A program made the position numbers and the translations under genes. A stretch of DNA of 64,000 nt. It comes from Roseiconus nitratireducens (lineage in GTDB: Bacteria > Planctomycetota > Planctomycetia > Pirellulales > Pirellulaceae). Of this stretch, positions 1 through 64,000 are shown piece after piece (the stretch's first letter is position 1; each line of letters starts with the position of its first letter). Under the pieces are notes generated by a model. The model saw nothing but the letters and a program-made list of their open reading frames with translations, did not search any database and was not told the origin of the DNA. The stretch spans positions 62,001-126,000 of the forward strand of contig NZ_VWOX01000018.1 in assembly GCF_008629675.1 (NCBI RefSeq), written 5' to 3'.

Positions 1-2
1 TC

Positions 3-1382
3 CTCTGGACCCGTGACCAACGGCTGCAGGTTTATTCTTTGCAGCCCTGGGAAAAGCAATTCCAGTGGGACGAGCTGGGCGGTGTGGCGACGATCGCCTG
101 GAATCCGGATGGCGATCAAATCGCGGTCGGGTTCAACGATGGACGCCTCGTGATGCGGCACGCCGATGACCAGGGCCGACTGACGCAACGTTTTCAAGGG
201 CACAGCGGAAGGGTCAACCGAGTGCACTTCACGCCCAGCGGCGATCATCTGTTGTCCCAGGCGTGGGACGGAACGATGCGGCTTTGGAACGTCGGCACGG
301 GGGGGCAATTATTGCGGGTGGAGGGAACGAACCTGGCCAGCAGCGGTTTGAGCCGCTTTGACGGAAAGCATTTGGCGACCACCACGACAGCCGACTTTCA
401 GCTTTGGGATGTTTCCCTGGACACGCCGTTGCGAGTGCTGCGAAGCAACCGGCCGATGAAGAATCGCTGGAGTGTTGACATCGATCCGACCGGACGATGG
501 TTGGCTTCGGCACGGGACGACGGCGTCGAACTGTGGCAGACGGACGTCGCCCGACAAGTCGATTTTTTGCCTTTCCGAATCACATCGATGGGTGATTCGA
601 AGGATGCCCGATTCTTGCCGGACGGGACGGGCGTGGTGGTCAGCAATGGCGACGGAGTCCGACTGGTTCCCACCGAGCTTCGATCGGATGGCACTTTAGC
701 CTTCCTTCCCGAGAGGATTCGGGTCCTGCACGACCAGCCGTCCGCCTGGGTCAGCTTGGATCGTGACGGGAAACGGATCGGCTTTCGCGCGGACGCTTCG
801 CGAATGATGGCTCGAGTGGTGGAGATGGATTTTCCGGATCGAAGGTTGGTGTTCGGTCCGCACCCGGCGCTGGACCACGTGCGGTTGAGCCCCGACGGCA
901 AACTGGCCGCGACGACTTGTTGGGGTGGCCGCGGAGTCCATCTGTGGGAAGTCGACACTGGGAAACGCTTGAACGAAACCGCAATCGAACCCGATGCGAC
1001 GAAAAACAATGTGGTGTTCAGCCCCGACAGCTCGCATTTGATGATCAGCACGGCCCGGCACTGGGTGCTGGTTCGGGCTGCCGATGGTCAAGTCGTTCAG
1101 CGGTTCGTGCGCCCCAGGCACGACGATTGGCCGGGACCGCTGTGCTACTTTCCCGACGGTCGGACCTTGGTTGCCGCGCACTCGCGATTCACGCTGACGC
1201 TGCTGGAGGCGGACAGCGGCGATCCGCTGGCTCGGCTGGACGCCGGCAGCAAAGTCGGATTCCATGATTGTGGTGTCAGTGCAGACGCGAATCTGCTGGC
1301 CGCCGCGTCGGACACCAATCTGCACCTTTGGGACCTGCGCGCATTGCGATCACGCCTGGACCGGATCGGGCTGGATTGGTGA
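3..1382 (+). CDS. WD40 repeat protein, 5' end outside the window
   Basis: The reading frame is open to the left edge, so this is the C-terminal part of a longer protein. A TTG at 39 is unlikely to be the true start because the frame continues upstream without a stop. The visible part is a series of WD40 blades: segments such as GHSGRVNRVHFTPSGDHLL followed by DGTMRLWNV, later RLSPDGKLAAT and a last blade ending in LHLWDLRALR. In planctomycetes such repeats often form the C-terminal half of serine/threonine kinases or sigma-factor fusions, but no catalytic domain lies inside the window. Beta-propellers normally act as protein-binding scaffolds. The family is clear; the partner and role are unknown. 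Confidence 0.85.
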   Translation, partial: LWTRDQRLQVYSLQPWEKQFQWDELGGVATIAWNPDGDQIAVGFNDGRLVMRHADDQGRLTQRFQGHSGRVNRVHFTPSGDHLLSQAWDGTMRLWNVGTGGQLLRVEGTNLASSGLSRFDGKHLATTTTADFQLWDVSLDTPLRVLRSNRPMKNRWSVDIDPTGRWLASARDDGVELWQTDVARQVDFLPFRITSMGDSKDARFLPDGTGVVVSNGDGVRLVPTELRSDGTLAFLPERIRVLHDQPSAWVSLDRDGKRIGFRADASRMMARVVEMDFPDRRLVFGPHPALDHVRLSPDGKLAATTCWGGRGVHLWEVDTGKRLNETAIEPDATKNNVVFSPDSSHLMISTARHWVLVRAADGQVVQRFVRPRHDDWPGPLCYFPDGRTLVAAHSRFTLTLLEADSGDPLARLDAGSKVGFHDCGVSADANLLAAASDTNLHLWDLRALRSRLDRIGLDW

Positions 1383-1578
1383 TCGCCCGCCGATCGATTT
1401 GGTCTGGCCGGATGTTCAGTCTGGCCGGATGTTTGGTGCAATTTTCAATGTCCGTGCAATCGTCAAGGTCAGCGATTGTGTGAAAAGCTGCGACGCTGGT
1501 TCCATCTCTGCCGATACCGATCGAAGGGCCCAGGCGGTACATGCTGCGCACGCCTGAGCAGACTTCGGCACGGACGCC

Positions 1579-3447
1579 ATGACAATCGGTCATGAGAATC
1601 GTCGCGTGTGGTTATCGCCATCCATTCGAACCAGCTGCTTTTCGGTCCTGCTGTGCGCCAGCCTGGTCAGCACCAGCGGCTGTCTATTCAGCGCCGTTCA
1701 TTGGAAGGCGGCCGAGGTCGCTGGCCCGATCAGGTCGACCGGCCCGTCGCTTTGCGGAGACCCGATTGACGTCGAAACGCTATACGCCCACGCCTTGGCG
1801 TTGGAAAGCGATGACCGCAGCAGCTGCGTCGAATTGTTCTACGAGGTGGCTGTAGGGACGGCCCCGGGCTGCACCGCGGTTGCGTCGCCGCGCCGTCAAG
1901 AGCTGCACCGCTCGGCGCTCATCCGCCTGGTGGAAGCCGGACAGAAGTTTGCACGCCTGGATCCGCGCTGCGGTTTGACCATGGGCGATCCGGGCTTTGA
2001 ACGCCAAGTCCCGATCCGACACCGAGGGTTTGTGTGGTCCTCCGACCAGTTTTGTCGTCTGACACCGATCGGAGCGTACAAGGCGAAAGCGATTCGTAAC
2101 ACCTATTGCCGCGGCGGCGTCGGTCTGCCCGTGGTCGTTTCGTCACCCGGAGCGGACGACGACGGTGCGGCACCCATGCGCGCTCAATTTGCTGCCACGC
2201 TGTGCCTCGTCTCCGATCAAATGGGAATCGAGGACGCCAATCTGCTCACCGGCACCGACCACTTTTATTTGGAATTGGTGGACCCGCTGCGGGTCGATTC
2301 GGTGGCCAGCTGCGGGAACGTGCTTCCGATCGCCAAAGAGATAACCGCTCCACTCGCCTACGGTTTGCAGGGAGAGGGGCTGATCTACCTGCGGAACTTC
2401 ATCAACGCGGATTCCTCGCGAGGAGCCACTCGGCTGTACAGTCTGGAACCACATCAGCCTGGAAAGATCCCAGTGGTGCTGATCCACGGTCTGCTATCCG
2501 ATCCGTCCGCGTGGGTGTCGTTGGTCAACGATCTTCGCGCCCAACCGGGGTTCGTGGATCGCTTCCAGATTTGGGTGTTTGAATACCCGACCGGACAACC
2601 CTTTCTGACCAGCGCCGCCGAGTTGCGTCAGCGTCTGGATCAGCGGGTGCAGCGATTGGATCCCGGGCATCAAGATCCGCAATTGCGAGACATGGTGTTG
2701 GTCGGTCACAGCATGGGCGGGCTGATTGCCAAATTGCAAGTGACTTCCAGCGGCGACGCCCTGTGGAACGCGTTCGCAAATCTGCCGATCGAGCAAGTGG
2801 TGATGACCGACGCGATCCGTCAACGATTGACGGAGTCGTTTTTCTTCCAACCATCGCCGCACGTTTCCGAGGTGGTTTTCCTGGCCACCCCGAACCGGGG
2901 TTCTCTAACCGCTCAGCGTTTGTGCGGCAGGATCGGATCATGGATGGTGAATGTCCCGCAGCAGCGTCAGCAAGAATACGCCGAATTGATGCGTCGCAAT
3001 CCCGACGTCTTCGTGTCTCGGCTCCGGCAACGGGTGCCCACCAGCATTGATCTGCTGGAACCCAGCGATCCACTGCTGCTGGCGATCGGGCGCTTGCCGT
3101 TCGGCTGCGGCGTGAGGGCGCATTCGGTGATTGGTGATCATTGCTGGTCGCCCTGTTTCGGTCGTTCGGATGGGGTGGTGCCGGTGAGCAGCGCTCGAGA
3201 ACCGTACGCGATCAGCGAGCGGATGATCCGCGCAACCCACTCGGAAGTCAAATCTCACCCGGAAACGGTCGCGGAGGTTTTGCGGATATTGAACGAACAC
3301 GCCAGCACGCCAAGCCTGCCATTGATACAACAGGCGGTGGGGAGAGCGGACGGAGGTACCGGCCGGGTCTCGGACCGGGGGCCGCGTCGCTCCGAGCCGC
3401 CCATCCGTCACGCGGTACTCGAGCGAACCGAAATGGAGATCCCATGA
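1579..3447 (+). CDS. Putative lipase-like alpha/beta hydrolase lipoprotein
   Basis: A 622-residue protein. The N-terminus has a hydrophobic stretch ending in a lipobox-like TSGC with the cysteine at residue 35, so it is probably a lipoprotein. The alpha/beta-hydrolase core has the oxyanion segment VVLIHGL (His303), the nucleophile elbow GHSMGG (Ser378), a likely acid in SDGVVPV and a likely catalytic histidine in ATHSEVKSH near the C-terminus. This arrangement resembles triacylglycerol lipases and PGAP1-like hydrolases. The first 280 or so residues match no family I recognise. Its stop overlaps the next start as ATGA, so the two genes are translationally coupled. The substrate is not evident; an envelope esterase or lipase is the best guess. 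Confidence 0.85.
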   Translation: MTIGHENRRVWLSPSIRTSCFSVLLCASLVSTSGCLFSAVHWKAAEVAGPIRSTGPSLCGDPIDVETLYAHALALESDDRSSCVELFYEVAVGTAPGCTAVASPRRQELHRSALIRLVEAGQKFARLDPRCGLTMGDPGFERQVPIRHRGFVWSSDQFCRLTPIGAYKAKAIRNTYCRGGVGLPVVVSSPGADDDGAAPMRAQFAATLCLVSDQMGIEDANLLTGTDHFYLELVDPLRVDSVASCGNVLPIAKEITAPLAYGLQGEGLIYLRNFINADSSRGATRLYSLEPHQPGKIPVVLIHGLLSDPSAWVSLVNDLRAQPGFVDRFQIWVFEYPTGQPFLTSAAELRQRLDQRVQRLDPGHQDPQLRDMVLVGHSMGGLIAKLQVTSSGDALWNAFANLPIEQVVMTDAIRQRLTESFFFQPSPHVSEVVFLATPNRGSLTAQRLCGRIGSWMVNVPQQRQQEYAELMRRNPDVFVSRLRQRVPTSIDLLEPSDPLLLAIGRLPFGCGVRAHSVIGDHCWSPCFGRSDGVVPVSSAREPYAISERMIRATHSEVKSHPETVAEVLRILNEHASTPSLPLIQQAVGRADGGTGRVSDRGPRRSEPPIRHAVLERTEMEIP

Positions 3448-4616
3448 TGCAACGGGGAATGTTGTCGATCTGCGCGGTGTCGATCTGCGCAGTGTTGCTG
3501 GGCTGGATGAACACCGCAGCCGTCGTCCAGGCCCAAGCCAAGTCGGATGCGGAGATTCAGGTGAACGATCGACCGGACGCCCTTTCTCTAGACGCTGCCA
3601 CAGCAAACGCCTGGGCACAAATGGTGCTCGATGGAGTGAACACCGAATTCCCCAACAAGATGCCGATCGTGTACGTCGGGGAAGATCAACTCAAGTCACC
3701 GCGCGAGAACTTTCCGGCGTTCTACGGGTGCTTCGATTGGCATAGCAGCGTGCATGGGCACTGGTTGCTTGTCCGCACACTGCGTCTGTTTCCCGACATG
3801 GAATCTGCCCAGCAAGTGCGGTGGGAGTTGAATCGTCATTTGTCGGCAGAAAACCTCAAGCAGGAGGCACAGTTTTTTGCGCGGGAGGAGCACAAGACGT
3901 TCGAACGCATGTACGGCTGGGCGTGGTACCTGCGGCTGGTCATGGAGCTGGATCGCTGGGACGACGCCGACGCAAAAAGCTGGCGGAATCATCTGCGGCC
4001 GTTGGAGACGTTGCTGGTGGATCGGATCCAGGCCTACCTGCCGCTGTTAACGTTTCCCATCCGCACCGGACAACACACCGACACGGCATTCGCACTCGGG
4101 CAGATTCTGGACTACGCCCGCGCGATGGAGCTGGATGATCTGGAACAGCAGGTGATCGACCGTGCAAAGGAGTTCTACGCGCGCGACGAACGCTATCCCG
4201 TTCAGTACGAACCGTCCGGACATGACTTCTTCTCGTCCTGTTGGAACGAGGCTGATTTGATGCGACGGATCTTGGACGCCCAGGACTTTGAATCCTGGTT
4301 GCAGCAATTCGTCCCCGAGCTGGCGACGCAGCTGACCGACGGAACGATCCAGCCGGTTTCGGTCAGCGATGTGACCGACGGAAAGTTGGTTCACCTGGCG
4401 GGATTGAATCTGCACCGTGCGTGGTGCCTGCGATCGGTTGCCGAGTCGCTTCCCGACGGACAGCCACTGCGTCAGCCGCTCGTGGAAAGCGCCGCACGTC
4501 ACCTGCGATCCGGGTTGAACTACGTCAACAGCGGGCACTACGAAGGCGACCATTGGTTGGCAACCTTCGCGCTCTATGCGATGACCGACGTGGGGATCGA
4601 TGAATCGGAACCGTGA
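3444..4616 (+). CDS. DUF2891 family protein, exported
   Basis: 390 residues from the ATG at 3444, which overlaps the previous stop by four bases; ATG 3447 is equally possible. The open frame reaches further upstream, but that part lies inside the previous gene. A signal peptide is evident (LSICAVSICAVLLG and on to AQA). The body has the DUF2891 hallmark CFDWHSSVHGHWLLVR and is rich in Trp and His, typical of an alpha-helical barrel. No enzyme activity is established for the family. The signal peptide contains a 15-bp duplication (3463-3492), which repeats the residues SICAV. The gene overlaps the next one by 17 bases. Confidence 0.85.
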   Translation: MMQRGMLSICAVSICAVLLGWMNTAAVVQAQAKSDAEIQVNDRPDALSLDAATANAWAQMVLDGVNTEFPNKMPIVYVGEDQLKSPRENFPAFYGCFDWHSSVHGHWLLVRTLRLFPDMESAQQVRWELNRHLSAENLKQEAQFFAREEHKTFERMYGWAWYLRLVMELDRWDDADAKSWRNHLRPLETLLVDRIQAYLPLLTFPIRTGQHTDTAFALGQILDYARAMELDDLEQQVIDRAKEFYARDERYPVQYEPSGHDFFSSCWNEADLMRRILDAQDFESWLQQFVPELATQLTDGTIQPVSVSDVTDGKLVHLAGLNLHRAWCLRSVAESLPDGQPLRQPLVESAARHLRSGLNYVNSGHYEGDHWLATFALYAMTDVGIDESEP

Positions 4617-5838
4617 GCAACATCCCGCGCGCCGACGATTTCGCGTCGGTCCGGGGCTGTTGGTCACCGCCGCCTTCATTGGTCCCGGCACGGTGGTGAC
4701 CGCCAGCAAGGCTGGCGCCGAGTTCGGCTGCGGCCTGCTGTGGACCGTCTTGTTTGCCTGCGTGGGGACCGTGATTCTGCAGTCGTTGGCGGCGCGCTTG
4801 GGAATCGTGACCGGGCAGGGATTGGGCGAAGCAATCCGCCGATCTTTTTCCAATTCTGTCTTTTTGCGGCCCGCCGTCGCACTGGTCATCGGTGCAATCG
4901 GTATCGGAAACGCCGCGTACCAGACCGGTAATCTGACCGGTGCTGTCAAGGGAATCTCCGTCGTCACCGGTGGCGACTCGCACGTGTGGGTGATTGCCCT
5001 GGCCGGATTGACCATCGCGCTGATCTTGCTCGGTCGCTACCGAGTCTTGCACCGCGTGCTGGTGGGGCTGGTCGCCTTGTTAAGCCTGTCGTTCCTGTGG
5101 TCCGCGGCGAACGCGTTGCCGTCGGCCGGTCGATTGTTGCAAGGCCTGGTGGTTCCGCGCGTCGGTGCCGATCACCTGACGTTGGTCCTGGGGATGATTG
5201 GCACCACGATCGTTCCCTACAACTTGTTTTTGCATGCCAGCGGAGCCGCGGCTGCCTGGCGGGGCGAAGATTTTGAACGGGCCTGGCATCAGTGCCGGTG
5301 GGATACCCTGCTTTCGATCGGGTTGGGTGGTCTGGTAACGGCGTCGATCCTATTGACCGCCAGCGCCGCGTTCTTTGACACGGGCACGCCATGGACCGGC
5401 ATCGACCAGATCGCCGATCAACTCCGGCCGACGTTGGGTGCGGGCAGCGGTCCCGCGTTTGCGATCGGGCTGTTTGCGGCCGGGTTGACCAGTTCCATCA
5501 CGGCGCCGCTGGCCACCGCCTATGCAGTCTGCGGTTGCCTGGGCTGGGACGCCCGGCCGTCTCAGCGACGGTTCCAGACGATTGCCATTGCGGTCGTTCT
5601 GATCGGCGCGGCGTCCGCGTTGCGGTGGGGCAGCAGCCCGGCTTCTACGATTCTGTTCGCCCAAGTTGCCAACGGCTTGTTGCTGCCGATGATCGCGGTG
5701 TTCTTGTTGGTCGCGGTGCGAAAAGCATCAGCGAGCGGCCAGGCGAATCTGTCGCTCGCTGGCTACGTCGCGGCGTGGATCGTGGTAGCGGGTGTCGCCC
5801 TGTTGGGAGTTTGGAGGATTGTCGGCGCGTTGGGTTGA
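4600..5838 (+). CDS. Nramp-family transporter with altered metal site
   Basis: 412 residues, about eleven hydrophobic segments, starting inside the end of the DUF2891 gene. The first helix has GPGTVVTASKAG, which aligns with the Nramp DPGN motif, and helix six has IVPYNLFLHASG, which aligns with the canonical MPH segment. The fold is therefore Nramp-like, but the metal-binding Asp and Asn of helix 1 are Gly28 and Thr31, and the Met and His of helix 6 are Val205 and Tyr207. Canonical Nramps import Mn2+ or Fe2+ with protons; this one has lost those ligands, so its substrate may differ. Tight coupling to the two upstream genes suggests a shared function. Confidence 0.85.
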   Translation: MNRNREQHPARRRFRVGPGLLVTAAFIGPGTVVTASKAGAEFGCGLLWTVLFACVGTVILQSLAARLGIVTGQGLGEAIRRSFSNSVFLRPAVALVIGAIGIGNAAYQTGNLTGAVKGISVVTGGDSHVWVIALAGLTIALILLGRYRVLHRVLVGLVALLSLSFLWSAANALPSAGRLLQGLVVPRVGADHLTLVLGMIGTTIVPYNLFLHASGAAAAWRGEDFERAWHQCRWDTLLSIGLGGLVTASILLTASAAFFDTGTPWTGIDQIADQLRPTLGAGSGPAFAIGLFAAGLTSSITAPLATAYAVCGCLGWDARPSQRRFQTIAIAVVLIGAASALRWGSSPASTILFAQVANGLLLPMIAVFLLVAVRKASASGQANLSLAGYVAAWIVVAGVALLGVWRIVGALG

Positions 5839-6034
5839 AGCTGAAGGGGCCGCACGATCTGGATGGGCATGCTGCTGAACTTCGGCACATTGGATCGGAA
5901 TCAGGCAGTGGGATTGGGATAAACTGCGGGCGATCGCTGATCGGTCGAAGGGATTGCCGGACGAGGGTGATCGGAAGGCGTTACCATCGAGCCCTTGGCG
6001 AAGATCATTGACACGTGTTTTTTTGGAGTCGGTC

Positions 6035-7126
6035 ATGTCGGAATCAGAGCGTCCAACCCAGAAGTCAGCGGACACTTCGTCGTCCCATCCGGTCGCACGT
6101 CGTCAATTCTTGGCAACGGGACTGGGCGGTGCAGTGGCAACCGGTGCCGGGATGGCTTCAGCGGCCGAGTCCGGCGCCGGCGAAGCTACCGCGCCATTGC
6201 AGCCGGCTCGTTTGCCTCGTGAGATCGTGATCGCGACGGTTGCCCAGGAAGGTTTGCGCAGCGACACGCCGGAGCGAATGATCGATGCGATGTTGAAACG
6301 GTGTCGGCAGGCGGCCACGCAGAAACCGGATCTGGTCTGTTTGCCCGAAGTCTTTCCCTGCGCCAACCTGGAGGGAGGCCGGCCTCCGTTGGAGAAAGTT
6401 GCCGGGGAGCCGTTGTGTCCTTTGACGCAACCTGTCGCGGAATTTGCCCGCCAGCATCAGTGCTACGTCGTCTGTCCCACTTACACGTCCCACCGGGGCC
6501 ATTTCTTCAACACGGCGATCCTGTTTGATCGCGAGGGAAAGGTTGCCGGCGAGTACCACAAGATCCGGCTGACACCCGGGGAGATCGAAAAAGGATTGTC
6601 GCCTGGTCCGGTTCAGCCGCCGGTGTTCGACACCGACTTCGGCAAACTGGGATTTCAAATCTGTTTTGACATCGAGTGGCTGGACGGGTGGCAGCGACTG
6701 GCCAAGGCAGGTGCGGAGGTCGTCGTGTGGCCCAGCGCCTTCTCCGGTGGGCGAATGATCAACACGATGGCCGCGTTGAATCGGTACGTCGTTGTCAGCA
6801 GCACGCGGAAGGATCGAAGCCAGATTTGCGACATCGATGGCACGACTCTGGGGTCAACCAATCGCTGGCACCCTTGGGCCGTCGCAACCGTCAACCTGGA
6901 GAAAGCGTTTCTGCACACGTGGCCTTTCGTGCAGCGATTTCCCGAGGTGTACGCGAAGTATGGACCCAAGGTGCGGATCACCACGCATCCGGATGAAGAA
7001 TGGTCGATTCTGGAAAGCCGTTCACCGGACGTTCGGATTGCCGACGTGTTGTCGGAGTTCGATCTGCAACCGATCGATGACTACCTGCGCGACGCGGAAA
7101 AGTTGCAGACGTTTGCGCGAAACTGA
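6035..7126 (+). CDS. Carbon-nitrogen hydrolase (nitrilase superfamily), Tat-exported
   Basis: 363 residues from ATG 6035, chosen because GGAG lies seven bases upstream and because it places a twin-arginine signal (ARRQFLATGLGG, then AMASA-like cleavage region) near the N-terminus. The frame is open further upstream to 5954. The Glu-Lys-Cys triad of the nitrilase/amidase fold is complete: Glu105 in CLPEVFP, Lys176 in YHKIRLTPGE and Cys210 in FQICFDIEW. Such enzymes hydrolyse amides, carbamoyl groups or nitriles; exported planctomycete versions have no assigned substrate. It appears to be a single-gene unit, with a repeat element downstream. Confidence 0.9.
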   Translation: MSESERPTQKSADTSSSHPVARRQFLATGLGGAVATGAGMASAAESGAGEATAPLQPARLPREIVIATVAQEGLRSDTPERMIDAMLKRCRQAATQKPDLVCLPEVFPCANLEGGRPPLEKVAGEPLCPLTQPVAEFARQHQCYVVCPTYTSHRGHFFNTAILFDREGKVAGEYHKIRLTPGEIEKGLSPGPVQPPVFDTDFGKLGFQICFDIEWLDGWQRLAKAGAEVVVWPSAFSGGRMINTMAALNRYVVVSSTRKDRSQICDIDGTTLGSTNRWHPWAVATVNLEKAFLHTWPFVQRFPEVYAKYGPKVRITTHPDEEWSILESRSPDVRIADVLSEFDLQPIDDYLRDAEKLQTFARN

Positions 7127-7150
7127 GCGTTCGCGGGGCGAAACTTCGTT

Positions 7151-7332
7151 CCGCCGGCGGAGCCGGTAAGACAGTGGGTGCCAAGGCGGGAGCCTTGGAA
7201 CCAGGGGGGCCTCTCGTTCCCGGGCTCCCGCCCGGGAACGCACTGCGGGCTGGCTCTGCCAGCCGCCTTCTTGGCAAGATTCCGGCGGAGCCGGCGAGAC
7301 AGTGGGTTCCAAGGCAGGAGCCTTGGAACCAG
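7151..7332 (+). repeat. Family A multi-hairpin repeat (one full and one partial copy)
   Basis: A full unit (7214-7332) contains four successive hairpins: a CCCGGGAACG-type stem, a GGCTGGC/GCCAGCC stem, a CCGGC-GGA-GCCGG stem and a GGTTCCAAGGC/GCCTTGGAACC stem. A partial copy carrying only the last two stems precedes it (7151-7205). Related copies lie at 7889-8146, 19082-19212 and 35071-35343. The whole intergenic stretch 7127-7518 is taken up by this element and the upstream region of the next gene. Confidence 0.85.
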
Positions 7333-7518
7333 GGGTCGCCACTCACCTGAAGCAGGTAGGACCATCGGATCCAGCAGCTGATCGGCGAGAACAAGCGCGG
7401 AAATGCGAATGAGTTTGCCGCGAGGGCTCAGTGGACCCGAGGGGACGGAATAATTGTTACGCTTGACTTTTCCATCCTTTCCCGCCCTCCACCGCGTTTC
7501 CCGAACGAGCAGCACGCG

Positions 7519-7866
7519 ATGTCCGTTGAAAACCCTTACGAAACACCGCAATCACAGCCGCAATACGCAGGCACTTTTCGGACCTTCACGCTCAAACGCG
7601 TCGACCCGCTTTCCTGCGGGCTGATGCTGGGCGTGTTCTATGCGATCCTGGGACTGATCTTCGGTGCGTTTGCATCGCTGTTTGCGTTGGTCGGCGCGTT
7701 TGCCCAAAACGGCAATGCCCTTGGCGGGATCATCGGAGGCGTCGGGGCCATCATCATGATGCCGATTATCTACGGCGTGATGGGCTTCATCGGAGGCCTG
7801 ATCGCGGCGCTGATTTACAACGGCTGTGCGGCGCTGATCGGGGGAATCAAGTTCGATTTGGAGTAG
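7519..7866 (+). CDS. Small membrane protein (DUF3566-like)
   Basis: 115 residues. A short polar N-terminus beginning MSVENPYETPQSQ is followed by two or three hydrophobic segments (about residues 35-62 and 70-105), rich in Gly and Ile, and an acidic end GGIKFDLE. The layout resembles DUF3566-type transmembrane proteins, in which a conserved VDPLS precedes the first helix, as here. No catalytic residues are visible. The ATG at 7519 is the only sensible start. Family A repeats lie on both sides, so it is probably transcribed alone. Function unknown. Confidence 0.7.
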   Translation: MSVENPYETPQSQPQYAGTFRTFTLKRVDPLSCGLMLGVFYAILGLIFGAFASLFALVGAFAQNGNALGGIIGGVGAIIMMPIIYGVMGFIGGLIAALIYNGCAALIGGIKFDLE

Positions 7867-7888
7867 GAGTTGCTCCACTCGCTTCACT

Positions 7889-8146
7889 CGTTCCCGGGCT
7901 CTGCCCGGGAACGCACTGCGGGCTGGCTCTGCCAGCCGCCTTCTCGGCGAGGTTCCGGCGGAGCCGGCAAGACAGTGGGTTCCAAGGCGGGAGCCTTGGA
8001 ACCAGGAATGCCTTCAGGTTTTCACTCGTTCCCGGGCTCTGCCCGGGGATGCACTGCGGGCTGGCTCTGCCAGCCGCCTTCTCGGCCAGTTTCCGGGGGA
8101 GCCGGCGAGACAGTGGGTTCCAAGGCGGGAGCCTTGGAACCAGGAA
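7889..8146 (+). repeat. Family A multi-hairpin repeat, two tandem copies
   Basis: Two copies of the four-hairpin element start at 7889 and 8027. They are offset by 138 bases and share the flank GGAATGCCTTCAGGTTT, so the pair looks like a direct tandem duplication. The second copy abuts the stop codon of the phosphatase gene at 8152, so the hairpins could act as its transcription end or protect the mRNA end. Confidence 0.85.
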
Positions 8147-8151
8147 TGCCT

Positions 8152-8970
8152 TCAGGTTTCGCCGGGGTGGTGTCGCATGACGATGTCCAGCAGGGCTTCG
8201 TGCAGCCGTCCATTGCTGGCGACCAGACTGGATGGGACCAATCCCAGCGGCTTGCCCGCGCCGTCGGTCACGGTCCCGCCGGCCTCGGTCACGATCAGCT
8301 GCCCCGCCCCGAAGTCCCAGGGCGAAAGTTTGTACTCGAAGAATGCGCCGAATTGACCGCTCGCGACCGCACACAAGTCCAAGGCGGCGGTGCCCATCCT
8401 GCGCAGTCCGTGGATGTGGTGAGAAAACAGTTCCTCGATCGCCGTCAGGGTCCGTCGCATCATCTCACCGCGATCGTAGTAGAACCCGCATCCGACCAGG
8501 GACTGCGAAAGTGAGTCGGCTTGGGAGACGCCGATGGGCTGGCCGTTGTGTGTCGCCCCCTGCCCGAGCCGGGCCGAATAGATGTCTCCGGTCATCGGAT
8601 TGACGACCACTCCGACCACGGGGATTCCCGACCGGTAGTGTGCGATCGAAACCGCGAAATGGGGAATGCGGTGTGCGAAGTTGTTCGTGCCGTCCAGCGG
8701 ATCGATGACCCACAGGTGTTCCGCATCCAAATCCCCGACCAAGTCTTCTTCGCCCATCAGCTCATGGCTGGGAAAAGCGTCAGACAGCAGATTAGCGATT
8801 ACCGCTTGGCTTTCCAGATCGGCGTCGCTGACCAGGTCGTAGGTCTTGCCGCCGAAAGCCGATTTGTCGCGGAGTTCGACGCCGTCGTACCAATAGCGTC
8901 GAAGGACCTGTCCACCGGCGTTCGCGGCGGACAGGGCGACTCGGAGCAGGTCGGAGAGATCGTCCGTCAC
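8152..8970 (-). CDS. Inositol monophosphatase family protein
   Basis: 272 residues, GTG start at 8970. It has the family's metal-binding signatures: GEED (motif around the first metal), WVIDPLDGTNNF with the two Asp ligands, and a C-terminal WDFGAGQLIVTEAGG. These Mg2+-dependent, lithium-sensitive enzymes remove phosphate from inositol phosphates, from 3'-phosphoadenosine 5'-phosphate or from fructose bisphosphate; the exact substrate cannot be told from sequence alone. It is the last gene of a minus-strand run after rplM, rpsI and infA, 26 bases downstream of infA. Confidence 0.92.
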   Translation of the reverse strand: MTDDLSDLLRVALSAANAGGQVLRRYWYDGVELRDKSAFGGKTYDLVSDADLESQAVIANLLSDAFPSHELMGEEDLVGDLDAEHLWVIDPLDGTNNFAHRIPHFAVSIAHYRSGIPVVGVVVNPMTGDIYSARLGQGATHNGQPIGVSQADSLSQSLVGCGFYYDRGEMMRRTLTAIEELFSHHIHGLRRMGTAALDLCAVASGQFGAFFEYKLSPWDFGAGQLIVTEAGGTVTDGAGKPLGLVPSSLVASNGRLHEALLDIVMRHHPGET

Positions 8971-8996
8971 GGAGGGGAGACCGGGAGAGTCGCCGG

Positions 8997-9218
8997 CTAA
9001 CGTTCGCGGTAGGTGATTCGACCCTTGGTCAAATCGTAGGGCGACAGTTCGACGCGAACTTTGTCGCCGGGGACGATCCGGATAAAGTGTTTGCGCATCC
9101 GTCCCGCGACGTGCGCCATGACTTCGCTTCCGGTTTCCAGTTGAACGCGGAAGCGGGTGTTGGCGAGCGCCTGAGTGACGGTGCCTTCGACTTCAAATGC
9201 TTCTTCTTTTTTGCCCAA
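8997..9218 (-). CDS. infA: Translation initiation factor IF-1
   Basis: 73 residues with the usual IF-1 length and a single OB fold. Recognisable segments are [25 protein letters not shown] and [15 protein letters not shown]. It binds the A site of the 30S subunit during initiation. The start is a TTG at 9218, with no in-frame ATG upstream before the rpsI stop. It sits 17 bases after rpsI, so it is probably cotranscribed with rplM and rpsI instead of lying in the spc operon beside rpmJ, which is its place in many bacteria. Confidence 0.96.
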
Positions 9219-9235
9219 GTGTGTTTCCCAGGTGG

Positions 9236-9649
9236 TTATCGTTTGCTGAACTGGACACCGCGACGGGCGCCACGCAAACCAGGTTTCTTCCGCTCCTTCA
9301 TTCTGGAATCCCGGGTCAGGAAGCCTCCATCCCGGAGCGGATCGTGTAGTGATTCGTCGTAACTGACCAATGCACGGGCCAGTCCCATTCGGACGGCACC
9401 GCTCTGGCCGGTCAGTCCGCCGCCGTCGACGCGAACCAGCACGTCGACCTTGCCGGTCAATTCAACGGCTTCAAGCGTTGCGTTGACTGCCGCCTGATCT
9501 TGATCATTGACGAAGTATTCTTCCAGCGGCTTGCGGTTGATGGTGATTTTGCCTTCACCGCTGCGGACGCGCACGCGTGCGACGCTGCTTTTACGTCGCC
9601 CGGTTCCGAGGGCGTCGCCATTGATCTTATCTTTTTTGACCAGGGACAT
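9236..9649 (-). CDS. rpsI: 30S ribosomal protein S9
   Basis: 137 residues with ATG start. It has the S9 features [14 protein letters not shown] near the N-terminus, [19 protein letters not shown] in the middle and the conserved basic tail ending FSKR, which reaches to the P-site tRNA. It follows rplM directly, the near-universal bacterial pairing. Confidence 0.97.
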
Positions 9650-9708
9650 CAGTGCAAATTAAATGGGGAATTTGAATTCGTGTTGGATTGAGGATCGGCA
9701 GCAGCGGC

Positions 9709-10161
9709 CTATTCGACTTTCTTGGTCTTGCGGGCCAGCGGCTGCGGGTTTTGGGCCACATGGGGATGATCGGGTCCGCTGTAAATCTTCAGCTTCTTGA
9801 TCATCTGGCGAGCCAGTTTGTTCTTGGGAAGCATGCGGCGGACGGCATGGTAGATCAAATCTTCCGGCTTGCGTTGTTGGCGATCGGCGTAGCTTTCCAG
9901 ACGCAAGCCCGGGTGACCGGTGTACCACGTGTAGTGACGCACTTCCATTTTGCGGCCGGTCATGGCGACCTTCTCCGCATTGGTGACGATCACGAAATCG
10001 CCGCAATCGACGTGCGGGGTGTATTCGGGCCGGTGCTTGCCCATCAAGACGACGGCGATGTCGGTGGCCAAACGTCCCAGCACCTCGTCACTCGCGTCGA
10101 CAAGGTGCCACTTCTTTTCGACTTGGCCGGGCTTGGCCACGTAGGTGCGTTGAGCGGTCAC
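9709..10161 (-). CDS. rplM: 50S ribosomal protein L13
   Basis: 150 residues from the GTG at 10161. That start places the usual L13 N-terminus (TYVAKPGQVEKKWHLVDA) in register; the open frame extends upstream to 10296, but the extra residues are not L13-like. Conserved segments are LGRLATDIAVVLMGKHRPEY, DFVIVTNAEKVAMTGRK and RRMLPKNKLARQMIKKLK. It is the first gene of the rplM-rpsI-infA-phosphatase run. No clear Shine-Dalgarno sequence precedes the GTG. Confidence 0.96.
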   Translation of the reverse strand: MTAQRTYVAKPGQVEKKWHLVDASDEVLGRLATDIAVVLMGKHRPEYTPHVDCGDFVIVTNAEKVAMTGRKMEVRHYTWYTGHPGLRLESYADRQQRKPEDLIYHAVRRMLPKNKLARQMIKKLKIYSGPDHPHVAQNPQPLARKTKKVE

Positions 10162-10426
10162 GAGAATGGTTCTGGGGAAAACGGTAATTGATTTGGTGCA
10201 CTGGCAAACGCGAGAAGGGAGGGGCCGGCGGCGATCGAACGCGTCGGAAGCTTTCCGGCAACGTGTGCTCGATCTCATCGCGTCCGTGGCAACCACGGAG
10301 CCGCTCGGCGACGCATAGCCCTGCGTTCGCTCGGTTTCCGCCCGATGTGCCTAGCAACGGCGTCTCGGCGGAGAATCCGGAAAGGTATCGACCGCCTCCC
10401 GGATGGGCAAGGGCTTTTCGGCGTTT

Positions 10427-11890
10427 TCAGGCCCCAAATCGGGCCAGATAGCGTTTCAGCCGCAATTTCTTGCGAGCACTGTCGCTGGTCATGTACCGCA
10501 GCTTTCCGAAAATGGGGCGTTTGGGACCCCACGCACGGTCGTAGCGGCCCAGCACCCAGAAGATTCCGCTGTAGGAATTGGGGTCGCGACCGTCCAGCCC
10601 GTACTTGTTGTTCAAGTGAATCATCACCTGAAGCGCCTGACGCGGCGTTTCGGTCCACTGCAGGATCTTCTTTCCCCACAGCATTCGCAGGTAATTGTGC
10701 ATCACCCCGTGCCGGACCAATTCTCGCTGGGCCGCATTCCACAGCGGGTCGTGGGTCTCGGCCCGTTCAAACTGCTCCAGCGTGTAAACGACCGGTCGCG
10801 GATCGTCGCGCGTTTCCTCCATCGACTTCCGGGCCCACTGCGGCAGGGAGTCGAATTTGTCGTAATCGTCCGGTTGGCGGAACGCCAGATTGAAGCCCAA
10901 TTCACGCCACGTGATGATCTGGTCCAGGAATCCCTCGGCGGCTTCACTGGTGTTCCAAAAGCCGTTGTTTTTTCCCGCCGGCGGACCGATCTGGTCCGGC
11001 GTCCATTGTTCCTGGTCCAGGATGCGCTGCACAATTTCATGGGCCGCGATGTGGCCGAAATGCAGATGCGGGCTCAAACCGGTCGTGGCGTGTTCGTCCG
11101 GATGATTTCGATCGGTCCCGTATCGGGCCAAGCCGTTGCTGAGAAAATCGGCAAGCCGCTTTCCAGCCGCCACGCTGCCGCCGGTGACGACCGGGCTGGG
11201 AGGGACTGAGTGATCGATCGCCAGATCCGCCAGCCCATCGGGGGCGAGCAACGATTCCAAGTCCGCCGGCTGCCAACGCTTGGTGATCTCACTGGGCAGC
11301 CGTTTCAGTTCGGGCACGTCGATCCCCGCCAACGGGTTCGGCACCGGTTGATCCAACAAACAATCCAGGACGTTCTTTTGGATCCAGCGACGAAAGCTGT
11401 GGGCGACCGTGAACGTTTTCTCGGGAAGCCGCAGTGGGATGATCCCGTTGGAGTCGACCAGTTCCAAGGACGAAGGCAACTTGTCCTTCACCGCCGCAAT
11501 CATCCGTGGCAAGAAAAAGCACGGGTACTCGTCGGTCACCACCGTGCAGGCTCGTTGACTCAGTTCGGCCAACAGCGGTGTGCCGTGTCCGGGTTCCGGC
11601 TCCACGTACGGGTAATAGGTGACCGGCGTCTCAAGCAAGGCTGCCCGATTGTCACGCATTCCTTCGATGATGAATCGATGGATCCGGTCGCTTGCCCAGC
11701 GATAGCGCACCCGCAGCGGCTCGAAGATAACCAGCGGCTTTCCCAAGCTGCGGGCGCGATCGACCGCGTGCTGCAGGGCAAAGTTGTGGTGCGTCCGACG
11801 CGACGCGATCATCCAATACACGACGAATTGGCCGTCCTTCCGGATCGGACGGTCGTTGGCTTGGGAAACTCGATTCGCAGGTACAGGCAT
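10427..11890 (-). CDS. Deoxyribodipyrimidine photolyase, class II
   Basis: 487 residues with ATG start. The N-terminal Rossmann-like domain begins at QFVVYWMIASRRTHHNFAL, typical of class II enzymes, and the C-terminal FAD-binding domain has TGLSPHLHFGHIAAHEI, WRELGFNLAF, MHNYLRMLWGKKILQW and the DGRDPNSYSGIFWVLGRYDRAWG segment. Class II photolyases repair cyclobutane pyrimidine dimers with light and FADH-. The gene is convergent with nothing close and stands alone, with 265 bases to rplM. Confidence 0.95.
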   Translation of the reverse strand: MPVPANRVSQANDRPIRKDGQFVVYWMIASRRTHHNFALQHAVDRARSLGKPLVIFEPLRVRYRWASDRIHRFIIEGMRDNRAALLETPVTYYPYVEPEPGHGTPLLAELSQRACTVVTDEYPCFFLPRMIAAVKDKLPSSLELVDSNGIIPLRLPEKTFTVAHSFRRWIQKNVLDCLLDQPVPNPLAGIDVPELKRLPSEITKRWQPADLESLLAPDGLADLAIDHSVPPSPVVTGGSVAAGKRLADFLSNGLARYGTDRNHPDEHATTGLSPHLHFGHIAAHEIVQRILDQEQWTPDQIGPPAGKNNGFWNTSEAAEGFLDQIITWRELGFNLAFRQPDDYDKFDSLPQWARKSMEETRDDPRPVVYTLEQFERAETHDPLWNAAQRELVRHGVMHNYLRMLWGKKILQWTETPRQALQVMIHLNNKYGLDGRDPNSYSGIFWVLGRYDRAWGPKRPIFGKLRYMTSDSARKKLRLKRYLARFGA

Positions 11891-12290
11891 GGTGGTCCGT
11901 GGGACTTTTCAGTGGGGAGAACACGTTCCGGTGAGCACGGCATCCGTTAAGGACAGTGGCCGGAATCCTGCCCGGCACGCTGCAGCCACGCCATTGTCCG
12001 GACGTAGCAACCGAGCGCCGCGGTTGCGGCTCGCTGGACAGCGTTGGCGGGCGATCGCTACGCTCGCCACAGTTTGGGGGCGTCCGCCGTCTGACGACGG
12101 TCACCCCATTGAATCGAGCTTGAACCGGCTTTCCCCTTCCAACCGTTGCGGTCCGGCTAGAATCCCCGTTCAATTCCTCCGATCGATCAGCCGCTTCCGT
12201 GCCCTCGTCGGTCGAGCTCTCGACGCCTGAGCCCACGCCGTCGGATCGTCCACGCAGTCTGACCCCTGTTTCGAACCGCGAACACCTGTC
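11891..12290. other. Divergent intergenic region, no gene seen
   Basis: 400 bases between the divergent photolyase and prepilin-peptidase-like genes. I see no credible reading frame or RNA gene. It presumably holds both promoters. Near its right end two similar 22-base stretches (12270-12291 and just after) partly repeat each other. Confidence 0.5.
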
Positions 12291-13601
12291 TTGAACCGCA
12301 AACGTCTGCAACGAAAACTGCCGCTGATGATCACCTGCGCCGCAATCCTGGGCGTGGTGGTGGTTTACGTGGTCGGCGCGTCCTTGATCCAGGCTCGGTT
12401 GTATCGGTACTACGAGGCCAAAGATCTGTTTCTGCCGCGTTTGGTCGATGCCACGATCGTCATCTGGCTGATCTACTTCGGCAGCGCGATCGGAAGCTTT
12501 TTGAACGTGGTGGCTTGGCGGATGCCGCGGGGCCAAGCGATCGGGGGACGTTCCCGCTGCCCGCGCTGCAACCAAACGCTCAGCAGCCGCGACAACGTTC
12601 CCATCCTGGGATGGATTTCGTTGCGGGGACGATGCCGCTTTTGCGGTTTGCCGATCTCGCGCCGCTACCCGATCATCGAGGCCTGCGTGGGGATCTCGTT
12701 GACCCTGGTCGGCATGGCCGAGTTGTACTCGCTGGCTCTGCCCGACCAAGCGGTCCACTGGCACGGCGGTCCGATGTGGGCGCCGCACGTGACGCCTTTC
12801 GTGATGGCGGTGCTGACGTACCACGCCTTGGCCCTGTCGACCTTGTGGGCACTGGCGTTGATCCGTGTCGATGGAGCTGCGGTGCCGGTCCGGTTGCGGT
12901 GGTTTGGTTTTCTGGCAGTCGTGCTGCCGATGCTGCTGTACCCGACGTCGATGATCGTTCCCTGGCAAGCGGACCGGCCTCCGGGATGGACGCCCGACGG
13001 ACTGTACTACGATGCCGTGATGCGGGTGATGACCGCTTTGGTCGCCGCGGCATTGTTCGGACGCGTGCTGGCCAAAGGTTTGTGTCCGACCGCCGACCTG
13101 AAGCTGGACCCGCTGGGCGGCGGCACGTCGCGCCTGGTCGATCTGATTTCCATGCTGGCGATCCCGTCGGTGCTGATCGGATGGCAATCGATGCCCGCGC
13201 TGGTCATCGCCGCGGCAATCCTGTCGCTGGTGATCCGGCCGCTGATTGACCGGATTCCCATCAATGACACGCCCCGAGGCCAAATCCGGCAGCGTGGAGC
13301 GATGGAGTACTTTGCTTTCGCACTACCCTTGGCGTTGACCACGCACCTGGTTTTGTGGCGTTGGCTGTGGAGCCAGTCCTGGTGGCCCAGCGATCAGAGC
13401 GGGCGTTGGACGCAGATTGTTTGGGCGCTGGCGGTCCTGGCCGTCCCGCTCGTGCTACGCGAGTCAACCAAGGAAGCCGAGCCGAGGTCCGCGCCCGAGA
13501 GTTCCATACGATCGGACGAGGAATCAGGATCCGACGATCAGGCGGATCCGGATGTCGGCGCGAACGATTTTGATGACGGCGTGAACGGGCCGACCGCGTA
13601 G
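12291..13601 (+). CDS. Prepilin peptidase-like membrane protein, peptidase site degenerate
   Basis: 436 residues from a TTG. After a first helix comes the segment GSAIGSFLNVVAWRMPRG, then two CxxC pairs (Cys90/93 in CPRCNQTL and Cys115/118 in CRFCGLPIS) and RRYPIIEACVG. These are the hallmarks of the N-terminal methyltransferase-associated domain of A24 prepilin peptidases. Five or six more helices follow. The peptidase part should carry an Asp after the first inner helix and a GxGD motif; here the matching places read ALIRVDGAAVPVRL and GGGTSRLVD (Gly276-Thr279), so both catalytic Asp residues seem lost. The acidic tail is not part of the family. It may methylate, bind or chaperone prepilins instead of cutting them. 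Confidence 0.8.
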   Translation: MNRKRLQRKLPLMITCAAILGVVVVYVVGASLIQARLYRYYEAKDLFLPRLVDATIVIWLIYFGSAIGSFLNVVAWRMPRGQAIGGRSRCPRCNQTLSSRDNVPILGWISLRGRCRFCGLPISRRYPIIEACVGISLTLVGMAELYSLALPDQAVHWHGGPMWAPHVTPFVMAVLTYHALALSTLWALALIRVDGAAVPVRLRWFGFLAVVLPMLLYPTSMIVPWQADRPPGWTPDGLYYDAVMRVMTALVAAALFGRVLAKGLCPTADLKLDPLGGGTSRLVDLISMLAIPSVLIGWQSMPALVIAAAILSLVIRPLIDRIPINDTPRGQIRQRGAMEYFAFALPLALTTHLVLWRWLWSQSWWPSDQSGRWTQIVWALAVLAVPLVLRESTKEAEPRSAPESSIRSDEESGSDDQADPDVGANDFDDGVNGPTA

Positions 13602-13690
13602 CAAACGTCGTCTTGTGATTAAAAGTGGCGTCCGTCCCACGAGTGGCTCATCCAGCTAGAATTTGTGCCCAGCGACGACGTCTTTCGCCA

Positions 13691-13865
13691 CTTCACCCTC
13701 CCGCTTGCGGGAGGGTCGGAGGCGAGGCACGAGACTCCGGGGAGGGCAGAACGGGAAGCGAATGTCAACAACGCATGGCCCAGCAATCACCCTCCCCGCG
13801 TCGTCGCAAGCTCCTCCGCGACCCTCCCGCGCGCGGGAGGGTGAACTAGAGAACGCCTGACATTG
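13691..13865. repeat. Family E inverted repeat block
   Basis: Two GC-rich hairpins face each other: CCCTCCCGCTTGCGGGAGGG at 13697-13716 and CCCTCCCGCGCGCGGGAGGG near 13822-13841. They are flanked by mirror-image TTCACCCTC and GAGGGTGAA ends about 150 bases apart. The right end (GGGAGGG...GAACGCCTGACAT) recurs with few differences near 48824-48854. The block fills most of the gap between two convergent genes. Confidence 0.75.
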
Positions 13866-13896
13866 CCCGCTAGACAAATGCAGGGCAGATGTCCCA

Positions 13897-15525
13897 CTAG
13901 CCGACGAATTGCCACAGCAACATGGTGAAGGCAAAACCGGTCACGGAGATCATCACCGAGATGATGCCCCAGGTACGCAGCGTCTGGCCTTCGCTCATGC
14001 GAAAGTATCGTGAGATCATCCAGAAGCCAGAATCGTTGACGTGTGAGAAGCCGGTCGCCCCGGCTGCGATCGCGATGGTCACCAGGGCCAATTGAGGCTG
14101 GTTCAGGTCGTTCACGAAGTTTCCCATCAGCCCCGCCGCGGTCAGCATCGCGACCGTCGCTGAGCCTTGGGCCACGCGGATCAGCGTCGCGAAAACCCAA
14201 GCCAAGACCAGCACGGAAATGCCCGAATCGGCGAACAGGACTTCCATCGCGTCGGTGATGCCGGTGGCGCTCAACACGCCCTTGAAGACTCCGCCGGCGC
14301 CGGTGATCAGGATGATCACGCCGGCCGGCCCCAGGGCCTTGGTGGAAATATCCAGCAGCGTGTCGCGGTCGACGCCCCGCCGCGTGCCCAAAAAATACAG
14401 CGTGGCAATGGTCGATCCCAACAAGGCGATCACCGGATGTCCGATGAAAGTGATCGCCTGCACCAGCCAGGATCCCTCCGCCAGCGCGGCCGCCAGTTGC
14501 TCGGAGCGTTCGTTGCGGGTCAGGCCTTCGGGCAGCCCCGAGGCGACCCATTGCTCAACCACCGTGTTTGCCAGGATCAAGGCGATCGGCAGCCCGATCA
14601 GCAGCAAAACGGAAGTGAATGAGGGCAGGTTCGTTTCCGCTTCCAGTTCTCCTTCGACCGTCTCAATCGGTTCAATCGCCGGCAGCGTAACGCCCTTGGC
14701 CACGCGAACGCACAACCAGGGGCCGCAAATGATGGCCGTCGGCAAACCCACCATCACGCCGAACAGAATCACCCAGCCCAGATTGACACCCAGCAGGTAG
14801 GCGACGGCCACCGGGCCCGGCGTCGGCGGGACGAACGCGTGCGTGACCGCCATCCCGGCAACCAGCGGCAAGCCAAAATGCAGGAACGGGCGTTTGGTGT
14901 CTCGAGCCAGCGCGTACAGCAGCGGGGCCAGGATGACCAGCGCCACGTCCAGGAAGACCGGGATGGAAATGATGAAGCCCGTCAGCAACATCGCCCACGG
15001 AGCCTTTTCGACGCCGAAGATCCGCACCAGGTGATTCGCCAACGCCTGCGTGCCGCCGCTGTGTTCGAGAATGGCTCCGAAGATGGCGCCAATGCCGATG
15101 ATCGTGGCGATGAATCCCAACGCCCCGCCCATGCTGGCCACGATCGTGTCGGCGACCTGCGTCAACGGCACGGCCTCCGGGTTGACCAGGCGGCTGGATG
15201 CCGCCACCAGCACCGAAACGATCAGCAGTGACAGAAACGCCTGCAGCTTCAGCTTCAGAATCAACACCAGCAGCAGGGCGATCCCAAAAACCAACAGTGC
15301 GATCAGGGGCCCCGCGGGCGGTGCGGCCGCTTCCGTGGTTTGCTGCGCCAGCAGCGTCGGGAACAGCCAAGCGGATCCGTCCGCCCCCGAGCCGGCCAGG
15401 GACAGCGAGCCGGCCAGGGACAGCGAGTTGAACAGGGGCAGCGAGTTGAGCAGAGACAGCGGGCTGAACCCGGGCAATGACAGCGCGGAAGCTGAAAGCG
15501 ATTCGAGCTGGGTCAAGTGAGGCAC
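13897..15525 (-). CDS. GntP-type gluconate/organic acid:H+ symporter
   Basis: About 540 residues and 12-13 membrane segments. The GntP family is shown by GFIATIIGIGAIFGAILEHSGG, FHFGLPLVAGMAVTHAFVPPTPGPV, GHPVIALLGSTIATLYF and GFSHVNDSGFWMISRYF. The family imports gluconate and related hydroxy acids with protons. The start is uncertain: the frame is open to a GTG at 15636; I prefer the GTG at 15525. The N-terminus before the first true helix is a Ser/Leu-rich stretch encoded by five degenerate 18-bp repeats (15389-15478), which the family lacks. Convergent with the prepilin-peptidase-like gene. Confidence 0.88.
   Translation of the reverse strand: MPHLTQLESLSASALSLPGFSPLSLLNSLPLFNSLSLAGSLSLAGSGADGSAWLFPTLLAQQTTEAAAPPAGPLIALLVFGIALLLVLILKLKLQAFLSLLIVSVLVAASSRLVNPEAVPLTQVADTIVASMGGALGFIATIIGIGAIFGAILEHSGGTQALANHLVRIFGVEKAPWAMLLTGFIISIPVFLDVALVILAPLLYALARDTKRPFLHFGLPLVAGMAVTHAFVPPTPGPVAVAYLLGVNLGWVILFGVMVGLPTAIICGPWLCVRVAKGVTLPAIEPIETVEGELEAETNLPSFTSVLLLIGLPIALILANTVVEQWVASGLPEGLTRNERSEQLAAALAEGSWLVQAITFIGHPVIALLGSTIATLYFLGTRRGVDRDTLLDISTKALGPAGVIILITGAGGVFKGVLSATGITDAMEVLFADSGISVLVLAWVFATLIRVAQGSATVAMLTAAGLMGNFVNDLNQPQLALVTIAIAAGATGFSHVNDSGFWMISRYFRMSEGQTLRTWGIISVMISVTGFAFTMLLWQFVG
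15389..15478 (-). repeat. 18-bp tandem repeats inside the GntP gene
   Basis: Five degenerate 18-base units lie end to end, starting at 15389, 15407, 15425, 15443 and 15461. The first two are identical (GAGCCGGCCAGGGACAGC). On the coding strand they give a repeated six-residue LSLAGS/LPLFNS-like pattern. Confidence 0.85.
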
Positions 15526-15980
15526 CGCCGTGATAGAAGCAGGAGGGATCGGGCAGGAACGGTAGATTGCGGGCGGAGTGAGAAGCGGGCAGCGCCTGGG
15601 ACGGGGGAACTCCGCCCTGGAAGCCCGCCCGAGCACCCTGGCCGGCGGGGCGAGCGGCGAGTCTAGGCGGGCGGCCGGCGCGGGTCAAGATTCAGCCCTT
15701 AGGGAACCGCTGCGGCGTCCGGCTGGATTCCACGTCGCGGCCAGCCGGCTCCGCTTTGCGCGTCCAATCCGGATGTCCGGCCGCACGAGCCCCCCCGCGA
15801 GACCTCATCCGACCGGCCGGGACACCGGTCCAGCCTCGGATGGCTTCGTGGTGGGCGGAGTCCAGGGAGATTGCCAGTCTGGAGGCCCTGCGATTGCGAT
15901 TTTCGCTCGGTCGCTACAATGGTGTGCCTCCGGCGATCAACTCGCCGCGGACAATTCCCACACCCTCTCCTCGGTCTCTG
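15526..15980. other. Divergent intergenic region, no gene seen
   Basis: 455 very GC-rich bases between the GntP gene and metF. Open frames exist in both directions but show no family features. It probably holds the two promoters and possibly longer leaders. Confidence 0.45.
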
Positions 15981-16871
15981 ATGACTTTACCGACCAAACT
16001 GGCTGATTATTTCAAAGGCGGACGCTGCGCGATGTCCTTCGAGCTGTTCCCGCCCAAAACCGACGAAGGCATGGCGCTGCTGGAAAAGAACGTGGAGCGA
16101 CTGCAGGCGTTTCATCCCAACTTCTTTACCTGCACTTACGGAGCGGGCGGCTCGACTCAGTCGCGGACGCTGGACGTGGTGGAGAAAGTCAAAGCGATCA
16201 CCGGGCTGCCGGTCGCGTCGCACCTGACTTGCGTCGGTTCAACCGTCGATCAATTGCGAGATTACTTGAAGGAAGCCAAGCGTCGCGGCGCCGACCACAT
16301 CGTCGCTCTGCGAGGCGATCCGCCCAAAGGCAGCGAAACTTTCCAGGCCGTCGAAGGCGGGCTGCGGTACGCCAACGAATTGGTGGAGTTGATCCGGGCC
16401 GACTTCGGACAGCATTTCGGGATCGCGGTCGCCGGCTACCCGGAAGTCCACCAGGAAGCCCCCGACCCGCAGACCGATCTGGACAACCTGAAACGCAAGG
16501 TCGATGCGGGAGCGGACGTGGTGGTCACGCAGTTGTTCTACGAGAACAGCGACTTCTACCGGTTCCGCGACGACTGCGTGAAGGCCGGGATCAACGTTCC
16601 CATCGTGCCCGGAATCCTGCCCGTGACGAACTACAAACAGGCTTGCCGAATCGCCGCCATGTGCAAGGCACGCATCCCCGACGAAATGGCTGCCGCGATG
16701 AACGAGAGCGACGATGCCGATTTCCAGTTCAACGTCGGTGTCGACCACGCACGCCGCCAGACGATCGATCTGATCGAGAACGATGTTCCCGGCATCCACT
16801 ACTACGTGCTGAACAAGAGTAGCGCCGCGGCACAAATGCTGGATGGCTTATCGCTCGGTGCTGACGCCTGA
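15981..16871 (+). CDS. metF: Methylenetetrahydrofolate reductase
   Basis: 296 residues from ATG 15981, the usual length for bacterial MetF; the frame is open far upstream but the extra part is not MetF-like. Key segments are FELFPPKTDEG (active-site Glu near the N-terminus), HLTCVGSTVDQLRDYL, IVALRGDPPKG and DVVVTQLFYENSDFYRFRDDC, followed by VPGILPVTN. It is a TIM barrel with bound FAD that reduces 5,10-methylene- to 5-methyltetrahydrofolate for methionine synthesis. Convergent with dnaX, 46 bases between the stops. Confidence 0.96.
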   Translation: MTLPTKLADYFKGGRCAMSFELFPPKTDEGMALLEKNVERLQAFHPNFFTCTYGAGGSTQSRTLDVVEKVKAITGLPVASHLTCVGSTVDQLRDYLKEAKRRGADHIVALRGDPPKGSETFQAVEGGLRYANELVELIRADFGQHFGIAVAGYPEVHQEAPDPQTDLDNLKRKVDAGADVVVTQLFYENSDFYRFRDDCVKAGINVPIVPGILPVTNYKQACRIAAMCKARIPDEMAAAMNESDDADFQFNVGVDHARRQTIDLIENDVPGIHYYVLNKSSAAAQMLDGLSLGADA

Positions 16872-16917
16872 GCTGACGTCGTCGTGGTGCGTCAAAGGCG
16901 ATGCCAGCTCCGAAGCC

Positions 16918-18906
16918 CTAACGCTTCGGATCAATCTTGACGATCTCCGCCTGGAACGTGTCGATGCAAGCCTGGACCCAGGGGTGCGCTTCAATCTCTC
17001 GCATCCGCTCCATCCGCTCTTTGGCGGAGAGCTTGGGGGCCGCCGCCGGTGGTGCCGCAGGTCGAACGCCTGAGGCGGTCCCGGCGGCCAGTTGCAGCTG
17101 CACGGGATGCCCAACCACTTCGGCCAGTGCTTCACAGACCGGGCCGCGGTGTTCCGCGAGTTCCATCCGCCGCATCGACATGGACGATTCGGCCGGGAAC
17201 ACCAGGCGAATCTCCGCGTCGCCGCTCAATTGAACGTCGGCCGTCGCGGCGATCGCCGCGGTCATTTGCTGAACGTTCTGCAGGGCCGTTGAGAACACAT
17301 CACGAACGTTTGATGCCGTCAGTTTCATCTTCGGGGCTGCGACGGCGGCTCCACCCGAATCCGTTCGGACCGCCGCGGTGTCGGCTTCCGTCGGGGTGTC
17401 GAGATTGGCGCGGACCGGGGATTCGGCCTCCGTCGATTCGGCTCCGGCCGCGACGTTGGACGCCCCATCGCCCGTGACTTCGTTTGGGTCCGGGGCGTCG
17501 CTATCCGGTGAACGATCGGCCGGTTGACTCACCGGCGGTCGATCGGATTGCGGGGCGGCGACGGGTGGGGCGGAAGTCCGGGGCGGCGACACCGCCGAGG
17601 ACGAACCAACCGATGAGGAATCCGACCAGGACGACTCAGGGGCGGTGTACTCAGCGGCTGGGTTTGGCGTGGGCCGAGTCAGCTTTTTTTTTTCGCCCCC
17701 GGCCTGGCCTGCCAGCGGCAAACCGTTGCTGGCGGCTGCGGCCAAGTCCGAAATCGCTTGCAGGTCGGGCAGGTTGCAAATTTGGATCACGGTGGCTTCC
17801 AACAGCACGCGACCGTAGACGCTGTGACGAACGCGAACCAGCGTCTGGTCGATCATTGCGACGACCGCCAACACGGTCTGCAATCCCCAGGTGTCGCCCA
17901 GCTTTTTCAGTTCCTCGTGCATCGACGCGGCCGTGTGGCGTTGCAAGGATGCGTCGCAGCCGACGGTGACCGCCATCAGGTCACGAAAGTAGCCCAGCAA
18001 TTGTTCGGCCAATCGGCCGGCGTCGACTCCCGCGTCGATGGCCTGGTCCAACTGGCCCAGGGCGCTGGCGGAGTCTCGGTCAGACATCGCCTGGGCGAGC
18101 GCATGCAGGCGATCGTCGTCGGCCGTTCCCAACATCGCATGGACGGAATCGGCGGTCAGTTTGCCGTCGGTAAAACTGAGCACCTGTTCGAGCAGCGATT
18201 GGCTGTCACGCATCGAACCGGCGGCACGCCTGGCAACCAGTTCCAATGCGTCCTCGTCGGCCTCCGCGTTTTCCGCGGTGACGATCTCACGTAACCGCTT
18301 GACGATCTTGGGGACTTCCACCGGCGCAAAATCAAACCGCTGGCAGCGGCTGAGCACGGTGATCGGCATTTTTTCCGGATCGGTCGTGCAGAAGATGAAC
18401 TTCACGTGCTCCGGAGGTTCTTCCAGGGTCTTCAGCAGTGCGTTGAACGCGGCCTGCGTCAGCATGTGGACTTCATCGATGATGTAGATCTTGTAACGGG
18501 AGCGGCTGGGCCGCACCCCGACGTTGGCCCGCAACGATCGGATCTCGTCGATCCCGCGATTGCTGGCCCCGTCGATCTCGATGACATCGATGTCTTCCCC
18601 GGAGTCGATGGCCTGGGCGATGTCGCTGTCATTGTCCGGGACCGCGGCGGGTCCACCGGGATTGTTGAGAGCCTTGGCAAAAATCCGCGCGGTGCTGGTC
18701 TTTCCGACCCCGCGGGCGCCGGTGAACAGGTACGCGTGCCCGACTCGTCCCGTTTCGATCGCATTCTTGAGGGCCCGACCGACGTGTTCCTGCCCCACCA
18801 ATTCTTCGAAGGTTCGCGGCCGGTAGCGGCGGGCAACGACGACGTAAGACGGGTCTTGGTTCGACGCGGAATCGGAGCCCTTTTCGGTGGAGACGGTGTC
18901 GGACAT
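16918..18906 (-). CDS. dnaX: DNA polymerase III subunits gamma and tau
   Basis: 662 residues from ATG 18906. The clamp-loader AAA+ domain has Walker A GARGVGKTS (63-71), the DEVH Walker B in YIIDEVHML and the SRC arginine-finger motif in VLSRCQRF. Domain III follows and ends near residue 400. Then comes a Ser/Pro-rich linker and a tau-specific C-terminal part (from about 520). The four zinc-binding Cys found in most DnaX proteins are absent: the matching places hold Asn82, Asp91, Ser94 and Ala97. A run of ten A followed by G sits at codons 405-408, exactly at the domain III/linker junction, and likely yields the short gamma form. Confidence 0.96.
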   Translation of the reverse strand: MSDTVSTEKGSDSASNQDPSYVVVARRYRPRTFEELVGQEHVGRALKNAIETGRVGHAYLFTGARGVGKTSTARIFAKALNNPGGPAAVPDNDSDIAQAIDSGEDIDVIEIDGASNRGIDEIRSLRANVGVRPSRSRYKIYIIDEVHMLTQAAFNALLKTLEEPPEHVKFIFCTTDPEKMPITVLSRCQRFDFAPVEVPKIVKRLREIVTAENAEADEDALELVARRAAGSMRDSQSLLEQVLSFTDGKLTADSVHAMLGTADDDRLHALAQAMSDRDSASALGQLDQAIDAGVDAGRLAEQLLGYFRDLMAVTVGCDASLQRHTAASMHEELKKLGDTWGLQTVLAVVAMIDQTLVRVRHSVYGRVLLEATVIQICNLPDLQAISDLAAAASNGLPLAGQAGGEKKKLTRPTPNPAAEYTAPESSWSDSSSVGSSSAVSPPRTSAPPVAAPQSDRPPVSQPADRSPDSDAPDPNEVTGDGASNVAAGAESTEAESPVRANLDTPTEADTAAVRTDSGGAAVAAPKMKLTASNVRDVFSTALQNVQQMTAAIAATADVQLSGDAEIRLVFPAESSMSMRRMELAEHRGPVCEALAEVVGHPVQLQLAAGTASGVRPAAPPAAAPKLSAKERMERMREIEAHPWVQACIDTFQAEIVKIDPKR
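17683..17694 (-). promoter_or_regulatory. Slippery A10-G site in dnaX (gamma/tau switch)
   Basis: On the coding strand the sequence is G, ten A, then G, read as Glu405-Lys-Lys-Lys408. Slippage by -1 would add about ten residues (ADSAHAKPSR) and stop at TGA; slippage by +1 reaches TGA at the very next codon. Either way a gamma-like protein of 408-418 residues results. The position matches the frameshift point of Escherichia coli and Thermus dnaX. A10 homopolymers favour polymerase slippage as well as ribosomal slippage. Confidence 0.75.
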
Positions 18907-19081
18907 TCGAAGGATTTATCACTCACGCGTGACGTGGAAAGGGGAGGATCCGGCACATCCTACACGATGCATCAAGATCGGTCCCGCACCCTGCCGCGGG
19001 GGCCTCCACGCCGTGTAATATTGCCATTGAGTAACGAGCGACGGAGCCCAGGCGGAAGCCATGACACCGGATCTCCCTCCT

Positions 19082-19212
19082 CGTTCCCGGGCTCCCGCCC
19101 GGGAACGCACTGGAAGCTGGCTCCGCCAGCCCTTGGCTTGGGGTCTTTAGAGACGATTCTGCCGGCGGACCGGCGAGACAGTGGGTTCCAAGGCGGGAGC
19201 CTTGGAACCAGG
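19082..19212 (+). repeat. Family A multi-hairpin repeat
   Basis: A single copy of the four-hairpin element, between dnaX and the permease-protease gene. The outer stems (CGTTCCCGGG... and ...GCCTTGGAACC) match the other copies; the middle part has diverged and contains a short insertion (TTGGCTTGGGGTCTTTAGAG). It fills most of the 18907-19242 gap. Confidence 0.8.
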
Positions 19213-19242
19213 TTGGGTTTGCACACTTCCCTCGGTGGCCGG

Positions 19243-21417
19243 TCAGGTTTCCCAGGCCCCCGCCGCGGACACCGTCGATTCGGGCTTCGGCGTGCCGATC
19301 CACAGTAGGGCGAAGCCGGCGACCGTCAACAAAGTCAGCACCGCCATCCAGCTGGGCGGCAGGTGCAACTGGTCGTCAAAACCGGCCCCCAGAAAACGGA
19401 CCTTGTCTTCGTACTTCGTCGCCAGGATCAACAAGCCGTTGTGCGTCAAATGCATCAGCATGCCCGGCAACACGCTGCCGCTGCGATAGGCCAACCAGCC
19501 CAACATCAGCCCCAGCAGCGTGGTGGGGACGAATCGTTCGATCAGCAACATGTTGCCCGTGACGACATGAAACAGGCCAAAGATGATCGCGGTGGCCAGG
19601 ATCAATCGACCGGGTGAGAGCACCTTGCCCAGCGAAGAAAACAAAAAACCGCGGAAGCAAAGTTCTTCGACGACGGCCGGGGCCAGCGCCAGGCAGACCA
19701 CCAGCAGCCAAGCCGGCGCCTCCTTGATCGCGCCAACCGTTTGCTTCGTCTTTTCAATTCGGTCCGCGTCCAACCCCCCGATGCCCAGGGACTGCGCGAT
19801 CACGAACGCTTCGTGCGCCAATCCCCAGGCCCCCAAGCCGATCAGCAGGGCGCCCGCAAACGCCAGCGGCGGCGGCATTCGCCAGCGGTACGTCGTCGCC
19901 GGCCGACATCGGCTGAGCCGCGCGGCCAGGTAGGGGATCAGCCCGAAAGTTAGGGCCAGCGCGAACGCGTTGAGCACCAGCACCCACTCGATTGTCAGGT
20001 CCGGGACGATCCGGATCAGGACGTTGCTGACCAGGTAGTAAATCGGAACCAGCAACGCCAACGTGACGGCCGCCGTTTGCGGGGACGGCGCGGCCGATTC
20101 CTGCTCGGGACGTCGCAGGATGGTGCCAAAGGATTGCTGGCTGGTTCGTGTGACCGCGTCGCTGCCGAACAGTCGCGAGGCGATGGCGATCGCGGCGGCC
20201 GCGTAGCCCACCGTGCTGAGAATCGTGACAACGGCAGGTCCGGCTTCCGCGGTCCCCTGCAGGACCTCACGCGCCAACAGCACGATGTTGACCAGGGGCG
20301 CGATCGCCAGCGGGCCGTTCAACGACACCCCCGGCATCAGCGACAGCATCCCGGGCGTCAGCGACAGCAGCATGATCGGAATCAGGTAGGCCTGGGCTTC
20401 TTTGAAGGATCTCGCGAAGCTGGTCAGTGAAAGCAGCAGCGCCGCGAAGAAACCGCTGAAGAGCACCAGCAGGCCCAGAATCTGCAAAACCGCCAGCCAC
20501 GGGAAGGCTTCGCTTCCGCCGGTCAACAGCGGCAGCAAACCGCCGGCCCACAGCGTGGTGAACATCGCAAACAGGTTCGCCACGGCCGTCAACAAGGCCA
20601 CCACGACCACCGCGACATACTTGGAAAACAGGATGGACGACCGACGCACCGGCGACGCCATCAACGATTCCATCGTTCCACGTTCCCGTTCCCCCGCGGT
20701 CAGGTCGATTGCGGGATAGACCGCGCCGGTGATGGTCATCAGCACCAGGACCAGCGGGACGATGGTCCCTAACATCGATCGTTCCTGGACTTTCCCGACT
20801 TTCTCGACCGTGACCTCGGCCGGGGGCACGTAGTCCGGGCTCACCGCTTTGGCAACGAACTCCGCGCGAGCCATCCGCAACCATTGCAGCCGTTCGGTCA
20901 GAATTCGCATCGCGGCTCCGCTGGAGGCGTCGCCGTTGTAGGCGGTCAGGTGCACCTTCGGCGGAGCCACACTTTGGATTTCGCAGGCCAAATCGATCTG
21001 GTTCTGCTTGAGCGCTTCGACCGGCGACAGGTTGTCGGACATCGTGTTGACGACGCGAAACTTGGCAAGCTGTCCGCCGCTGGCTTTCAAGACCGCCGGC
21101 GGCGGCTGGCTCATCGGATCGTCCAGCCAACGCAGCAGCACTTCCCCTTGGGCATCGCTGGCGACGCCGATCGTGTAGGGAGTCTCCTCGCTGGTCCCTG
21201 CGGTGGCGGTGACCAGGAACCGATTCAGCGACATGCTCAGCAGCGGGTACACCAGCAGCGGCATCAACAGCAGCGTCGTGATCGTGCGCCGATCGCGCAG
21301 CGTTTCGCGAAGTTCTTTCTGGCACAACCGCCCCAGCCGACTTTTCGCTTGGGTGCTGCGTCGATGTTGTTTCGGGGCGCGTCGGCTGGACAGCGGATCG
21401 TTCGTATCGTTGGACAA
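19243..21417 (-). CDS. ABC-2 permease fused to CPBP intramembrane protease
   Basis: 724 residues, TTG start. The N-terminal half is an ABC-2/NatB-type permease: a basic start (KELRETLRDRRTITTLLLMPL), a long extracytoplasmic segment and a cluster of helices with PAIDLTAGERERGTMESLMASPV. The C-terminal part is a CPBP (Abi) protease domain with EELCFRG (Glu584, Glu585, Arg589), FGLFHVV (His617) and MHLTHNG (His656, Asn660), all the family motifs. The upstream gene encodes the matching ATPase, 14 bases away. NatAB-type exporters move Na+ or drugs; why a protease is built in is unknown. The fusion architecture has been seen in other bacteria. Confidence 0.9.
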   Translation of the reverse strand: MSNDTNDPLSSRRAPKQHRRSTQAKSRLGRLCQKELRETLRDRRTITTLLLMPLLVYPLLSMSLNRFLVTATAGTSEETPYTIGVASDAQGEVLLRWLDDPMSQPPPAVLKASGGQLAKFRVVNTMSDNLSPVEALKQNQIDLACEIQSVAPPKVHLTAYNGDASSGAAMRILTERLQWLRMARAEFVAKAVSPDYVPPAEVTVEKVGKVQERSMLGTIVPLVLVLMTITGAVYPAIDLTAGERERGTMESLMASPVRRSSILFSKYVAVVVVALLTAVANLFAMFTTLWAGGLLPLLTGGSEAFPWLAVLQILGLLVLFSGFFAALLLSLTSFARSFKEAQAYLIPIMLLSLTPGMLSLMPGVSLNGPLAIAPLVNIVLLAREVLQGTAEAGPAVVTILSTVGYAAAAIAIASRLFGSDAVTRTSQQSFGTILRRPEQESAAPSPQTAAVTLALLVPIYYLVSNVLIRIVPDLTIEWVLVLNAFALALTFGLIPYLAARLSRCRPATTYRWRMPPPLAFAGALLIGLGAWGLAHEAFVIAQSLGIGGLDADRIEKTKQTVGAIKEAPAWLLVVCLALAPAVVEELCFRGFLFSSLGKVLSPGRLILATAIIFGLFHVVTGNMLLIERFVPTTLLGLMLGWLAYRSGSVLPGMLMHLTHNGLLILATKYEDKVRFLGAGFDDQLHLPPSWMAVLTLLTVAGFALLWIGTPKPESTVSAAGAWET

Positions 21418-21430
21418 GTCGCGGTTTCCC

Positions 21431-22159
21431 TCAGTTCCTGATCAGGTCAACGAAAATGTCCACCAGCGAATCGCGGCCGGTTTGTTCTTTCAGGTCGGAC
21501 AGCGTCCCGCAGTGTTTCAGCCGTCCGCGATGCAGCAGGCCGAAGCGGTCGCAAAGCCGTTCGGCCTCGTCCAACCGGTGGGTGCAGACGACCACCGCTT
21601 TGCCGCCCCGTCGCAGAATGTCGATGTAGTCGAAAATGGTTTGCACGCCGACCACATCCAGGCCCCGCGTCGGTTCGTCCAACAACATCACCGGCGGGTC
21701 GTGGATCAGACCTCGGACCAGCGTCACCCGTTGCCGCTGCCCGGTGCTCAAATCGCCTGCGCGGCGATCCAGCAGGTCACCGATGTCCATCATGTCGCAC
21801 AGACTTTCGCAGCGGCTGGCCGCTTCGGTGACGTTCACCGAGTACAGGTCCGCGAAGTACAGCAACATTTCTCGGACCGTCAGCCACGGATAGACGCCAT
21901 CGCTGGCCGAGACAAACCCCAAGCGGCTTTTGACCGCCATCGGGTCGGCCGACGTCCGCAGCCCATCCACTTCGGTGTAGCCCGAATCCGGCTGCAGCAG
22001 CCCCAGGATGATCCGCATGGTCGTCGTCTTGCCGGCTCCGTTGGGACCGAGCAGTCCGAACACTTCGCCCGAACCGATTTCGAAGGTGACGTCGTTGACG
22101 GCCGTCAGCACGCCATCGTCGATCGGAAATCGCTTCGTCAGCGAATGGACAAGCAGCAT
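21431..22159 (-). CDS. ABC transporter ATP-binding protein (NatA-like)
   Basis: 242 residues from ATG 22159, chosen because MLLVHSLTKRF is the usual beginning; the frame is open to 22195. It has Walker A GPNGAGKTT, the signature LSTGQRQRV, Walker B VMLLDEPTRGLD and a switch histidine in CTHRLDEAE. The sequence is closest to the daunorubicin/NatA group. It directly precedes the permease-protease gene and must energise it. Confidence 0.94.
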   Translation of the reverse strand: MLLVHSLTKRFPIDDGVLTAVNDVTFEIGSGEVFGLLGPNGAGKTTTMRIILGLLQPDSGYTEVDGLRTSADPMAVKSRLGFVSASDGVYPWLTVREMLLYFADLYSVNVTEAASRCESLCDMMDIGDLLDRRAGDLSTGQRQRVTLVRGLIHDPPVMLLDEPTRGLDVVGVQTIFDYIDILRRGGKAVVVCTHRLDEAERLCDRFGLLHRGRLKHCGTLSDLKEQTGRDSLVDIFVDLIRN

Positions 22160-22471
22160 GCGTCGGCACCACCGGGCAAATAGCGAACGATCCAAGGGTC
22201 ACGGTCAGAATCGATTGGCCACGCCCTGACCGGCCCCGGGACGGGAGTGGTTTTCGACGCGGACTCCTATTGTTAAACAGTTGCAAGGGAGTGCGATAGC
22301 TCCCTCGCGGGTTGGGGGTGATTGCCGCAGTCTTGTGCCGACCACAAAACCACGTCACCTGCCTTGACGGGGCGATTCTGCGATAATCGCGTCTCGCCGG
22401 CGTTGAATCGCTGTTGGCCCCTCGTCGCACGTGCCCAAACTTGCTTTCCCCCCCCCAACGCTTTCTGACCG
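22160..22471. other. Divergent intergenic region with a C9 run
   Basis: 312 bases between the ATPase gene and the BRCT-MerR-TPR gene. A run of nine C at 22448-22456 lies shortly before the TTG start at 22472, but an in-frame TGA at 22466 separates them. Otherwise nothing recognisable; it should hold both promoters. Confidence 0.5.
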
Positions 22472-23866
22472 TTGTCCAAGCCTCCGCCAACGACCGACGA
22501 CGATTCGCCCCGGCATCCGCCGCACGGCGGCGATCCGCACGTGGTGATTCCCTTCCAGTCCGAGGAGGACGATTGGTTGGAGGCCGAGGACCACCTGGAC
22601 GATTCCGAGGACTCGGCCTTGCCGTTCGAGCCAACGGGCGACCAGCCCACCATCGACGGAAAGCGGATCGCGCTGGCCGGCCGATTCGGCAGTATGAATC
22701 GCCGCGAAGCGGCCAACGTGTTGCAATCCTACCAGGCCATCGTGGTTGACCTGCCACGCTCGGTCCCAAGTGCCCAGGAACCGGGCTGGCAGCCTCCGGT
22801 CGATCTGGTCGTGATCGGTGCGGATCAGCCGCCGCTGTCGCAAACGGACTTGCTGTGTCCCGAACTGATCCAGGCGGCGGCCCGCGGTGACCTGGAGATC
22901 ATCCACGAGACAGAATTGTGGCAGCGGCTGGGGCTGGTCGACATCGAACAGTCGGTGCGCCGCTTCCACACCCCCGCGATGTTGGCCGAACTGGTCGGTG
23001 TGTCGGTGAGAGTCATCCGCCGCTGGCAGCGGCGCGGATTGATCACGCCGGTGGTCACGCTGCACAAGCTGCCCTACTTTGACTTCGCCGAGGTGGCGAC
23101 GGCCAAACGTTTGGCCGGTTGGATCGCGGCCGGCGCCAGCCCCGCAGCGATCGAACGGCGGTTGGTCGACCTGATTGAAGTGTTGCCCAACATCCGACGT
23201 CCGCTGGACCAGTTGTCGATTCTGGTCGAAGGCAAGCAGATCCTGCTCCGCCAGGGCGACGGGCTGATCGAACCCGGCGGGCAAATGCGATTTGACTTTG
23301 ATTCGCTGGATTCGTCGAGCGATGCGAGCGAGGCCGCCACGTCCACGGAATCCAGTCACGTGCTGGCGTTTCATCCGCCAGACGAGCCGCCGATGCTGCG
23401 GGCGGTCGGCACCAACGACGAAGACGACCTGCTGTTGGCCGCCTACCACGCCGAAGACGAAGACGACCTGGAAACCGCCGTCGAGATCTATCACACACTG
23501 TTGGCTCGCGATGGTCCTCGCGCCGAAATCTGTTTTCAGATCGCGGAACTCTTGTACCGCATGAATTTCCTGGTGGCCGCTCGCGAACGTTATTACGTGG
23601 CGATCGAGTTGGACCCGGAATTCATTGAGGCCCGTGCCGGTTTGGGCGGTGTGCTTGCGGAGCTTGGCGAATACGAATTGGCGATCGCGGCGCTGCGCGG
23701 CACGCTGGCGATGTACGACGGGTACGCCGACGTGCACTACACCTTGGCCAAGATCCTGGACAAGGTCGATCAAGCGCAGCAAGCGACCGAACACTGGCAG
23801 CGATTCTTGCAATTGGCACCGGAAAGCCCATGGGCCGATGAAGCCCGCGAACGCTTGGGGCTGTAA
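22472..23866 (+). CDS. BRCT-MerR-TPR regulatory protein
   Basis: 464 residues from a TTG (an in-frame stop lies two codons upstream). After an acidic start, residues 65-130 form a BRCT-like domain (IDGKRIALAGRFGSMNRREA, then VDLVVIGADQPP). Residues 170-240 contain a MerR-type helix-turn-helix (MLAELVGVSVRVIRRWQRRG, then FDFAEVATAKRLAGWI). The C-terminal 150 residues are TPR repeats after an acidic linker. BRCT domains bind phosphoproteins or DNA ends and MerR domains bind promoters, so this could be a DNA-linked regulator, but its target is unknown. I see no ligand-binding domain of the classical MerR type. Confidence 0.8.
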   Translation: MSKPPPTTDDDSPRHPPHGGDPHVVIPFQSEEDDWLEAEDHLDDSEDSALPFEPTGDQPTIDGKRIALAGRFGSMNRREAANVLQSYQAIVVDLPRSVPSAQEPGWQPPVDLVVIGADQPPLSQTDLLCPELIQAAARGDLEIIHETELWQRLGLVDIEQSVRRFHTPAMLAELVGVSVRVIRRWQRRGLITPVVTLHKLPYFDFAEVATAKRLAGWIAAGASPAAIERRLVDLIEVLPNIRRPLDQLSILVEGKQILLRQGDGLIEPGGQMRFDFDSLDSSSDASEAATSTESSHVLAFHPPDEPPMLRAVGTNDEDDLLLAAYHAEDEDDLETAVEIYHTLLARDGPRAEICFQIAELLYRMNFLVAARERYYVAIELDPEFIEARAGLGGVLAELGEYELAIAALRGTLAMYDGYADVHYTLAKILDKVDQAQQATEHWQRFLQLAPESPWADEARERLGL

Positions 23867-23966
23867 GCCAACGGTGCACCGGGACTTTCGAGTCGCCACC
23901 CAGCCGCACCATCACAAACGATTTCCATTGCTCCGGTGACCATCGGATGCGAGGCTCAACGCACCG

Positions 23967-26294
23967 TCAGGCCATGCCCCACCGGCGTCGAAGCAGCCAT
24001 TCGGCCGAAAGTGCACCGGCAAATAGAAGAAACACCAGCCAGCCGCTGATCGGGCCATCGCCCAAGCGTTGGCGCTCGATCACCGGCGCCTCAGCGCTGC
24101 GACGCTTTTCGGAAATCCGATCGATCAACTGGTCGATTTGACGCGGATCGAACGCCTTTCCGCCGTGGGCGGACGTCATCTCCGCCAGTTGTTGCAGGTA
24201 CAACGGGTCCGCCATCGGTCGAGACAGTTCGCGGCTGGTCTCGGTGACCTGAAACGCCAATTCGCCGGGTTCGACACCGTCCTGGTCGGCACGAACCACC
24301 AATCGATAGAAGCCCGGTGCCAACTCCGGAATCGTCCCGGAGATGCGTGGCTGCCCATCGGAGGATGCCGTGACTTCCAATGGCGTTTGCTGATCGGCGG
24401 AGTCCAGCAGACTTGCCGAGAGTGTGATGTCGTCGGTGTCATCGGCAAGTGATTGCAATCGCGCTCGGAATTCCGGCGCGGCGTCGGCGGCAAATCGTCG
24501 TGAATCCATTTCAATGATGACGCTGTCGCCACCCTGATCTTCACGCGACATCAACCACAGCATCAGTTGACGCCAAAAACGGCGATGGGCTTCGGCTTTC
24601 CCCGCCCGCCACCAACGATACGTTTCGTCAAACGCGACCGCTGCGACTCGACCCTGCCCGTAGCTGCCGATCACCAGCAGGGGTTCATCGTTGGCGGTTT
24701 TCAGCAACACCTGTGTCCCGGCGGCCACCTTCGTCCCGGCGAACCGGTTTGCCCCGGGCATGGCGGGCAACGAATTCCAAACGGCGGCCGGATCGCCGCT
24801 TCCCAGATCGACGATGGGATGATTCCGCGCGACTTCGATTTCGATCGGTCCGCTGATCTGTCCCGCGCCCTCGGCGCGCGCGGACAATTCCGCCGGAGAC
24901 ATCACGCCGCGAACCGGTTGCCGGCGCAGTGCCGCATCCAGTTTGATCGGCAGCACGTCGCTGAGTGGTCCGTCGGCGTAGCCTCCAACGGAAAACGTGC
25001 CGAATCCGCCGATCATCACCAACCCGGAACCTTCCGCCACACGTTCGGCCAGCAGCTTCAATTGCGCATCGCCGATCGCATTGGCGTCGACATCACCGAT
25101 CAGGTAGATGTCGTAACGGCCGGGCTGCAAGGCGCCCTGCAGGTCGACCGGCCATTGGCGATCACCGCGGATCGGGACGTAATCAAGTTCCAGATCGGGG
25201 AACCGCCGTAGCGCTCGGCGGAGAAAGGTCTGTTCGGGGCGGGCGGTACCTTCGATCAACAGGATCCGACCGCCGCCGTCGCGGACTTCGACAAACGCGG
25301 TTTGAGCATTGTTGCCGGTCACCCATTCGCCCGGCTGCTCCTCGGCCTGTACTTTCAATCGATACAGCCCCGGCGGTGGAGCCGTCATCGGGATCGTCAT
25401 CGCGAGGGTTTCGCTGGAATTGCGTGTGTCGACCTGACGGGACCGCTGTTCCGTTTCGGTTCCGTCGTCGGAGATCCACGACACCGTCACGGGAATTTGC
25501 GTGTTCGCCATCCCTTGAGTCTGCAAGGTGAAGGCGACATCGAATTGATTGCCGGCAAACAACTGAAAACTGTCCGGAAGGTTGGCGACCGCGATGTCGC
25601 GCGCCGTGTCGCCGCCGTCCGGCGGACCGGTGGGGACCGTCCACATGGGGACGCCCAGCGAATCCAGCACTTCGGCACCTCGCTGCGCCGCCGCGCTACT
25701 GGTGGTCGCGCCGCCGCCAGCGCCCGCGCTGGCTGTCTGCGTTCCGTCTCCCATCAGCACCACCCCGGCCAACGGGTTTCCGGAGGAAGCGTCGATTGCG
25801 GCGCGAATCGCTTGGCCAAGATCCGTCGCATCGCCGACCGGTTGGACGTTTTCCAGTTTCGCCGCCAATCCGGCAATCCCTTCTCCATCGGATGCTTGGG
25901 CGACGGTGGTCGATCGACCGTCGTAGGCGATCAGTGCCACGTCCAATGATTCAGCCAGCGGGGCCAACCCGGCCAGCAACTGTTCGGTGGCCCGTTGTTG
26001 GCTGCTCCAGCGGTCGCCGCCGTCTCCGTCAGGCAAGGTCATGCTTTTCGACGCGTCGATGGCCACGACCAAGGTGGCGGGGGTGGGGCGATTGTCGGTG
26101 CGAACCAAAGCCGGACGCATCGCGGCCAACAACAGCACCAACGCCGCGAAGGATCGCAAGCCCACCAGCCAGCGTCGTCGCACCGGATCGTCGGTCGGTG
26201 GTGTGACACGCGCGATGACCAACACGATCGCAATCGCTGCCAACACGGCGACCCACGCCGAACCGTAAATCGGATCCCAATCGAACTGCGTCAT
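23967..26294 (-). CDS. VWA and glutamine amidotransferase-like membrane protein
   Basis: 775 residues from ATG 26294, which overlaps the previous stop as ATGA; the frame is open further upstream but inside the previous gene. Two helices at the N-terminus are followed by a von Willebrand A domain with the metal site DASKSM (AIDASKSM), beta-sandwich segments, a class I amidotransferase-like domain (ILLIEGTARPEQTFLRRAL to GSGLVMIGGFGTFSVGGY) and a final helix ending in a basic tail. The amidotransferase-like part seems to lack the catalytic Cys. This is the last gene of the moxR operon and probably part of an inner-membrane complex facing outward. Confidence 0.85.
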   Translation of the reverse strand: MTQFDWDPIYGSAWVAVLAAIAIVLVIARVTPPTDDPVRRRWLVGLRSFAALVLLLAAMRPALVRTDNRPTPATLVVAIDASKSMTLPDGDGGDRWSSQQRATEQLLAGLAPLAESLDVALIAYDGRSTTVAQASDGEGIAGLAAKLENVQPVGDATDLGQAIRAAIDASSGNPLAGVVLMGDGTQTASAGAGGGATTSSAAAQRGAEVLDSLGVPMWTVPTGPPDGGDTARDIAVANLPDSFQLFAGNQFDVAFTLQTQGMANTQIPVTVSWISDDGTETEQRSRQVDTRNSSETLAMTIPMTAPPPGLYRLKVQAEEQPGEWVTGNNAQTAFVEVRDGGGRILLIEGTARPEQTFLRRALRRFPDLELDYVPIRGDRQWPVDLQGALQPGRYDIYLIGDVDANAIGDAQLKLLAERVAEGSGLVMIGGFGTFSVGGYADGPLSDVLPIKLDAALRRQPVRGVMSPAELSARAEGAGQISGPIEIEVARNHPIVDLGSGDPAAVWNSLPAMPGANRFAGTKVAAGTQVLLKTANDEPLLVIGSYGQGRVAAVAFDETYRWWRAGKAEAHRRFWRQLMLWLMSREDQGGDSVIIEMDSRRFAADAAPEFRARLQSLADDTDDITLSASLLDSADQQTPLEVTASSDGQPRISGTIPELAPGFYRLVVRADQDGVEPGELAFQVTETSRELSRPMADPLYLQQLAEMTSAHGGKAFDPRQIDQLIDRISEKRRSAEAPVIERQRLGDGPISGWLVFLLFAGALSAEWLLRRRWGMA

Positions 26295-28750
26295 GCCGCC
26301 GACCCCGCCGCGGCTGTCGCCCGTTGCGGTCCCGCCCGCCGCCGATAGAACCGGTTGCCCAGGATCTGTTCCAACAAAAACACGATCAACGCCAATAGCA
26401 TCACCGGTGACCACAGAGACACGCTTTGTCGTTCGCTGCCGGACGTCCAGTCCATGTCGGTCAACGTTTCGATTCGACGAACGCGTTCCGATCCAAACCA
26501 TTCGTCCAGCTGACTCGGGTCGATCGCTGCCGGATCCAAGCCGTCACGCGGCACATTGACGGTGAATCCCAGTCCCACGCGATCACCACGGATCCAGTGC
26601 ACGCCGCTGCGTTCGGGCCGGCCGATCACGATTCGCCGCTCGGAGGATGTGTCTTCAGAATCGGTTGCCGGGACGTCCACCGGGATCGGGGTGGAGACGT
26701 CCGGTGGAAACCATTGCAGGCGTCGGGGATCCTGCTCGGGCGTTGATTGTTCGATCACGATCGACACGGGGGTTCCAACGCGAAAGGTCCAGGTCTCCGT
26801 CCCGCGACGCGTCAGGTAATCGGTCAAGTCACGGACCAGCAAGAACGCCGGCCAGAACTCTTCGGCGCTGAACAATTCGTTCCAGGCTTGGGCGGGATCG
26901 GCCAGTTCCGGGATCGGCGTCGTCAACACCAGCAGGCGTCCACCCTCTCCGCCCTCGGCCGCACTTTCGATCAAGGCCGGGTGACCGGTTCCCGCGTAAC
27001 GCATCAGGACGCGATCGCCGTCGCGGGGTTGCGTCTGCCAATACTGGTCGATACGAAAATCCGGGAACGGAACGCCCTCGGGGATCGCAGCCAGGTTCTG
27101 CAGTGCCGGATGGGACGGGGAGGAGATCTCCAAAAAGGTTCCGGGTCGATTCACCCGCCAAGGCCTTTGGAAGATCGGAAACCCCGGTTCATCAACGCGG
27201 GTCGTTCCGAGCTGACGTCCGACGGTGACCAGCACCGAGCCGCCGCTTTGCAGGTACCGTTTCAGGGCAGGATCGCCCAGCGCCGCCGACGGCGGATCCA
27301 GCAGAATGACGCCGTCGTAATCCTGCAAACGTGACACGCCCAGATCGGCATAGCTGATGCGTTGCAGCCGAAACTGTGCCGTGGGGTCGTTCACTTCGGC
27401 GGGCGCTGAAATGGTCCGCGCAATCTCGTCCGCCTCTTCCGACTGATCGCCGACCAACAACACTTCATTGGGCGGGAGCACTTCGACGCTGAAATAACAA
27501 GCGTCGTCGATCGCCAAAGGGTCCTCGCCCACCAGGCGGATGGCGCCGTGGTGCAATCCGACTTCCAACGGCGGCAGCGTCATCTGCAGTTCGACATCGC
27601 GGCCCGGGGCCAAGGGAACACTCACTCGATCCACCGGCTGAGGCTCGGGACGCACCACGTCGCCGTTGCGAACGACCGGCAGGGAGGCATCACGCGGGTA
27701 CAGTACACACTCGGCCGTCGTCGAACGTGATTGCGGGGGCGCCGCCGAGGGTTGATCGCCACTCTCGTTATCCTCCGACGTCGTTTCCCGTAGGGAAACG
27801 GTGGCGGCGACCTTGATCGGGGCTTCCGGCGCGGGCGAATCATCGGAAAGCGTCGGCAGGCTGAGCGAACGGTTGGCACCCCGATAGGCATCCGCTTGCC
27901 AAATCGTCACCCCGATGCCGGCGTCCTGGATCAAGTCCGCCAGCGATTGGTCCGCAAAGGAATCCGAAAACGCCGACTCGGCCAACCCACTTAACAACAC
28001 CAATTGACGCGAATCGATTTGGCTGGTTTCCAACAGCCTGGCGGCGGCTTCGATCCGGGCGTCCAGCGGTTGCGCCATTTCCAGGGGACGCAAGTCGTTC
28101 ACTTTCGAAATGGCACCGCTGCGATCAAGCGCAAACGCCGCCGGAGTCGTCGAGCGGTCGATCACCGCGATGCGGCTTTCGGCCCCGGCCGAAGCGATCA
28201 ATTCCGTCGCGGCGCTACGCAGTTGTTGCAGGTGGTTTGTTTCCGACGTTTGCCAGGCCGACAACGGGCCGTTGTCGATCACGATCGTCAACGCCACCGG
28301 CCCCCTTTCATCGATGACCGGTTTGGTCCCACTGGCTAACGTGTAACCGGACCAGGTCAGTGCGACGGCCAACACCAAGCCGGCCATCGCCAGCAGGGAC
28401 CACACCAGGGACTTTTGCGCCGCGTGGCTGGCGGCCACGGAGGCGAGGCCCAACAGCGCGACGCCGGCCGCGGCGAGGATCCCGATGGTGGTCCAGGTCA
28501 ACGAAAGCGATCCCGCAATGGCGGGCTGGGCCAGGGCCACGGCGACGGCCGCCAGTGCCAGAATTCGGAGGGCCAACAACCACCACCGCCGAACGCGCAT
28601 CTTGCTGCGGTTGGTTTCCAACCGCTGGGTCAGCAATCGGACCGAGGGAAACAGAACTTGCCGCGGCTCCTTGCGCGCAATCAAATGCAACGCGATGGGA
28701 ATCCCGATCGCGGCCAGGGCAAAAAGTAGCGAGGCGTTCAGAAAAGTCAC
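26291..28750 (-). CDS. BatA-domain membrane protein
   Basis: 819 residues from GTG 28750, preceded by AGGTG six bases upstream. The N-terminus is the BatA (aerotolerance regulator) domain: FLNASLLFALAAIGIPIALHLI, then PRQVLFPSVRLL and a second helix. A degenerate VWA segment follows (VALTIVIDNGPLSAW), then a large outside region with an amidotransferase-like fold (YDGVILLDPPSAALGDPALK) and a last helix near residue 790. BatA proteins pair with MoxR ATPases and DUF58 proteins in envelope-linked complexes. Function in planctomycetes is not known. Confidence 0.88.
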   Translation of the reverse strand: MTFLNASLLFALAAIGIPIALHLIARKEPRQVLFPSVRLLTQRLETNRSKMRVRRWWLLALRILALAAVAVALAQPAIAGSLSLTWTTIGILAAAGVALLGLASVAASHAAQKSLVWSLLAMAGLVLAVALTWSGYTLASGTKPVIDERGPVALTIVIDNGPLSAWQTSETNHLQQLRSAATELIASAGAESRIAVIDRSTTPAAFALDRSGAISKVNDLRPLEMAQPLDARIEAAARLLETSQIDSRQLVLLSGLAESAFSDSFADQSLADLIQDAGIGVTIWQADAYRGANRSLSLPTLSDDSPAPEAPIKVAATVSLRETTSEDNESGDQPSAAPPQSRSTTAECVLYPRDASLPVVRNGDVVRPEPQPVDRVSVPLAPGRDVELQMTLPPLEVGLHHGAIRLVGEDPLAIDDACYFSVEVLPPNEVLLVGDQSEEADEIARTISAPAEVNDPTAQFRLQRISYADLGVSRLQDYDGVILLDPPSAALGDPALKRYLQSGGSVLVTVGRQLGTTRVDEPGFPIFQRPWRVNRPGTFLEISSPSHPALQNLAAIPEGVPFPDFRIDQYWQTQPRDGDRVLMRYAGTGHPALIESAAEGGEGGRLLVLTTPIPELADPAQAWNELFSAEEFWPAFLLVRDLTDYLTRRGTETWTFRVGTPVSIVIEQSTPEQDPRRLQWFPPDVSTPIPVDVPATDSEDTSSERRIVIGRPERSGVHWIRGDRVGLGFTVNVPRDGLDPAAIDPSQLDEWFGSERVRRIETLTDMDWTSGSERQSVSLWSPVMLLALIVFLLEQILGNRFYRRRAGPQRATAAAGSAA

Positions 28751-28810
28751 GGATCACCTGGTCGAGTCGTCCGGCGTCGTCGCTTCAACGAGAGACGGTT
28801 GCCGTGGCGT

Positions 28811-29728
28811 TCAAAACATGCTCTGTCGTTGCAACAGGTACTGAGTCAACGCCGCGTCGAATGGCATGCTGGTGTCAAGCGGTACGAAATCGATTTGCAG
28901 TTGGTTGCACCCGTCGCGATAGGCGTTTCGAAATTCGGCCAGTGTTCTCAGGTAGTCCTCGCGAAAGCCGGTGGCGTCGACCGAAACGGATTCGCCACTT
29001 TCGGCATCGGTGAACTGCACCGGCCCGTCGTAAGGGAATTCCACCTCGGCGGCGTCAAGCACGTGAAAGACGATCACGTCGTGGCCGGCATGCCGCAGTC
29101 GCGCCAGGGCCGAGATCGTTTCGTCGACTTGTTGCTGCCAGGTCTTTTCCGGGTCATCGCTGGGCCAAAGGTCGCTGAACAGGATGACCAGCGAATGCTG
29201 CTTGAGCATCGCGGCGACCTGTGTCAACGATGCCGGCAGGTCGGTCGATCCGGACGGCTTCAGGTTGGTCAGTTTGGCCAGCACGTCGCCGACATGCCCG
29301 CGTCGCGATCGCGCCGGCAACGCGGCGTGAACGGATTGATCAAACGTGATCAGGCCGACTGGATCCTGCTGCATGATCATCAGGTACGTCAACGCGGCGG
29401 CCAGGCAAGTTGCATATTCGAACTTGGTCATCGACTGGCTTTCGGTGAACCCCATCGACGAGGACAGGTCGATCACCAGGTAACCGATCAGATTCGTTTC
29501 CGCTTCGAACCGTTTGGTGTAGTACTTGTCGGTCTTCGCATACACCAGCCAATCGATCAGTTTCGGGTCGTCACCGCGGTTGTATCGTCGGTGCTCGCTG
29601 AACTGAACGGAAAAGCCGTGATAGGGGCTGTGGTGCAAGCCCTGCAGGAAGCCTCGCACGACCATGCGGGCACGCAGGTCCAGACGCTGGATCTGTTGCA
29701 GCGATTCGGGCGAGAGCGAGGCGGTCAT
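28811..29728 (-). CDS. DUF58 protein with VWA metal site
   Basis: 305 residues. It begins with the usual DUF58 segment (GFSVQFSEHRRYNRGDDPK, then IDWLVYAKTDKYYTKRFEAE) and has the VWA-like metal site VIDLSSSMGF. DUF58 proteins act with MoxR AAA+ ATPases, which are thought to remodel or load them. The start ATG overlaps the moxR stop (ATGA), and 60 bases separate its stop from the BatA gene. Confidence 0.93.
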   Translation of the reverse strand: MTASLSPESLQQIQRLDLRARMVVRGFLQGLHHSPYHGFSVQFSEHRRYNRGDDPKLIDWLVYAKTDKYYTKRFEAETNLIGYLVIDLSSSMGFTESQSMTKFEYATCLAAALTYLMIMQQDPVGLITFDQSVHAALPARSRRGHVGDVLAKLTNLKPSGSTDLPASLTQVAAMLKQHSLVILFSDLWPSDDPEKTWQQQVDETISALARLRHAGHDVIVFHVLDAAEVEFPYDGPVQFTDAESGESVSVDATGFREDYLRTLAEFRNAYRDGCNQLQIDFVPLDTSMPFDAALTQYLLQRQSMF

Positions 29729-30843
29729 TTGGCCAACTTTTCCGGCTGCGGCGGTTTGATGTCCTCGAGCAGGCGATTGATCAACGCGTCGCTATCCATG
29801 CTTTCGGCTTGGGCCTGAAAGTTGGTGCCGATCCGGTGCCGCAGCACCGGCAGGGCGATCCGCCGGACGTCTTTGGCATCGACGCTGAATCGGCCCTGCA
29901 TGGCGGCGATCGCCTTGGCACCGGCGATCAGGTTTTGTCCCGCCCGCGGTCCGGCACCAAAGTCCACCAACTGGCGAATGTAATCCGGAGCGGTTTCGTC
30001 ACCCGGACGCGTCGCGCGGACCAGGCGGGTGACGTATTTGATGACAAACGGATTGACCGCCACGCTGCCGACCAACTGTTGCACGTTCAGGATCGCGCGG
30101 CTGGACAGCACCTTGTTGACCGCTGCCGACTCGCCGCGCGTGGTGGTCGTCAGAATCTGTTCTTCCTCATCGACCGAGGGGTAATCCAACTTGATGTTGA
30201 ACATGAACCGGTCCAGCTGCGCTTCGGGCAGCGGGTACGTGCCCTCCTGCTCGATCGGGTTCTGGGTGGCGATGGCGAAGAACGGCTTGGGCAGGGCGTA
30301 CGTTTCGCGGCCCACCGTGACCTGCCGTTCCTGCATGGCTTCCAGCAACGCGGCCTGAGTTTTGGGCGGCGTCCGGTTGATTTCGTCGGCCAGCAAGACG
30401 TTTGCGAAAATCGGGCCTTCGACAAATCGGAAACTGCGGCGTCCCGATTCGTCTTCCTCCAGCACCTGCGTGCCGGTGATGTCCGACGGCATCAGGTCGG
30501 GCGTGAATTGAATCCGCTTGAAGGAAACGTCCAAGATGCTGGCCAGGGTGCTGACGATCAACGTCTTGGCCAACCCGGGAACGCCTTCCAGCAGGCAATG
30601 GCCGCGCGTGTAAATCGCCGCAAGCAGTTGCTCGATGGTTTCGCCTTGTCCGACGATGACCTTACCCAGCTCCGATCGGATCGTTGCCTGGTGTCCGGAG
30701 AATTCGCGCAACACGTCCCCCAAGTTCTTGCCCGGCTGGGCCTCGGACGACCCCGCCGGCAGCGATGCGGACGTCCTGGGGGCGGGCGGTTTCGCTTCGG
30801 ATCGCTTGTCGCCGGGTGGTGGTGGAGGCGTCGGTTCGCTCAC
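29725..30843 (-). CDS. MoxR-family AAA+ ATPase
   Basis: About 372 residues. GTG 30843 or TTG 30849 is the start; neither has a clear ribosome binding site. After a Pro-rich N-terminus the AAA+ core has Walker A GVPGLAKT, Walker B LLADEINRTPPKTQ, sensor 1 in FFAIATQNPIEQEGTYPLPEAQ and the arginine-finger region DRFMF. MoxR ATPases act as chaperones for VWA-domain partners; here the next three genes encode such proteins. First gene of the operon, divergent from the DUF4159 gene. Confidence 0.94.
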   Translation of the reverse strand: MSEPTPPPPPGDKRSEAKPPAPRTSASLPAGSSEAQPGKNLGDVLREFSGHQATIRSELGKVIVGQGETIEQLLAAIYTRGHCLLEGVPGLAKTLIVSTLASILDVSFKRIQFTPDLMPSDITGTQVLEEDESGRRSFRFVEGPIFANVLLADEINRTPPKTQAALLEAMQERQVTVGRETYALPKPFFAIATQNPIEQEGTYPLPEAQLDRFMFNIKLDYPSVDEEEQILTTTTRGESAAVNKVLSSRAILNVQQLVGSVAVNPFVIKYVTRLVRATRPGDETAPDYIRQLVDFGAGPRAGQNLIAGAKAIAAMQGRFSVDAKDVRRIALPVLRHRIGTNFQAQAESMDSDALINRLLEDIKPPQPEKLAK

Positions 30844-30990
30844 AGTCAATTGTCGCCGGTTGCTGAAGGAGTGTGGTATGGTGACGATGGAATGATTGCC
30901 GGCGCGGCGGTGGTCTGATTGGGACCGATCCGACGGCGGTTACAAACAGTGTACGTTCGCGCCGCGCGTTTCTGGAAAGGGGGATCCCCA

Positions 30991-33315
30991 TTGTTTCGCT
31001 TCACCGCACCGCTTTTGCTGCTCTTGACCTTTGCGGTCTGCCACGCCCCGATGGCCCGGGCCGACGTCGATGCCGCGGCGGTCAATCGTGCGATCGAACG
31101 CGGGATTACCTATCTTCGCAAAGCGCAAAATGATCGCGGCGGTTGGGACGAGTACGCAGGACAGTCGTGCGGGCTGTCGTCACTCTGCACGCTGGCGTTG
31201 CTCAACGCAGGAGTTTCTCGCGACGATCCGGCCATCACCCAGGCGATGAAGTATCTGCGCGCGACCATCGCCGACGAAACCTATTCGGTGTCGCTGCAGA
31301 CGTTGGTTTTCTGCCAGGTCGGTGCCGCGGCCGACATGCCCAGGATCAAGAACAATGTTTCCTGGCTGACCCGCTCGCAAATCGACTCCGGCGGCAATTC
31401 GGGGGCGTGGACCTATGGTGGCAAGCGATCCGGTGGTGGTGATCCGTCCAACACCCAATTCGCCCTGCTGGCGTTGGGTGCCGCCCAGGATCGCGGTGTG
31501 GACGTGGATCCCCAAGTCTTTGCCCGCTCCATTCAGTACTGGGAAAAACGTCAAACGCAAAGCGGAGGCTGGGGGTACGGGACCAGTCAGCCGACCGGCA
31601 GCATGACCTGCGCCGGCGTCGCGTCGTTGATCATCGCCAACGGCCGGTTGGGGAATTCCAGTTCCTCTATTGAAAACGGCCAGATCCAGTGTTGCGGCTC
31701 GGATGACACCGCCGAGGACCCGATCCAGAAAGGGCTGGAATGGTTGGGCGACCGATTCTCCGTCGATGCCAATCCCGGCGGACACTCGGGGACCTATTTC
31801 TACTATCTGTACGCGATCGAACGCACCGGACGGCTATCCGGGCGACGCTTCTTCGGCGGTTACGATTGGTATCGCGAAGGCGCCGACAAGTTGATCGCGC
31901 TGCAGGACGATTTCCAGGGGTACTGGTCCGGCGGTGATTGGGAAGGGCCGACCATCGCCACCTCGTTTGCCTTGTTGTTCCTCTCGAAGGGAAAACGCCA
32001 AGTCGTGATCGGCCAATTGGAACGGCGGACGCCAGATCGATCGGAATGGCAACCCCATCCGGATTCGTTGCGCCAACTGGTGCGGCACGTTGAACGTGCC
32101 TGGGGCCGTGACTTGACTTGGCAAACCGTGCAAAGCGAAAGTGCCTCCGTGGCCGATCTGCTGCAAACACCAGTGCTGGTCATCAGCGGCAAGCAGGCGT
32201 TGCAGATCGATGGGCCGCGGAGTGATCTGTTGAAAGACTACATCGACCAGGGCGGAACCATCCTGTTTGATTCCAGCGGCGACAACGGTTGTGGGAACCC
32301 GGCGGAATTTCAAGCCACGGTCAAACAATTGTGTGCCCGTTGGTATCCCGGTTCACCTTTGGAACGGTTGCCGACCTCGCATCCGATTTGGAGCGCCGAA
32401 CGGACAGTGGACATTGACGCCATGCCAAACGGATTTTGGGTGTACGGCGTGCAGGCCTGCTGCCGAACGGCCGTTTTCTATGTGCCGCAAAGTTTGACCT
32501 GCCGTTGGGAACTGGGCGACGTGCTGTATGAGCGTGGTCCCGCCGACGATCCGGTGCGACGCCAAATCGACCATTCGATCCGCTTGGGGCAGAACCTGGT
32601 GGCCTACGCGACCGGCAGGGAATTGAAAGACAAATTGGACAACCCGATCGTGTTGCGTGCCGATTCACTCCCCACCGCCCAGCGCGGTACCACGCGGATC
32701 GCCCGGTTGGATGTCGGCGCGGGCGGCGAAGACGCGCGACGCGCGCTGCCGAACGTTTCGACGTTGATCCGCGACCAGGCCCAGATTCCCGTTTCGGTCC
32801 CAGAAGATTCCGTCGGCTTCACCGATGCTGACTTGGCCGAAGTCACGGTGTTGTGGATTCACGGACGTCGTGAGTTTGAACTGAGCAGCGAACAACGCGA
32901 AGTGCTGAAGAATTTTCTGGACCGTGACGGCGTGATCTTGGGGACCGCGATCTGTGGCAACGAAGCGTTCGCCGCCTCATTCCGTCGCGAGATCGCCGGC
33001 TTGTTGGGCGGCGAGGCAATGCGGCCGATGCCCGCCGACCATCCGATGCTGACTGACCAGTACTTTGGATACAACCTCCGTTCGGTCACCATCCGGCGGC
33101 CCAGTCGCGGCGGGCAAGGTCAGTCGATTCGCCGCCAGACCGGTCCGCCGTTGCTGGAGTATGCCGAAGTGGGCGGCATCGTCGGCGTGGTGTTTTCGCC
33201 GTTGGACTTGAGCTGCGCGTTGGAGAGTCTGAATTCGGTGCAGTGTCCCGGATATGCCACCGAAGATGCGGCCAAGATCGTCACCAACGTCGTCCAAATG
33301 GCGCTTTATCAGTAG
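30991..33315 (+). CDS. Alpha-toroid and DUF4159 domain exported protein
   Basis: About 774 residues. I prefer the TTG at 30991: GGAAAGGGGG lies eight bases upstream and a signal peptide (FRFTAPLLLLLTFAV to ARA) follows at once; the frame is open back to 30919. Residues 25-370 are repeated helices with QNDRGGWDEY, SGGWGYG and similar motifs, as in squalene cyclase and prenyltransferase alpha-toroids. The C-terminal half has two related DUF4159/amidotransferase-like modules (TPVLVISGKQALQIDG... and VTVLWIHGRREFELS...). Divergent from moxR with a shared upstream region of about 140 bases, so probably coregulated with that cluster. Confidence 0.82.
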   Translation: MFRFTAPLLLLLTFAVCHAPMARADVDAAAVNRAIERGITYLRKAQNDRGGWDEYAGQSCGLSSLCTLALLNAGVSRDDPAITQAMKYLRATIADETYSVSLQTLVFCQVGAAADMPRIKNNVSWLTRSQIDSGGNSGAWTYGGKRSGGGDPSNTQFALLALGAAQDRGVDVDPQVFARSIQYWEKRQTQSGGWGYGTSQPTGSMTCAGVASLIIANGRLGNSSSSIENGQIQCCGSDDTAEDPIQKGLEWLGDRFSVDANPGGHSGTYFYYLYAIERTGRLSGRRFFGGYDWYREGADKLIALQDDFQGYWSGGDWEGPTIATSFALLFLSKGKRQVVIGQLERRTPDRSEWQPHPDSLRQLVRHVERAWGRDLTWQTVQSESASVADLLQTPVLVISGKQALQIDGPRSDLLKDYIDQGGTILFDSSGDNGCGNPAEFQATVKQLCARWYPGSPLERLPTSHPIWSAERTVDIDAMPNGFWVYGVQACCRTAVFYVPQSLTCRWELGDVLYERGPADDPVRRQIDHSIRLGQNLVAYATGRELKDKLDNPIVLRADSLPTAQRGTTRIARLDVGAGGEDARRALPNVSTLIRDQAQIPVSVPEDSVGFTDADLAEVTVLWIHGRREFELSSEQREVLKNFLDRDGVILGTAICGNEAFAASFRREIAGLLGGEAMRPMPADHPMLTDQYFGYNLRSVTIRRPSRGGQGQSIRRQTGPPLLEYAEVGGIVGVVFSPLDLSCALESLNSVQCPGYATEDAAKIVTNVVQMALYQ

Positions 33316-33526
33316 CGTCCCCGCGTCGCCCTCGCTCGGGCGGCGCCCGCCGCAGCGGAGTCTGGGCCGGAGGCCCCGCCGCAACTCCCGCATTGTCCCG
33401 GCGGTGTTCCGCGGTGTTCCGCAGTGGTCGCCCGCTGTCGCCGGACCGCTCGTGCCATTCCAGGCGTCGCTTGCTATATTCCCGCTCCGCAATCAACCAC
33501 CACGAGTCTCGCCAACCCGCATCGAC

Positions 33527-35038
33527 ATGGCCAAAGCCCCCAAAAACGCGATTTCCCCGACGCGCGCCGAAGATTATCCGGAGTGGTACCAGCAAGTGAT
33601 TCGTGCCGCGGATCTGGCGGAGAATTCGCCGGTCCGGGGTTGCATGGTGATCAAACCGTGGGGCTACCAGTTGTGGGAGAACATGCAGCGGGCGCTGGAC
33701 GACATGTTCAAGGCAACCGGTCACCAGAACGCGTACTTTCCGCTGTTCATTCCGATGAGCTTTCTGGAGAAGGAAGCGGAGCACGTGGAAGGGTTTGCCA
33801 AGGAATGCGCTGTCGTCACCCACCACCGTTTGGAACCCGATCCCGAGGGCGGATTGCGGCCGGCCGGTGAACTGGAAGAACCGCTGATCGTGCGGCCGAC
33901 CAGTGAAACGATCATCGGAGCCACCTATGCCAAGTGGGTGCAAAGCTATCGGGATTTGCCGATCCTGATCAATCAGTGGGCCAACGTGGTCCGTTGGGAG
34001 ATGCGGACGCGGATGTTCCTACGGACCGCGGAATTCCTGTGGCAGGAAGGCCACACCGTGCACGCCACCGAAGCCGAGGCGATCGAAGAAACGGAAAAGA
34101 TGATCGATGTCTACGCGGACTTCGCGCGGAACTGGATGGCCATGCCGGTCACCATCGGCGCCAAGACGCCCGGAGAGCGATTCCCCGGAGCCGTCGAAAC
34201 CCTCTCGATCGAAGCCATGATGCAGGACCGCAAAGCACTGCAGGCCGGGACCAGCCATTTCCTGGGGCAGAATTTTTCCAAGGCTCAGGAGATCGTGTTC
34301 CAGTCCGAAAGCGGGTCTCGCGAATACGCTTGGACCACCTCCTGGGGTGTCTCCACGCGATTGGTCGGAGCCCTGATCATGACGCACAGCGACGACGACG
34401 GTTTTGTCGTCCCGCCCCGGTTGGCCCCGATCCACATCGTGATCCTGCCCATCTACAAAGAGGAATCGCGGTCCGCGGTATTGGAATACATCGATTCGCT
34501 GGCCACGGCCCTCCGCGATCAGTCCTTCCATGGGGCACCGATTCGGGTCGAAGTGGACGATCGTGACATGCGTGGCGGTGAAAAGAAATGGCACCACGTC
34601 AAGCGTGGCGTTCCCATCCGGTTGGAGGTTGGGCCCAAGGACATGGAGAAGGATTCCGTGTTCCTGGCGCGGCGGGATCTAGGCAAGAGTGTGCCGATGC
34701 CGCGGCAAGAGTTGATTGCAAATGTGGTCGAATTGTTGGACGAGATCCAACAATCCCTGTACGACAAAGCCGACCAGTTGCGTCGCGACAACACCGTCAC
34801 GATCACCAATGAAAAGGATTTCCGCGACTACTTCACCCCGCAGGATCCGGAATCGCCGGAAATCCATGGCGGATTTGCCTGGTGCCACTTCGCCGACGAA
34901 GAAAGCCTGCAGCCGTTGCTGAAGGAATTGAAGGTCACGATCCGTTGCATTCCCCGGGAGGCCAACGACGCGTCGGGGACCTGCTTCGCGACCGGAAAGC
35001 CCGCCGCCAAACAGGCGATCTTTGCCAAAGCCTACTGA
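33527..35038 (+). CDS. proS: Prolyl-tRNA synthetase, archaeal/eukaryotic type
   Basis: 503 residues from ATG 33527. The lack of the editing insertion between class II motifs 2 and 3 and the C-terminal ending in Tyr mark the archaeal/eukaryotic-like type. Motif 2 is around VVRWEMRTRMFLRTAEFLW, the proline site includes RPTSETIIG, and motif 3 is in TTSWGVSTRLVGALIM. The C-terminal domain has the Cys-containing stretch VTIRCIPREANDASGTCF. It charges tRNA-Pro. Upstream frame openness back to 33254 is not part of the protein. Confidence 0.95.
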   Translation: MAKAPKNAISPTRAEDYPEWYQQVIRAADLAENSPVRGCMVIKPWGYQLWENMQRALDDMFKATGHQNAYFPLFIPMSFLEKEAEHVEGFAKECAVVTHHRLEPDPEGGLRPAGELEEPLIVRPTSETIIGATYAKWVQSYRDLPILINQWANVVRWEMRTRMFLRTAEFLWQEGHTVHATEAEAIEETEKMIDVYADFARNWMAMPVTIGAKTPGERFPGAVETLSIEAMMQDRKALQAGTSHFLGQNFSKAQEIVFQSESGSREYAWTTSWGVSTRLVGALIMTHSDDDGFVVPPRLAPIHIVILPIYKEESRSAVLEYIDSLATALRDQSFHGAPIRVEVDDRDMRGGEKKWHHVKRGVPIRLEVGPKDMEKDSVFLARRDLGKSVPMPRQELIANVVELLDEIQQSLYDKADQLRRDNTVTITNEKDFRDYFTPQDPESPEIHGGFAWCHFADEESLQPLLKELKVTIRCIPREANDASGTCFATGKPAAKQAIFAKAY

Positions 35039-35070
35039 TCCGGCTGGGCAAAAGCTCCACGCGCGACGGG

Positions 35071-35343
35071 CCCTTGTTCCAAGGCTCCCGCCTTGGAACA
35101 AACTGCTGTGCAGGCTCTGCCTGCCAGCTCCCGCAGGCCCGGAACGCGATTGGCGGCAAGTGTCCCCGGTGGTTCGAGCGTTTCGCTGGGAAAGGCCGGC
35201 AGAGCCGGTGGGACCGTGCGTTCCCGGGCGGGAGCCCGGGAACGAGCGGAACACGCGCGGGACCCTGCATTGATTCCCCCTGGTGCCCTTGTTCCAAGGC
35301 TCCCGCCTTGGAACAAACTGCCTTGCAGGCTCCGCCTGCGAGT
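35071..35343 (-). repeat. Family A-like repeats in reverse orientation
   Basis: Two copies of a CTTGTTCCAAGGC...GCCTTGGAACAA hairpin (35073-35102 and 35288-35317), each followed by a CAGGCT...GCCTG hairpin, flank a CGTTCCCGGG... hairpin at 35219-35244. The parts match family A but run in the opposite direction and are spaced wider. Together they take up most of the 520-base gap after proS; the remainder shows nothing. Confidence 0.75.
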
Positions 35344-35558
35344 TTTGACCGGTGCAACCGAGGTTTTCAGCGGAAACGCAATCAAGCACCCTGTCAATCA
35401 CGAACCGCAAGGTACACCGTTGAACCGGTGATCATCCAAAACGGGGTTGCCAATCGGCTCACTGAACCGTTAACACCGCAACGATCCACACGCCCTGCGC
35501 GGGCGTGCCCGCCCGGGTCGTGCTTGTGTACCCGCCCTGATTGCGCTTTCTGCGATTC

Positions 35559-36464
35559 ATGTTTCACGCCAAACGTTTCCCGATCTCGATCATCTGCGCG
35601 ACGTCCTGGTGGATTGTCGTCGCGTTGACCGGTTGCGGAACCACGCGTGAGCACCAGGCCACCGAGCAGCTGGTGGTCAGTGAAGCGGTCGACCGGAACA
35701 TTCAGGACCTGGATTTTCGGCCGCTGTCGGGCCGCAAGGTGTACTTGGATACGAGCTACATGAGGAACGTGAAGGGCCCCACGTTCGTCAACGCGGAGTA
35801 CGTGATCAGTGGATTGCGTCAACAGATTCTTGCGGCCGGTTGTTTGATCCAGGATTCTTCGAACGATGCCGAAATCATCATCGAAGGCCGGATCGGCACC
35901 TTGGGTTCGGACGATCATCAGGTGACGTTCGGTTTGCCGGAGAACAATGCTGTCAGCAATGCGGCCAGTTTGATTCCTAACGCACCAACGTTGCCCTCGA
36001 TTCCGGAAATCGCCTTCGCCCGGCGGGAATCGCGCGAGGCCGCCTCGAAGATTGCCGCCTTCGCCTACGACCGTGAAACCCGAAGACCCATCTGGCAATC
36101 TGGCGTGCGGCATTCGGTGGCCACGGCCAAGAACACCTGGGTCCTGGGCGTCGGCCCGTTCCAGGGCGGTTCGATTCGGGAAAAAACGAAGCTGGCCGGT
36201 AGCCGGTTCCAATTTGGACGCCGCAGCGCCAACAGCTCGCCGGCCCGACCTTACGAGCGGCCCGCCGTCGACTACACCGCGGAAACGCGGTTCAACCAGG
36301 GCTGGCCGGATTTCAGCGGCGTCGGTCACGGCCCCGACATGCTGGCTTCCAGTGAAGATCAGCAAGAGGGTCAGGATTCGCAGTCGGCGGATGAATCGAA
36401 AGCCTCCCAGGCCGAAACGGAAGTTGCTGAAGCACCCGCCGAGGATGCTTCCAAGACGCGCTAA
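35559..36464 (+). CDS. Putative lipoprotein (DUF6655-like)
   Basis: About 301 residues from ATG 35559 (TTG 35541 also possible). A signal peptide ends in a lipobox VALTGCG. The body is a single domain with DTSYMRNVKGPTFVNAEYV and GRIGTLGSDDHQVTFGLPEN, which I associate, without certainty, with the DUF6655 family of planctomycete outer-membrane-type proteins. The C-terminal 45 residues are acidic and low in complexity. No enzymatic motif is visible. Confidence 0.65.
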   Translation: MFHAKRFPISIICATSWWIVVALTGCGTTREHQATEQLVVSEAVDRNIQDLDFRPLSGRKVYLDTSYMRNVKGPTFVNAEYVISGLRQQILAAGCLIQDSSNDAEIIIEGRIGTLGSDDHQVTFGLPENNAVSNAASLIPNAPTLPSIPEIAFARRESREAASKIAAFAYDRETRRPIWQSGVRHSVATAKNTWVLGVGPFQGGSIREKTKLAGSRFQFGRRSANSSPARPYERPAVDYTAETRFNQGWPDFSGVGHGPDMLASSEDQQEGQDSQSADESKASQAETEVAEAPAEDASKTR

Positions 36465-36467
36465 CCG

Positions 36468-36562
36468 GACAGCGTTTCTTTGCGTGAGTCGCCCGGCGTT
36501 CGCCGCGGATTTTTTCGCATCCACCGGCGGCTGACGCCATGCCGCCCATCGCACTGCGAATC
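36468..36562 (-). repeat. Family B dispersed repeat
   Basis: About 95 bases between the lipoprotein gene and egtD. In reverse it reads from GCAGTGCGATGGGCGGCATG through the core GCCGCCGGT to a CGCAAAGAAACGCTGTC end. It matches copies at 48722-48815, 54156-54242 and 62330-62420. Confidence 0.8.
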
Positions 36563-36740
36563 GTCACGGGCGTGGTACACGGATTGCAACCCACCGTCCG
36601 TACCACGATCGATTTCGACCGCGCGGATTCTTCGCCGCGCCGATTGCGTCGTGATGCGTCGGACGCAGCATTTCGCGGTCAACTTGTCGCTGCGGTAGAC
36701 TGCCCCGACTCCAACGGAACCCGCCTCAACTGGATCTGCT

Positions 36741-37778
36741 ATGCCTGTCGGTACTTCGCCTGTCGGTACTTCCTCCGCCGGTCAAACGACGACCATCCCG
36801 GAACCACGCTCGCTTTCCGACGACGCCCAGCTTCGCGAGGACGTCTTGGCCGGTCTTTCCGAAATGCCGCGAGTGCTCTCCAGCAAGTACTTTTACGACA
36901 AACGTGGATCGTCGCTGTTCGACTCCATTTGCTCGCTGCCGGAATACTACCCGACACGGACTGAGACCGAGATCATGGAGCGTGATGCCGGCGCGATGGT
37001 GTCACAAATCGGTGAGGACGTTTGCATCGTCGAATACGGCAGCGGCAGCAGCGTCAAGACGCGGTTGCTGCTGGACCAAGTTGGGCCGCGGGCTAGCTAT
37101 GTCCCTGTCGACATCAGCGGAAAGCACTTGGCACAGACGGCGGAGGAGCTTTCCGATCGGTATCCGCGCATGCCGATCACGCCGGTGGTCGCTGACTTTA
37201 CCCAACCGTTCGAACTTCCCGGATGGGTCGCGGAGCACGAAAACGTGTGCTTCTACTTTCCCGGATCGACGATTGGCAACTTCACGCCCGATGAAGCGGT
37301 CGACCTGCTGAGGCGGATGCGTTGCCAGGGGCAAACCGCTTCAAACGAACCTTCAAAAACTGGTCTCTTGATCGGAGTCGATCTGCACAAAGACACGGGC
37401 GTCTTGGAGGCTGCCTACAATGACCGCGAGGGCGTGACCGCGGAATTCAATAAGAACATGTTGGTGCGAATCAATCGCGAGTTGGGAGCTGATTTTGATC
37501 TGGATCAATTCGGCCACACGGCCATTTACAATGAAGCCGCTCGCCGGATCGAAATGCGGCTGGTCAGCCTGACGCACCAAACCGTTCACCTCTGCGGACG
37601 CAGTTTTGAATTCGGTTGTGGTCAGACTATCCGCACCGAGTATTCGCACAAATACACGCTGGACGGATTCACCCAGCTGGCGGAGACGGCGGGTTGGTCG
37701 GTTCGTCAGGCGTGGACGGATCCGCAATCAAGGTTTTCGGTGCTGTTTTTTCGTGCTGCGGAATCGGATGACACCTGA
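36741..37778 (+). CDS. egtD: L-histidine N-alpha-methyltransferase
   Basis: 345 residues. EgtD motifs are present: SSKYFYDKRGSSLFDSICSL, PEYYPTRTETEIM, the SAM-binding EYGSGSSVKTRLLLD, YVPVDISGKHL and FFPGSTIGNF-like YFPGSTIGNFTPDEA. The enzyme trimethylates histidine to hercynine, the first step of ergothioneine synthesis. The first ten codons contain a 15-bp duplication (36744-36773) giving PVGTSPVGTS. egtB follows after 79 bases on the same strand. Confidence 0.95.
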   Translation: MPVGTSPVGTSSAGQTTTIPEPRSLSDDAQLREDVLAGLSEMPRVLSSKYFYDKRGSSLFDSICSLPEYYPTRTETEIMERDAGAMVSQIGEDVCIVEYGSGSSVKTRLLLDQVGPRASYVPVDISGKHLAQTAEELSDRYPRMPITPVVADFTQPFELPGWVAEHENVCFYFPGSTIGNFTPDEAVDLLRRMRCQGQTASNEPSKTGLLIGVDLHKDTGVLEAAYNDREGVTAEFNKNMLVRINRELGADFDLDQFGHTAIYNEAARRIEMRLVSLTHQTVHLCGRSFEFGCGQTIRTEYSHKYTLDGFTQLAETAGWSVRQAWTDPQSRFSVLFFRAAESDDT

Positions 37779-37857
37779 GGCGGCTCGCGAGAGCCGGCTC
37801 CTTTCCTGTGGCATCGCCCCGCGTTCCCCTTTCTTTTCGCTTTCGTCCGCTATCACC

Positions 37858-39195
37858 ATGTCGCGCACCATCACGACTGAGAACGCAACGCAAGATCCGA
37901 GCGCGCCGGATCCATCGGGCGTGGACGGCCAAGGTGAGGGTCTGAAGCAGCGGTTTCATCGTGTGCGTCAAGATTCGATGAGCATCACGGCGCTGTTGCA
38001 CGCGGAGGATTGCGTCATTCAATCGATGCCGGATGCCAGCCCGATTCGATGGCATCTGGCCCACACGACGTGGTTTTTTGAGACGTTCTTGCTGAAACCT
38101 CTGGCCGGTTATCAACCGGTCAATGAAGCGTTCGAGTACCTGTTCAATTCTTACTACAACTCCGTCGGAGCACAGTTTCCTCGGCACCGACGCGGACTGT
38201 TGTCGCGTCCGACGATGAAGTCCGTGTTCGAGTACCGGCAACAGGTCGATGCTGCGGTGATCGATTGGTTGTCCCGCCAGGAGCTTACTGCGGAGCAACG
38301 GGAGATATTGGAAGTCGGGCTCCATCATGAGCAGCAGCACCAAGAGCTGATGTTGACCGACGTCAAGCACCTGCTGTCATGCAATCCAATCTTCCCGGCC
38401 ATGTTCGATCATCCGGTCGCCGACCAGGCCTCACCTGCCTCCGTTGAATGGGTCGGTTTTGAAGGTGGCGTTCGCCGGATCGGACACGACGGAAATGGGT
38501 TTGCCTACGACAACGAATCGCCGCGTCACAAGGTGTACGTCCATCCGTTTCGGATTCAGTCGCGTCCGGTTTCCAACCGGGAATATTTGGCGTTCATCCA
38601 AGACGGTGGCTACCGACGACCGGAGCATTGGTTGTCGGCGGGATGGGCGGCGGTCCAGGAAGGCGATTGGCAGCATCCGCTGTATTGGTGCCGGCGGGAA
38701 GCTGAATGGCACGAATTCACTTTGGGCGGGTTGCGGCGGTTGGATCCCGCGGCGCCGGCGTGTCACCTCAGCTACTTTGAAGCGGACGCGTACGCACGCT
38801 GGTCGGGGCATCGGTTGCCGACCGAGGCCGAATGGGAAATCGCGTCCCAGGCCGCCGCACCAGAACAGATCTTGAAAGGTGCGAACCGCTTCGTTGATTC
38901 GGGGCGTCCGGTGCACCCAGAGTATGATCCGACCGACACGGCGGCATTGCGAGAACTCTTTGGTTGTCTTTGGCAATGGACGTCCAGCCAATACAGTCCC
39001 TATCCGGGCTATTCCGCCCCGGAGGGTGCGCTGGGTGAATACAACGGAAAGTTCATGTGCAACCAGTTTGTGTTGCGAGGATCTTCCTGCGCCACTTCGG
39101 CGAATCATGCCCGACGAACCTATCGCAACTTCTTTCCTCCAGAGGCGCGCTGGCAATTTACCGGGGTGCGTTTGGCATCCGACGGGGCCGAGTGA
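37858..39195 (+). CDS. egtB: Ergothioneine biosynthesis sulfoxide synthase
   Basis: 445 residues from ATG 37858. The N-terminal DinB-like domain holds the iron ligands His69 (WHLAHT), His157 and His161 (HHEQQHQE). The C-terminal domain is the FGE-sulfatase type fold: GGVRRIGHDGNGFAYDNESP, PVSNREYLAFI, RLPTEAEWEIA and ending NFFPPEARWQFTGVRLA. EgtB couples hercynine with cysteine or gamma-glutamylcysteine. No egtA, egtC or egtE is nearby. The next gene starts two bases after the stop. Confidence 0.95.
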   Translation: MSRTITTENATQDPSAPDPSGVDGQGEGLKQRFHRVRQDSMSITALLHAEDCVIQSMPDASPIRWHLAHTTWFFETFLLKPLAGYQPVNEAFEYLFNSYYNSVGAQFPRHRRGLLSRPTMKSVFEYRQQVDAAVIDWLSRQELTAEQREILEVGLHHEQQHQELMLTDVKHLLSCNPIFPAMFDHPVADQASPASVEWVGFEGGVRRIGHDGNGFAYDNESPRHKVYVHPFRIQSRPVSNREYLAFIQDGGYRRPEHWLSAGWAAVQEGDWQHPLYWCRREAEWHEFTLGGLRRLDPAAPACHLSYFEADAYARWSGHRLPTEAEWEIASQAAAPEQILKGANRFVDSGRPVHPEYDPTDTAALRELFGCLWQWTSSQYSPYPGYSAPEGALGEYNGKFMCNQFVLRGSSCATSANHARRTYRNFFPPEARWQFTGVRLASDGAE

Positions 39196-39196
39196 G

Positions 39197-39685
39197 ATGG
39201 AGCCATCCAAACGTCAGGGCCCTCAGGAATCTGTTTGGGATTATCCTCGCCCGCCACGATTGGAACGGACCAGCAAGACTATTCGCGTGGTGGTCGATGG
39301 ATTGACGATTGCCGAAACCAATCGGGCGATGCGGATGTTGGAAACGAGCCATCCGCCGGTTTACTACATCCCACCGGAAGACATGGATCTTCGTCGGTTG
39401 CGTCGCGAACCCGGCGGCAGCTTTTGCGAGTGGAAAGGACCCGCTTACTACTTCGCCATCGTGACGCCGCGGCGCGTGATCGGGAGAGCCGCCTGGTATT
39501 ACCCCGATCCGCCTGACCGGTACAGTGCGATGGCGGAGTACGTTGCGTTTTATCCCAGCAAGATCGACGCGGGATACGTTGACGGAATTGCTGTCGAAGC
39601 CCAGCCCGGCGACTTTTACGGCGGATGGATCACGCCCGACATCGTCGGGCCGTTCAAGGGCGGTCCCGGCACCATGGGTTGGTAA
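39197..39685 (+). CDS. DUF427 domain protein
   Basis: 162 residues from ATG 39197, one base after the egtB stop codon; the frame is open upstream but inside egtB. DUF427 features are the RVVVDGLTIAETNRAMRMLETSHPPVYYIPPEDMDL type segment (here in parts), CEWKGPAYYFAIV and the ending DIVGPFKGGPGTMGW. DUF427 proteins are small beta-rich proteins with no firm function. The tight placement suggests cotranslation with egtB and a part in ergothioneine use. Confidence 0.88.
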   Translation: MEPSKRQGPQESVWDYPRPPRLERTSKTIRVVVDGLTIAETNRAMRMLETSHPPVYYIPPEDMDLRRLRREPGGSFCEWKGPAYYFAIVTPRRVIGRAAWYYPDPPDRYSAMAEYVAFYPSKIDAGYVDGIAVEAQPGDFYGGWITPDIVGPFKGGPGTMGW

Positions 39686-39769
39686 GCTGTCGCGGATCGT
39701 TGGACAGGTTCCGAAACTGGCTGTGTTTGAGAACGCTCGTCACGGCCGCCACGTGCGCCAAACGCTTGG

Positions 39770-40825
39770 TCATTCGCGAGGATCGATGGTGCAAACGGCC
39801 TGCCCCGTCACCGCATTCGTCGGGATGTTTCCCCACTGTCGGCTATCCACCGACACGGGGACGTTGTCGCCCACGACAAACATCTTTCCCTCCGGAACGG
39901 TCAACGGATAGGCAACCGTCGACGACGCGGTATCGGCGCGGTACTCGATTTCTCGCCACACGCGCAATTGCAATTCGGAAGCGACTTGCGGAGAGACTCG
40001 CAGGGCGATCGGACGCGAGATCGACAGTGCGCCGGCCTCGAGATCCGACCCGTCGTTTCGAGTTGATTCGCGGGCGGCTCGCTGGGAGATTCGCCGTGAT
40101 CCGATCGAGATAGGGATCGGGGCGACGGCAAGATTGCCGGATTGGAAGAAGGCGACGCGTCCTTCATCTGACGCCGACGGCCACCTTCCGTCGGCTTCGG
40201 GCGTGACTTCCAGAACCAAGCGGTCGACCGGGCGCAGGCGGCGGTGCACGTCGGTATTGCTGGGGTAGTCATCCATCACCGCCGTTGGGTGTCCGCCAGA
40301 GTGCGGGTTGGCATAGCAGAACACCAGCCACGGCGATGTCGGATGCGGCCGGCGCCAATCGGTCGGGCCCGATGCCACGGGCACCAACGCGGGTCGGAGA
40401 GGGAAGGCGGAATCATCGCGAGCGGCCAGCAGGTCCTCCAAGCGTTGCTGGTTGACCAGCAGGTGCCCCTCGCGGACTTCCAGGCGGTCGCCCGCCAACG
40501 CGGCGATGCGTTTGATTCGAGCTTTTCCGGCCCAGTCGATTGCGACCACGTCGCCGATCGCCAAAGCGGACGCCGGAGGTTGGACCAGGCACAGGTCGCC
40601 TTCAACCAGTGTCGGTGTCATCGACGCCCCTTTGACCTGGAACACCATCCGGTCCGGCTGCGGACCCCGGCCAGCCCCCCCGTGACCGACGCGGAAGCCG
40701 ATTCGGTATCCGGCCGCGACGCATAGCACCGTGCACAGAGCAACCGCCAGGCACACCGCTACTGCAGCGAACCGAGAAAATCGCGTGGGGGCGGGACGGT
40801 GGGACTTCATGGGCTCCAGATTCAC
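39770..40825 (-). CDS. lepB: Signal peptidase I
   Basis: 351 residues from GTG 40825 (ATG 40810 also possible). One membrane segment (residues 20-45) is followed by the S26 catalytic Ser68 in GASMTPTL and Lys105 in RIKRIAALAGD. Box E, VVGDNVPVSVDSRQWG, lies close to the C-terminus. The roughly 190 residues between the Lys region and box E are much longer than in classical enzymes and include YANPHSGGHP. It cleaves signal peptides on the outer face of the membrane. Divergent from fabH. Confidence 0.88.
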   Translation of the reverse strand: MNLEPMKSHRPAPTRFSRFAAVAVCLAVALCTVLCVAAGYRIGFRVGHGGAGRGPQPDRMVFQVKGASMTPTLVEGDLCLVQPPASALAIGDVVAIDWAGKARIKRIAALAGDRLEVREGHLLVNQQRLEDLLAARDDSAFPLRPALVPVASGPTDWRRPHPTSPWLVFCYANPHSGGHPTAVMDDYPSNTDVHRRLRPVDRLVLEVTPEADGRWPSASDEGRVAFFQSGNLAVAPIPISIGSRRISQRAARESTRNDGSDLEAGALSISRPIALRVSPQVASELQLRVWREIEYRADTASSTVAYPLTVPEGKMFVVGDNVPVSVDSRQWGNIPTNAVTGQAVCTIDPRE

Positions 40826-40981
40826 CTGACGAAATCAGCGTCACACGGCTATACTGCCAACGCGGCGCTGACCGCAGCCATTTCCGAATTGCCAGAACAT
40901 TCGTCAATCGATGTCCGATCCGAGCACCGTCCCTTCACGTCAACGGCCCGCCCGCAAGCGAATTGGCAGCCAGTCCGTTGT

Positions 40982-41041
40982 CCGCCAGGCTGTTGACCGC
41001 CAGACTGTTGACCGCCAGACCGTTGACCGCCAGCCCTTGGT
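40982..41041 (+). repeat. 15-bp tandem repeat before or in the fabH start region
   Basis: Four units of 15 bases, CCGCCAGGCTGTTGA-like, lie end to end. If translated they give the pattern VDRQT repeated. They lie upstream of the likely fabH start. Confidence 0.85.
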
Positions 41042-41120
41042 ACCTGGACCGTTGAACGAGACCGACACCCAAGACACCGGGACACCTGCCGAAGCTCCAA
41101 CACGTGCGACCCGAGGACGC

Positions 41121-42149
41121 ATGGGGAGGGTGCCTGGCATCAAGATCCTCGGATCCGGGGCCTTCGTACCCGATAACGTTGTCACCAACGACGATTTAGC
41201 GGCGCTGGGCTGTGACAGCGAATGGATCGTTCGCCGCACCGGCATTCTACAGCGGCGGCACGCGACCGACGACCAAGCCACCAGTGACCTGTGCTATGAG
41301 GCGGCCGTGCGGTGTTTGGCCGACGCCGGGGTTTCCGCCGATGAGGTGGACCTGATCTTGGTGGGAACCATCACACCGGACCATTTCACGCCCTCGACCG
41401 CCTGCCACCTGCAACGACGGCTGGGGGCGTTCGCTGCGGCGATGGATGTGGGGGCCGCATGTGCCGGGTTCATGTACGCGCTGACCACGGGAGCCCAGTT
41501 CATCGCGACCGGCAATGCCAAGCGGGTGTTGGTGATCGGCGCCGATTTGATGAGCCGGACGGTGAATCCGGATGACAAAAAAACTTACCCGTTGTTCGGC
41601 GACGGGGCGGGCGCCGTGTTGATCGGTCCGGACGAATCGGCCGCGGAGCGTTCCGGTGACGATTTAGCCGACACCGACGGCCAAGCCGCCGGCATTCTCT
41701 CCTATCAGCTTGGCAGCGAGGGATGCGGTGGAGAGATGTTGTGCATCCCCGCCGGCGGGACACGTTTGCCCCTGACCGAGGAAACGCGACGCGACGGTCT
41801 GCAGTACCTGCGGATGGACGGAAGAAACGTGTTCAAGTGGGCCGTCCGGGTGTTTGACGAAAGTGCCAAGGACGTGCTTCAAGCGGCGGGGATCGGACCC
41901 GATGACCTGTCGATGGTGATCCTGCACCAGGCCAACCAACGCATCATCGATTCGGCGGTTTCCGATTTGGGAGTTCCGCCGGAGAAGGTGTTCGTCAATT
42001 TGGATCGCTACGGCAATACGTCCGGGGCTAGCATTCCCCTGGCGCTCGACGAAGCCTTCAAACAAGGCAAGATTGCGGCAGGCGACTACGTGCTGTTGTG
42101 CGGCTTCGGCAGCGGACTGGCTTGGGGCACTGCCCTGCTGCGGATCTGA
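41121..42149 (+). CDS. fabH: 3-oxoacyl-ACP synthase III
   Basis: 342 residues from ATG 41121. The catalytic Cys is then residue 114 (GAACAGFMYALTTG), very near Cys112 of the Escherichia coli enzyme; His is in VILHQANQRI and Asn in YGNTSGASIPLAL. GAGG lies just before this ATG. The frame is open to ATG 40911, which would add 70 low-complexity residues that the family lacks. FabH condenses acetyl-CoA with malonyl-ACP to begin fatty acid synthesis. A small hairpin at 42204-42222 follows before the convergent rnc. Confidence 0.92.
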   Translation: MGRVPGIKILGSGAFVPDNVVTNDDLAALGCDSEWIVRRTGILQRRHATDDQATSDLCYEAAVRCLADAGVSADEVDLILVGTITPDHFTPSTACHLQRRLGAFAAAMDVGAACAGFMYALTTGAQFIATGNAKRVLVIGADLMSRTVNPDDKKTYPLFGDGAGAVLIGPDESAAERSGDDLADTDGQAAGILSYQLGSEGCGGEMLCIPAGGTRLPLTEETRRDGLQYLRMDGRNVFKWAVRVFDESAKDVLQAAGIGPDDLSMVILHQANQRIIDSAVSDLGVPPEKVFVNLDRYGNTSGASIPLALDEAFKQGKIAAGDYVLLCGFGSGLAWGTALLRI

Positions 42150-42203
42150 TCGGGCGCCAGGGCGGCCGGGACAGCGCCGGTCAATCGTTGGTTTCCATTG
42201 TCG

Positions 42204-42222
42204 GCTTTCATTCCGTGAAAGC
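42204..42222. terminator. Short hairpin between convergent genes
   Basis: A perfect seven-base stem GCTTTCA-TTCCG-TGAAAGC sits between the fabH and rnc stops. It is preceded by TCG. There is no T run. A near-identical hairpin lies at 60031-60049, also between converging genes. Confidence 0.45.
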
Positions 42223-42270
42223 AGCGACGGCTGGCGGTACTGTTGCGGAGCAACCGCCAATTCTGCCGGA

Positions 42271-43329
42271 TCAAGCCGTCGGTGGCGGGTCTTCCAGCGG
42301 AAAAGGCAATGATTCGCCTTTGATTTCCGCCAGCGCGTTGGCCGCCGCTTTCTGCTCCGCTTCTTTCTTGTTGGTGCCCCAGGCCGCGGTGTATTCGCGC
42401 TGGTCGATCACCGCGCTGATCAGGAACACTTTGCGATGATCCGGGCCCGACTCTTTCTTCAGCCGGTACATCGGTGTGCAAGCAATGTCCCTTTGGGCCC
42501 GTTGCTGTAACGCTGACTTGTAGTTCGCAGCACCCTGACTTTCCACCGCCAGAGTGACTTCTTGTTTCAACCAGCGTTTCAGCCGGTCCCGCACAACCAG
42601 GTGACCGCCGTCCAGGTACAGGGCCGCGACGACCGATTCGAAAACGTCACTGACCAGGCTGCGTGGGTAACTGCGATTGCGGGTCACGCCGCGGCCGACG
42701 ATCAGGCAGCTGTCCAAGCCGATTTGGCAGGCGACCTTTCCACAGGTCCGGCGGCTGACGACGGCCGATTTGATCTTGGTCAGATCACCTTCGCTGTACT
42801 CGGGATACTCATCAAACAACCAGGCACAGACCACAAATCCCAACACCGCATCTCCCAAGAACTCCAGCCGTTCATTGCTGGCCAATCGATGGGAGGCGCC
42901 CGAGGCGTGCGTGAGGGCGAAACGCAACAGTTCCAGGTCTTCGAATTGATAGTCGATCAATTCCTGGCAACGGTGCAGTTTTTCGGCGTGGTCCGCCTCG
43001 CCGGACTCCCCCTTCGTCGGTCCGACCAGCCGGATTTCGTCTTGATACCGATCGACTTCAACCGACCGTGGTTGAGATGCCGACTCGGCGACACCGTCTT
43101 CCATCGACGATTCGCCCGATGCATCGGTGGATGTTCCATCGGTCGACGTGACGGGATCGGAATGGGTTGCAGCCCCAGCCGATTTGCGGCTGCCGGATTT
43201 GGACGACGATCCGTTGCCGGTGACCGGTGTGCCCAGTCCCGGAGGGCTCGCATCGGAGCGATCTTCGTCGCCACCGGAGGGACCGGTGGCATTCGCGTTG
43301 GGTGCAGAAGTCAAGTTCGTGGGGGTCAA
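42271..43329 (-). CDS. rnc: Ribonuclease III
   Basis: Up to 352 residues from TTG 43329; ATG 43104 is another possible start. The RNase III domain has NERLEFLGDAVLGFVV (signature), SEGDLTKIKSAVVSR and the metal-binding ESVVAALYLDGG. The C-terminal dsRNA-binding domain has KKEAEQKAAANALAEI. The first 115 residues before the domain are Ser/Thr/Gly/Asp-rich and are absent from the usual enzyme (about 225 residues). It processes rRNA and other double-stranded RNA. Convergent with fabH. Confidence 0.92.
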   Translation of the reverse strand: MTPTNLTSAPNANATGPSGGDEDRSDASPPGLGTPVTGNGSSSKSGSRKSAGAATHSDPVTSTDGTSTDASGESSMEDGVAESASQPRSVEVDRYQDEIRLVGPTKGESGEADHAEKLHRCQELIDYQFEDLELLRFALTHASGASHRLASNERLEFLGDAVLGFVVCAWLFDEYPEYSEGDLTKIKSAVVSRRTCGKVACQIGLDSCLIVGRGVTRNRSYPRSLVSDVFESVVAALYLDGGHLVVRDRLKRWLKQEVTLAVESQGAANYKSALQQRAQRDIACTPMYRLKKESGPDHRKVFLISAVIDQREYTAAWGTNKKEAEQKAAANALAEIKGESLPFPLEDPPPTA

Positions 43330-43752
43330 GTCAAAGGGAATGCGGGTTGGCGCTCGCGGTCAACTGCAAACCTTCGTTGCCCAAGAAGAATCGCCGGTTC
43401 GGCGTCGGGCAACTGCGAAGAGAAGGAGTTGTGACACGAGGCGGTCAACGACGAACGCTGCACGATGATCACGCAGCGCGTTTCGAAACCGTCCATGTCA
43501 CACGCCGGCGATCGGGTACCAACTCTGGCAGCCATTTCCCCCTCGGCCAATCCTGCCGGGAGACACAACTGCGTGGTTCATTCGACCCGCCCGCCGGTGT
43601 GCGACGTGTTCCGTACAAACTAGCAAGAAATCACCGCCAGGGGTAGCCGAATCGTCGCCGCCAGCGGCGGGACATTGCAGGCGGAAGCGAGAAAAAAATC
43701 GCGTTTTTTGCGCGCCACCGGCCGGGTTGGTCCCACTACCCTGGTGAAGCCA
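43330..43752. other. Divergent intergenic region, no gene seen
   Basis: 423 bases between rnc and the sigma-factor gene. Short open frames occur but none has family features. Near the right end an AAAAAAATCGCG/TTTTTTGCGCG stretch (43690-43712) could form a weak hairpin. It should carry both promoters. Confidence 0.45.
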
Positions 43753-45876
43753 ATGAGTACACAGCCGCCTCCAGCCGATGAAACGATCCCGTGTGAGATC
43801 ACGGAAGACCCACGCGAGGAGGCGCAGGGTCTGCAAGTTCTCAGTGACGCGGAGCTGTTGGACGGTTGGATCCAGGACCAGCAGCCCCAGGCGTTCGCGG
43901 TTCTGGTGCAGCGTTACAGCCGGATGGTGTTGAGTGTCTGTCGCCGACGCTGTCGAACGCTCAGCGATGCCGACGATGCTTATCAGACGGCTTTCCTGAT
44001 TCTGGCGCACCACGCCCACAAGATTCGTCGACCGGAATGTTTGCCGGGGTGGCTCCAACGGGTTGCCCAGCGCGCCGCCGACGCAACGCTTCACCGCAGC
44101 ACTCCACCACTCGACCCGGATCCTCCCGCCATGAATGATGTGCCGGCAGCGGAAGAGAGCCCGCTGGACGGGATTGCCAGACGACACGAAGCCATCGTGC
44201 TGGACGAGGAACTGGCCGCACTGCCGGAACACTACCGGTCGGCAATCGTCATGCACCTGTATGAAGGCCAGTCGGTGCAACACCTGGCCGAGCAGTTTCA
44301 GACCACGTTGGGCGCCGTGCGCGGCCGTTTGCAACGCGGCAAGCAATTGCTTGCCAGACGTTTGCGGTGTCGTGGCGTCGTTCCCGTGCTGGCGTTCGCT
44401 GCGGCCGGACTCTCCCAATGCACGGCCTCGGAAGCCGCCGCCGCCAGCAGCACTTTTCTGGCCGACATCTCTTCTGGGACGCTGCCGCCGGCTCCCACCG
44501 ATCCTCTTCTCCAACCCCTCGTTTCGAAAGGAGCCCGAATCATGACACCCTGGAACACCCTCGGGTCGCTCGCCGCCGTCGGCACCCTGGCCGCCGTTTT
44601 CCTCTCACCCTCTCCGGGTGACTCGGCCGGAAACGACCAACCATCCCTCCATGTCGATGGGGCTCCGATCCTCGCGCAGGTTCCTCAGCCGGGGCCGGTC
44701 ATTATCCAACCCGTGCCACGCCAACCGACAGCACCGCGACCGGCACCGCCGCAACCGGCACCGCCGCAACCGGCACCGCCACCGAAGGCGTCGCCGCCCG
44801 CTCCGGCGCCCTCCCCTTACGCCGGCGAAGCTCCACCGTCGTCCGGCGATGGCAAGCCGATGGTCTGGGAAAAGCAATACCGTCCGGCGAAACCGACCAG
44901 CCAGTTGGCTCAAGACATTCAACGACGATTGGATGAGCCGGTCAATCTGTCCGTTTCCGCCGCGGTCGGCGATCTGGAGCGGCAACTGGAACAATCGCTG
45001 AGTATGCCGGTGATCATCGACGACCGCGCGATCTCCTATGCAAAGTTGGAGCCGTCGCGATCCGTTTCCGGGGACTTCAGCGACGTGCCGCTTCGCACCG
45101 CACTGAGAAAACTGCTGCGCCCGCTAGGTTTGAAAGCAACGGTGCAAGATGAAGCACTGGTCGTTACCGCCGATCCCGGAGCCCTCGTTCATCAAGGCAT
45201 CGGTGTCTCGCGTTGGATCAACGTCGATGAAACCTTCATGGAACAGTTGGAAGAAACGTTGGCCAAGCAGGTGGATTACGACTTTCAGGAAACGCCGCTT
45301 TCGGAAGCGGTGGCAACCATCTCCCAGGACCTGGGACTTCCTCTGAGCATCGATCGGCGTTCGATGGAAGAGATCGGGTTGGATCAGGACGTCGGCGTGA
45401 CCGCTCAATATCCGTCCATGCCGGCCTACGATTTTTTGTCCTTGATGCTCTCCGATCTGGATTGCACCCTGAACGTGGTGCACAACCAGTTGTTGGTCAG
45501 CACGCTGGAGGCCGCCGAGGATAATCTGCTCAGCCGCGTCTATTGGCTGGAAGGGCTGAACGCGGCAGCCGACTATCAGGACTTCATCCAGCTGATCGAA
45601 TCGAACATCGTGCCGGGCACCTGGGAAGCGTTGGGGGGCAACTCCAGCATCTCACCTTTCGACGCGGCCCGTCCTGCGATCGCGGTGCGGACGACCTACG
45701 GCGTGCATCGCCAAATCGAACGCGTGATCGCGGCGTTTCGGGAAAACTCGTTTGTCCCCGACGACGTTCCCGAACGGGTTCAAGTGCCCGATACGGGCCA
45801 GTCGCAACCGTTCGGCATGGGCGGGGGAATGGGCGGCATGGGCGGCGGCATGGGCGGAGGCGGCGGCTTCTTCTAG
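43753..45876 (+). CDS. ECF sigma factor fused to exported STN-type domains
   Basis: 707 residues from ATG 43753. Residues 35-105 are sigma region 2 (AFAVLVQRYSRMVLSVC, DADDAYQTAFLILAHHA) and 165-220 region 4 (LPEHYRSAIVMHLYEG, LGAVRGRLQRGKQLLARRL). A hydrophobic patch near 230 is followed by a second at 270-282. Residue 264 is a Met preceded by AAAGGAG eight bases upstream, so a second product starting there, with a signal-like N-terminus, is possible. Then a Pro-rich linker (three 15-bp repeats, 44740-44784), two secretin/TonB-N-like segments and a Gly/Met-rich tail. If made as one chain, the sigma domain would be tethered to the membrane. Confidence 0.82.
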   Translation: MSTQPPPADETIPCEITEDPREEAQGLQVLSDAELLDGWIQDQQPQAFAVLVQRYSRMVLSVCRRRCRTLSDADDAYQTAFLILAHHAHKIRRPECLPGWLQRVAQRAADATLHRSTPPLDPDPPAMNDVPAAEESPLDGIARRHEAIVLDEELAALPEHYRSAIVMHLYEGQSVQHLAEQFQTTLGAVRGRLQRGKQLLARRLRCRGVVPVLAFAAAGLSQCTASEAAAASSTFLADISSGTLPPAPTDPLLQPLVSKGARIMTPWNTLGSLAAVGTLAAVFLSPSPGDSAGNDQPSLHVDGAPILAQVPQPGPVIIQPVPRQPTAPRPAPPQPAPPQPAPPPKASPPAPAPSPYAGEAPPSSGDGKPMVWEKQYRPAKPTSQLAQDIQRRLDEPVNLSVSAAVGDLERQLEQSLSMPVIIDDRAISYAKLEPSRSVSGDFSDVPLRTALRKLLRPLGLKATVQDEALVVTADPGALVHQGIGVSRWINVDETFMEQLEETLAKQVDYDFQETPLSEAVATISQDLGLPLSIDRRSMEEIGLDQDVGVTAQYPSMPAYDFLSLMLSDLDCTLNVVHNQLLVSTLEAAEDNLLSRVYWLEGLNAAADYQDFIQLIESNIVPGTWEALGGNSSISPFDAARPAIAVRTTYGVHRQIERVIAAFRENSFVPDDVPERVQVPDTGQSQPFGMGGGMGGMGGGMGGGGGFF

Positions 45877-45910
45877 CCGCAGCGAATCGCTCGGGTGCGA
45901 CGTTGACGCC

Positions 45911-46030
45911 GCCACGCTCGCCAGAGCGTGGAAGACGTTGGGATGTGACGTAGCCACGCTCGCCAGAACGCGGAAGATGTTGGGATGCGACGCCGCCACG
46001 CTCGCCAGAGCGTGGAAGATGTCGCCAAAC
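45911..46030. repeat. Family C: three tandem 42-bp hairpin units
   Basis: Units begin at 45911, 45953 and 45995. Each carries the hairpin CCACGCTCGCCAGAGCGTGG, with some mismatches in the second. They fill the space between the convergent sigma-factor and plsC genes, where they may end transcription. Related single copies lie at 48681-48699 and 58420-58438. Confidence 0.85.
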
Positions 46031-46052
46031 TCTTGTCAGCCTCGCGACACGC

Positions 46053-46694
46053 TCAGGTCCAGTTCGGGATCGGCTTTTCGTTTTCCAACGCCGACATTTC
46101 CTCGCACAACTCGTGCATGAAGGTCTCTCGTTTGCCGGTCCACCGCACGGACCGGCCGATGAAGACGTCACAGAAGAAGGGAACCAGGATCCCTTCTCCC
46201 TTGGGCAGGGACTTCCCCAGGCCGTGCAAAAATACCGGTGTGAACGGCACTTCAGGAAAACGCTTGGCCACGTGCGCGATTCCCGTTTTGAATTCTTCCC
46301 GCACCTCCGGCTTCCCGCGCGTCCCCTCAGGAAAAATGATCAGGATTTGGTTTTCGCGCAGGGCGTTGCAGATGCCGGCCAACGGATCGGTGCGCATGCC
46401 CTTGACTTCTCGCTCCAACGGGATGATTCCGACGATGTGCTGGGAAAACCATGCCATCACCGGATTCCGCAGGAAGTGATCCGCCGCTGCCACTGGATGC
46501 ACGTCCTTCAAACGCTGCATGCCGAACAGGGTCATCAGGACAAACGTGTCCAGGTGGCTGTTGTGGTTGGCGACGACCACCGCCGGGCCTTCGGTCGGCA
46601 GGTTCGCGATCCGTCGGACGTTCAACCCGATCACGAACAGGATCACGGGGCGAACGATGAACAAAAAGAACAGGTAACGCAGCGCAGTGATCAT
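46053..46694 (-). CDS. plsC: 1-acyl-sn-glycerol-3-phosphate acyltransferase
   Basis: 213 residues. It has the acyltransferase motifs NHNSHLD (HxxxxD), the phosphate-binding FPEGTRGKPE and VPFTPVFLHGLG, with a hydrophobic N-terminus. It adds the second acyl chain to make phosphatidic acid. The start lies three bases after the cdsA stop, so it is the third gene of the phospholipid operon. Confidence 0.92.
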   Translation of the reverse strand: MITALRYLFFLFIVRPVILFVIGLNVRRIANLPTEGPAVVVANHNSHLDTFVLMTLFGMQRLKDVHPVAAADHFLRNPVMAWFSQHIVGIIPLEREVKGMRTDPLAGICNALRENQILIIFPEGTRGKPEVREEFKTGIAHVAKRFPEVPFTPVFLHGLGKSLPKGEGILVPFFCDVFIGRSVRWTGKRETFMHELCEEMSALENEKPIPNWT

Positions 46695-46697
46695 CGT

Positions 46698-47681
46698 TCA
46701 ACCATAGAAGTAATAGACGAAATGGAAGAACAGCGGCGCCGTGAACGTCAGACTGTCGACCCGGTCCAGCACCCCGCCGTGCCCGGGCAGCGTGTAGCCA
46801 CAGTCTTTCACACCCAGGTCGCGTTTGAGGGCGGAGACGGACAGGTCGCCGGCAAACCCGAACACTCCGATGATCAAGCCCGCCGTGATGCTCCGCAGCA
46901 AATCCATGAACGTCAGCCAGGGGCCAATGGCCGCGGCCAACACGGTGGTCGAACAGACGCCGCCGAGCATTCCGACGACCGTCTTGTTGGGGCTAACTTT
47001 GGGCACGATCTTGGTTTCCCCCAATGCACGCCCCCAGCAGTACTGTGCCACGTCGTTGAACTGGGTCAACAAGATCAAGAATACCAACAACGCCGCTCCG
47101 CCGGATTCCTGCGACGATCCGGCCGGCCAGATCGGTGCAACGCGAGGATTCACCGGCGGCTGGATCGATAACAGCATCGCGCCATGCGACAGGCTGTAAA
47201 CCGTGGTCATCAGGCCCCACTGCAACGATCCGACCGCGCGCAGGAATCCACTGGTTTCCCCGATCATCACCATCCGCGTCGGCAGCAAGATGAACATGTA
47301 GACGGGGATGAAAATGATGAACATCCCGTACCATTCCGAACCGACCCAGACGTACTGCAGTGGAATCGCGAGGTAGGCCCAAAACAACACGCGGTGGTCA
47401 ACGCGTCGCGTGGGGACCATGGAAAGGAACTCTTTCAGGGCCAGGAAACTGACCAAGGCGAAGAAGACGATCGCCGTCGTTCGGGAAACACCAAACAGAA
47501 TCGCAAACGAGATGACGATCACCCACCAGGTGCGAATCCGCTGCGCCAATTCGCTGTCATCACGCTCCGGGACTCGACGCCGTCGGGCCAGCAACGCGGC
47601 CTCCGCGATCCCAAGCAACACGGCGACACCGATGAATGTCAAATGGATCTGATGCGAAAGATGATCAAACAGTCCGAACAT
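46698..47681 (-). CDS. cdsA: Phosphatidate cytidylyltransferase
   Basis: 327 residues from ATG 47681 (frame open to 47750). About eight membrane segments and the CdsA signature near the C-terminus: SALKRDLGVKDCGYTLPGHGG, then VLDRVDSLTFTAPLFF. It makes CDP-diacylglycerol from phosphatidate and CTP, the precursor for the gene upstream. Its start overlaps the end of the CDP-alcohol transferase gene by 17 bases. Confidence 0.94.
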   Translation of the reverse strand: MFGLFDHLSHQIHLTFIGVAVLLGIAEAALLARRRRVPERDDSELAQRIRTWWVIVISFAILFGVSRTTAIVFFALVSFLALKEFLSMVPTRRVDHRVLFWAYLAIPLQYVWVGSEWYGMFIIFIPVYMFILLPTRMVMIGETSGFLRAVGSLQWGLMTTVYSLSHGAMLLSIQPPVNPRVAPIWPAGSSQESGGAALLVFLILLTQFNDVAQYCWGRALGETKIVPKVSPNKTVVGMLGGVCSTTVLAAAIGPWLTFMDLLRSITAGLIIGVFGFAGDLSVSALKRDLGVKDCGYTLPGHGGVLDRVDSLTFTAPLFFHFVYYFYG

Positions 47682-48345
47682 GTTGCTCCCGCATCCGTTG
47701 GGCGATCGATGACAAGCGCCGCCAAGCGGTGACCGCGCCGCCGGCGACAATCAAGCTCAGGGAGGCGTTCATCAGGATCGCGATCGCGGGGGCGGCCGCC
47801 CCCAGGAGGATCGCCAGGCCGCAGGCCAAACAGGCGGCCGTCATGATCGCCATCCGCTGCGGTTTGGCCATCGGGCCCTGGAAGCATTGCCCGACGCCTT
47901 CGCTGCCGCCGACCGCCCGCACGTACGCGACGAACAACGCGACCAAGGCGGCTGCATAGCCCAACGGCGCGATGGCCGACAGCGAGTAACCGGCTCCGAC
48001 CAGCACCGCAACATCCGAGATCCGGTCCGGGACTTCATTGAACAGGCCGCCCACCGGCGAAGACTTGCCGCCCTCCACCGCCACCATCCCGTCCAGCAGG
48101 TTGGCGATCAGTCGGAACTGAATCATCACCGCCGCGGCAATGTAGCACGTCAGCCGCAGGGGGTCGCCGGATGTCCAGGATGTGCCGGCCAACAAGATCC
48201 CGGCAAGACAGCCGAAGACGCCGCTGGATACACTGATGGTGTTGGGAGTGATGCGAGTTTCGGACAACCAACCGGCCAGGCGGCGAAAGATCGGCCACCG
48301 GCGCGACTTCACGGGACGTCGGCCTTCGATCGGGTTGTTTGTCAT
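47665..48345 (-). CDS. CDP-alcohol phosphatidyltransferase variant
   Basis: 226 residues from ATG 48345; the frame is open to 48567, but the extra part is not family-like. Six helices and the motif region NLLDGMVAVEGGKSS to FNEVPDRISD. Against the canonical DxxDGxxAR(x8)GxxxDxxxD, the first Asp is Asn82, the Arg is Val90 and the third Asp is Asn103; Asp85 and Asp107 are kept. It should transfer a phosphatidyl group to an alcohol, but the changed metal site and the acceptor are open. First gene of the operon with cdsA and plsC. Confidence 0.87.
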   Translation of the reverse strand: MTNNPIEGRRPVKSRRWPIFRRLAGWLSETRITPNTISVSSGVFGCLAGILLAGTSWTSGDPLRLTCYIAAAVMIQFRLIANLLDGMVAVEGGKSSPVGGLFNEVPDRISDVAVLVGAGYSLSAIAPLGYAAALVALFVAYVRAVGGSEGVGQCFQGPMAKPQRMAIMTAACLACGLAILLGAAAPAIAILMNASLSLIVAGGAVTAWRRLSSIAQRMREQHVRTV

Positions 48346-48680
48346 GGAACACGCGACCATGCCGCAGCAAAAGATGACCTGGCTAAAGAAAACGCGATGG
48401 ATCGGAAGATCACGTTGGCGGGTTTTTGAAAGAGCCTGAGGAGGCCATGTGGTTGCGCGATCATCAACCGCAAAGCTCTGAAAATCCCGCGGCGGCACCC
48501 TGGGACCACGGACCTCGTCTGGATGATACCGTCTTTCGCGGCGGGCGACGTGCCGCGGAACGGTCACGTCTTGGTGTTTCCGTTCGGGTCGAACAACGAG
48601 CGTTGACGTGCCCCGCTTAGGACCTGTCTGAAAACTCGCAAACCTTGTAGTTACCGTCGCGATCGCGGCGGGACGCGATG

Positions 48681-48854
48681 CTCTGGCGAGCGTCGCTACT
48701 TTTTTCAGACAAAGCCTCGCTGGACGGCGCCACTTTGTGAGCCGCGTGGCGGTAGCCGCGGGTCTTTCCGCATCAACCGGCGGCTAGCGCCTTGCCGCTC
48801 ATTGCACTGCAAAACACGGCTCGCGGGAGGGCTAACCAGAGAACGCGTGACATC
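48681..48854. repeat. Cluster of repeats (families C, B and E)
   Basis: Within the 526-base gap upstream of the phospholipid operon lie a family C unit (CTCTGGCGAGCGTCGCTAC at 48681-48699), a reversed family B copy (48722-48815) and a family E end (GGGAGGGCTAACCAGAGAAC, from about 48826). The rest of 48346-48871 shows no gene. Confidence 0.8.
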
Positions 48855-48871
48855 GATCGATAGGCGCAGCG

Positions 48872-50317
48872 CTAGTTCTGTTCGCGGCGTTGCCGCGTTG
48901 CCTGCCAGGCTGCCTTTTCCGATTGCTGCCGCTGGGCTGTTTTGCCGGTCAGAGGCCAGTTCGGATCGGACTCGTGGGCCTGGTCCATGATGGAGGCTGC
49001 TCTTTGAACGACTTCGGGATGCGACTCTGCGACGTTCTCAGATTCGCCGCGATCGGCTTCCAAGTTGTACAACTCGATCGGCGACTGGACGCCGTTCTTG
49101 ACGGCTTTCCATTCGCCGAAGCGACACGCTTGGATCGGTCTGCCCTCGTGCAATTCCCAGTAGAAGTAGTCGCGTGTCGGCGCGTCGCCGCCTTTCAGGA
49201 AACGGACCAGGGACTTTCCGTCGGTGCGCACGTCCGCGTCCAGCGGTGCACCGGCAAGTTCCGCGGCGGTCGGCAGATAGTCCCAGAAGGCCCAGGGGCC
49301 GTCGGTCACGCGTCCAGCCGGAACGGTGCCGGGCCACCACGCGATGGCGGCCTGCCGGAGCGCCCCTTCGTACAACGCGCGTTTGTATCCACGCAGCCCA
49401 TTGTCGGCCTGTTTGAACAGCGAACCCATTTCGCTCTCGGGTGCGAAGGACGATCCATTGTCACCGGTAAAGATCACCAGCGTTTCTTGATCGATGCCCA
49501 GTTCTTCCAGCGTCTGAAGCAACTGGCCCATGTCCCGGTCCAGCCGTGTGATCTGCGCGGCATAGGATTTCTGACTCAGCGACCAGGGTTTGTCGGCATA
49601 GATTCCCAAGTCGTCGATTTCGTGCCGGCCGTGCGGCAGCGTGACCGCATAGAACACAAAGAACGGTTCCTGGTGGTGGGACTTGATCCACTTGATGACG
49701 TCGTTTTGAATCAAGTCTTGTGCGTACGTCTGGCCGATCCCGCGACCGTCATTGCCCTGCAACTTGATTTGGCGGTCGTCGTCGTAAAGGTACTTTGGAA
49801 AATAGGAGTGGGCTTCGCGCTGGCAGTTGTAGCCAAAAAAATGGTCAAAGCCTTGCTTCAGCGGGCTTCCCGGGGTGTCGAAATAACCCATTCCCCACTT
49901 TCCGGCGCAAGCCGTCGCGTAGCCGGCGGACTTCAGAACCTCCGCCACCGTCGTCGTGTCGGCCGGCAAGGGAAGTTGGCCTTCCGGCGGCACTTCATAA
50001 TTGCCTCGGATCGGACAATGCCCGCAATGCAAGCCGGTCATCAGGGAGGCGCGACTGGGAGCGCACACCGATGTTCCGCTGTAGGCCTGCAAGTATCGAG
50101 TCCCCTCGCGGGCCATGCGGTCCAGGTGCGGCGTTTGAATGATCTGTTGCCCATAGCAACCCAAATCACCCTGCGCGGTGTCATCGGAAAGGACGAAAAT
50201 CAGATTCGGTTGGCCTGACGATCTGGAATCAGCCTTTGGGTCGGCGGGTTGCCCTCGGGAAACTTCCGTCCACAGGGATAAAAACAGAATCACAACGGGA
50301 AGCAGGCGGACAGACAA
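48872..50317 (-). CDS. Arylsulfatase-type sulfatase, exported
   Basis: 481 residues from TTG 50317, followed by a signal peptide ([19 protein letters not shown]). The formylglycine site is CAPSR (Cys85), preceded by the metal ligands in [15 protein letters not shown] and followed by [14 protein letters not shown]. Other family segments are [18 protein letters not shown] and the C-terminal [11 protein letters not shown]. Planctomycetes use many such enzymes on sulfated algal polysaccharides. No maturase gene is nearby. Divergent from the SGNH-DUF1080 gene. Confidence 0.94.
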
Positions 50318-50506
50318 CTGGAAACCTCAAGTGGAGCGAGGGTGGGGAAGCTGGCGGACCGTGAAGAGCGGACACGGTTGCCGTGCGATTCTAACCGACG
50401 GTTGGGCGGTTGTCCGGAAGGACCGACCGGATCGCCAGTGGTCTGCCGTGTCGGGCATGGCCTTGCCGGGGCGGTCGGCAGTGAATCGACCGGCGGACAC
50501 CGCCGG

Positions 50507-50602
50507 TCGGTGCTTACGGTTCGGTGCTTACGGTTCGGTGCTTACGGTTCGGTGCTTACGGTTCGGGGGTTCAGCCTGCGGTTCGGGGGTTCAGCCTGCG
50601 GT
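50507..50602 (+). repeat. 14-bp x4 and 20-bp x2 tandem repeats
   Basis: Four perfect TCGGTGCTTACGGT units start at 50507, 50521, 50535 and 50549. Two perfect TCGGGGGTTCAGCCTGCGGT units follow at 50563 and 50583. They lie 65-165 bases before the ATG of the SGNH-DUF1080 gene, close to where its promoter should be. Confidence 0.9.
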
Positions 50603-50669
50603 TCGGTCCGCGTGGTACACTCTTGCCCTTGAATGTCTCTCCTGTTTTCCGCCTGAATCGAGCCGATTG

Positions 50670-52031
50670 ATGTCTTCCCCGCCTGTTTGTTTGGCCGTGA
50701 TTCTGACCGCCCTGTCACTTGTCGCCGGAAGGTGCAACGCACAGCAAGCGGCCGCCGTCGCTGAAGAACGTTTTGTGATTCCGGACGACGCGGCGTTGCC
50801 CGGCGAGGGTCCGATGCGTCGTTACGATTGGTTTCAAAATGTTTGGCGGAACCGGCGTACCACCTTCCAGGCAAATCGTGATGCCAAGCAGGGCGCGGTG
50901 GTCTTCTTGGGAGATTCGATCACGCAGGGCTGGGGCGACGATTTTCGCGGTGCTCTGCCGTCGGTGTCCAAGGCCAATCGCGGAATCAGCGGCGATACGA
51001 CTCGCGGAATGCTCTCTCGTTTGGACCAGGATGTACTGCAATTGGATCCCGCCGCGGTCGTCCTGTTGATGGGAACCAACGACCTGGAGGAAGGGGCGGA
51101 ACCGGAAACCATTGCGGGCAATGTCCAGCGGATTGTCCAGGCACTGAAGCAGCATGACCCCAAAATGCCCATCGTCCTGTGCGAGGTGTTCCCAAGCAGT
51201 TCTGAAAAGGCCAGGCCCGCCGACAAGATCAAACAGATCAACCAACTCTATCGTGATCTGGCAAAAGGTGATCCGCAGATCACGGTTCTGGATACCTGGA
51301 CGTTGTTTGCCGACGACAGCGGCAATGCCAAGGCCGCGGAGTTTCCCGATCTGTTGCACCCCAATGCGAAAGGCTACGCCAAGTGGGAAGCCGCCTTGCG
51401 ACCGATCCTGGCAACGCTGGGATTTGCGGACACCGAACCGGACGACTTTGAATACGAGCCGGATGCGATCCGGCTTTTCAACGGCGAAGACTTGACCGGT
51501 TGGGAATACCGTCGCACGCCCGACGCGATGCGTGCCGCGCGGCAACGTTGGCTGGCCCGCAGTCCCGGCGCCGTTCATTGGCCGTTGGTCGATCAAAAGC
51601 AATCGTTTGACGGCATGCGCGCGACGCCGGACGGTCGCTACGTCGCGATCAACGGCCGGCTCGTGGTGACAACGCCTCCGCAAGGTCGGTCCATTCAGCA
51701 GCTTTGGACGGCCGATGATTTTGATCAGGACTTCCAGTTGTTGTTGGAGTTCCGCGCCACACCGAATGCCGACAGCGGCGTGTTCATTCGTGGCCAGCAG
51801 CTGCAGTGTCGCGATTACCTGTTGGCGGGACCCTACAAGGACTTGAAGCACTACCGCCCGGGCGACTGGAACCAGTTGGAGATCACCGTCCGCGGCACCA
51901 ACGCGCACAGCACTTGCAATGGCGAGGTGCTGGAAACCTCGATGGAGGTTCCCGCGGAGGGACCGATCGGTCTGGAAGGCGATCGCGGACAAGTGGAGTA
52001 CCGCCGCATTCGTCTTCGCCCCTTGGATTGA
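50670..52031 (+). CDS. SGNH hydrolase fused to DUF1080 domain, exported
   Basis: 453 residues from ATG 50670. A signal peptide ends near RCNAQQ. Residues 75-255 are an SGNH hydrolase: Ser83 in FLGDSITQGW, NRGISGDTTRG, LLMGTNDLEE and the DLLHPNAKGY Asp-His pair. Residues 270-453 are a DUF1080 (3-keto-disaccharide hydrolase-like) beta-sandwich: IRLFNGEDLTGWEYRR, TPNADSGVFIRGQQLQC, GDWNQLEITVRG and GPIGLEGDRG. This pairs a carbohydrate esterase-like enzyme with a glycan-acting or binding domain. Divergent from a sulfatase, which fits polysaccharide use. Confidence 0.9.
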   Translation: MSSPPVCLAVILTALSLVAGRCNAQQAAAVAEERFVIPDDAALPGEGPMRRYDWFQNVWRNRRTTFQANRDAKQGAVVFLGDSITQGWGDDFRGALPSVSKANRGISGDTTRGMLSRLDQDVLQLDPAAVVLLMGTNDLEEGAEPETIAGNVQRIVQALKQHDPKMPIVLCEVFPSSSEKARPADKIKQINQLYRDLAKGDPQITVLDTWTLFADDSGNAKAAEFPDLLHPNAKGYAKWEAALRPILATLGFADTEPDDFEYEPDAIRLFNGEDLTGWEYRRTPDAMRAARQRWLARSPGAVHWPLVDQKQSFDGMRATPDGRYVAINGRLVVTTPPQGRSIQQLWTADDFDQDFQLLLEFRATPNADSGVFIRGQQLQCRDYLLAGPYKDLKHYRPGDWNQLEITVRGTNAHSTCNGEVLETSMEVPAEGPIGLEGDRGQVEYRRIRLRPLD

Positions 52032-52602
52032 TCGCTCTCGGAAAGCCGGCAACACGCCACGTGCAGCGACCGTTGCCAAAGTGACGGTTGTCCAGCGATC
52101 GTTCCCGACGGTGGCTGCGTCTGTTCACTTGCGTTCCCATCGGGCCGGTGGCTTGACCCGCGGCCGGGATCGCCTGACCAATCCTCCCGAGAACGAACCC
52201 GCCGGCACACGCAGGTGCGCCGCTCCGGGCATGAACACGTCCCCGCGCCGCTGGAGACGCGGGCCGCCCGGTAACGTCCGCCCGCGGGCTTCACCTGCGA
52301 TCTTTGCCCTGTCTCTGGGCGTCACCCCGTGGATCGCCTGACCAGGCCCGCTTTGGTCCGCGACTTCACCGAATCGTTGGAATTCCGCGGGGTGTCCCCC
52401 AGGAAGGGTGGTTTCTCGGTGGGTGTTTGGCGAATCCGGGGCAATTGTAGGAGAGTGGGCTCAACTTATTTTTGCAATTTCCCGATGAAATTTGCTAGTT
52501 GAGATTTCGCTGGCAGAACGTTGAGTTTTATTCTCAAATGGTGGATGGATTCACTTTAGGGGCGTTTTAGGACGTCTTCTCCTCTTCTGATCGAGTTGTC
52601 CA
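52032..52602 (+). other. Long intergenic leader before the DUF1559 gene
   Basis: 571 bases with no credible gene. The left part is GC-rich; 52445-52602 is clearly more AT-rich than its surroundings (TTATTTTTGCAATTTCCCG, TTGAGTTTTATTCTC), as expected for a promoter and leader. Confidence 0.5.
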
Positions 52603-53847
52603 ATGGCATCCAAAAAGCGCAGGCAGCGTGCGAGCGGCTTCACGCTGGTCGAATTATTGGTCGTGATCGCCATCATCGGGATCTTGATCGGACTGTTCTT
52701 GCCGGCCGTGCAAGCGGCCCGAGAAGCGGCCCGCCGAATGAGTTGCAGCAACAATTTCAAGCAGCTCGGCTTGGCGATGCACAACTATCACTCGGCGTTC
52801 AAGCAACTTCCACCGCATGGGGGCGGGACCGGCATCGGGTTGGAAACACCGCCGGCTTGGTGGCGGCTGAGCAACACGGCCAATCGCAAGAACCTCAGCA
52901 TCTTCGTGCCGCTGACGCCCTACTTCGAACAGCAGGGGCTGTGGGAAAAGATCTCAATGCCCAGTCGAGAGACTGTGACTGGGGCCACGCCGCCGACCCC
53001 CAGCGGGTTTTGGCCGGCGATGGGACCAAGTCCCAAGCATTATTCGACCGATCCGGGATACATCCCCTGGCAGACCGAAATCCCGATGCTGCGCTGTCCC
53101 AGTGACCCAGGCAGCGGGTTGCCGGGCCGCGGCCGGACCAACTACGGACCGTCACTGGGCGACGCGCCCCACATCCATATCACTCAGAATGTGCTCGGCG
53201 GCTCCCTCAAGCCCGCCGACAACTGGGGCAACGTGCTCAATGCCAGGGCTGTGCAACGCGGCTTCTTCGCACCCTATGACAAGTTCAAGTTCCGCGACAT
53301 CTTGGACGGGCTGTCTCACACGATGGCGATGGGGGAATTGGTCTCCAATCTGGGCGACTACGCGACCAACGGATCGATCTCCTGGGACCCCGGCGGCAAT
53401 CACAACGACCACGCCGATGACCCGCTGCACTGCGTCAATTCGGGTGAGATCGATCCGAAACGACCGACGTTCTGGTGTCGTGATCCTGCCGGCGGATGCA
53501 CCCCACCGGTGTTGGTCGTCAACGGCGAAACCAACGGCCGCGGAATGAGTTGGGCGTCCGCGTTTCGGATGTCCATCCAGACGGTGTTCACGGTGCGTCC
53601 GCCCAACAGCGAACTTTGCATCGGCAAGTGGGCGGACAACGTGGGCAATTTTTCTCCCAGCAGCCATCACCAGGGCGGATGCCACATCTTGATGGGCGAC
53701 GGAGCGGTGGTGTTCATGACGGATTCGGTTGAAGCCGGCGACCAATCGGCGCCGTGTATCAGCCGGACCAATCAACCCGGGGCGGAGAGTCCTTATGGCT
53801 TGTGGGGGGCGCTGGGAACCAAGGCCGCCAGCGAAACCATCCACTAG
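52603..53847 (+). CDS. DUF1559 protein with pilin-like N-terminus
   Basis: 414 residues. The N-terminus is a type IV pilin signal: basic residues, then [19 protein letters not shown] with Glu at +5 after the Gly-Phe cut. The DUF1559 domain (SBP_bac_10) begins at [26 protein letters not shown] and ends with the [15 protein letters not shown] motif. Dozens of such proteins per genome mark planctomycetes; they are probably exported pseudopilins, but no role is known. A small lipoprotein gene follows 124 bases later, a common partner. Confidence 0.94.
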
Positions 53848-53971
53848 CCGTCACCAGGTTCTCCGGCCCACCGCCTTTTGCCTGCCCCAAAACAAACGAT
53901 CTGATCAGGAATCGCCCGGGTTAGAACAGAGACCCAACGCCCACGTCCTGTTGTCCAAATCGGGAAAGACC

Positions 53972-54145
53972 ATGAAACGAATCTCTCTGGCAGCTGTCGG
54001 CATCGCATGCTTGTTGACCGTCGCACCCGGATGTCGCGATCGCGGACCGCAGGTCGTCGCACCTCCGGCCCAGCAAGAGAGTGTGGTTCCCCTGGAAGGA
54101 ATGAGCGAAGACGAATACGCCAAAGCAATGGCCGAGGTGAATTAG
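53972..54145 (+). CDS. Small lipoprotein following a DUF1559 gene
   Basis: 57 residues from ATG 53972, with GGGAAAG upstream. A signal peptide ends in VAPGC (lipobox), followed by a short charged tail ending in MSEDEYAKAMAEVN. It resembles the tiny lipoproteins that often follow DUF1559 genes. No further function can be inferred. Confidence 0.75.
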   Translation: MKRISLAAVGIACLLTVAPGCRDRGPQVVAPPAQQESVVPLEGMSEDEYAKAMAEVN

Positions 54146-54155
54146 CTGGACAGCC

Positions 54156-54242
54156 GTGCAATGAGCGGCAAGGCGCTAGCCGCCGGTTGTGGCGAGAAAA
54201 ACCGCGGATAGCAGCACGCAGCCGACGAAAAGTGGCGCTGTC
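54156..54242 (+). repeat. Family B dispersed repeat
   Basis: A copy in the forward direction: GTGCAATGAGCGGCAAGGCG, GCTAGCCGCCGGTTG and an AAAGTGGCGCTGTC end. It lies between the small lipoprotein and the cytochrome gene. Confidence 0.85.
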
Positions 54243-54355
54243 GCGAACGTTCAACTTTTATTCGGGACAACCGCCGGGCCGCATCCATCCCGATGCGGGC
54301 CGACTCCGAACGCGTCCCGGTATCCCAACTCCAACGGACGGGCCAATCGAACGAC

Positions 54356-55588
54356 ATGGGCGCCAGGCTAACCGTCGCGACTTTGATGGCTGCCGTCTTG
54401 GTGATGCTTCTGTGCGCGCTGCGCTCTCAAAATGAACCTCGCGGCCGCGGCGTGATGATTTCAGATGCCGTCGAAGCGGCGTCTTCGCCGACGCTGGTCG
54501 GCAAGCAGGTTTGTGCGGAATGCCATCGGGGCAACTTCGACTTGCACTGCCAGTCCGGCCACGCCCAAACGTTTGCGCGTACCCGGGATTGGCAACCGTC
54601 CAACGAATTCGCGGGAAAAACGGTCGACGCGGGAGCCCCCTTCGGACTTTATGCTTACCGGTTGGAATCGGACGGACTGGTGGCCGCGAAGGTGAAAGAC
54701 CAGCGGGCGCTTGTCTCCGGCAACATCGAAGGCGTCCAAAAGCTGCCCTATGCCCTGGGTTCCGGTCGCAATGCGATCACGTTGCTGGCACTGGTCAAGG
54801 ATCCTGGTATGGAAGGGGATCCCGATGGAGAAACCGTCGCCTTGGAACATCACGTGTCCTGGTTCGGTTCTCACGAAAGCTTTGGGCTGACCCCCGGCCA
54901 CATCTCCCCCCGACGCGACAAGGCGGGGTACCAGAACGCGGGGCACGAGAACGCGGCGTACGGGAACACGGCGCAAGACGCCAACGATCCGACGTCGGAG
55001 CAGCAGTTGTTCGGGGAACTCGTGCGGGGCAACAAGATGCAGGAGTGTATTCACTGCCACACGACCGCCGGCCAGATCGTGGGGCAACGGATCGAAGGTC
55101 TGGTGGCCGGCGTGAATTGTGAACGTTGTCACGGGCCGGGCAGCGAACACGTCCGACTGGCTCGGCTGTCCCAAACGCCTCCTCCCTATTCGGTCGGTCG
55201 ATCCGACTGGGACCAGGAATCGGAACTGCAACTTTGCGGCAGTTGCCACCGCTTGCCCCGTCACGTCAACGAACGCGACCTGCGGGACTACTCCAGCGAG
55301 ATGTTACGGTTGCAACCGATCGGGATGCTCCGCAGCGAATGTTACTTGAAGTCCGATGGACGAATGACGTGCACGACGTGCCACAATCCCCACATGGATT
55401 CTAGCCAGAAGTCGAGCGAGGACTACGCGCAGGATTGTCGCCGGTGCCACTTGCCCGACACGTCAGGACATGTCGCCTGTCCGGTGTCGCCCGAACAAGG
55501 ATGTATCGACTGCCATCTGCCGCCGATCACCGTGGAGCAGGGACTGGTTTTTCACGACCATTGGATTCGGATCCGAGATGAACCCTGA
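54356..55588 (+). CDS. Heptaheme cytochrome c, exported
   Basis: About 410 residues from ATG 54356, chosen because a signal segment (ARLTVATLMAAVLVMLL) follows; ATG 54293 would add 21 residues. Seven CxxCH haem sites: CAECH, CIHCH, CERCH, CGSCH, CTTCH, CRRCH and CIDCH. The middle contains three 15-bp repeats (54923-54967; AGYQN-AGHEN-AAYGN). Multihaem cytochromes carry electrons across the periplasm; no reductase partner is adjacent. Its stop overlaps the next start by 11 bases. Confidence 0.88.
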   Translation: MGARLTVATLMAAVLVMLLCALRSQNEPRGRGVMISDAVEAASSPTLVGKQVCAECHRGNFDLHCQSGHAQTFARTRDWQPSNEFAGKTVDAGAPFGLYAYRLESDGLVAAKVKDQRALVSGNIEGVQKLPYALGSGRNAITLLALVKDPGMEGDPDGETVALEHHVSWFGSHESFGLTPGHISPRRDKAGYQNAGHENAAYGNTAQDANDPTSEQQLFGELVRGNKMQECIHCHTTAGQIVGQRIEGLVAGVNCERCHGPGSEHVRLARLSQTPPPYSVGRSDWDQESELQLCGSCHRLPRHVNERDLRDYSSEMLRLQPIGMLRSECYLKSDGRMTCTTCHNPHMDSSQKSSEDYAQDCRRCHLPDTSGHVACPVSPEQGCIDCHLPPITVEQGLVFHDHWIRIRDEP

Positions 55589-57122
55589 ATCGATACGAAG
55601 AATCGCACGAAGCAGGCAGCGGACCTTCCGCCGCTTCGGTCGCTTTCCAGCACTGTTGGCGGCAGTGTTGGTCGGCTGCGATTCAAACGAATCCGCGGCT
55701 CCGATCGATCCGTTGGCGACGATGGTGAAGACGGAAGCCATGGAGAAGCCGACGGTTCGGACCGTTGATGTAAAAGCCGGAAGGCGGAACCGGTCCGTCG
55801 ATGGCGGGGCAGACGGCGCAGTTTTGTTGCCCGCTAAAACAGAGTTGTTCAATCCTGAAGGGACGCCGGAGGACAGGGCCGTGTTGAAGCCGATCGAAGA
55901 TGCGCAGCACTTGAAGGCGCAGATAGCCCGGGCGTTATCGGCCGGCGAAGTGGAGACGGCCTACCAGATCGCCCGTCGCGCGACCCGCTTGGCTCCGGAC
56001 GATCCCGGGCTGAAGTTCTTGATGGCCCGTGTGCTCGGACAGCGTCAACGCTATCCCGAAGCGGTGCGTTTGCTCGATCGGGTGGTGCTCCTGGATCCCA
56101 GCGCCCGGTTGCCGGCGTTGGGCCAGTCCGCGCAATGGTTGGTCCGGCAGGGCGAATGGAGCGAGGCGGAAAGTCGTTATCGGACCGTCTTGGAAGAAGT
56201 TCCCCAGGCGGCGATGGTGCATCAGGAACTCGCATCGCTGCTGTTGCGGCAAGGACGATCGTACGAAGCCGCCGTCCACCTACGGACCATGTGTCGCGAA
56301 GGGAACATCGAAGAATCCATGCTCATGCCGCTTTTGCGGCTGGCCCTGCCGATCGCTGGCAGTGTCGATACCGAACGGGCCGATCCGATCGGCCGGTTGG
56401 GTGTGGCTCGCGCGCAGGCATCCCGGCAGAACTGGCAGGCCGCTCTGGCGACGCTTGATGGACCTCCGATCAATCGCATCGCGGCGCCGCGACAGGTGGA
56501 GGCGTTGCGAGGACGTCTTCTGGCGTTCACCGGCGACATGCAGCGGCTGGCTGGCTGGATCGACAACGATGCCGACGATGCCGCCACCAACGCCGACACC
56601 TGGTTTGCCTGGGCAACCTACCTGGCTTGGCGAGGCAATCACGACTCCGCGACGCGATGTTTCTGCGAAGTGGTGTTGCGTGATCCGACCGACGCGGCGG
56701 CTTACGAGGGGCTGAGCCAAAGTTTGGAAGCGTTGGATCAACGCGAGGTCGCCCGCCGCGCCGCGGAGCGTTCGCGCCGGATTCGCCGGACTCAGGAAAT
56801 CGGGAGCCTGTTCGCCGAGGGGCCACAACGAGACCGGGAACAGCTGGACGAGCTGATCGGACTGTTGGGCGAACTGCGCCGTCCCGATGAATCATTGCTG
56901 TGGCAGGCGATTCGCTCCGCCCACGCCGCGGCAGGCAAGCCCGCGTCCTGGTTGAAGGAGCGTCTGAGCGAAATCAATCGACAGCGTTTGGCACATCGCG
57001 ACCGCGGTGACTTCGATGCCGATTCGTCGTTCGTGCTGTGCGGGCTGGACGTCGAGACTCTCCGCAGCCAGCCAAACGCGTTGCCGTCGGAAACTCGACG
57101 CGGATCCCAGGCGGCGAAGTAG
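55578..57122 (+). CDS. TPR-repeat lipoprotein
   Basis: 514 residues from ATG 55578, inside the end of the cytochrome gene. A signal peptide ends in the lipobox AAVLVGCDS. From residue 110 on there are many TPR units (AYQIARRATRLAPDDPGL, YPEAVRLLDRVVLLDPSA, SEAESRYRTVLEEVPQAA and others). It probably scaffolds or binds the cytochrome or other envelope proteins. Convergent with the M42-type peptidase gene. Confidence 0.88.
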   Translation: MNPESIRRIARSRQRTFRRFGRFPALLAAVLVGCDSNESAAPIDPLATMVKTEAMEKPTVRTVDVKAGRRNRSVDGGADGAVLLPAKTELFNPEGTPEDRAVLKPIEDAQHLKAQIARALSAGEVETAYQIARRATRLAPDDPGLKFLMARVLGQRQRYPEAVRLLDRVVLLDPSARLPALGQSAQWLVRQGEWSEAESRYRTVLEEVPQAAMVHQELASLLLRQGRSYEAAVHLRTMCREGNIEESMLMPLLRLALPIAGSVDTERADPIGRLGVARAQASRQNWQAALATLDGPPINRIAAPRQVEALRGRLLAFTGDMQRLAGWIDNDADDAATNADTWFAWATYLAWRGNHDSATRCFCEVVLRDPTDAAAYEGLSQSLEALDQREVARRAAERSRRIRRTQEIGSLFAEGPQRDREQLDELIGLLGELRRPDESLLWQAIRSAHAAAGKPASWLKERLSEINRQRLAHRDRGDFDADSSFVLCGLDVETLRSQPNALPSETRRGSQAAK

Positions 57123-57161
57123 GCAGTCGATTGCCGATGGCGATGCGCTCGCGGCGGCGAC

Positions 57162-58235
57162 TCAAGCGGGATGGGAAACACCCCAGTCCGCCAGACGTCG
57201 CAGCAATTGCAGCAGGGAGGAGATGCTGGCGATCTCCGCCGTTTCGGTTGCGGTGTGGTAGGACGACGTCGGCAGTTGCAGCGTCGTCCCACGCACCGAT
57301 CCGTCGGTGGCACTGATCACGCGTCCGAGCTCGGTTCGGCCGATCGACAGCGGCTTCTCACGTTCCCGGTTCAAAAGCTCGACGTAGCGATCCTTGAACC
57401 GATAGCGGATCCCCAACTCGTTGCAAAGCGAAACCAGACGGTCGGTGGTTGGGCCGTCAAACGTGGCCATCGAATCTCGGTTGCGCAGCACGACTTGTTG
57501 TTTGGAGACTTCATCCAGCGTCGGAAAGGGGCTGGTGTCCAGGACAATCAACCGATCGGTGCTGATGTTTTGCAACAAGAACCATTCCACGACGAATCGC
57601 CAACTGCGGCCGGCCTCCTCGCCGGCGGTGAACAACGCGGTCCCTTGGAATCCCGTTCGGATCATTTCGATCAACACGGCAACCGAGACGACGTTGTCCA
57701 GTTGAGCCGATAGCAGACCGCCGTCGACCCGCAGACGATCCAAGAAGGAAACGGGGGTTCCGGGCTGCAAGAACTCGAGCCCATCCAGTTCAAAAATCAG
57801 GTTGCGGCGGCGCGGGCACACGTACGACCGCGTGATCATGCCCTGGCCCAGGTACGATCCGGCGAACGGGGTGTGGGCCTGGACGCGTTGACCTTCGAAT
57901 CGTCCCGCCACAATTTCCATGAACTGTTCGGAAACGGAATCGCCGGTCAGTTCGCCACGGTTGCCCGCGATGAAAGCTGCGTACTGAAATTCGTTGGGGC
58001 CGGTGCAGAGCAAACCGTGTCGATCGACGTGGGCAGACAGGTACAGACTGTCGGGCTGGCTTCCCTGTGCCACCAACAGGCCGTGGTACCGTTGTACCTT
58101 CACGTCGCATTCTTCCAGTTCGCGACGGATCACGCGAAAGAAAGCGTCTTCCACGCCGACCACCGACGGTTCTCGTACCAAGGCCCGCAACAGGTGCAGA
58201 CATTCGTCGATTTCTTCTTCCGGGTTGGGACTCAT
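57162..58235 (-). CDS. M42-type metallopeptidase
   Basis: 357 residues from ATG 58235 (frame open to 58385). Zinc-site elements are in order: His in LSAHVDRHG, Asp in AQLDNVVSVAVL, the GEEAG pair in LFTAGEEAGRSW, Asp in VLDTSPF and His in SSYHTATETAEI. These match M42/M28 co-catalytic aminopeptidases. Length fits. No signal peptide is seen, so it is likely cytoplasmic. Confidence 0.85.
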   Translation of the reverse strand: MSPNPEEEIDECLHLLRALVREPSVVGVEDAFFRVIRRELEECDVKVQRYHGLLVAQGSQPDSLYLSAHVDRHGLLCTGPNEFQYAAFIAGNRGELTGDSVSEQFMEIVAGRFEGQRVQAHTPFAGSYLGQGMITRSYVCPRRRNLIFELDGLEFLQPGTPVSFLDRLRVDGGLLSAQLDNVVSVAVLIEMIRTGFQGTALFTAGEEAGRSWRFVVEWFLLQNISTDRLIVLDTSPFPTLDEVSKQQVVLRNRDSMATFDGPTTDRLVSLCNELGIRYRFKDRYVELLNREREKPLSIGRTELGRVISATDGSVRGTTLQLPTSSYHTATETAEIASISSLLQLLRRLADWGVSHPA

Positions 58236-58759
58236 CACGGGGCTCAACCGACAGGGGAGACGGCCGGCAGAAAACACGCCTGCGTTGTTCGGCCAACGCG
58301 TAGCGTATCGTGTGGGCGAACGCGCACGAAGACCGGGAAATCCCGCGCCGGCAATTTCGGTCCAAGGCGTCGGCCCTCTGGCCACGGGCGCGGGCAGTGG
58401 CAGGGCTGCATCGTCCTCGCTCTGGCGAGTGTGGCTACCTTAGAAGCCTGCTCGCGTCCTGTCCCAAACGCGCGTCGGCGAGGAACGGGCGACAGCCACG
58501 TCGCGCGTCCAACCGGCATGATCGTCAAGAACCCAATTTGCCGATACGCGACCGGAAAGTTTGTCCCGATTTCGCGGGCTTGTCGGTGGTGATTCTGTAG
58601 CCGGAACCGATGCATATTCAGAAAACACGTTCTGACAACCGACACGGTGCAGCCGGGCATCCAACGCCGCCCCGGCGACGCGCGGCCATTGAGTCGCGCC
58701 CTGGCTTCGCTCCGCTCAGTTGCCCAGTTTCCAACCATCGGCTCGGAGATGACCCAGGT
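58236..58759. other. Divergent intergenic region with a family C unit
   Basis: 524 bases between the peptidase and DUF2513 genes. A family C hairpin unit (CTCTGGCGAGTGTGGCTAC) lies at 58420-58438. I see no gene. Confidence 0.5.
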
Positions 58760-59014
58760 ATGAGGCGAGATTTCGTCTTGATTCGCAAGCTGCTGTTGTT
58801 TGTCGAAGAACGTGGCAGCCGCTTGTACAGAGGATCGATCCCGATCGAGGGATACGAACGAGACGCGGTCGTGACGCACTTGTACTTACTGGCCGATGGC
58901 GGTTTCATCGAACTCGGCCAGGAAACACTCAGCGACCGCGGACCTTTGGTCCTGACCTGGAAGGGGTGTGATTACCTGGACAAGATCCGCGGGCAGGGTT
59001 CGACGTCGGCCTGA
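58760..59014 (+). CDS. DUF2513 family small protein
   Basis: 84 residues from ATG 58760; the frame is open upstream to 58610 but the extra residues are not family-like. It matches DUF2513 throughout: MRRDFVLIRKLLLFVEE, GYERDAVVTHLYLLADGGFI and LTWKGCDYLDKIRG. The fold looks like a small winged-helix protein. The family is common near phage and plasmid genes but nothing mobile is seen here. Function unknown. Confidence 0.8.
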   Translation: MRRDFVLIRKLLLFVEERGSRLYRGSIPIEGYERDAVVTHLYLLADGGFIELGQETLSDRGPLVLTWKGCDYLDKIRGQGSTSA

Positions 59015-59360
59015 TGGGGCGTCGTCACGTGGTCGGCCCCAGTCACGGTTCGACGTCCGGCATCATGACGGATGCCATTTCGGCGGTTTGGGGTGTCTAA
59101 ATAAGGTCCAGATGTCGGCCCCAGGGCGGCTCTAATGTCTGTCCAGCGGCTGGTCGTCCGGTGCCGCTTCTCGATGGACCGTTGGCGGCACGGTTTGCCG
59201 GTATTCTGAGCGGCCGTCCGCAAACTCGACCGGATCGGCATTCCCGTCCTTTCGCGTCATCGCTGAGAACGAAATTGCTGCAACCCCCCGGTGGGGCGTT
59301 ATCATACGGGCGCTGCCAATTCCCGCCTGAACTTTTGTTCGCCCTCGAGGTCCCCTTGCA
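59015..59360. other. Intergenic region, no gene seen
   Basis: 346 bases. Two partly similar stretches (GGTTCGACGTC near 58996 and 59047; GTCGGCCCCAG twice) are the only notable feature. Probably the promoter of the next gene. Confidence 0.4.
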
Positions 59361-59954
59361 ATGTCTGATCCGTATGGACGTGCGTATGACACGCCGGTCT
59401 CAAACGGCAAAGCGCGAAGACTTTTTCTGTTTGGATTGCTCGGTGTGGTGCTGATCGCACTCGGCTACGACTACCTGGTGGCACGGCCCAGCGTTGACGC
59501 CGCTTATAATCTGATCGCCGAGGCGGACGCCACGTCGGCTGAAACGCTGACCAACGAAGATGTGAGTGATCTTTTGGGAAAAGAGCCGGTTCACACCTTC
59601 ACCGACGGGAATCAGACCGTCGAAGTGTACTACTTCACCAGCGGCGTGCTGGTGAAGCCGCACAAGCTTTACACCGCCTATCAGAAAGACGGTGACCAAC
59701 TGCTTTTTTATCGGCACGCCAAGTATGTGTATGACAAAGCCAAGGAAACGCCGCGTGAGGGAGTCGAGATCGTGCGCGAAGACGCGTCCGCGTCCGCGTC
59801 GGAATCGGTGCTCGGCGACGGCGTGGCGATGAAACCTGCCGATGACTCAGCAGCGGAGTCCAATGCATCGGGGGAAGAAGCGACCGACCGGACATCGACA
59901 TCGGAAGTGGAATCGGTTCCGGAGTTGCAGATCGAATCAGAATCGCCGGATTGA
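59361..59954 (+). CDS. Hypothetical membrane-anchored protein
   Basis: 197 residues. A short polar N-terminus precedes one membrane helix (residues 22-38, FLFGLLGVVLIALGYDY). Outside it, about 90 residues form a compact domain (LTNEDVSDLLGKEPVHTF, TVEVYYFTSGVLVKPHKL). The last 60 residues are acidic, Ser/Glu-rich, with an ASASASES run. Not recognised. Confidence 0.7.
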   Translation: MSDPYGRAYDTPVSNGKARRLFLFGLLGVVLIALGYDYLVARPSVDAAYNLIAEADATSAETLTNEDVSDLLGKEPVHTFTDGNQTVEVYYFTSGVLVKPHKLYTAYQKDGDQLLFYRHAKYVYDKAKETPREGVEIVREDASASASESVLGDGVAMKPADDSAAESNASGEEATDRTSTSEVESVPELQIESESPD

Positions 59955-60030
59955 ATGGTTGATGGATCATCGTTCCACGGCGACTGCGACGGTCCCGCTT
60001 CTTGCGCAGCGTGTTGATCTTCGACGGTCG

Positions 60031-60049
60031 GCTTTCACTCCGTGAAAGC
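60031..60049. terminator. Short hairpin between convergent genes
   Basis: Stem GCTTTCA-CTCCG-TGAAAGC between the end of the hypothetical membrane protein and the DUF1805 stop. Same as the hairpin at 42204-42222 apart from one loop base. No T run. Confidence 0.45.
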
Positions 60050-60122
60050 TGCCTTGATTCCCGCTGCGTTCGCGGAGCGAATGGCGACATTGCAATACTC
60101 CGGCCAACTGATCAACCAACGG

Positions 60123-60497
60123 TCAGACGTCATCGACGTCCGACGCGGTGCCCGAAGTTTTGGTCATCATCTTTTGCACCGCTTCGATGCCTCGCATGCC
60201 GGGCTCAATGCCCAACTTGCCCGCGGCGGAACTGACGCCCACGATGCGGGCTTCGTACAGGTCTTCGGGTTCACGCAGCGGATGGTCCGGGGTGCCTTTG
60301 GCGATGGCAAACGCCATGTCAAATTCATCGGCGACGGCCAGGTCATAGATGCCGCATCCGACCACCCCGTTGGAGGTGTGAATCGCACAGTACTGTCCGC
60401 CCCGCCATGCGTAGCTGGAGCCTACGACCGGACCGAAGGGAGTTTCTAACGTTTGTTGCCGGGCTGCGGGCAGCCCGAACGTGTCGGCAGAAGTCAT
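60123..60497 (-). CDS. DUF1805 (YunC-like) protein
   Basis: 124 residues. It follows the DUF1805 pattern: TPFGPVVGSSYAWRGGQYC, then NGVVGCGIYDLAVADEF and GTPDHPLREPEDLYEARI. The first part matches a YunC-like domain; the family has a small alpha/beta fold of unknown function. It lies 51 bases after the amidohydrolase gene on the same strand. Confidence 0.75.
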   Translation of the reverse strand: MTSADTFGLPAARQQTLETPFGPVVGSSYAWRGGQYCAIHTSNGVVGCGIYDLAVADEFDMAFAIAKGTPDHPLREPEDLYEARIVGVSSAAGKLGIEPGMRGIEAVQKMMTKTSGTASDVDDV

Positions 60498-60548
60498 GAA
60501 AAAGATTCTTGATCGGAAAGAGAATGCGGCCGTCGCCGGTCGCGGGAA

Positions 60549-62279
60549 TCAATCGGCTGTGTCAAACACCTTGCGACCGTCCATCCAAGTCGATCGGACC
60601 TGGGTCTGCGCGATGGCGTCGTCGTCGCAGCGGAGCAAGTCGCGGTCGATGACCACAAAGTCGGCTCGTTTGCCGACTTCCAGCGATCCGAGTTCTTCTT
60701 CGGCTCGCATCAGCCAGGCGTTATTGATCGTGTAAAAGCGGATCATTTGTTGACGGTCCAATGCTTGCTCGCGATGGATCGCCGAATCGTGCCAACGCGC
60801 CTTTCGCGTGACCGCCACCCACATCCCAAGAAAGGGATTGTACGGATTGACGCTACGCATGGATCCAATCTTTTGCATGTGGTCGCTACCGCCACCGGCG
60901 ATGACGCCGGCCTGGAAAAGCGACTGCAGTGGGATGAAGTATTCTAGCCGCCGCTGACCGAACTGCGCGACCAGCGTGCGAGCATCTAGGTACAGCCATG
61001 CCGGTTGCAGGTCGACACCGATGCCCAACGCTGCAGCACCATCGATCGCTTCGCGGCTCATGAAACTGCTGTGGGTGATCGTCGAATGGGTGGGGGCAAT
61101 GGGCATGTCTTCGTTGACGCGCCGGTAGACGCGGACCAAGGCTTCGACGGCGGCGTCCCCCTGGCAGTGCGCCGTAAATGCCAGTCCGCGTTGAACGGTC
61201 GGTCGAACCAGGTTTTCCAGTCGTTGTTCGTCAATGAACTGCATGCCGCGATACCGGGGATCCACGATGCCGTAGATCCGACTGGTGCCCCAGGGCTCCG
61301 AGAAATAAGCGCTGCCCGTCAGCATGCCCCCGTCTTCGAACACTTTGACGCCGATCACACCCAGCCGCGGTTGAGGATTCTGGAACAGCGGGTCGGCCGA
61401 GATCGCGTCCAACTGCTCCCGGATTTGTTGCTCGCTGCCGGAAGCGTTTAAGGACCGCGAGAGTCGGACGCGGATTGGAAGTTGATCGGCCTGCAACAGC
61501 CTGCCGTACTGCGCTCGCGCGGCATCGTCGCAGTTGCGGTCGATCACACCGGTGATGCCCCAGCGGCGATAGTCCTGCAACAAGTCCAGCAGCCGTTGGT
61601 CCAGCTCCGCTTGGCCGGGGCCATTTGTATCGGGGGCGGGTCGGGTCTTGAAAACTTCCGAGGACTGACGGATGACCCCGGTCGGCTCTCCGGTTTTCGG
61701 ATCGGTCATCACGTGCCGTGGGTGCTCCGCCGCGAATTCGCGGTCGATGCCGTTTTCAGCCAATGCCAGCGAATTGGCACTGCCGTCGGGGCCGGTCCGA
61801 AACCACACGGGATGGTCAGGCGCAGCGGCATCCAATTCCGCTCGCGTGGGGAAGCGTTGTTCGCGAAGCCGAGTCAGGAAGACTTGCGAAAGCGTGATCC
61901 ACTGGCCCTTGGGGACCACGCGCGTCCGTGCCCGAACGTAATCCAGCACGTCGTCAATCGAATCCATGGTCGGGATCTCATGATCGGCCTCATAGCGGCT
62001 GGCGCCGGACGGATGGACGTGGGAATCGATCAGCCCCGGAAGGACCATCTGACCCTGCAGGTCCACGACCTCGGTCTGGCCATCGACCAGTCGGTCGATC
62101 TCCTCGGATGATCCCACCGCCGCAATGCGTCCCTGCTCCACCGCCATCGCCTCAACGATCCGAAAATCGGAATCGGCGGTCACGATGCTTGCGTTGCGGA
62201 GCACCAGATCCGCCGCGTCGCCTGAAACAGCGGTCACCGTCAGGAGGGCGAACATCGCGGCGGAAAATCGTTGGTTCAT
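60549..62279 (-). CDS. YtcJ-like amidohydrolase, exported
   Basis: 576 residues from ATG 62279 (frame open to 62306). A signal peptide (RFSAAMFALLTVTAVSG) precedes the amidohydrolase-3 type barrel. Metal-site segments: LIDSHVHPSG, FEDGGML, TAHCQGDAAVEAL, THSSFMS and AGGGSDHMQ. It ends with the composite-domain strand GKRADFVVIDRD. The family acts on amides such as formamides or hydantoin-like bonds; the substrate is unknown. Second gene of a minus-strand run after the M20 gene. Confidence 0.9.
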   Translation of the reverse strand: MNQRFSAAMFALLTVTAVSGDAADLVLRNASIVTADSDFRIVEAMAVEQGRIAAVGSSEEIDRLVDGQTEVVDLQGQMVLPGLIDSHVHPSGASRYEADHEIPTMDSIDDVLDYVRARTRVVPKGQWITLSQVFLTRLREQRFPTRAELDAAAPDHPVWFRTGPDGSANSLALAENGIDREFAAEHPRHVMTDPKTGEPTGVIRQSSEVFKTRPAPDTNGPGQAELDQRLLDLLQDYRRWGITGVIDRNCDDAARAQYGRLLQADQLPIRVRLSRSLNASGSEQQIREQLDAISADPLFQNPQPRLGVIGVKVFEDGGMLTGSAYFSEPWGTSRIYGIVDPRYRGMQFIDEQRLENLVRPTVQRGLAFTAHCQGDAAVEALVRVYRRVNEDMPIAPTHSTITHSSFMSREAIDGAAALGIGVDLQPAWLYLDARTLVAQFGQRRLEYFIPLQSLFQAGVIAGGGSDHMQKIGSMRSVNPYNPFLGMWVAVTRKARWHDSAIHREQALDRQQMIRFYTINNAWLMRAEEELGSLEVGKRADFVVIDRDLLRCDDDAIAQTQVRSTWMDGRKVFDTAD

Positions 62280-62329
62280 GGGAGACTCCGGCGAGACATG
62301 CGACACTTTCTATCAAAACACCGTGATTT

Positions 62330-62420
62330 GCAGTGCAATCAGCGGGCAGGCGTTGGCCGCCGGTTGAGGCGAGCATACCCGCGGCGAGCGCCACGCGGCT
62401 CACGCAAAGTGGCGCTGTCT
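62330..62420 (+). repeat. Family B dispersed repeat
   Basis: A forward copy with GCAGTGCAATCAGCGG, GGCCGCCGGTTG and an AAAGTGGCGCTGTC end, between the two amidohydrolase genes. Confidence 0.85.
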
Positions 62421-62438
62421 AGCGAAGCTCTGGTCCAA

Positions 62439-63776
62439 TTAAGCTTTGCCCATCAGTTCCATCAGGGCGACCACGGTCGAGTGCACGCCGCGCGTGACGG
62501 CCGGCTTTGGCTCAATCTTGAACAACGGTGAATGGTGACTGGGAACGGCCGGGCCGCCCTCCTGTTCCGCTGCGAAGGCTTCTTCGGGCGTTCCGCCGAC
62601 GGACCAATAAACGGCCGGGATGTCGGGGTTGACCGTGAACACCGGAAAGTCTTCGGCACCCATTCCCTTGGACGGTTCATCAATCACGGCCTCTTTACCA
62701 ATCGCATCGACCCAGGCGTCGCGGAGTCGCCGTGCCAGGTCGGCGGTGTTCAACGTCGGCGGCACACTCTCCTCCGACACAGTGACCTCGGGAAGCTTGT
62801 CTTCGGGCAAGCCCGCGGCCCGCCCCAGATTGACGGCGATCCGCTCGATTCCGTCCAACAGTGTTTTTCGCGTTTCCGGACTGGTGCTCCGCACCGTCAG
62901 CTGCAGGTGCGCGCGGTCGGAAATGATGTTGTGCTTGGTTCCGGCGTGGAAGGATCCGACCGTCACGACGCCGGGATCACGCGGCGGCAGTTCGCGCGAA
63001 ACCAGCGTTTGCAACGCCAACACGATTTGGCTGGCCAGCACGATCGGATCTTTCCCGCGGTGGGGGCTGGCACCGTGTGCCCCGATGCCGTGCACGACAA
63101 TGTCGACGGTATCGGATCCCGCGTAGGGGCTGCCCTCGGTGACATTGATCTTTCCCGACGGATCTCGGGCGGCGACGTGGAAGGCCAAGGCGAAGTCGGG
63201 TGTTCCGAAACGTTCCCACAATCGGTCTCGGCGCATGGCGCGGGCACCCATGATGCGCTCCTCCGCCGGTTGCACGATCAACATCAGCGTCCCGCTCCAC
63301 CGATCCCGGTGCGTCGACATGTAGCGTGCCGTTCCCACCAGGCTGGTGATGTGAACGTCATGACCACAGGCGTGCATGACCGGCACGGTATTGCCGGTGA
63401 TCGGGTCGACTTGAGTCGCTTTGGAAGCGTTGTCGAGTCCCGATTTCTCCTCGACCGGCAATCCATCCATGTCGGCACGCATCATCACGGTCGGACCGTC
63501 GCCGTTGGGCAACAATGCGACAATCCCCGTTCCGCCGACGCCCTCGGTCACGTCGAATCCGACCGATCGAAGTTCTCGAGCCATCCGCGCGGCCGTTTGA
63601 AATTCGACCAAGGACAGTTCCGGGTTGCGGTGGAAGTGGTCAAACAGGTCTGCCAGGTACGTTTCGTACTCCTGCTCGATGAATTGTTTGAGAGCTTCTT
63701 CGGATGGCTCCCGAGCCGACAGGGGCAACTGAAGAGCGGCCAAAACCGACAACGCCGCAAGCAATCGCTTCATCAT
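62439..63776 (-). CDS. M20 family amidohydrolase, exported
   Basis: 445 residues from ATG 63776 (a second ATG follows; the frame is open to 63884). A signal peptide (RLLAALSVLAALQLPLSA) is clear. Zinc ligands are in VMHACGHDVHI, VQPAEE and the C-terminal VPSHHSPLF; MMRADMDGLPVEE and GIGAHGASPHRG are typical. It belongs to the hippurate hydrolase/IAA-amino acid hydrolase group, which cuts N-acyl amino acids. First of the minus-strand run here; 63777-64000 holds nothing else I can name. Confidence 0.93.
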   Translation of the reverse strand: MMKRLLAALSVLAALQLPLSAREPSEEALKQFIEQEYETYLADLFDHFHRNPELSLVEFQTAARMARELRSVGFDVTEGVGGTGIVALLPNGDGPTVMMRADMDGLPVEEKSGLDNASKATQVDPITGNTVPVMHACGHDVHITSLVGTARYMSTHRDRWSGTLMLIVQPAEERIMGARAMRRDRLWERFGTPDFALAFHVAARDPSGKINVTEGSPYAGSDTVDIVVHGIGAHGASPHRGKDPIVLASQIVLALQTLVSRELPPRDPGVVTVGSFHAGTKHNIISDRAHLQLTVRSTSPETRKTLLDGIERIAVNLGRAAGLPEDKLPEVTVSEESVPPTLNTADLARRLRDAWVDAIGKEAVIDEPSKGMGAEDFPVFTVNPDIPAVYWSVGGTPEEAFAAEQEGGPAVPSHHSPLFKIEPKPAVTRGVHSTVVALMELMGKA

Positions 63777-64000
63777 TGCATCCGTGGGGTAAACAGGACG
63801 GGGGGCTGTGACGCGGAGCGGTGGATCAGTCATCGATCCAGCCTCGATCCGACAAAGCCTAGGAATGTCGGCACGCCAATTCAACTCAGCGGCCAGGTGG
63901 GGGGATCGGACATGCCGTACAATACCACGTGCAATCGACTGGAGTTCTTTCGAGACAGGGCTGGTGCCCGGTTCGCGGGGCCGCCGAAGCTTGGAAATTG

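Follow-up and report, generated by a model that had tools for sequence, protein, structure and literature searches.

Among described systems, a single-protein layout is known from IutY of Pseudomonas putida (group ECF243), a sigma/anti-sigma hybrid that becomes active when Prc and RseP cleave it (PMC8999054, PMC5411451). IutY carries an N-terminal ECF sigma factor, a membrane segment and a periplasmic signalling region. A gene in a 64,000-nucleotide stretch of Roseiconus nitratireducens DNA (contig NZ_VWOX01000018.1, positions 62,001 to 126,000; the whole stretch is referred to as the window, and positions are counted from its first letter) has the same predicted IutY-type layout, its domains being assigned by Pfam and its membrane segment by hydropathy alone. 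IutY belongs to cell-surface signalling with an outer-membrane receptor, whereas no gene for a TonB-dependent transducer or outer-membrane receptor was found among the seven window neighbours tested. In the main text of PMC5411451, IutY is treated with no use of the words ‘internal’ or ‘start codon’.

PupR/FecR-type regulators and the signalling domains of FpvA and PupB share a periplasmic STN fold (PMC7186176), as predicted for the window protein. However, PupR is a stand-alone anti-sigma factor whose single STN follows an all-beta subdomain, while the window protein has repeated STN-like folds fused to the sigma factor. Long C-terminal extensions, as here, are also found in groups ECF48, ECF52 and ECF53, which carry membrane helices, and in the planctomycete WD40-type ECF57 (PMC8999054). 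Their extension domains are other than those of the window protein, and the parts of PMC8999054 on which we draw mention no internal start.

An internal start that tunes protein activity is described for the endolysin CTP1L, where its product is the C-terminal part, which associates with the complete protein (PMC4777826). CTP1L is an unrelated phage lysis enzyme with an experimentally shown second product, whereas the second product of the window gene is predicted. Some ECF factors of the planctomycete Tuwongella immobilis were found in detergent-soluble fractions (PMC8567305), which agrees with tethering of such factors, although for the family of the window gene tethering is a prediction. 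We recognised no report of the site described below in the papers covered on planctomycete ECF extensions, internal starts in sigma genes and STN-linked ECFs, which took in neither the ECF reclassification nor a genome survey of planctomycetes. Tethered ECFs and internal starts are known separately; what appears to be new is a putative internal start, under selection, at the point where a tethered sigma factor joins its membrane segment.

Architecture and neighbourhood of the gene

The open reading frame (43753-45876, forward strand, as are all its features given below) encodes 707 amino acids arranged as ECF sigma factor, linker, membrane segment and exported domain. Upstream of the ATG at 43753 the frame continues open to a TTG at 43675, a candidate alternative 5′ start. 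Sigma region 2 was matched at residues 51-109 (43903-44079; Pfam PF04542, Sigma70_r2, 36.4 bits, cut-off 24) and sigma region 4 at residues 150-200 (44200-44352; PF08281, Sigma70_r4_2, 38.2 bits, cut-off 25.7), and TIGR02937 matched with 57.4 bits against a cut-off of 42.9. By these profile matches to regions 2 and 4 the window protein is classed as an ECF sigma factor.

In a Kyte-Doolittle scan, the 17 residues of highest hydrophobicity (residues 269-285, 44557-44607) begin 5 residues past Met 264 and form the predicted membrane segment. An earlier note on this DNA had described a signal-like segment here; the segment is indeed hydrophobic, but it looks more like an anchor than a cleaved signal peptide, and 23 of 32 core members of the family described below have no Lys or Arg in the 12 residues starting with the Met. 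A Pro-rich linker with 15-bp repeats follows (44722-44797). The full-length model had a pTM of 0.47 with pLDDT below 50 in linker and anchor, and therefore the packing of the domains supports no claim.

The exported domain (44860-45792) comprises, by model and Foldseek, repeated STN/secretin-N-like folds and a further alpha/beta part. A model of residues 370-680 built from 20 sequences had a mean pLDDT of 86.5. Secretin N-domains led its Foldseek matches (PilQ, E 4.2e-6; EscC, 6.9e-5; GspD, 1.5e-4), and the FpvA signalling domain (7.6e-3) and PupR STN (1.2e-2) came next. Superposition on PupR STN gave a TM of 0.62 over the target and an rmsd of 3.2 over 81 columns. Over the whole length the superposition was poor (TMq about 0.2); the likeness therefore lies in single domains and their repetition. 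A search of solved structures by sequence returned only E-values of 0.22 and 0.63. Hence the proposal of an ECF factor joined to an exported STN-type protein holds for the sigma part and, in the model, for the STN-type periplasmic signalling fold, but by sequence the Pfam STN matches (PF07660) scored 20.6 bits (residues 432-472) and 21.8 bits, under the cut-off of 28.4.

Both flanking genes lie on the opposite strand; the upstream one encodes RNase III and the downstream one an acyltransferase. Profile searches with seven neighbour proteins identified these two, a cytidylyltransferase, a FabH-like, a signal-peptidase-like and a sulfatase protein, and left one without a match; the signal-peptidase-like protein (39770-40825, reverse strand) has two matched Peptidase_S26 stretches. 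Directly after the gene lies a 42-bp repeat array of 2.8 copies (45905-46022). A sigma-70-type scan of 43400-46200 found no internal promoter.

A candidate internal start at codon 264

Codon 264 is an ATG (44542-44544) with AAAGGAG at 44527-44533, leaving 8 nt between them, exactly as the earlier note had stated. The 16S tail from the same genus, GGATCACCTCCTTTCT, pairs with AAAGGAG. This candidate Shine-Dalgarno (SD) stretch holds the GGA codon of Gly 260, and upstream of it lies a pyrimidine-rich stretch (codons 253-257, 44509-44523) that is codon-constrained in the family. Initiation at codon 264 would give a predicted second product of 444 amino acids consisting of membrane anchor and exported domain (44542-45876).

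The background for such sites was taken from the same genome, using 20 sampled 20-kb stretches (L229-L248) together with the window. SDs of at least 4 letters precede 22 of 77 likely true starts versus 105 of 591 internal ATGs; at 6 letters or more and usable spacing, the class to which the site at codon 264 belongs, the counts are 2/77 and 4/591, respectively. SD use at few starts has also been stated for a planctomycete (PMC5397173). Of the 77 likely starts, 6 have a CT-rich hexamer upstream, compared with 9 of the 591 internal ATGs; such hexamers are perhaps an S1-type start feature. Tested against a synonymous-codon null, the window sequence alone was not significant (P = 0.185); the evidence for an internal start therefore comes from the family.

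The fusion and its junction in relatives

A genome-contig search with the single window protein confirmed no relative. The family-level search, in which the best five candidates per genome were scored, had hits at E 1e-30 for 49 of the 199 genomes, and the alignment search kept 80 of 102 named loci; the peptide patterns with which named loci were fetched come from the sigma domain, away from the junction. In 33 core genes, counting that of the window, the sigma and exported parts remain fused in frame. Named loci with the fused gene come from at least five genera: Stieleria and Rhodopirellula, which are Pirellulaceae, Rubripirellula, Neorhodopirellula and Aporhodopirellula. A survey of relatives, which had been suggested earlier, led us to reject a recent fusion of two neighbours. 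The idea that two neighbouring genes became one frame finds no support as a recent event, and a few relatives (L047, L048, L053, L080) show the reverse direction, loss or splitting. Core-gene identity is about 50–64% in the sigma half and 31–50% in the exported half; the linker across the fusion varies in length, yet the frame is kept.

Just before the membrane segment, 32 of the 33 fused core genes, including that of the window, have a Met in the same alignment column or an adjacent one; the exception, L055, has neither Met nor SD at the site. Further counts refer to a core set of 32 that includes the window and leaves out L055, L047, L048, L080 and nine divergent genes. There, the focal Gly codon is GGA in 28 of 32 genes, compared with 23% of other Gly codons, and AGGA, GGAG or GAGG occurs ahead of the focal Met in 24 of 32, compared with 42 of 517 other internal Mets. 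As to spacing, 19 of 29 Pirellulaceae sites with at least 4 letters have 7 nt (counted as AGGAGG-end equivalent).

Tests holding the protein constant

Can the encoded protein account for this conservation? All tests of conservation were devised after the pattern had been seen, and the core family members are related rather than independent samples. Codon constraint was calculated for the 28 of the core 32 genes retained at below 80% identity; the 28 genes of the SD-length test are a similar set obtained with a different filter. Seven of 228 testable columns had z > 4, and four of these seven most constrained columns fall in the 12 codons before Met 264: codons 253 (z 4.4), 256 (4.2), 257 (7.9) and 260 (7.5; 25 of 28 members use GGA). 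Away from such columns, codon choice is close to saturated (median z 0.58). The highest codon constraint of the gene is at Ser codon 61 (43933-43935; AGC in 18/21, z 8.2), and may reflect the two separate codon boxes of serine.

SD length was compared with a null of synonymous resampling that preserves the amino acids. An SD of at least 5 letters was present in 11 of 28 core genes, against 2.7 expected (sd 1.4), and none of 1000 resamples reached 11; other Mets of the core genes had one in 20 of 378 cases. Mean SD length was 4.29 observed, 3.11 in the synonymous null and 2.17 at other Mets. We used this pooled test because the energy-based per-sequence synonymous tests were weak when combined (Fisher, P-values 0.04 and 0.24); a paired test on the same energy data was strong (Wilcoxon, 8e-9 and 6e-5). 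Relative to synonymous shuffles, the mRNA at the focal Met was less structured in 28 of 28 genes (mean z +2.35), while at other internal Mets the mean z was –0.18, with 42 of 84 positive. The proposed internal ribosome binding site and start is thus supported across the family by codon constraint, SD length and mRNA folding. A CT-rich stretch, an SD, an ATG or GTG and weak mRNA structure are together the marks of a translation start, and these comparisons indicate that the internal start is kept in the family as DNA, beyond what the protein needs.

The junction in a wider set of ECF genes

From 197 ECF open reading frames, 115 non-duplicates with an extension of at least 60 amino acids were taken; 106 of them had the sigma end at or before residue 340 and a hydrophobicity of at least 1.4, and a redundancy filter left 97, of which 75 have an ATG. 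SDs of at least 5 letters were found in 42 of the 75 ATG genes, 6 of 12 with GTG only and 4 of 10 with neither; co-occurrence of start codon and SD across the survey was not significant (P = 0.5, ATG versus neither). The subset L162-L222, labelled non-Pirellulaceae by locus number and including L220 of Hydrogenedentota and records without a stated phylum, had such SDs in 20 of 39 non-redundant ATG genes against a null of 8.5 (sd 2.1; 0 of 1000 resamples reached 20) and at 20 of 222 other Mets. Its mRNA folding z was +0.67 (27/39 positive, P-value 1.6e-4; other Mets 36/77). In the divergent Pirellulaceae group the SD counts were 7/8 at 4 letters (P = 0.003), 4/8 at 5 (P = 0.14) and 1/8 at 6 (P = 0.85). 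A second sample of 40 loci consisted mostly of long N-terminal open frames, with 4 ATG and 4 ATG-less genes usable, and gave no support (SD in 2 of 4 ATG genes at 4 letters and in 0 of 4 at 5).

Genes with no ATG in the scanned stretch numbered 26, 22 from the survey and 4 from the second sample. A 6-letter SD precedes a GTG in 4 of them against a null of 0.1. SDs of at least 5 letters were present in 5 (null 1.4, P = 0.008), and at 4 letters or more there was no clear excess (10 against 6.5, P = 0.07). This test is post hoc, since it was designed after the GTG sites had been seen, and it pools in the four genes of the second sample. Four distant tethered ECFs without an ATG, L193, L221, L256 and L258, have a GTG (opening VRK, VKK or VKA) after SDs of 5–6 letters.

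The junction motif is distributed over codon phases as 22/5/2 and 16/13/1. Lying in several phases, it goes beyond what a protein motif alone would require. By these comparisons the signal recurs at this junction in further ECF genes, most of them planctomycete, but it is weaker there and many genes lack it.

Natural splits and free-standing relatives

In L047/L161 a stop closes the sigma frame just past region 4, and the exported part, which has a GGA and an ATG of its own, continues in a different frame. L053 has lost most of its sigma part by deletion and its frame is broken, while no sigma match is left in L080. All three retain an open exported frame, and their sites have the order CT-rich stretch, GGA, ATG; dN/dS between the exported parts of L047 and L053 is 0.27. 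Some of the split loci are draft assemblies, in which assembly error is possible. L043/L048 is cut at the other side: its frame ends just past the membrane segment (386 amino acids) and the exported part is absent, with GAAGGAG standing before a GTG. Free-standing relatives of the exported part are found in L050, L052, L054, L078, L079 and L082 and as a second copy in L051; the starts of L050 and L052 resemble export signals by eye.

One gene, probably two products

Because the full-length fusion stays in frame in 33 core genes while the DNA at the internal site carries a selected signal, we conclude that one gene probably gives both a tethered sigma factor and a sensor without sigma. The earlier note had left a choice between a tethered sigma factor, a separate exported protein, or both, and ‘both’ fits best. 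Translation from the 5′ start would yield a membrane-tethered, inactive sigma factor with its sensor outside, and signal-dependent proteolysis at the membrane would release the sigma domain, in the manner of IutY. Initiation at 44542 would yield the same anchored sensor without sigma, and these extra copies would set the sensor:sigma ratio. They could assemble with the full-length protein through the STN-like domains; alternatively, they could compete for ligand or protease. STN-like domains assemble in secretins, and by analogy a similar use here is plausible. Extending this to the phylum, planctomycete tethered ECFs might form a dual-product class in which a selected internal ATG or GTG start at the sigma/membrane junction gives a sigma-free sensor and the ratio is set translationally; we regard the case for and against this extension as evenly balanced.

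Few Lys or Arg after the Met in the core genes are unusual for an export signal and count against two products. They fit an account that we consider unlikely, namely that the gene gives the full-length tethered sigma factor and nothing else, with ribosomes slowed by the SD-like stretch so that the membrane segment is targeted and with the Met being incidental. SD-like pauses early in membrane-protein translation are described in E. coli (PMC4359368), and both the retention of the frame in all 33 core genes and the non-significant co-occurrence of start codon and SD agree with such a pause. A pause, however, requires neither a Met at fixed spacing, which is kept in 32 of 33 core genes, nor open mRNA, which is seen in 28 of 28. 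It also sits poorly with GTG after SDs of 5–6 letters in five genes that have no ATG there, and with L053 and L080, which still keep the site with the sigma part largely deleted or absent.

It is quite improbable that the resemblance to an SD simply follows from a conserved protein motif next to the membrane (QG, EGVLKAM, QEVLRAM) serving sigma release or anchoring. The amino acids do supply part of the SD excess, as the raised synonymous null of the core genes itself shows, but codon choice adds significantly to it, mRNA folding departs from synonymous shuffles, and the motif occupies more than one codon phase. The internal start could also be the main one, with the exported protein as the real product and the sigma half either a relic or under separate control. 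The existence of free-standing relatives and the loss of sigma in L053 and L080 point that way; nevertheless, we give this reading a very small probability, as the sigma half is the better conserved and the frame is kept across a linker of variable length in 33 core genes.

Should tethered factors also give rise to a sensor on its own, the annotation, proteomics and knock-outs of these genes may have been misread: a deletion would then take away two proteins at once, and detecting the sensor in the membrane would not imply that sigma is tethered there. With this locus, internal initiation can be tested directly in bacteria in which few starts have an SD (22 of 77 at 4 letters or more). The dual-product arrangement may be common in the phylum; long C-terminal extensions were common among the ECF genes fetched, and the number of sigma region 4 matches per planctomycete genome ranged from 5 to at least 126 in the 39 genomes sampled.
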